Source: a virus. From it: a stretch of DNA of 21,959 nt. Under the pieces are notes generated by a model. That model was not told where the DNA came from and searched no databases. It saw nothing but the letters and a program-made list of their open reading frames with translations. The stretch covers positions 1-21,959 of IMG/VR virus record IMGVR_UViG_3300019888_000063, one strand, 5' to 3'. The translations under genes and the position numbers were made by a program. Positions 1-21,959 of the stretch are shown piece by piece (position 1 is the stretch's first letter; the number at the start of each line of letters is the position of its first letter).

Positions 1-651
1 CCCCTGTCCTCCGAGAGATTGAAAACCGCTTCCGCCGCCACCACCACCGGTATTTGCCGTGCCTGCGACTGCTACGCCGTCGCCAGTCTCACCAGCACCT
101 CCGCCTCCGCTTCCTCCTGATCCGCCTACGCCTCCGGTACCGCTTTTGTTGACTCCTCCACCACCGCCGCCCGCATACGTTACGGCTGAACCTGAAATTG
201 AATTACTCGTGCCTGCTCCTCCATTTCCGGCATTGGTACTGCTGACTGCATCGCCTCCGACCGCGCCTGCGCCTCCTCCACCGCCACCGGGGTAGGGAGT
301 TGCCGTGAATCCTCCATTGCCGCCTCCATTATTTCCTTGGCTACCTGTTCCTCCGGTTGTCGTACCGCCTCCGCTTTCATCGCCGCCGCCGCCGCTACCG
401 CCATTGCCCGAGCTTCCCAGACCGCCGCCCTCAGATATGATTAAGCTTCCTAAAGATGAGTCGTTGCCTTTTGAACCGGGGCCGCCGCTATGCAAAGCAC
501 CGCCGGCTCCTCCTGCCCCGACCGTGATCGTATATGCTTGGACAGTGACAGTCTGGGTAGCATTGTACTGATATCCTCCGGCTCCTCCGCCGCCGCCGGT
601 ACCTGCGCCTCCTCCGCCGCCCGCTATGACTAATGCTTGGACTGTCGCCAT
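1..651 (-). CDS. Glycine-rich virion/fibre-like protein (3' end outside window)
   Basis: The reading frame starts at the ATG at 651-649 and stays open for 217 codons to the window edge, so the C-terminus is missing. The N-terminus reads MATVQALVIAGGGGGAG and is followed by long Gly runs broken by Ser, Thr, Asn and Ala, with YTITVGAGGAGG near residue 50. This pattern (a short beta strand, then Gly-rich loops with a 'TVTVGAGG' block) is that of the glycine-rich domain found in phage tail fibres and related surface proteins. It is the last gene visible in the leftward virion operon and starts one base after the stop of a tiny membrane protein. The role in receptor binding is inferred from family and position only. 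The proline-rich frames on the plus strand here are its shadow. Confidence 0.75.
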   Translation of the reverse strand, partial: MATVQALVIAGGGGGAGTGGGGGAGGYQYNATQTVTVQAYTITVGAGGAGGALHSGGPGSKGNDSSLGSLIISEGGGLGSSGNGGSGGGGDESGGGTTTGGTGSQGNNGGGNGGFTATPYPGGGGGGAGAVGGDAVSSTNAGNGGAGTSNSISGSAVTYAGGGGGGVNKSGTGGVGGSGGSGGGGAGETGDGVAVAGTANTGGGGGGSGFQSLGGQG

Positions 652-652
652 A

Positions 653-751
653 TTAGAAATCCCTATTATCTTCCTTAATCATAAATGGCCTCATCACGAC
701 CGAGAGGATGAGAGCTATCGGCAAGAACAAATAGAAGATTATTTTTTCCAT
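653..751 (-). CDS. Tiny single-pass membrane protein (32 aa)
   Basis: A short frame begins at the ATG at 751-749, which overlaps the TAA of the upstream gene (TAATG junction), and ends with TAA at 655-653, one base before the next ATG. It encodes MEKIIFYLFLPIALILSVVM followed by a charged tail (RPFMIKEDNRDF). Residues 4-20 form one hydrophobic segment, with an acidic/basic tail. The tight stop-start fit on both sides in an otherwise compact operon supports translation. No family is recognised; a holin-like or virion membrane role is possible but cannot be shown. Confidence 0.55.
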   Translation of the reverse strand: MEKIIFYLFLPIALILSVVMRPFMIKEDNRDF

Positions 752-1158
752 TAGGCAATAGTCAAAACGCCATTGGTTGCATCCATATCGATAGTAAAAG
801 TGTCGCCACTCGCAAGGGTCACGGGGCTTCCGTAGTCATACCAGCCGACGAGTTCATCGTTAGTGGCGGTGTCGTTGTATATAACGACATACTGGAAAGG
901 CCCGACGGCACCGGAGGCCGTGAGAACAAGGTCAGCCAGGACCAATTTGTATGTTCCCGTCGTTTGCGCTGAGGTCGTGGTTGTTATATTTCTCGTTGAA
1001 CAATTGGTATAGCTGATTTCCGTAATGTTAGAGAGCTGGGTATTGGTATTGACCGGAACCGTATTGGTCAGTGCCACGACGAGCTGGTCAGAGCCGAGGT
1101 TATGCTTCTTCTCGGCTACTGCCTCCACGAACGAATAGAATTTGTTGAAACTTGCCAT
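751..1158 (-). CDS. Phage virion-like protein, beta-rich (135 aa)
   Basis: The protein starts MASFNKFYSFVEAVAEKKHN, followed by LGSDQLVVALTNTVPV, a Thr/Ser-rich stretch, and a C-terminal half with GPFQYVVIYNDTA, LVGWYDYG and FTIDMDA. I recognise this as a conserved phage protein usually placed among virion genes (head or tail decoration). The C-terminal part alternates as beta strands, which fits a small beta-sandwich. It lies 27 bases after the adaptor-like gene and overlaps the start of the tiny membrane gene. The exact position in the particle is unknown. No Shine-Dalgarno sequence is seen before the ATG. Confidence 0.6.
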   Translation of the reverse strand: MASFNKFYSFVEAVAEKKHNLGSDQLVVALTNTVPVNTNTQLSNITEISYTNCSTRNITTTTSAQTTGTYKLVLADLVLTASGAVGPFQYVVIYNDTATNDELVGWYDYGSPVTLASGDTFTIDMDATNGVLTIA

Positions 1159-1185
1159 AAGATTTATTGATTAGTGATAATTACG

Positions 1186-1884
1186 TCAGACGAATACGCT
1201 TCTTAATCTAGAAGCCTTGCTTGATAAGGTGATCTTCTCGTCCTTGTCCCTTTTGGCGTAAAAGGATTTAAGCAAATCTTCAGAAAGAGTTATCTCATCG
1301 CGAAGACCTTTGCCATACGGCAAGGAGTTCAAGAACGCGAAGTCGTATGCACACCATAAAGGGACCATGAAATGAAACGAAGAAGCGAAGCCGGGTTCCT
1401 TCGTCGTATCGGAAGAGACGAAGTAGCTTGCGCCGCGCTCGTGAAACACTTTGAGGGAAAGCGCCTGGGAATATGACGGCTTGGGATATAGGAGAACCGA
1501 TCTGCCGATCTTATCGTAATAGACAGGCGTTCCCGAAGATTTGAGGAAATCAGTGATTGACGAATCGAACAAGTCGCCCGAATCGAACGGGATGAGCTTA
1601 CTCCAAGCTCCCGATTGATTCTTGACCTCGACCCTTTCGATCCTCTGATGCGAAACGGCCAGCTCGTAATCCTGCTGCTCGGCTACGAGATTGGTCGAAG
1701 CGAAAGGAAAGTCGGGATAATTTGCGTCGTCCCATTGCCAGCGGCCTTCCGAGTCACGGATGACGACCGAAATTCGATCGAGCGCCCGATTGGCGGAAGC
1801 GACGATATCATCCGTCGAGTAAGCCGTGGTACCGGTTGTCTTGGTCAACCTTCTTGTCTCGGCCAATATCTCAGTGAATGTCAT
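1186..1884 (-). CDS. Head-tail adaptor-like protein
   Basis: The frame encodes MTFTEILAETRRLTKTTG, then TDDIVASANRALDRISVVI, a Trp-rich loop (GRWQWDDANYPDFPF), and a middle part with GTPVYYDKIGRSVLLYPKP and HFMVPLWCAYDFAF. This arrangement of an N-terminal helical bundle, a beta insertion and a C-terminal helical part resembles phage adaptor/stopper proteins that sit under the portal. A GTG at 1902-1900 would extend the protein by six residues and overlap the preceding glycosyltransferase by 11 bases. I prefer the ATG at 1884, which starts seven bases after that gene's stop. The adaptor role is inferred from the fold pattern and neighbours. Confidence 0.6.
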   Translation of the reverse strand: MTFTEILAETRRLTKTTGTTAYSTDDIVASANRALDRISVVIRDSEGRWQWDDANYPDFPFASTNLVAEQQDYELAVSHQRIERVEVKNQSGAWSKLIPFDSGDLFDSSITDFLKSSGTPVYYDKIGRSVLLYPKPSYSQALSLKVFHERGASYFVSSDTTKEPGFASSFHFMVPLWCAYDFAFLNSLPYGKGLRDEITLSEDLLKSFYAKRDKDEKITLSSKASRLRSVFV

Positions 1885-1891
1885 AGGGACA

Positions 1892-3034
1892 TTATACAAC
1901 ACTGAGAGGCAATTCCAATGACTTGATGACCTCGGAGACTTTCTGTGCGATAGAAGAATCGTATTGCCAGTCGTTTTTCACATGAAGATAAGCGGCATCG
2001 CCGATTTTTTTCCTCAGTCCCTCATTCAATATCAATTCCTCCAAAGTTTTTTCCCATTCATGGGGTTCGACCAGGAATCCATCATCTCTGTCTGTAATCA
2101 CCTTTCGGCCGAGGACATCGTGGGAATACGGATAGACCCTAGAGGCAACAGTCGGTATCTTCATCATCGAATACTCAAGATATTTAATGGACGATTTGGC
2201 ACGGGTGAAGGCCGTATCCACGAGGGGAGCGATGCCGATCATCCATCCCTTCTTCGAGAGCCATTCGGGGTATTCCGTAAACATATCCGTCGCTCCCACG
2301 AGAGCCATCCTATCCAATACCTTCTTGGGGACATTCTTGAATATGCCTATCGCCTGGTCTTTCGTGATGAGTCCCAGCATCTCAAACCAGAGATTGTCGT
2401 ACTTCTTCATCAGCTTGATGATGGACGGCAGTACTAATTGGAGATCGTCGTAATGGGAAGTCGAACCGGAGTATCCTATGACTATCCTGCCGTCGTCTTT
2501 CAACTGATTTTCAAACGGCCAGTCTTTCAAATCATTCAGATTGGGGATGATAAAGACCGGCTTCTCGATTTTCTGAACGTTCTTAATATGATTATAGACT
2601 TTTTCTTTAAGCGGATACGTTGAAACCACAATGGCGTCGGCCAACGAAAGTATCGCGCCCAGATACGCCCGGTCTTTCTGACCAGACCTGAATCCGTCAT
2701 ACAGCGCATTCGATTGGTCTATATCCCAGAAGTTATCATCCAAGTCTATGATAATTTTTTTCTTAAGCTCATCCCGTATAGAAAATATGACAGCCGCCGA
2801 CATCGGATGGTAAAAATAGGGACACCAGAATACATCGTAGTCTTTCCAAACGTCCCTCATCTTGTCTTCGAGCGTCTTGCCGCGTGAAAGGAATTTCGTG
2901 CCTTCGCACGTTGCATCTTGACCAGAATACTCCGCCACTTTGACTACGCGATAATATCCCACGCCTCCATAACCATCAGCCGCCTTGCGGTTGACATTAA
3001 GCTCGTAGTCGTTCCTATGGAAGTAGATTTTCAT
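1892..3034 (-). CDS. Glycosyltransferase, GT-B type (GT4-like)
   Basis: A 380-residue protein with two Rossmann-like halves. The N-terminal half holds GGVGYYRVVKVAE near residues 23-35, and DYDVFWCPYF and KIIIDLDDNFW around 65-103. The C-terminal half has IVIGYSGSTSHYDDL and the nucleotide-sugar region AKSSIKYLEYSMMKIPTVAS, where the Glu of the E-x(7)-E-like motif is expected. This is the pattern of GT4-type retaining glycosyltransferases that move a sugar from a nucleotide-sugar donor. It overlaps the next upstream gene by four bases (ATGA), so the two are probably translated together. It is the last of six sugar-related genes placed between capsid and tail genes. The acceptor is unknown: virion protein or host glycan. 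Confidence 0.75.
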   Translation of the reverse strand: MKIYFHRNDYELNVNRKAADGYGGVGYYRVVKVAEYSGQDATCEGTKFLSRGKTLEDKMRDVWKDYDVFWCPYFYHPMSAAVIFSIRDELKKKIIIDLDDNFWDIDQSNALYDGFRSGQKDRAYLGAILSLADAIVVSTYPLKEKVYNHIKNVQKIEKPVFIIPNLNDLKDWPFENQLKDDGRIVIGYSGSTSHYDDLQLVLPSIIKLMKKYDNLWFEMLGLITKDQAIGIFKNVPKKVLDRMALVGATDMFTEYPEWLSKKGWMIGIAPLVDTAFTRAKSSIKYLEYSMMKIPTVASRVYPYSHDVLGRKVITDRDDGFLVEPHEWEKTLEELILNEGLRKKIGDAAYLHVKNDWQYDSSIAQKVSEVIKSLELPLSVV

Positions 3035-3699
3035 CGCATATGGCCATGACGGACTATCCTGAAATCCCCACTTTGCTTTTCGGCATATGCGCTTTTTTCT
3101 ATGAAGAAATCATGGATTGATTTTACCGGTATGCCTACTCTGTCAGCGGCAAACATGAAAGAAATCTGGTCTCTCCGCGAATGCCTGGAAAACTCGCTCC
3201 ACCACGCGTTGTTGAACTCCTCCACCTTCCTCGTATGACGCCTTAGGATAATCCCGCATTCATTCAGTCCTTTGTGATGCTTGTATCCCTTATCCTGATA
3301 GGTTTTCATCTGCTCGGCTATGACTTCGGGGTCATCGAGGTTTCTCATGGCACAGACAGTCGCTTCTTCGTATATACAATCCCTGCCCGGATGCTTATAG
3401 ACGGCGATATCGCAGTCGCTCAGATGCTTTCCTATTAAAAGTTCAGGCACGGTCATCATGATTATATTGCCGTCAAGGTAGATGCTGTACTCTGCGTCAA
3501 TATACTGATGTGCTAATATCTTCTGTATGCGTGAATTGCGACGTGGATCAACGAACCTGTTATATGCTTTTCTGATTTCCCAATTTTTGGAGTAAGTGGG
3601 CTTGTCCATAAATGCCACGAATGTCGCATAGCCTTTGACCTGTTCCTCCAAGAGAAAGTCCTTCTCATCGGTAATAGATGTGTAGCAAATTATTTTCAT
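3031..3699 (-). CDS. DUF616/TOD1-like glycosyltransferase
   Basis: A 222-residue protein with YSIYLDGNIIM near residues 71-81 (an Asp-x-Asn/Asp type metal or donor-binding motif), AVYKHPGRDCIYEEA near 99-113, and SRRDQISFMFA in the C-terminal third. These three blocks are typical of the DUF616 family, which is related to plant and bacterial GT-A-like glycosyltransferases. The ATG overlaps the stop of the upstream gene by four bases, and its own stop overlaps the next start by four. Function is by family resemblance; donor and acceptor cannot be read from the sequence. Confidence 0.65.
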   Translation of the reverse strand: MKIICYTSITDEKDFLLEEQVKGYATFVAFMDKPTYSKNWEIRKAYNRFVDPRRNSRIQKILAHQYIDAEYSIYLDGNIIMMTVPELLIGKHLSDCDIAVYKHPGRDCIYEEATVCAMRNLDDPEVIAEQMKTYQDKGYKHHKGLNECGIILRRHTRKVEEFNNAWWSEFSRHSRRDQISFMFAADRVGIPVKSIHDFFIEKSAYAEKQSGDFRIVRHGHMR

Positions 3700-4484
3700 A
3701 TGATTTTATTATCCCTCAGATATTTCAGTCCTTTCTCTTCATACACGGTATTCTGCCCGTGAGTCTTGGAAATATATCCGCGTTCGCCCTCAATTACATA
3801 ACCAGACACGCGATATGCCGGCGAGAGATATCCGATATGCAGTTTTTCTTTCTCAATGAATCTCATCAGGGGATTTACGGTGTTATTCCAATCCAATAGC
3901 TCCGTGGTCTCGTTGCTCCCCGTAAAAATACCTTCTCTCGTCAGAGTTACTTCCGAGAGATCGAACTTGCCACCGAGTTTCTTTATGACCGAGGGCTTGT
4001 AGAACTCGAATGAACCCCTGAGCCAACCCGGCGGCATCCCTGGCGAATTAGTGAGGATATCCCACTTCTTGAAATTTCCATCCTTGATGATGTCGTAAAA
4101 TAGCGAGTCTTGAATGATGAGATTGTCATCATGAGTAATCAAGAGCAAATCGTAGTCATTGTAATCGTGTTCTTCTAACCACTGGTTGGCATTGCCGTAA
4201 TCACCGATGGTATTGGGGTATTCCTTATAGTGAAAGCCCTCGGCCATGATTTCCTCTTTGGACATGACTTTCTGATAGAGAACCCGGTCAAGTTTTCCAC
4301 GGTAATCATCCGCAAAAACATCTTTCTCCTTTTCCTTCTGTGCATAAATGGGATCACGATGAGAGACAGCGTATAAAGACATCATCCAACCCTTAGGCAT
4401 CTTTTGATTCTTGAAACGCGAATAGAATCCGAAGCAAAAATGCCATGAACTGACAATTACCGCTATTTTTCTTATCTTCTTCAT
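3696..4484 (-). CDS. Putative GT-A-like glycosyltransferase (262 aa)
   Basis: The protein begins KKIRKIAVIVSSWHFCFGFY and has YNDYDLLLITHDDN near residues 108-121, where the Asp-Asp pair resembles the DxD metal site of GT-A glycosyltransferases. Further on come PPGWLRGSFEFYKPSVIKKLGG and a C-terminal region with GYLSPAYRVSGYVIEGERG. I do not recognise a named family with certainty. The four-base overlaps on both sides and the position between a methyltransferase and two glycosyltransferases support a role in the same glycan pathway. Confidence 0.5.
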   Translation of the reverse strand: MKKIRKIAVIVSSWHFCFGFYSRFKNQKMPKGWMMSLYAVSHRDPIYAQKEKEKDVFADDYRGKLDRVLYQKVMSKEEIMAEGFHYKEYPNTIGDYGNANQWLEEHDYNDYDLLLITHDDNLIIQDSLFYDIIKDGNFKKWDILTNSPGMPPGWLRGSFEFYKPSVIKKLGGKFDLSEVTLTREGIFTGSNETTELLDWNNTVNPLMRFIEKEKLHIGYLSPAYRVSGYVIEGERGYISKTHGQNTVYEEKGLKYLRDNKII

Positions 4485-5014
4485 GGGATGAATGACAGTC
4501 CGGGAAAACGCGAATCCAAGATGTGATAAGGAACATGAGATTCTTGTATCGGACGGCGCTTATACTTATTCATCCATTCAACTTCATCTCGTTCTTTAGT
4601 CCCTCCCTCGAATACAATGGGAGCTTTGTCGTGATAGAGGTCGTAAATCTTCCCGATCTTATACCCATCATTTGAAATATCTACGAAAATAAGGTCTGCA
4701 TTTCTGATGTCCGAACTAAAAGCATCTCCGTAAAGGGATAAAACGTGTCGGGACAGTCCGTATTCCTCGACAGTTTTATTAAATTCTTCTTTGGTGCTGT
4801 GATTAAACTCGTATGCTTCCCATAAGTCATAGGCCTCGATGTATCCTCGTCCCAATTCATGGAGAGCCATTGCCATTGAGACAGTCGAATACCCGTGAAG
4901 AACGCCGAACTCCACGATTTTTACCGGACGCAAGGTCATCACCAATTCATAGAGAACACGGCCCAAATCATTCTCTCTGAAAGACGATTCTATTTTTGGT
5001 TGTTGGTAGAGCAT
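4481..5014 (-). CDS. Class I SAM-dependent methyltransferase
   Basis: The protein carries the SAM-binding motif I, VKIVEFGVLHGYSTVSMAMA, then an acidic motif (YIEAYDLWEAYEF) and a strand ending in DLIFVDISNDG, as in the Methyltransf_24 type of Rossmann methyltransferases. The frame is open further up to an ATG at 5116, but that would overlap the aminotransferase by 127 bases. The ATG at 5014-5012 leaves a 25-base overlap, has AGGA about 11 bases upstream, and keeps the whole domain, so it is preferred. In the sugar cassette a methyltransferase may methylate a deoxyamino sugar on O or N; this is inference from the neighbours. Confidence 0.65.
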   Translation of the reverse strand: MLYQQPKIESSFRENDLGRVLYELVMTLRPVKIVEFGVLHGYSTVSMAMALHELGRGYIEAYDLWEAYEFNHSTKEEFNKTVEEYGLSRHVLSLYGDAFSSDIRNADLIFVDISNDGYKIGKIYDLYHDKAPIVFEGGTKERDEVEWMNKYKRRPIQESHVPYHILDSRFPGLSFIP

Positions 5015-6036
5015 TTGGCGTAGATCGTTCCTATCAGATGCGCTTGTTTCAAAGACACCTCGAAATGATAAGGGACAAAAAAATATCTCTTGGACTGCTT
5101 GTCCATCATGGGACAATCGCTGTAAAACGGCTTGAACACTGTATATTTTCGGTTATCGTAATGATGCTGTCCTATCTCTATGCCATGTGATTCATAGATA
5201 TATTTCAATGCGTCGTAGTTGTCCGTGAATCCGCCGGCGAGCCACGCATGGTCAAACAATCCATATGAGCGATATATCTTCGCCAGCTTGTCTTTATGTT
5301 TAAAAAGTTTATCAATGGATTTCAAATTCCCCAAGCCGATAGATGCTGTAACGTCGTTCATATGAAACTTGTATCCGGCCTCAACGATATCCGTATCTCC
5401 TTTCAATTTCTTCAGGTCCCGGTCATAGCCGAACCACCTCAATTTCTTGGCTCGTTCGTAATCAAAATCATTTTTGCAAATGAGAAAGCCCCCGTCTCCC
5501 GAAGTAAGGTTCTTGATGGCTTGCAAAGAGACGCAGGCAAAATCCGAATTGCCCCAATAGGCGCTGCCGACGGCTTGGGCAGCATCTTCTATTAAAGTAA
5601 TGTTTCTCATCCGGCAAATCGCCTGTATATCCTCCAAGCCCCTATTGTTGCCCCCGAAATGAACGAAGACCACGGCTTTTGTGTCGGGAGTAATTTTTCT
5701 CTTGACGTCGTCGATGCTTATATTCAAATCTTCATCTATATCGGCAAATACTATTTTAGCTCCCCGCCGAGCAAGCTCGATACTTGTTGCAGCACACGTG
5801 AGCACTGGGACAATGACTCGATCGCCCGATTGGATATCTGCCAAGTCGTAAGCAAGAGTAAGAGCAGAAGTAGCAGAATTGACAGCCACAACGTTAGTAA
5901 GATTAAAAAGCTTTTTGAATTCATTTTCGAATTGTTTAACGCGGTCGCCTTCAGAGAGATAGCCGGATGATAATGTTTTAACGGCATTCCACTTGGCCCG
6001 CCACGAGACGAACGGCTGAAAGAGTCTTATAGCCAT
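4990..6036 (-). CDS. DegT/DnrJ/EryC1/StrS sugar aminotransferase
   Basis: A 348-residue PLP enzyme. It has VVAVNSATSALTLAYDLADI near residues 49-68, VIVPVLTCAATS near 74-85, the PLP-ring-binding Asp in IEDAAQAVGS (D151) and the Schiff-base lysine in SLQAIKNLTSGDGG (K175). These motifs are diagnostic for the DegT family, which transfers an amino group to a 3- or 4-keto nucleotide sugar. The gene directly upstream makes such a keto sugar, so the two enzymes form two steps of one pathway. It is slightly shorter than the usual ~370-400 residues. Its start overlaps the end of the dehydratase by ten bases. Confidence 0.9.
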   Translation of the reverse strand: MAIRLFQPFVSWRAKWNAVKTLSSGYLSEGDRVKQFENEFKKLFNLTNVVAVNSATSALTLAYDLADIQSGDRVIVPVLTCAATSIELARRGAKIVFADIDEDLNISIDDVKRKITPDTKAVVFVHFGGNNRGLEDIQAICRMRNITLIEDAAQAVGSAYWGNSDFACVSLQAIKNLTSGDGGFLICKNDFDYERAKKLRWFGYDRDLKKLKGDTDIVEAGYKFHMNDVTASIGLGNLKSIDKLFKHKDKLAKIYRSYGLFDHAWLAGGFTDNYDALKYIYESHGIEIGQHHYDNRKYTVFKPFYSDCPMMDKQSKRYFFVPYHFEVSLKQAHLIGTIYAKCSTNNQK

Positions 6037-7031
6037 GTCGGATTTTTAAGAGTCCACCTGACATACTTTTCCAGCGAAGAATCGAAATCCAAGGGAGCTT
6101 TCCATCCCAAAGATTTTATCTTGCTCCCGTCAAGAGCGTAACGACGATCATGGCCGGGGCGTGTGGAATGGAAATCAGTCAGTTTATAATTCAGCTTCTT
6201 GCCCATGATCTTGGCTATCCTCTCGGCTACTTCAAGATTATCCAATTCAATATCGCCGACGATGTTGTAACGACTGGGATAAATTGAATGTTCCTCATAT
6301 CTTACGGGACTTATTTTCTTCAAAAGAAACAAAACCGCATCGGCATGATTCCTGGCGTGGAGATAATATCGCGATCCGATATTCCCGACACTGCCGTGAA
6401 CCGGTACGACGATTCCGCTGTCGATGTACCTGATTATCTTAGCCATGTACTTTTCGGGGTCCTGCATCTCCCCGAAGTTATTCATAGTGTTGGTGATGAT
6501 GAGCGGTATGCCGTATGTCCGCCAGTAGGATATTGCTATGGCCTCCTGACACGCCTTCGATGCCGAATAGGGATTGGATGGAAGAATAGTCTCCCATTCT
6601 TTATGCCTTATCTTATCCGGCGCCACTCCGTAAACTTCGTCGGTCGATATCTGCACGAATGCTTTTAACTTGTCTTGATGACGGGCGAGTTCGAGCATTG
6701 TCAGGATCAAATCGGTATTGTTTTTTACGAAAGGGACAGGATCGGCGATCGAGCGATCGACGTGAGACTCTGACGCGCAGTTCACGATGTAATCCACTTG
6801 ACCGATCCGCTCTCTCGTCATTAGCGTCAAAGGTGCTATCAAGTCATGAGTGATTATCTCCACTCTTTCTTTCCACAGCGGATTTCCTTTAAGGACTTCC
6901 TCGATCCTCTCCGGCGTTCCTTTATGCTTCCACGAGGCGATGCAAATAATATCCCAATCGGTATTGGTGAGAAAATGCTCAAGGAAGTGAGAACCTACGC
7001 AACCACTTGCGCCTGTCAGCAATAAAGTCAT
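6027..7031 (-). CDS. NAD-dependent nucleotide-sugar 4,6-dehydratase (RmlB-like SDR)
   Basis: The N-terminus has the NAD-binding glycine motif TGASGCVGSHF (residues 6-16). NCASESHVDRS lies near 84-94, the 4,6-dehydratase signature STDEVYG at 129-135 (catalytic Asp/Glu pair), and the SDR YSASK motif at 155-159 (Tyr and Lys). Together these point to an enzyme turning an NDP-hexose into the NDP-4-keto-6-deoxyhexose, the usual substrate of a DegT aminotransferase. The 334-residue length is normal. No nucleotidyltransferase gene is seen, so the activated sugar must come from the host or from a gene outside the window. Confidence 0.9.
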   Translation of the reverse strand: MTLLLTGASGCVGSHFLEHFLTNTDWDIICIASWKHKGTPERIEEVLKGNPLWKERVEIITHDLIAPLTLMTRERIGQVDYIVNCASESHVDRSIADPVPFVKNNTDLILTMLELARHQDKLKAFVQISTDEVYGVAPDKIRHKEWETILPSNPYSASKACQEAIAISYWRTYGIPLIITNTMNNFGEMQDPEKYMAKIIRYIDSGIVVPVHGSVGNIGSRYYLHARNHADAVLFLLKKISPVRYEEHSIYPSRYNIVGDIELDNLEVAERIAKIMGKKLNYKLTDFHSTRPGHDRRYALDGSKIKSLGWKAPLDFDSSLEKYVRWTLKNPTWL

Positions 7032-7342
7032 TTGTATTTTCCCCGACCCAAGAAAGCGTCGAGGTTATCCTCATTCTCTACGAGCCGAAGCACGTCCTTG
7101 ACCTGGCCCAACGCCTCATTCCTCGACTTATGGCGATAGGAAACTCCATTGGCGAAGGTAAAGGTGTACGAGGGATTGGGTTCGTCATATATGACATCGG
7201 AAGGTATGGGACAGATATCGGCCCCCATGAACTTTATGTTCGACAGTCCAGGCAAATTGGGATTGGTAATGATATCCAATCTCTCGTCGATGGCTTTGAG
7301 TTCGTTCAAAAAATCAGGAAATACTTTAGTGGACTTATTCAT
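7028..7342 (-). CDS. Hypothetical phage protein (104 aa)
   Basis: The protein (MNKSTKVFPDFLNELKAIDE... DNLDAFLGRGKYK) has no family I recognise. It holds a Pro/Tyr-rich centre (ICPIPSDVIYDEPNPSYTFTF) and a basic helix (YRHKSRNEALGQVKDVLRLVE). Both ends overlap neighbours by the ATGA/TTATGA type of junction: its start overlaps the stop of the gene at 7339 and its stop overlaps the dehydratase start. It sits between the promoter at 7543 and the sugar cassette and is probably cotranscribed with it. Confidence 0.65.
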   Translation of the reverse strand: MNKSTKVFPDFLNELKAIDERLDIITNPNLPGLSNIKFMGADICPIPSDVIYDEPNPSYTFTFANGVSYRHKSRNEALGQVKDVLRLVENEDNLDAFLGRGKYK

Positions 7343-7539
7343 AATTTTTCAATAGTCTCTACGGCATTTTGCAGAAGCTGAAAAGTAGCCGCCATCACAT
7401 TCTCGATCGAACGGGACTTGACCTTGACCAATATGCCATAGACTTTTCCCTTCTTGGTAAAGGAGTAAGCCATCTTGCCTTTGAAATATGTAAGCTCGAT
7501 ATCAGTATCTTTATAGGTAAATGTTTGTATTTTCACCAT
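7339..7539 (-). CDS. Hypothetical small protein, first gene after the promoter (66 aa)
   Basis: The frame is open up to 7710, but that would run back through the terminator and into the capsid gene. The ATG at 7539 (MVKIQTFTYKDTDIEL) follows the -10 box TATAAT by only three bases, so a message from this promoter would have almost no leader; a GTG directly after the ATG (7536) is an alternative leaderless start. The protein reads as beta strands (FKGKMAYSFTKKGKVYGILVKVK) followed by an amphipathic helix. No family is recognised. Confidence 0.6.
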   Translation of the reverse strand: MVKIQTFTYKDTDIELTYFKGKMAYSFTKKGKVYGILVKVKSRSIENVMAATFQLLQNAVETIEKL

Positions 7540-7542
7540 ATC

Positions 7543-7570
7543 ATTATACCCAATACTTTTATAAATGCAA
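7543..7570 (-). promoter_or_regulatory. Leftward sigma70-type promoter of the sugar/tail unit
   Basis: On the minus strand TTGCAT (7570-7565) is followed after 16 bases by TATAAT (7548-7543), a perfect -10 box. It lies between the capsid terminator and the next gene. The predicted start of transcription falls on or next to the start codon of the following gene. Confidence 0.7.
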
Positions 7571-7594
7571 CAAAAAACCGCCAGCTTCGCGGTT
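7571..7594 (-). terminator. Rho-independent terminator after the capsid gene
   Basis: The minus strand reads AACCGC, a 7-base loop (GAAGCTG), GCGGTT and a run of T. The 6-bp stem with its T-tract lies 26 bases after the capsid stop codon and directly abuts the -35 box of the next promoter. Confidence 0.8.
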
Positions 7595-7619
7595 CTCTGT
7601 TTCCATACTATGGCTCTAA

Positions 7620-8618
7620 TTAGCCAGCATGTGTCGCATCCGTTGCTCCGGTCATAACCGCCACGATCCAGTTCGCATTCAGGATGACTGATGCGAACGG
7701 CATCTTCCATCCGATAGTTGAGAATTGATCAAGCGGATTATCCGTCGAGTTGCTGCCGGGATTCTTCACGTACACTTTCGGTGCAGAGATAGAACCCAAG
7801 TTGACCACGCCATAGGCATTCTTGCCGAAGATGAAGTTCGCATAGACATTCGCCACATTCGTCACCGAGGTGGAAAATCCGCCTGAGACGACGAAATACT
7901 GGTTATTCGACTCTACGAACTCTACCCCGTGCAATTTGCCGACGACCCCGCGCTCGATGGCGTCGGACGTCGTGTAGCGGTGCGCGTCAAGCCACTCGCT
8001 GTTGCCGAACAAATCATAAGCGGTATAGGGGCCGATAATTCCCCGGTACAATCCGCCATCGAATCTCTGGGCTTTGTTGTTCTTCAAAGTCCTGACGGCT
8101 CTCCTGATCTCAGCTCCGGTCAAAGTGTCAGTCGTGTGAATAGTCGATAGCGTATTCACCGAGACAGTCGCTCCGATCGGGAACTGAACCGAGGCGGAAG
8201 TCGCCGCCGCAGTCGCCGCCAGCGTGGTACGAATCAGCTGGTCAATAGACTCGCCGGCATTCTGGCCGTGGACTTCTACATGCTCCGTCAATCCTGATTC
8301 AATCGACGTCATCGAGTAGAGCGAACCGACCGTGGTATATGTACCATAGTCAGCCAAGACTGCCGAGACTGTCGCTGCCGTCATATCCACGGCAGTGGGA
8401 TTGGCTGCTTCGGACAAAGGCGATGTGATGATCGCCAGAGGCGTGAACCGGGTGAAATAGACGGTCTTTCCGCTATTCATGGGTACATTCCTCGTCTGCG
8501 CTCCGAAGTCGTGGCGCAGTTCTATTTTGGCTCGCTCAAGGAAAACTCGGTCATAAAAAATCTGCATCGGACTCGTAAGACCGGGGTTTGCTCCTTGAGC
8601 AGCCGTTGTGGTTGCCAT
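7620..8618 (-). CDS. Major capsid protein, N4-gp56 family
   Basis: A 332-residue protein with MQIFYDRVFLERAKIELRHD near residues 18-37, then VPMNSGKTVYFTRFTPLAI, PLSEAANPTAVDM, and LADYGTYTTVGSLYSM. This order of blocks (YDR-FLERA helix, 'P-N-GKTV-F-R', 'P-L-E-A-P', 'YG-Y') is the signature of the N4-gp56-type HK97-fold capsid protein. The C-terminal part (GKNAYGVVNLG, FSTIGWKMPFASVILN) also fits. It follows the scaffold-like gene by 23 bases and ends in a terminator, as expected for a highly expressed shell protein. Confidence 0.9.
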   Translation of the reverse strand: MATTTAAQGANPGLTSPMQIFYDRVFLERAKIELRHDFGAQTRNVPMNSGKTVYFTRFTPLAIITSPLSEAANPTAVDMTAATVSAVLADYGTYTTVGSLYSMTSIESGLTEHVEVHGQNAGESIDQLIRTTLAATAAATSASVQFPIGATVSVNTLSTIHTTDTLTGAEIRRAVRTLKNNKAQRFDGGLYRGIIGPYTAYDLFGNSEWLDAHRYTTSDAIERGVVGKLHGVEFVESNNQYFVVSGGFSTSVTNVANVYANFIFGKNAYGVVNLGSISAPKVYVKNPGSNSTDNPLDQFSTIGWKMPFASVILNANWIVAVMTGATDATHAG

Positions 8619-8641
8619 TTTATTAAGTTGTTATCGCTTTT

Positions 8642-9124
8642 TCAAGCGTGAGGAAGTATCTTTTCCAGTTCCTGCCTGGTCATTCCTTTCAATTGTTCGG
8701 GAGTGTATTTCCGTTCAATTTCAGATTGTCCGGCGGAATCGGATGTCTTCCCTGCTGCCTCCTCGGCCTTGCGCTGTTCGCGCTTGGTTTGGATGGCGAT
8801 CGACACATACGAGTTCTTGTCCTCTAGGGCTTTTCTACCGCCATTGGACATGATGAACCTGACGTCATCCTTGGTATAGCCGTCCATGATTAGATCGGCT
8901 ACCTCGTCATCGAGGATGTTGTAGGGCTTGGCTTCCTCTTTCTTAATGGGCCTGAGTCTCTTCAACTCTTCTTCGGCCGTTTTTGCCCGTGCTGTCAATT
9001 GGCGCTTTGCCTCCAAGGCCTCGGCCAATTTGATCTTAAGTTCTTCGGGCGATTCGGTTGTTTCGGTAGTCTCAACCTCGACTTCAGGATTTGTGGATTC
9101 CTGTTCCGTTGTGGATTGCTCCAT
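8642..9124 (-). CDS. Scaffolding-like protein (160 aa)
   Basis: The N-terminus is very acidic and Thr/Glu-rich, followed by a predicted coiled coil (LKIKLAEALEAKRQLTARAK and on to about residue 62), a central NILDDEVADLIMDGYTKDDVRFIM and a second charged helical region. The composition and the position directly before the capsid gene are those of a phage scaffolding protein. No enzymatic motif is seen. The 97 bases before it hold two short hairpins (AAGGG/CCCTT and GACGG/CCGTC, minus strand) but no clear promoter. Confidence 0.7.
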   Translation of the reverse strand: MEQSTTEQESTNPEVEVETTETTESPEELKIKLAEALEAKRQLTARAKTAEEELKRLRPIKKEEAKPYNILDDEVADLIMDGYTKDDVRFIMSNGGRKALEDKNSYVSIAIQTKREQRKAEEAAGKTSDSAGQSEIERKYTPEQLKGMTRQELEKILPHA

Positions 9125-9221
9125 AATTTTGACGGCTTATGCCTCCGTCTGGCGTTAAGGGTATATGCAGTTCCCTTTTGCTAATTGCGTACAGTGTATC
9201 ACTAGGCCTTATGCTGCGCCA

Positions 9222-9386
9222 TCAGAGTAAGTTAAATTTTCTGATAATCTCATTCAGCTTCTCTATCACCAAGTTGACTTCGGATTGCGGAGAACTCAAT
9301 CGCAGCTCTTCGATCCTCGGAATGGCGAATTCAACTTGCATCTCGACGGATTCTATCTCGACGGGTTTTTTCTTGGGGCGGCCCAC
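9222..9386 (-). CDS. Small AT-hook-like protein with GTG start (54 aa)
   Basis: A GTG at 9386-9384, one base after the stop of the upstream gene, opens a frame of 54 residues ending with TGA at 9222. It begins MGRPKKKPVEIESVEM; GRPKKKP resembles the AT-hook motif that binds the minor groove of AT-rich DNA. The rest is two helices (PRIEELRL, NLVIEKLNEIIRKFNLL). The stop/start spacing in a compact operon supports it. The DNA-binding role is inferred from the motif alone. Confidence 0.55.
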   Translation of the reverse strand: MGRPKKKPVEIESVEMQVEFAIPRIEELRLSSPQSEVNLVIEKLNEIIRKFNLL

Positions 9387-9387
9387 G

Positions 9388-9627
9388 TTATTTGAAGATA
9401 TTCTTTAATTCTTTTAAGGGCTGACTGATGATATGGGATTGATTCAGGAAATCTCTTAAAGCATTGTAGGCGTAGACTCGACCCAATATCTCCGCCTTGA
9501 CATGCTCCGCCGGCTGTTTCAAATCCAATGTACCCATATCTTTCAATGGCTCGATGAACTTCATGATCATCGCTTCCACGCGAGACCAGTCAGGGTCCTG
9601 AAAAAACTTTTTCTGCCATTCGTTCAT
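9388..9627 (-). CDS. Hypothetical phage protein between portal and scaffold (79 aa)
   Basis: The protein (MNEWQKKFFQDPDWSRVEAM...) is helical and has a Trp-rich N-terminus (W4, W14) and a C-terminal AEHVKAEILGRVYAYNALRDF helix. Small helical proteins of this type often lie between portal and capsid genes in phage head operons, but I do not recognise a named family. It starts 30 bases after the portal gene and is followed by the GTG gene at 9386. Confidence 0.65.
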   Translation of the reverse strand: MNEWQKKFFQDPDWSRVEAMIMKFIEPLKDMGTLDLKQPAEHVKAEILGRVYAYNALRDFLNQSHIISQPLKELKNIFK

Positions 9628-9657
9628 TGGGGTTCACCGAACGATTCCGTATCAGCT

Positions 9658-11505
9658 TCACGCTCCGGCGACAGGGGCTCTTGCTTGGAGGGATGAGACA
9701 CTTCTGTTTCCGGCTGGGGGACCTCCTGTTGGTTGTTGTGCATTTTGTTGTTGTTGGGCTTGTAATTGCTGCTGCTGTCCTTGGGCTTCTTCATCGGCCA
9801 TCTCCAACTCGGCCCTGTTTATCCCCAATTTCTCGGCGAACTGGAAGTATAACAATTTCATGCGGGGGTCATTCAGGATATTTGGATTGCCAGCCAAGTC
9901 TCCGATGACTTTCTGAAGGTTGGAGGCGAGGACCTGCGGATCGACCTGCTCGTTGTCTATGACGAAATCGAACTCGTACTCCGCTTTATTGTACAATCCT
10001 TTCTTGATTTTGAGAAAGCGATTGCTGCTGGTCTTCTTGTATTCTTTTACGGCTTTGGCCTTGGCCAATTCCACCTCGGCCGGATCGACGATATTGCCGG
10101 AGAGGATGCGGGACTTGATGTAATCGTTGGCGTAGATATCGGCTGCGGCTTGGTCGATCTTCTCCAACTCCGCAGCCGAGCCGGTGAAGCGCATGATGTG
10201 CTCCTCGGTCAAATCCGAAAGAAGCTGGGGCATGACCAATTCATTGAAGAACTCCCGAAGCAGAATTGAAAGATTTTCCCGCTTAAAAGCGAAGACGGAA
10301 GTCGATTGGGCCGTGGCGATCTGCACGACACCGAGAGGCGTAGAGGTCGGCGGCGTCTCGCCTCGTACAGCTTCGTAGGCGAACGAGAGCTTGTCGGCTT
10401 GGCCGATGTAGCTTTGCTCCTCATCCCTGAATGCCGAGAGATTCCTCTCTTCATTGGCGATGGGCTGGATGCCGTTTACCGAAGTGAGGAGATCACCGGA
10501 TTCCAAGTCCGTGAGAACATTCCTGATGATCTGCTTATCCGGTGATTGGAATAAGTGCATCGAAGATATCTCCATCGAAACTCTTTTCTGATTTTTGAGT
10601 TCATTCACTCTCTGCTGGACATCGAATAGCATCTCGATCACTCCCACGCCGAGCCATCTCCCTTTTATCTTTGTATAGTGAAAATCCCTGAACGGCCACT
10701 CCTTCGTCCACTTGGACGAGAAGAGAATGACCCCAGCTTCGCCTACGACCTTCTTGTCCTTATTGACTTCTAACTTGTCGGCGCCGGCTACGATGAAGAT
10801 GGCTTTGACCAGCTTTTCCGATTTTCCGCCTTTCAGAAAGAACTCCGGCACTTCTCCGTATCTCTTATATATTTTTATATACGGCGTCGAATCCTGTTTG
10901 TTAGTAGAGCCATCGGCATCTTCAAATGGTTGAGTGGCTTCGGGTTCGCTAAATCTCTCGATGGCCGTCTCCACGTTATCCCAGCCCGTGTCCCTTAACT
11001 CGGTCGGAGTCATGTAGTGGATGGTCGTCACAAACCTTGAGTCTTCAATGTTATCCACCGATGGATCGAGGATGAGACGTCGAATATCAACGAGCTTTGC
11101 GGTTCCATTAACCTTCTCCAAGGCAATAGAACCGTAGATCGGTGCTTCGATGGCTATCTGATTTAGGATTTCAGCGAACTCGGAAGTCTTCAGCCATTGC
11201 TTCAATTCCTTTTCCAGTAGATAGGTTGAGAAGTACGATTTGGGATTGGTCGGCCACAAGCGGATGTTCTTGGTATCGACGTTTAACATCTTCGAGGCCA
11301 CTTCACAAGGGGGATTTACTACGTTGAAAAATAGTTTCTCCCTTCCCAGGTACAAGTCGGCGTTTTCATATTTCGATGAGTGATACAAATGGCAGCGCTT
11401 GACCGTAGAGTACTGATTGAAAGAGTAACCCGGAACCGGGCTGATGCTTGCATTGAAAAAGTCGTCGTTCTCTTTTCTGATTTGTGCGAAGATGGACGGA
11501 CTCAT
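9658..11505 (-). CDS. Portal protein (615 aa)
   Basis: The long protein lies directly after the large terminase, whose stop overlaps its ATG (AAATGAG). Features are LWPTNPKSYFSTYLLEKELK, an EAPIYGSIALEKVNG block near residue 145, KIKGRWLGVGVIEMLFDVQQ (the stem/wing region with the conserved 'G-G-E-L-Q-N' pattern), and a long helical part followed by a Gln-rich tail (EEAQGQQQQLQAQQQQ, then Pro/Gly). Low-complexity Gln-rich C-termini are common in podovirus-type portals. The role, a dodecameric ring for DNA entry and exit at the capsid vertex, is from family knowledge. Confidence 0.85.
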   Translation of the reverse strand: MSPSIFAQIRKENDDFFNASISPVPGYSFNQYSTVKRCHLYHSSKYENADLYLGREKLFFNVVNPPCEVASKMLNVDTKNIRLWPTNPKSYFSTYLLEKELKQWLKTSEFAEILNQIAIEAPIYGSIALEKVNGTAKLVDIRRLILDPSVDNIEDSRFVTTIHYMTPTELRDTGWDNVETAIERFSEPEATQPFEDADGSTNKQDSTPYIKIYKRYGEVPEFFLKGGKSEKLVKAIFIVAGADKLEVNKDKKVVGEAGVILFSSKWTKEWPFRDFHYTKIKGRWLGVGVIEMLFDVQQRVNELKNQKRVSMEISSMHLFQSPDKQIIRNVLTDLESGDLLTSVNGIQPIANEERNLSAFRDEEQSYIGQADKLSFAYEAVRGETPPTSTPLGVVQIATAQSTSVFAFKRENLSILLREFFNELVMPQLLSDLTEEHIMRFTGSAAELEKIDQAAADIYANDYIKSRILSGNIVDPAEVELAKAKAVKEYKKTSSNRFLKIKKGLYNKAEYEFDFVIDNEQVDPQVLASNLQKVIGDLAGNPNILNDPRMKLLYFQFAEKLGINRAELEMADEEAQGQQQQLQAQQQQNAQQPTGGPPAGNRSVSSLQARAPVAGA

Positions 11506-12767
11506 TTAAATGATTTTGGGTTCATGCGATTCTGATAAACCTTGTTTGCCAAGTATGGATCGATTCTAACCGGCTCCCTAATGCCATGGACGGAGAGAGC
11601 GAGAGACATCACGCGGTCGTCGGTCATTCCTTCCGGTACGGATATCTTAGTCTTGCCGCCGTCACCCAAAGTATATCTGAATGATTCCAATTCCGCTATG
11701 AGTCCTTCGTCATCGGGAATGCGTATCTTATTCTGTTCGAGGAGTATCGCCAGATTATTCAAAAGATTCGTGCGAGAGGTTTCGGTGAATTTAAAACCTC
11801 GATGGTCTTCTCCGCCGATCCGAAGTCCTCGTGCGAATAAGTCCTCGACGATGGGATCGCCCACGCCGGTCGAGTCGGGCCAGATGAGTGCGTTATTAAA
11901 CCTTCGGGCAGTCGCTTCTATTTTTGCTTTCTGCAAGTTCCAATCGATCTGATTAAACCTCTCTTGCGGATAGGCGATGAATGAATTGAGGCAAAACGGC
12001 GTGAGAACGGTCCAGTCGTTGTGCTTGGCCAGATCCACTCCAAGTTGGAAGTCTCCCGCTTCAGGCAACATAGTGTCTTTTGAATAGATGCAATTTTTTA
12101 TTCTCCTGAAGAATTGCCCAGCATCGTCGACGAATGAGCACATATACTCCTGCTCATAGAGAGCTTGGGGCGTATTGCGCCGTATTTCGTCCAATTCTGC
12201 CTCAGGGAAGACTTTTGTATCGTTACAGGTCAAAAGGGACGTGTACCACTCCTGTGGCATGTCTTGGGCCATTTTAAACAGTTTCCAACTGTGATTCTTT
12301 CCCTTGGGCGTAAAGATGAAAGTAGCCGTGCCGTGATTCTCTCTTAAGACCGGTTGGATGATGGCCGTCCAAATCTCCTCGTTCATCTCGGAGTATTCGT
12401 CGAAGACCACGTCGATCGGATTTATTCCACGATGCTTGTCGATGTCCTCGCAGCCCACGAACTTTTGAATACTGCCGTTCCTGTAGTAGATCGCGAGCTC
12501 GCTGTCGTTCATCTTGTCGTAGATTCCGTAAGGCACATGCTCTTTCACCAGAGCATCCCAACAAATGCTCTTGGCCTGTCTGTATGTCGGGGCGAAATAA
12601 TAGTAAATCCCTTTGGTGATTTGAGAACGGATGATCTGCTGGTTCAGTGCCGTTTTCGATTTACCGGCGCGGCGGTGCCAGACGGCCACCTTGAATCTCT
12701 TGTTAGACTTTAAGAGAGGCAACTCATAACTCCTCGGCTTGAATTGGTGTGGTATCTGTATGTTCAT
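11502..12767 (-). CDS. terL: Terminase large subunit (packaging ATPase/nuclease)
   Basis: The ATPase half has the Walker A-like motif WHRRAGKSKTAL (residues 30-41) and Walker B IDVVFDEYSEMNEEIW (118-133; D123, E124). A C-motif-type block TATFIFTPKGKNHSW follows near 147-161. The nuclease half has QLGVDLAKHNDWTVL (catalytic D245) and ALIWPDSTGVGDPIVEDLF near 293-311. The length (421 residues) is on the short side but both domains are complete. Its start overlaps the small terminase gene by 44 bases and its end overlaps the portal start. Confidence 0.95.
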   Translation of the reverse strand: MNIQIPHQFKPRSYELPLLKSNKRFKVAVWHRRAGKSKTALNQQIIRSQITKGIYYYFAPTYRQAKSICWDALVKEHVPYGIYDKMNDSELAIYYRNGSIQKFVGCEDIDKHRGINPIDVVFDEYSEMNEEIWTAIIQPVLRENHGTATFIFTPKGKNHSWKLFKMAQDMPQEWYTSLLTCNDTKVFPEAELDEIRRNTPQALYEQEYMCSFVDDAGQFFRRIKNCIYSKDTMLPEAGDFQLGVDLAKHNDWTVLTPFCLNSFIAYPQERFNQIDWNLQKAKIEATARRFNNALIWPDSTGVGDPIVEDLFARGLRIGGEDHRGFKFTETSRTNLLNNLAILLEQNKIRIPDDEGLIAELESFRYTLGDGGKTKISVPEGMTDDRVMSLALSVHGIREPVRIDPYLANKVYQNRMNPKSFK

Positions 12768-13110
12768 CGAAAGTGGTTACAGTGATATTCAATTCACCGG
12801 ACATTTCGTGCTTCTGGGCCGCTTGTCCATGAGTCCTATCCAAAACATCTTTGTAAAAAGCGTAGTTGCCTTTTCGGGCGTTCAGTAATCCGGCAGATAC
12901 GATCTCATCTTCAAGCTCTTCCGGCGATTTGTCATTCAGCTTGGCGAGCTTGATCAGAGCCTCTCGATATATCGTTGCGTAATTCCTTTGGCCCAGTCCC
13001 CTTCCTTTGGGATTCGGTGAAGGATCGCCCGCTTTCCACGGCGCGATTAAATTATCTAAACGCTTGTCAGTGTTTTTATCGGTGCTCTCGTTTTTGGTGT
13101 CTTCTGCCAT
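12724..13110 (-). CDS. Small terminase-like protein (DUF5681-type N-terminus)
   Basis: The protein starts with a hydrophilic tail and then has the block APWKAGDPSPNPKGRGLGQRN (residues ~24-44). This resembles the 'W-K-P-G-S-NPKGRPKG' motif of DUF5681 proteins, often found beside large terminases. A helix rich in Lys/Leu and Glu follows (IYREALIKLAKL, SPEELEDEIV). Direct linkage to the large terminase (44-base overlap) supports a DNA-recognition role in packaging. It also overlaps the methylase upstream by 55 bases. Confidence 0.7.
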   Translation of the reverse strand: MAEDTKNESTDKNTDKRLDNLIAPWKAGDPSPNPKGRGLGQRNYATIYREALIKLAKLNDKSPEELEDEIVSAGLLNARKGNYAFYKDVLDRTHGQAAQKHEMSGELNITVTTFDEHTDTTPIQAEEL

Positions 13111-14291
13111 TCTATGACTTTACCATTTAATTTGACTTGCGGATTGTTGACATAATCTACATAGCGTTGGACTATGACATCTGTGTAGTGCGGGTCTATC
13201 TCCATGCCATAACAGATGCGGTTTGTCTTTTCGCAGGCGATCAGGGTTGAGCCGGAGCCGAGGAATAAATCTAAAATAACATCATCACGCTCTGAACTAT
13301 TGAATATCGGCTTACAAACTAATTCCACAGGTTTCATCGTCGGATGCAAATTGCTTTTCAATGGTTTATCGACTTTCCACACGCTTGTTTGGGAATGACC
13401 TCCAAACCATTTATGGCTCTTTCCCTCTTTCCATCCGTAAAAAATCGGTTCGTGTTGATAATGATAATCCATCCGCCCAAGCACATGATTGTTCTTTATC
13501 CAAATCATCATGTGCTTCAAATTCCAACCTGATTCAAGAATGCTCATCATCATCATCATCATCATCAAATCTCCGCCCTGCATTGCATTTATGTAATAAC
13601 ATCCCGAATCAACCACAGCTTCATGGGCATTCGAAAAAGATGTCGTCCAAATACTTTTCATTTCGTCCACGGTAAGATGATCATTTTCTATCGGAGTCTG
13701 AATGCGATTGGCTGTGGAAATCGCATTCAGACTTTTATTTTTATCCGCATACGAAACCCCATAAGGAGGATCAGTAATGAATAAATCCGCCTTCTTGCCG
13801 TCCATCAGCTTTTCAACTTCGTCTTTTTTGGTGCTGTCTCCGCATAAGACCCGATGCCTGCCCAGTTCATAGAGGTCTCCGCGTTTTGACTTTGATGGCA
13901 CATTTTCGGGTATGACATCATCCAGTTCATTCGGATCTATGAGCAAGTCCCTATCAAATCCAGTCAAGTCAAATAACTGGTCTGATAAGGTTTTAAGGTC
14001 TTCTATGGCTAGGCCCATATCCCAATCCGATTCATTGAGCTTGTTATCAGCCAACCTATATGCTTTGGCCTGTTCTTCGGTTACATTGAGCTTTAATACG
14101 GGGATTTCTTTTAATCCCAAAATCTTGGCGGCCTCGTATCTGCCGTGGCCGACGATGATCACATCATACTGATCCACGACTATCGGCTGATTGAATCCAA
14201 ACTCTCTTATGGACGCCGCTATCTGCTCGACTTGTTTGGCCGGATGCTTTTTGGCGTTCTTCGGGTAAGGCCTAATCGAGCCAATATCCAT
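13056..14291 (-). CDS. ParB-like nuclease domain fused to a DNA N6-adenine/N4-cytosine methylase
   Basis: The N-terminal ~100 residues are ParB/Srx-like: DIGSIRPYPKNAKKHPAKQV, IREFGFNQPIVVDQ, VIIVGHGRYEAAKILGL. The C-terminal half is a beta-class methylase: catalytic motif FITDPPYGVSY, then HPTMKPVELVCKPI and the SAM motif DLFLGSGSTLIACE, so DPPY comes before the glycine motif. The fusion is widespread in phages and lies here directly before the terminase genes, suggesting a role in marking or recognising DNA for packaging. A run of seven Met (MMMMMMM) in the middle comes from a trinucleotide repeat. It overlaps the small terminase by 55 bases. Confidence 0.9.
   Translation of the reverse strand: MDIGSIRPYPKNAKKHPAKQVEQIAASIREFGFNQPIVVDQYDVIIVGHGRYEAAKILGLKEIPVLKLNVTEEQAKAYRLADNKLNESDWDMGLAIEDLKTLSDQLFDLTGFDRDLLIDPNELDDVIPENVPSKSKRGDLYELGRHRVLCGDSTKKDEVEKLMDGKKADLFITDPPYGVSYADKNKSLNAISTANRIQTPIENDHLTVDEMKSIWTTSFSNAHEAVVDSGCYYINAMQGGDLMMMMMMMSILESGWNLKHMMIWIKNNHVLGRMDYHYQHEPIFYGWKEGKSHKWFGGHSQTSVWKVDKPLKSNLHPTMKPVELVCKPIFNSSERDDVILDLFLGSGSTLIACEKTNRICYGMEIDPHYTDVIVQRYVDYVNNPQVKLNGKVIEWQKTPKTRAPIKTLTSV
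13545..13565. repeat. (CAT)7 trinucleotide repeat inside the methylase gene
   Basis: Seven perfect CAT units on the plus strand read as seven ATG (Met) codons in the methylase. A trinucleotide repeat does not shift the frame when it changes length. Confidence 0.95.
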
Positions 14292-14292
14292 G

Positions 14293-14421
14293 CTATTCGG
14301 CCACGAGGATAATGGGCGTGTTTAAAGGGACCGTAATCTTGCGGGGTTCAGGCACAGTTCCTTGCGGCACAAAAACAACATTCGTCCCATCGTCGTTATT
14401 CACGGTAATTGAAGTTATCAT
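14293..14421 (-). CDS. Small hypothetical protein before the ParB-methylase (42 aa)
   Basis: A longer frame begins at 14475, but that start lies upstream of the predicted promoter. The ATG at 14421 (MITSITVNNDDGTNVVFVPQ) follows the extended -10 box by a normal leader. The protein is mostly beta strands with a Pro-rich loop (PEPRKITVPLNTPIILVAE). Its stop is one base before the methylase start. No family is recognised. Confidence 0.5.
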   Translation of the reverse strand: MITSITVNNDDGTNVVFVPQGTVPEPRKITVPLNTPIILVAE

Positions 14422-14449
14422 TTTGATTAAATTAGCTTCTAATGGGGAA

Positions 14450-14458
14450 AGTATAGCA
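14450..14458 (-). promoter_or_regulatory. Extended -10 promoter of the packaging/head operon
   Basis: The minus strand reads TGCTATACT, an extended -10 box (TGn plus TATACT). A TTGCTT lies 14 bases upstream, a poor -35 distance, which is common for extended -10 promoters. It sits between the candidate origin and the small gene at 14421. Confidence 0.5.
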
Positions 14459-14518
14459 TAAAGCGCAGGAAGCAATTATTTTTATATTCCTTCCCAAAAA
14501 CTTCGTGTCATATTTTTC

Positions 14519-14565
14519 CTTCATATTCTTACCCCCCTAAAGGGGGGGTAAAAGAGAATATGAAG
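14519..14565. repeat. Long hairpin with C6/G7 core
   Basis: CTTCATATTCT (14519-14529) and AGAATATGAAG (14555-14565) are perfect 11-base arms. Inside them TA plus six C (14530-14537) pairs with six of seven G plus TA (14543-14550), leaving a five-base loop and a four-base bulge. There is no T-tract on either side, so it is not a standard terminator. Confidence 0.8.
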
Positions 14566-14626
14566 ACCATATTTTCCTCATATTTTGGCAAAAATAAGCC
14601 ATGTTGAGCCATTTTGACCATAATTG

Positions 14627-14646
14627 CTCATAGTCGCGACTATGAG
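14627..14646. repeat. Perfect 20-base palindrome
   Basis: The half-site CTCATAGTCG (14627-14636) is followed directly by its exact reverse complement. A perfect palindrome of this length is a strong candidate for a dimeric protein binding site or a cruciform at the origin. Confidence 0.85.
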
Positions 14647-14701
14647 TCTCTGTCTCATATTCACAAATATGAAAAAATAACAAGCGCATATGAGAGTTTT
14701 G

Positions 14702-16678
14702 TCAAGTCAAAGACCATTCTCCTTTGTCGTTATTCTTGAAAAAACCCCGCATTTTTCCCCTTGATAGTATGGAATTAACCGCTGGAGCCGTCATTTCCAA
14801 TAATTTGGCTATTTCCCTATATGAAATGCCTGGATTGTTCTTCAGTAAGACCTTCATCCTATCTATTGGCGGGAACTTATCCTCGAAGTTATCTATAGAG
14901 TCTTCTTGGGATATTTCTGTAGAATCAGGATTCCATGTAAGGCGATATCCCATTTTCTGATGCTTATACGTATTGTTGTGCTTCCGGTGATCGCAGGAAA
15001 CATGCAGGATGTTCCGGTCGATATCATCCAATCTGCCCTCAAAATGCCACTCATTCCTTGTTTGGTTCTCAAATTGGATGGAGCCAATCGGCGTTCTTTC
15101 CCCGTCATTTTTGCGCTGATGGGCCAGGACGAGAATGGTGACTTTGCCGGAAACCACTAAGGTTTGCAGAGCCGACATGAATTTAAGGGCTGCGCCTTCG
15201 TCCGAAGTGGAGTTTCCGGTCGCAACCGATGCTGAATCGACGATCAAGAATTTTGTCTTATGTCGCGCTATCGCATCCCGCAGCTTATCCACCTGCTCAT
15301 GCGTCGGAATGCCGTGAGGAGACCAATGGACTATCCAATCGGGAACGTTATATATTTTGAGCGCATTGGCGGCAAAATGCTCTTTGGTATTCTCATAGTC
15401 TATGAACATGGTCTCTCCGCGGCCGTTCTGTTTTATGATAGAAGCCAGATATATGGCAATAGTGGTCTTGCCGCAACCGCCCAAGCCGAAGAAAGTATTG
15501 AGCTCGTCTTCCATAATGAACGGCTCCAAGAGCCACGACGGATTCTTTGGAGTGATTTCGGAGAGGCGATAGTCCTGCTTTATTTCTCTGATGCACTTCT
15601 TGATCTCCTCGGCCGCAAGCGCCGTGAGGATAGTCCATTGGTAGACCTCATTATTCTCTTTGTGATCGAAAGCCCGTGTAAGCGTCCGCACCCATAATTC
15701 CTTATTACTGTCGCTTTTGAGCTTTACGGAAAAAGGAAAAGAGTGCGTTATTCCTTCTGGTTTTTGTATCCATGTGAGGACATCGGCTTCCAAAAGATTT
15801 GTGACAAGGTCACTCGTCCTCATGCAGACAATAGCTGATTCAAGGATTATCTTGATGGTAATACCGTTTCCGTCTTCAGATTTTTCAACAGCAATGTCCT
15901 TGATAGGGCCGCCACGGGTTCTCCTCGTCGCCTCTTTTTTGGATATCGACTCGAATATAGTCCGCAATTCCTTTTCAGAAAGCGGCGTCATTTGAGTCTG
16001 GTTCAATGCACGGATCGGCGGCCAGACGACCTTTTCCCAATCGTCTTGGGGGTGTTTGGAGAGCATACCACCGACTATCGAGGTGAAGTCTATATTGCGG
16101 TTTCCTTGAGAAATAGGGGTAGCGATTTTGTCCTTCCAGTTCTTTGGTATCCTGTCCTTATCGCCGAATTCCTTTTCGTACCATTCGTACGGAAACGGGG
16201 CCAATGGCTTTGGGCTGATGACTTTGTATCCGGTCACCTTTCCGTCTGGCAGTTCATATTCCGATGGCGGCGCAAATATGCATCCGCCGTCATTCCTCAC
16301 ATGGATGTCTCCTTTGTCTTGGGATTGTTTGGCTCTCTGATCGTATTTGAAGTAGAGATGATATCCTTGCCTTGATTCGACCACATATGTCTCCCATAGT
16401 TCGGCAGGAATACGAGAAACGTCTTTGGTATCCAAGTCGATCACGGTCAGACCGGATATCTTACCTGTTACCACCGCCATTTGATTGAATCCAAACCATT
16501 CAAGACCGACATCGGACTGGTTCATAAGTTTATTCTCGTATTGCTTCCAACTTGGCGGGAAGTCTATTTTTTTCTTGACTTCTCCTTTTTCTCCGATAAC
16601 GGACGATATATTCACGGGAAAAACCGACCATCCGCGCGAAAGATATTTATTCGCCCAGTCGGTCACTTCAGATCCCAT
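14702..16678 (-). CDS. Primase-polymerase/helicase with C-terminal winged helix
   Basis: The N-terminal domain is a bifunctional primase-polymerase: WANKYLSRGWSVFPVN (8-23), NQMAVVTGKISGLTVIDLDTKD (catalytic D81/D83) and QGYHLYFKYD (H107). QGNRNIDFTSIVGGMLSKHP near 191-210 fits the primase C-terminal domain. The second half is a RepA/RecA-type ATPase with Walker A GLGGCGKTT (398-406) and Walker B KFLIVDSASV (D481). The last 50 residues (NPGISYREIAKLLEMTAPAV and on) look like a helix-turn-helix. The 658-residue protein would open and prime phage DNA. It lies beside the candidate origin, and its start overlaps the zinc-ribbon gene by 11 bases. Confidence 0.9.
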   Translation of the reverse strand: MGSEVTDWANKYLSRGWSVFPVNISSVIGEKGEVKKKIDFPPSWKQYENKLMNQSDVGLEWFGFNQMAVVTGKISGLTVIDLDTKDVSRIPAELWETYVVESRQGYHLYFKYDQRAKQSQDKGDIHVRNDGGCIFAPPSEYELPDGKVTGYKVISPKPLAPFPYEWYEKEFGDKDRIPKNWKDKIATPISQGNRNIDFTSIVGGMLSKHPQDDWEKVVWPPIRALNQTQMTPLSEKELRTIFESISKKEATRRTRGGPIKDIAVEKSEDGNGITIKIILESAIVCMRTSDLVTNLLEADVLTWIQKPEGITHSFPFSVKLKSDSNKELWVRTLTRAFDHKENNEVYQWTILTALAAEEIKKCIREIKQDYRLSEITPKNPSWLLEPFIMEDELNTFFGLGGCGKTTIAIYLASIIKQNGRGETMFIDYENTKEHFAANALKIYNVPDWIVHWSPHGIPTHEQVDKLRDAIARHKTKFLIVDSASVATGNSTSDEGAALKFMSALQTLVVSGKVTILVLAHQRKNDGERTPIGSIQFENQTRNEWHFEGRLDDIDRNILHVSCDHRKHNNTYKHQKMGYRLTWNPDSTEISQEDSIDNFEDKFPPIDRMKVLLKNNPGISYREIAKLLEMTAPAVNSILSRGKMRGFFKNNDKGEWSLT

Positions 16679-16994
16679 GTGATGCGGCCTTACAGGAATC
16701 TAATCTATTCTCGATATATCCGGGGAAAAAACTGAACATATGTTCTAGGTCAGTTATCTCTTTAGTGAATTCATATGAATTCCCTTTATGATAACCGAAT
16801 GCCTTAATAAACAAATGATCTTGTTCACACCACATTGGAATGATGAGGATATTTCCCCTACCCCCTAACTTACCCCAGATAGGAGCATCATAGCTATCGG
16901 ATGAGAATTCTTTCGGACTCTCAAAATGGGTAAATTCATAACCACAAACCGGACATTTGATTGGATTGTTCCAATCTATAGAAACTCTTGACAT
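16668..16994 (-). CDS. Zinc-ribbon-like phage protein (108 aa)
   Basis: The protein has KCPVCGYEFTHFE (C14, C17, H23) and MWCEQDHLF (C56, H60), a split zinc-binding pattern. Between them lies an insertion with SYDAPIWGKLGGRGNI. Similar small proteins are found in many phage early regions, with unknown role. It is the first gene of the leftward operon. No Shine-Dalgarno sequence is seen: the ATG follows a structured leader ending in ACAATAA. Zinc binding is inferred from Cys/His spacing. Confidence 0.65.
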   Translation of the reverse strand: MSRVSIDWNNPIKCPVCGYEFTHFESPKEFSSDSYDAPIWGKLGGRGNILIIPMWCEQDHLFIKAFGYHKGNSYEFTKEITDLEHMFSFFPGYIENRLDSCKAASHGI

Positions 16995-17006
16995 TTATTG
17001 TCGGCT

Positions 17007-17061
17007 CTCTGTGTGCTGGCCGCCACATTGCGAGGGACGGCGAGCACACAAAGCGCAATGT
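17007..17061 (-). promoter_or_regulatory. Leader with two competing hairpins
   Basis: Hairpin A pairs 17007-17022 with 17038-17053 (14 of 16 pairs, 15-base loop). Hairpin B pairs ACATTGCG (17025-17032, in the loop of A) with CGCAATGT (17054-17061, directly beside the other arm). Because no linker spans the 16-bp stem, A and B cannot fully coexist. Both lie in the leader between the promoter at 17086-17113 and the first gene. Confidence 0.65.
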
Positions 17062-17085
17062 TATATCTTTTAAACGAACGTCTTG

Positions 17086-17113
17086 ATTATACCCGTCTCC
17101 GTTTTATTGTCAA
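17086..17113 (-). promoter_or_regulatory. Consensus leftward promoter (TTGACA/TATAAT)
   Basis: On the minus strand TTGACA (17113-17108), 16 bases and TATAAT (17091-17086) form a perfect sigma70 match apart from the slightly short spacer. It drives the zinc-ribbon/primase operon, with a leader of about 84 bases. Confidence 0.85.
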
Positions 17114-17116
17114 ATG

Positions 17117-17127
17117 ACACTAGGTGT
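17117..17127. promoter_or_regulatory. Operator candidate ACAC-TAG-GTGT
   Basis: An 11-base palindrome with a three-base centre lies three bases upstream of the leftward -35 box and just before the rightward gene start region. The same ACAC-N3-GTGT form recurs at 18785-18795 inside another promoter. Confidence 0.45.
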
Positions 17128-17144
17128 TGCATTTATATTCACGA

Positions 17145-17150
17145 TATGCT
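17145..17150 (+). promoter_or_regulatory. Weak rightward -10 box candidate
   Basis: TATGCT lies 11 bases before the ATG at 17162, and no good -35 is found at 15-18 bases. If used, it would give a nearly leaderless message. AGGA at 17151-17154 could serve as a ribosome site. Confidence 0.3.
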
Positions 17151-17161
17151 AGGATGACCGC

Positions 17162-17350
17162 ATGACATCCTCACGCATCAACAATTCAAGGGCCATCATG
17201 CGCCAAGCGATCGAAAGGTCGAATCGTAATAAATACAACGAGTCCATGCACCTTGATACCGAGGAATTGACCGGGGAACCGAACGACCGCACGGCCGCAG
17301 ACGCCGACGGGCAGTATGAGAGAGGAGAGCCATTATCATTTAACCAATAA
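17162..17350 (+). CDS. Small hydrophilic protein, first gene of the right arm (62 aa)
   Basis: The protein (MTSSRINNSRAIMRQAIERS and on) is Arg/Asn-rich at the N-terminus and acidic in the second half (DTEELTGEPNDRTAADADGQ). No family is recognised and no fold is evident. An ATG at 17154 runs into a stop after three codons, so 17162 is the first usable start; AGGA lies about seven bases before it. The gene ends three bases before the OB-fold-like gene, so both are probably cotranscribed. Confidence 0.55.
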   Translation: MTSSRINNSRAIMRQAIERSNRNKYNESMHLDTEELTGEPNDRTAADADGQYERGEPLSFNQ

Positions 17351-17353
17351 CAT

Positions 17354-17803
17354 ATGAGCAATTTCACTATCCAATCATTCGAGATGCGACAGACCAAGGC
17401 CGGCAAACCCATGGCTATCGTTTCAATCAAAGACGAAGCAGGGGCGGTCTACGAGAATATATCAGTCTGGTCCAGCCATCCCGATTTTAATTCTTTGAAA
17501 GAGGGATTACTGACCAAGGGGACGATCGAGGACAAGATCATTGGGAATAAGACATATAAGAATCTGAACGCCGGAACGGTCGGACCGTCAGGCATCAAAT
17601 CCGCGATGGAGATGAAATCCCGTGGAATAGAACACGCCCAAGACAGGAAGGAAGATAGCATAAGAGCGGCTTCTATAATCAGGGACAGCACGATCCTCAC
17701 GGCGGCCTTTGCCCAGGGCAAGGACGTCTCCATAGACGACATGAAGGAAGTTTGGACCAATTGGAACGTCTGGCTGACAAAGAAATGGACGCAGCCGTTT
17801 TAG
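17354..17803 (+). CDS. OB-fold-like protein, candidate ssDNA-binding protein
   Basis: The first ~75 residues look like an OB-fold: MSNFTIQSFEMRQTKAGKPM, AIVSIKDEAGAVYENISVWS, then LKEGLLTKGTIEDKIIGNKT, with alternating strands and a KG turn. The C-terminal part (RDSTILTAAFAQ, EVWTNWNVWLTKKWTQPF) is helical and Trp-rich. Similar two-part proteins occur in phage replication and recombination modules. Position next to a resolvase-like nuclease supports nucleic-acid binding. ssDNA binding is inferred; no experimental family signature is certain. Confidence 0.5.
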   Translation: MSNFTIQSFEMRQTKAGKPMAIVSIKDEAGAVYENISVWSSHPDFNSLKEGLLTKGTIEDKIIGNKTYKNLNAGTVGPSGIKSAMEMKSRGIEHAQDRKEDSIRAASIIRDSTILTAAFAQGKDVSIDDMKEVWTNWNVWLTKKWTQPF

Positions 17804-18150
17804 AGAGGGACATACACGAGACGGCGATCATCCTCCGAAATGAAATCGCCCGGGCGGGCCAATTGGCTTCCGATGTCCATATCCACGAAGTATTTTTGTC
17901 AGCAGAAACCATCATCTCCTGTCTGGCATATCTCATCTCTCCAATAGCCGAAATGGAGCAGAGATACCGCCAAAAGGTCATGGATGCCATGCTATCAGGG
18001 AGTAATGCCAAAGCCGAGGCGCATGGCAAGGCCTCCGAGGAATACAAGGAATGGAGGAAACACGCGGCATTGTATAAACTGGGACACGAGCAGCTGATGC
18101 TCTTAAAGAAATTCAGGAATGATCTAGCCATGGAAAAATCAAATTCATGA
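17785..18150 (+). CDS. Conserved helical phage protein of unknown function
   Basis: The protein begins MDAAVLERDIHETAIILRNE and is almost fully helical, ending with EEYKEWRKHAALYKLGHEQL and MLLKKFRNDLAMEKSNS. The C-terminal 'EYKEW-KH-LYKLG-E-LKK' pattern resembles a conserved protein of phage recombination modules, but I cannot name it. An earlier in-frame ATG at 17752 adds eleven residues and increases the overlap with the OB-fold gene from 19 to 52 bases. Neither start has a clear ribosome site. It overlaps the nuclease gene by four bases. Confidence 0.6.
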   Translation: MDAAVLERDIHETAIILRNEIARAGQLASDVHIHEVFLSAETIISCLAYLISPIAEMEQRYRQKVMDAMLSGSNAKAEAHGKASEEYKEWRKHAALYKLGHEQLMLLKKFRNDLAMEKSNS

Positions 18151-18485
18151 AAACGTCCGTTCAAAAAGGTAAGCTCTTGGAAAAATACGTCGCTGACCAA
18201 ATCCGGGAAAAGGGACTTGACCCTAAAGCCTATCCCTCACACGGCAGCGGATCGGGCCACAGCGAGAAAGGAGACATTTGGACTTCCCTGATGATTTTGG
18301 GACAGAACGCAGGCATTGAATGTAAAAATCATAAGGTGCTGCACATAAAAGAATGGTGGGCTCAAACCAAAAAACTTGAATCATTATCGAGAGAACCGGT
18401 TTTAGTCTTCAAGCAATATGGAGAACCTTTAGGTGAAACGAAAGCGATCGTTTATTTAGATACGTTATTGGAATTATTAAAATGA
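18147..18485 (+). CDS. PD-(D/E)xK nuclease, Holliday-junction resolvase-like
   Basis: A 112-residue protein with KGKLLEKYVADQIREKG (E12), HGSGSGHSEKGDIWTS (D43) and NAGIECKNHKVLHIKEWWAQ (E58, K60). The E...GDI...ExK order is the catalytic pattern of the PD-(D/E)xK superfamily, and the 'GSGSG-KGDI' loop is seen in archaeal-type Hjc and phage resolvases. It would cut branched DNA during phage recombination or before packaging. It shares four-base overlaps with both neighbours. Confidence 0.8.
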   Translation: MKTSVQKGKLLEKYVADQIREKGLDPKAYPSHGSGSGHSEKGDIWTSLMILGQNAGIECKNHKVLHIKEWWAQTKKLESLSREPVLVFKQYGEPLGETKAIVYLDTLLELLK

Positions 18486-18721
18486 AGCACAAAATAAAAC
18501 TGCCGGAGATGATCTACGACGAAATCGTATTTCACCTGAAAAAGGGAGAAGTCCTTATAGATAAATTCGGGACTTTTTCCGTTACTCCATATAGGAAGAT
18601 GCATCCGCTTCTGACCGGCCGGCCAACATCAGAGACAAGATACGTCGTAAAAAGGCAGACCATGCATAAGATAAACTTCAGTCCGCATCAGTATTTGAAG
18701 GCCAAGATGAAGCGTAAATGA
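18482..18721 (+). CDS. HU/IHF-like DNA-binding protein (short)
   Basis: The central part VLIDKFGTFSVTPYRKMHPL, LTGRPTSETRYVVKRQTMHK and INFSPHQYLKAKMK follows the HU/IHF pattern: a 'V-I-FGTF' strand, a basic arm with Pro/TGR, then the 'I-F-P---LK' end. At 79 residues it is a little shorter than HU (about 90), and only a brief helical stretch lies before the arm. It may bend phage DNA for recombination or packaging. The match is by pattern only. Confidence 0.55.
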   Translation: MKHKIKLPEMIYDEIVFHLKKGEVLIDKFGTFSVTPYRKMHPLLTGRPTSETRYVVKRQTMHKINFSPHQYLKAKMKRK

Positions 18722-18749
18722 CTTGACATAAACGGGAAATAGTTGAGTA

Positions 18750-18768
18750 TAGGTGCTATTCACACCTA
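18750..18768. promoter_or_regulatory. Inverted repeat TAGGTG-N7-CACCTA upstream of promoter
   Basis: The two six-base arms are perfect and lie just before the -35 box at 18773, a good place for a regulator. Confidence 0.5.
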
Positions 18769-18772
18769 ATGC

Positions 18773-18800
18773 TTGACTTTTATAACACAGGGTGTATACT
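18773..18800 (+). promoter_or_regulatory. Rightward sigma70-type promoter
   Basis: TTGACT (18773-18778), 16 bases and TATACT (18795-18800). Transcription should start near 18807, at the very beginning of the 32-base inverted repeat. Confidence 0.75.
18785..18795. promoter_or_regulatory. Operator candidate ACAC-AGG-GTGT in the promoter spacer
   Basis: Same palindrome type as at 17117-17127; it overlaps the spacer and the first base of the -10 box, so a bound protein would block transcription. Confidence 0.45.
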
Positions 18801-18804
18801 TACA

Positions 18805-18836
18805 ACATAGTCAGGTACGTTGAAAACTGAATAGGG
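18805..18836 (+). repeat. Left arm of 32-base imperfect inverted repeat
   Basis: About 27 of 32 bases pair with 19143-19174. Shared blocks are ACATAGTC, TACG and AAACTGAATAGGG. The two arms enclose the gene at 18853 and a structured intergenic region. Confidence 0.8.
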
Positions 18837-18852
18837 GTAACAACAACAAAAC

Positions 18853-19044
18853 ATGAAATCAAACAAAGAATACTTAGTCAAATTCTACCTATCCAACAAC
18901 AATTTGGACGACAAAAGAAGTGCCGTGGCGGGAGATATAGTCATTGAGATGGACACGAACTCGGGAGAAATTATTCTATCAGAACAAGCAAACAACGAAC
19001 TTATAGATGCGATCAGGGCGTTTGAAAACGCTCCGAAAAGATAA
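18853..19044 (+). CDS. Small protein inside the inverted repeat (63 aa)
   Basis: The protein (MKSNKEYLVKFYLSNNNLDD and on) reads as beta strands followed by an acidic C-terminal helix (SEQANNELIDAIRAFENAPK). No family is recognised. The ATG follows an A/C-rich leader (AACAACAACAAAAC) with no Shine-Dalgarno sequence. A strong promoter precedes it, and its stop codon is the first part of the next hairpin. The mix of strands and helix looks like a real protein and not a chance frame. Confidence 0.6.
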   Translation: MKSNKEYLVKFYLSNNNLDDKRSAVAGDIVIEMDTNSGEIILSEQANNELIDAIRAFENAPKR

Positions 19045-19123
19045 CCTGCTCTGCCACATGTTCGCAACATCCGCGCGGAACGGCTTAGTTCCGAGCAGGT
19101 TCTAAGACGGTTGCGAGCAGGTG
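19043..19123 (+). ncRNA. Structured RNA region with two alternative folds
   Basis: AACCTGCTC (19043-19051) can pair with GAGCAGGTT (19093-19101), stacked on the GGAAC/GTTCC hairpin (19077-19092), or with GAGCAGGT (19115-19122), joined to GCAAC/GTTGC (19064-19068 with 19110-19114). The two targets compete for one arm. No T-tract follows. Whether it is a switch, an RNA processing site or a separate RNA cannot be told. Confidence 0.5.
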
Positions 19124-19142
19124 ATACCAATTAACAAAAACA

Positions 19143-19174
19143 CCCTATTCAGTTTCGAGCGTATCGGACTATGT
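19143..19174 (+). repeat. Right arm of 32-base imperfect inverted repeat
   Basis: Reverse complement of 18805-18836 with about five mismatches. It lies 20 bases before the next start codon and could pair with the 5' end of the same message. Confidence 0.8.
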
Positions 19175-19194
19175 TTATTAACTAACAAAACATC

Positions 19195-19368
19195 ATGTCA
19201 CATATAGCAAACGACCTAGCATTCGAGAACCTGACCGACTGGCTTTACGATCATGGACGAAGTGCGAAAGATGTCATGCAGGATGATACAGGCCATTACA
19301 TCCTGGTCGAGAATGAGGATGGATTCGAGAAAGTCTATTTACCGGAATTATTTTCACCGCTCATATGA
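19195..19368 (+). CDS. Small acidic protein (57 aa)
   Basis: MSHIANDLAFENLTDWLYDH, then GRSAKDVMQDDTGHYILVEN and EDGFEKVYLPELFSPLI. It is acidic with a helix followed by beta strands. The ATG follows ACTAACAAAACATC, like the A-rich leader at 18840. Its stop overlaps the next start by four bases. No family is recognised. Confidence 0.6.
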   Translation: MSHIANDLAFENLTDWLYDHGRSAKDVMQDDTGHYILVENEDGFEKVYLPELFSPLI

Positions 19369-19535
19369 AACTCCGCCTAGAACTCATAGACGACCACGAT
19401 GGATCGGTCTCGTACCGGATGATTGATTTAAAACTTGATGAGAGCATGGCCGAATATTATGATCGTCGGGATGACTTACAAAAAATCGTTGATGACATGC
19501 TCGACTCTTATCAGAAATCTAAACAAAAGATATGA
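19365..19535 (+). CDS. Small hypothetical protein (56 aa)
   Basis: MKLRLELIDDHDGSVSYRMI, then DLKLDESMAEYYDRRDDLQK and IVDDMLDSYQKSKQKI. A beta start and a long charged helix. ATGA overlaps on both sides place it in a chain of small early genes. No family is recognised. Confidence 0.6.
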   Translation: MKLRLELIDDHDGSVSYRMIDLKLDESMAEYYDRRDDLQKIVDDMLDSYQKSKQKI

Positions 19536-19771
19536 AAATAATACAAATTGCGCCAATTGTTTCGAGAACTTCTAACTTCGGAAGAATGACCCATTTTCAC
19601 CTATTCGGTTTATCAGATGAAGGGGAACTGTATCTTTGGAAAGCAGATAGCCTAAAAGATTTTGAGTTTAACAACGGCTACTGGAAACTTCAGCATGAAA
19701 TACCAGAGGCGGAAATAATCGAAAATAAAGATGAAAATAAAATTGCTTCAGATGAACCTGAAATACTATGA
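19532..19771 (+). CDS. Small hypothetical protein (79 aa)
   Basis: The first ~55 residues are beta-rich with aromatic residues (MTHFHLFGLSDEGELYLWKA, NNGYWKLQ), followed by an acidic Glu/Lys tail. No family is recognised. The gene overlaps both neighbours by four bases. Confidence 0.65.
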   Translation: MKIIQIAPIVSRTSNFGRMTHFHLFGLSDEGELYLWKADSLKDFEFNNGYWKLQHEIPEAEIIENKDENKIASDEPEIL

Positions 19772-19920
19772 CACCATCTGAAACAAAACTAATCGGCTGG
19801 ACGCTCATATCCCTGATCTCTGCTGTCGGCCTTATATTCCTGGCTCTCGATTCGTGGCGGACAGTTGCCGGGTGTATGCTTATCCTATTAGCAACGTATC
19901 TTTTTAATCAACTTTCATGA
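19768..19920 (+). CDS. Small protein with two membrane segments (50 aa)
   Basis: MTPSETKLIGWTLISLISAV runs into GLIFLALDSWRTVAGCMLIL and LATYLFNQLS. Two hydrophobic stretches (about residues 9-25 and 30-46) are separated by a short DSWRT turn, giving a hairpin in the membrane. It overlaps the next membrane gene by four bases. Size and topology would fit a holin, but no endolysin is seen in the window. Confidence 0.55.
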   Translation: MTPSETKLIGWTLISLISAVGLIFLALDSWRTVAGCMLILLATYLFNQLS

Positions 19921-20096
19921 ATGAACCCAATCGTGTCCTCGGTATCGTCGCCGCTTTCATAGTGCTCGTCATAGTCGTGATCGGACTCTACTTCTGGTGG
20001 CCCCGTAACAGCTCGGTAGAGCCGAAACCGACTCCTACGGCTTCGGAGACGCCCATACCTCTTTCGCCGTGTGTGCCGGCAGATTGTAAAGGATGA
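19917..20096 (+). CDS. Single-pass membrane protein with Pro-rich tail (59 aa)
   Basis: The N-terminus MNEPNRVLGIVAAFIVLVIV continues through VIGLYFWWP, one membrane segment (about 8-27). The tail is Pro/Thr/Ser-rich (VEPKPTPTASETPIPLSP) with two Cys near the end (C51, C56). The layout resembles an inner-membrane anchored protein with an exported tail, such as a spanin part, but the length is short. It overlaps the methyltransferase start by four bases. Confidence 0.55.
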   Translation: MNEPNRVLGIVAAFIVLVIVVIGLYFWWPRNSSVEPKPTPTASETPIPLSPCVPADCKG

Positions 20097-21127
20097 CTTA
20101 CTTCTCCGCATTTTCTGGTATAGGCGGATTTGAAATGGGAATACAACAAGCGTATGAAGACATTTTTTCTGAAAAGGAGAAGGAACGAATTAGGGAAAAA
20201 GATGAGAAAACTCTACGAATCAAAAAAGATAGACATGACAATGAAAGAGATTCGAGATTGGACGATTGTGGAACAAAATCACAGCAACACTTTGACGGAA
20301 GTTCAAATAGACAATCTTCTTGTATTGGTTACTCCGAAATCGACAAATACGCCGTCAAAATATATGAGCACCACTTCCCCGAACACAAGAACTATGGAGA
20401 CATCGCCAAAATCGACTGGTCAGCCGTACCCGATTTTGACCTGCTTACGGGAGGAAGTCCTTGCCAAAACTTCTCTATTGCCGGCAAGCGTGAAGGAATT
20501 GTGGGGAGCGAGTCCCGACTTGTTTGGGAGTATATCCGTTGCCTCCGGGAAAAAAAGCCAAGATATTTCATCTGGGAAAATGTTAGAGGAGTTATGTCTA
20601 GCCGAGGGGGCTGGGACTTTGCCAACATTCTCACTGCTTTTTCCAACGAGGGGTACGCTCTCTCATGGCAGGTTCTCAACTCCAAAGACTTCGGCGTGCC
20701 TCAAAACAGAGAGCGTGTCTTTGTCGTCGGTTCTAGAGGAGAAAGTCCACCCGAAGTATTTTTTGAGCGAGCAGATGACACAGAGGCTGATGAGCTACCG
20801 AGACACATCGCAAACACCCTTACAAGCAGATACGAAGGAGGACAAGCCACGGGGACGTACATTAGTGAAGGTGAACTCGATGCACAAGAGGCAGGGGAAC
20901 AGGGTCTACTCGAAGAAGGGGCTGTCGCCGACCATCCCGACGGCAGGCGGGGGCAGGCACATACCGCAATTCGTAGATTGACATGCGTGGAATGTGCCCG
21001 CCTTCAAGGTTTCCCTGACGACTGGCATAAGATTGAGGGCATATCGGACACGAGGGCTTATCAGGCGTACGGAAATGCGGTTACAGTCAATGTGATCCGC
21101 GAGATAGTTAAAAGACTAATACCATGA
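20093..21127 (+). CDS. DNA (cytosine-5)-methyltransferase
   Basis: Conserved C5 motifs in order: I FSAFSGIGGFEMG (4-16), SEIDKYA (81-87), IV GGSPCQNFSIAGKREG with catalytic C124 (120-135), VI YFIWENVRGVMSS (158-170), VIII VPQNRERVFVVG (202-213), then RRLTCVECARLQGFPDDWH (294-312) and X YGNAVTVNVIREIV (326-339). A charged insertion (about 25-76) lies between motif I and SEIDKYA. Between residues 258 and 293 the frame is unlike the family, while the second frame (20871-20969) encodes a family-like block, so a pair of compensating indels is suspected. It probably protects phage DNA from host restriction. Confidence 0.9.
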   Translation: MTYFSAFSGIGGFEMGIQQAYEDIFSEKEKERIREKDEKTLRIKKDRHDNERDSRLDDCGTKSQQHFDGSSNRQSSCIGYSEIDKYAVKIYEHHFPEHKNYGDIAKIDWSAVPDFDLLTGGSPCQNFSIAGKREGIVGSESRLVWEYIRCLREKKPRYFIWENVRGVMSSRGGWDFANILTAFSNEGYALSWQVLNSKDFGVPQNRERVFVVGSRGESPPEVFFERADDTEADELPRHIANTLTSRYEGGQATGTYISEGELDAQEAGEQGLLEEGAVADHPDGRRGQAHTAIRRLTCVECARLQGFPDDWHKIEGISDTRAYQAYGNAVTVNVIREIVKRLIP

Positions 21128-21393
21128 CCAAAATACAAGACATCCTGGAAAGATTTGATAAGCAGTTCATTAAAATCCACATGGACGGAGATACGCCTAT
21201 CGCATACACCCAGCAATTAAACGTGCTTGAAATGAAAAAGTTTATCCGCCAAGCATTGAGAGAGGTGGTGGAAGAAATAGACAGGAAAGTATTTGAGGTC
21301 GAAAATCGCCAAATCTTAGACGGTAAGAGTATGGATAAGACAGCCGAAATATCCCGATTTTTACAAAATCTAAAAGAGGAATTAAAGAAATGA
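21124..21393 (+). CDS. Hypothetical helical protein (89 aa)
   Basis: Charged, mostly helical protein (MTKIQDILERFDKQFIKIHM, MKKFIRQALREVVEEIDRKV, FLQNLKEELKK). No family is recognised. It overlaps the methyltransferase stop by four bases and the next start by four bases. Confidence 0.65.
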   Translation: MTKIQDILERFDKQFIKIHMDGDTPIAYTQQLNVLEMKKFIRQALREVVEEIDRKVFEVENRQILDGKSMDKTAEISRFLQNLKEELKK

Positions 21394-21467
21394 CCAGAAT
21401 AAAACCAACCAAAGATAATCCTGTTATCGTAAACATACGGGGCAAACTCTGTGGCGGCCTCGATTGA
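21390..21467 (+). CDS. Very short frame (25 aa), doubtful
   Basis: MTRIKPTKDNPVIVNIRGKL plus CGGLD, started by an ATG overlapping the previous stop (ATGA). The coupling supports it; the length does not. No family is recognised. Confidence 0.3.
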   Translation: MTRIKPTKDNPVIVNIRGKLCGGLD

Positions 21468-21549
21468 GAAAGAGAAATTTATTAAGGATGAGGACGAAAA
21501 GTTTATTAAGAACTTGGAAAAGAAAAGGCCAACCCCGCCAAAGAAATGA
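21451..21549 (+). CDS. Very short charged frame with GTG start (32 aa), doubtful
   Basis: The frame begins with GTG and reads MAASIEKEKFIKDEDEKFIK then NLEKKRPTPPKK. It overlaps the 25-residue frame by 17 bases. There is an upstream stop at 21430, so only GTG is available. Weak support. Confidence 0.3.
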   Translation: MAASIEKEKFIKDEDEKFIKNLEKKRPTPPKK

Positions 21550-21567
21550 AGGATAACCTTAAATAAT

Positions 21568-21699
21568 ATGACAGCCACATCCACCGTAGGAGTTCTCATG
21601 GACATAAATGAGACATTGAATCATATACTGTTTTTCATGATAATGGTTCTCATAATTTCTATGGTTGGTTACTATATTCTTTTGGCTAAAAGTTCATGA
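21568..21699 (+). CDS. Small single-pass membrane protein (43 aa)
   Basis: MTATSTVGVLMDINETLNHI runs into LFFMIMVLIISMVGYYILLA, one strong hydrophobic segment (about 20-40), then KSS. Its stop overlaps the next ATG by four bases. No family is recognised. Confidence 0.55.
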   Translation: MTATSTVGVLMDINETLNHILFFMIMVLIISMVGYYILLAKSS

Positions 21700-21959
21700 A
21701 CCTCGGAGTCCATTTCACATCTGCCCGCCTGAACTGGAAGACTCCGAAGGAGGTCTATAAGGCGTTGGACGATGAGTTTCACTTCAACCACGATCCCTGT
21801 CCGGTGAATCCAAAAGTAGATGGCCTGACAAGCGAATGGGGGGGGCGGAACTTCGTAAATCCGCCTTACGGCAGAGAGATTCCAAAGTGGGTCAAGAAAG
21901 GGTACGAAGAATGGCAGAAAGGGAAGTTGGTCGTCTTCCTCATTCCCTCTCGGACAGAT
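21696..21959 (+). CDS. Phage DNA N6-adenine methyltransferase, Dam-like (3' part outside window)
   Basis: The first 88 codons are present. The protein reads MNLGVHFTSARLNWKTPKEV, then ALDDEFHFNHDPCPVN, DGLTSEWGGRNFVNPPYGRE with the catalytic NPPY, and KLVVFLIPSRTD at the edge. The 'W-TP-F--LD-EF-F--D' start followed by NPPYG is the pattern of the phage Dam family, which methylates adenine. The adenine target sequence cannot be read from this. It is the third methyltransferase in the window. Confidence 0.85.
   Translation, partial: MNLGVHFTSARLNWKTPKEVYKALDDEFHFNHDPCPVNPKVDGLTSEWGGRNFVNPPYGREIPKWVKKGYEEWQKGKLVVFLIPSRTD

Follow-up and report, generated by a model that had tools for sequence, protein, structure and literature searches.

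A small phage protein gene between a boxA leader and its complementary trailer, in the layout of pre-16S rRNA

A 63-codon gene in a viral window of 21,959 nt (the whole stretch of DNA that was analysed) is enclosed by an inverted repeat whose left arm carries an rRNA-type boxA element and whose right arm is complementary to it. We consider it probable that this repeat is a boxA leader-trailer helix of the kind found in rRNA precursors, placed around a phage protein gene, for which tethering by Nus factors, pairing and release by RNase III are predicted. The anatomy of the cassette, its recurrence, the co-variation of its arms and the parallel with rRNA can be read directly from the sequences, and from these we infer the steps of a mechanism. 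The parts of the cassette are as follows:

18773..18800, + strand: sigma-70-like promoter TTGACT-16-TATACT (10/12 in a consensus scan), with a predicted RNA start at ~18807
18804..18838, + strand: leader (left) arm, the 5' strand of the leader-trailer helix (inverted repeat, RNA fold)
18820..18836, + strand: boxA core TTGAAAACTGAATAGGG, matching the boxA (Nus-factor) element of rRNA leaders
18853..19044, + strand: enclosed ORF of 63 aa (from the ORF list), with its start codon 16 nt past boxA
19045..19140, + strand: structured 3' UTR with a hairpin and the repeated GAGCAGGT (fold z -2.1; direct repeat D5)
19141..19175, + strand: trailer (right) arm, the complement of the boxA leader (inverted repeat, RNA fold, cross-phage arm comparison)

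As an inverted repeat, the arms span 18804-18836 and 19143-19175 (33 nt, 28/33 or 85% complementary, 306 nt apart), and in the RNA fold their pairing reaches 18838 and 19141 to give a stem of 32 base pairs, G-U pairs included. This is the top inverted repeat of up to 1.5 kb span across the entire window, and the fold of the cassette segment has a z of -5.6. A preliminary description had placed the arms to within 1-2 bases, and the promoter it proposed is indeed present, with the predicted start lying at the outer edge of the left arm. The strict score of the repeat is 18 against a maximum of 17 among 200 dinucleotide shuffles, a slim margin, so that comparison with other phages was required.

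The boxA-like site at 18820..18836 is the only one in the window when both strands are scanned. The 63-aa protein has no relatives in Pfam, PADLOC or the viral contigs, and its structure model is of low confidence (pLDDT 68). Downstream of the stop codon and ahead of the trailer, positions 19047-19124 are strongly structured, with a G+C-rich hairpin and two copies of GAGCAGGT. No T-run terminator accompanies the trailer, and an operon of small ORFs begins 20 nt beyond it, at 19195. We also note two DNA methyltransferases in this small phage genome (13056-14291 and 20093-21127), one of which ends the operon that follows the cassette, and a perfect 12/12 sigma-70 promoter on the - strand (TTGACA-16-TATAAT, 17086-17113) that faces the leftward genes near the junction of the leftward and rightward gene blocks. 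The terminase of the window has only distant database matches, none at 60% identity or above, and an Rfam search returned no family in the window and no rRNA match in the related loci scanned.

The same core, with its complement 220-560 nt downstream and a small gene inside, is found in 17 other IMG/VR contigs, which together with the window make up a set of 18 cassettes. An exact IMG/VR scan for TGAAAACTGAATAGGG gave 39 stretches. Of these, L011, L012 (identical to L037), L013, L017, L026, L029, L031, L038, L040, and L041 each have a near-perfect inverted partner at a distance of 239-453 nt and hold one or two small ORFs in the interval; degenerate and variant core scans added L043 and then L143, L207, L110, L098, L169, and L150. 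At the same core threshold and within 1.5 kb, 10 non-redundant viral contigs, the window not counted, have an inverted partner close to the core, and none of 42 cellular hits has one. A further 12 cassettes, some of them weak, have variant cores and loops of up to ~1 kb. A scan with the Bacilli-type boxA (TTTGAAAACTAAAYAG) yielded two plausible cassettes (L306 and L346) among 59 hits, from which it appears that phages of Bacilli rarely carry this exact form. Pooled arms searched by BLAST against phages and plasmids gave matches at chance level, one of them a boxA ahead of a phage tRNA array, and in the open-licence literature we found no earlier account of such phage cassettes.

The 16-nt distance from boxA to the start codon in the window is similar in most of the other cassettes, and its order of promoter, boxA, gene and trailer is most clearly common to L011, L026, L043, L169, and L306, with several others having no recognisable promoter. 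Across the 18 cassettes, promoter-like matches 5' of the left core reach a combined p of 0.009 (0.005 for the window alone, where the tie-best match in this test is an alternative, TTCACA-16-TATAAC).

The enclosed loops are unrelated to one another except for L029/L031, with weak protein-level similarity in L012/L013 and L029/L150. The cassette in L143 (3128-3620) encodes an Acb2/Tad1-type anti-defence protein (hairpin domain, Pfam PF24729, E 2.5e-12, above the cut-off), and a second, basic ORF follows it within the same arms. The cargo of L011 is a helix-turn-helix protein, and the remaining cargos have no significant annotation. The Bacilli-type cassette in L306 (9908-10150) holds a 35-residue hydrophobic ORF that resembles a small membrane toxin, and in L038 a Twister-sister ribozyme (84 bits, 4161-4243) lies ~600 nt downstream of the cassette.

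Within the set of 18, the two arms of one phage pair better than arms exchanged at random between phages, with p = 2e-4 in the outer flank, likewise 2e-4 in the core, and 4e-4 in the inner flank. Of the cells, 79.8% pair (73.2% in shuffles) and 49 are changed on both sides (23.6 in shuffles), and none of 500 shuffles reached either observed value; sliding the register abolishes the signal, and the phage's own arm beats that of every other phage in 12 of the 18 cassettes. Core position 9 is A-U in 13 cassettes, G-C in two and C-G in one, and position 14 is G-C in 15, A-U in one and C-G in one, figures that are partly ascertained since the left core was the query that turned up the cassettes and complementarity the basis for choosing partners. 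Compensated cores read CTGAATAGGG opposite CCTATTCAG, CTGGATAGGG opposite CCTATCCAG (L143 and L098), CTGCATAGGG opposite CCTATGCAG (L207), and GAATAGAG opposite CTCTATTC (L169). The arms are thus conserved as a pair, with phage-specific and compensatory changes in unrelated phages, so that the refuting outcome named in the preliminary description, arms not conserved as a pair, did not arise; its proposal that the 5' end of the message pairs with a site past the 63-codon gene is supported by the 32-bp stem and by arms that are paired and co-vary across unrelated phages. Mismatches between the arms are without strand bias (20 G-U, 19 A-C), a count that does not decide between RNA and DNA, and in 14 of the 18 cassettes the sense duplex exceeds the antisense one in stability (p = 0.08); the case for selection at the RNA level is therefore drawn mainly from the parallel with rRNA.

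That parallel had been overlooked in the preliminary description, both in the boxA identity of the arm and in the matching layout around 16S rRNA. To examine it, we set the leaders of 16S operons from genomes of Bacilli, Clostridia and Patescibacteria against their trailers. Among the Bacilli, every one of the 22 operon copies that had scorable flanks has a leader boxA whose complement lies 15-120 nt beyond 16S (alignment scores 17-25), as in AGGTCTTTGAAAACTGAATAGAAC against the trailer GTTCTATTCGGTTTTGAGAGACCT. The same complementarity is found in the Clostridia L286, L287, and L304 and in the Patescibacteria L249, where shuffled-trailer maxima are 10-12, and the best leader-trailer helix crosses a boxA-like sequence in six more Clostridia (L275, L278, L279, L281, L282, and L284) and four more Patescibacteria (L246, L248, L253, and L268); other genomes of these two groups have a helix without a recognisable boxA. 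The mismatches are similar too: G.G and A.C mismatches lie opposite GAAAAC in the trailer arm of the window (19141..19175), and rRNA trailers are mismatched opposite the GAAAAC/TTTGA part, much as phage trailers are.

In both settings boxA stands in the leader after the promoter, the trailer just past the enclosed gene is complementary to the leader, and the helix is of ~30 bp. The phage cassette therefore has the parts of pre-16S rRNA in the same order, with a 63-codon protein gene in place of 16S, and loops across the core set of 223-555 nt rather than about 1.5 kb. In E. coli pre-16S rRNA it is boxC, not boxA, that sits in the helix (PMC10250234).

It counts against this reading that the core of the window has CGTTGAAAAC, and most rRNA boxA elements have CTTTGAAAAC or CATTGAAAAC. 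GTDB matches of the core resemble rRNA and CRISPR leaders, and in cellular genomes the exact core has surroundings typical of boxA. In L048 a strong promoter comes ahead of the exact core, which directly follows a gene read as lysS that in turn follows greA, as in rRNA operons, and in L070 it lies between genes read as cas1-cas2 and a CRISPR array. The Thermovibrio CRISPR leaders (L070, L056, L080, and L078) have the exact boxA core ahead of the first repeat. In Alicyclobacillus phage KKP_3916 (L044, 2501-2690) the exact core stands just ahead of a tRNA array, an arrangement consistent with antitermination of an untranslated phage RNA. Two Nitrobacter genomes (L053, 7523-7760, and L079) share the leader of the phage cassette L040, here ahead of a Tad2-like ORF and with no convincing trailer, and these are possibly decayed cassettes; in L053, where no trailer was detected, the Tad2-like match is weak (E 0.0027, below the cut-off).

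A scan with the clostridial rRNA-type boxA TTGAAAATTGAATAGNG brought out a second, Firmicutes-type architecture, with cassettes in L392, L418, L384, L408, L389, L409, and L417 (and weaker ones in L399, L400, and L414) whose trailers match the clostridial boxA variant. Most have boxA after a co-directional gene, TATAAT past boxA, and an intrinsic terminator whose 5' half is the trailer. The trailer has this last role in nine cassettes, namely L392, L418, L384, L408, L389, and L409 together with L012, L013, and L038, which resemble the Firmicutes-type class but have a divergent upstream gene; in L418 the 3' half of the terminator repeats the leader over 18 nt. With their own promoter, a small gene and a terminator between operon genes, Firmicutes-type cassettes are built like morons, the autonomous gene cassettes of temperate phages, from which they differ in having a boxA leader complementary to the terminator as an extra part; the window cassette has the promoter and lacks the terminator. 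In L392, L418, L384, L408, L389, and L409 the pairing of leader and terminator is a candidate long-range antiterminator, and for this class as a whole we favour bypass of the terminator by read-in transcripts as a putative function. Since the Firmicutes-type promoter lies past boxA, one identical model cannot fit all cassettes.

Terminator bypass would work as follows: a boxA leader transcribed by read-in pairs with the trailer and so blocks the terminator at the end of the cassette, and transcripts from the cassette's own promoter, which are without the leader, stop there. The nine terminator-borne trailers, the 18-nt repeat in L418 and the boxA-then-TATAAT order of most newly found cassettes all speak for it. 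As an account of the window cassette it is nevertheless unlikely, because there the promoter precedes the leader, the 16 nt between boxA and the ATG leave no room for another and the trailer has no T-run terminator; the divergent upstream genes of L012, L013, and L038 are also against it.

We think it similarly doubtful that the stem is a plain 5'-3' panhandle which merely shields a short message at its ends or serves as an RNase III site, with a likeness to boxA that has no Nus role. Pairing does run well past boxA, and sequence varies while complementarity stays, as such a panhandle would have it, but the core is conserved far more than pairing demands among phages with unrelated genes, and it equals the boxA of rRNA and CRISPR leaders.

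That the arms are the terminal inverted repeats of a small mobile or invertible cassette, the alternative offered by the preliminary description, is in our judgement highly improbable, and we have rejected it. Similar arms do hold different genes and the mismatches are without strand bias, both of which speak for it. However, the enclosed genes are nearly all unrelated, and the arms matched only each other within the 21,959-nt record (E 3e-5), so that the proposed 370-base unit has no second copy there; BLASTN of the region against phages gave no match. The shared core sits at different depths of the repeat and runs inward in some phages, outward in others, and this core is an rRNA-type boxA, not a transposon end. 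No recombinase was found among the neighbouring genes searched. A chance inverted repeat, for which the score barely above shuffles might speak, can be set aside given the co-variation and, above all, the recurrence of the same paired core in unrelated phages, which we take to be decisive.

Returning to the boxA leader-trailer helix, the proposed steps draw on what has been proposed in published work on rRNA, where boxA-bound NusB tethers the leader for pairing with the trailer and RNase III cleaves the resulting helix (PMC10250234), and on the finding that a boxA close to a start codon represses translation (PMC5725501). NusB-S10 and other Nus factors would bind boxA as the leader exits RNA polymerase and tether it there, giving rRNA-like, Rho-resistant transcription and probably restraining translation from the start codon 16 nt away, as at suhB. 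Like its counterpart in pre-16S rRNA, the trailer would pair with the tethered leader once it emerges, displacing the Nus factors and closing the ~32 bp helix. RNase III could cut this helix and so separate, and possibly excise, the message from the other genes of the early operon (the small-ORF operon from 19195), and a message so released from the operon would be translated only when complete.

Two known systems share elements of this scheme. At suhB and a ParE-like toxin gene, boxA also lies shortly upstream of a protein start codon and represses it, but a complementary trailer is not described there (PMC5725501). The lambda nut sites provide a phage boxA, with nutL-bound N and Nus factors repressing N translation via an RNA loop, and differ in being without a trailer complement.

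These observations suggest that phages borrow the transcription and processing signals of host rRNA for single genes. We put forward more tentatively the broader possibility that phages infecting hosts of several bacterial phyla make single protein genes, a number of which act against host defence, look like rRNA transcription units, with arms that follow the host rRNA type and with one branch in which the pairing acts as a long-range antiterminator past the cassette's own terminator. Pairing of a boxA leader with a trailer is known from rRNA, where the enclosed RNA gene is 1.5 kb long, essential and difficult to alter by mutation. With a phage version of 370 nt, built around a protein gene that is dispensable, a reporter could test the rRNA tether-and-pair model directly. 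It would also supply a sequence signature for finding more such cassettes, and would add a general means for phages to insulate and regulate individual small genes, those directed against host defences among them.
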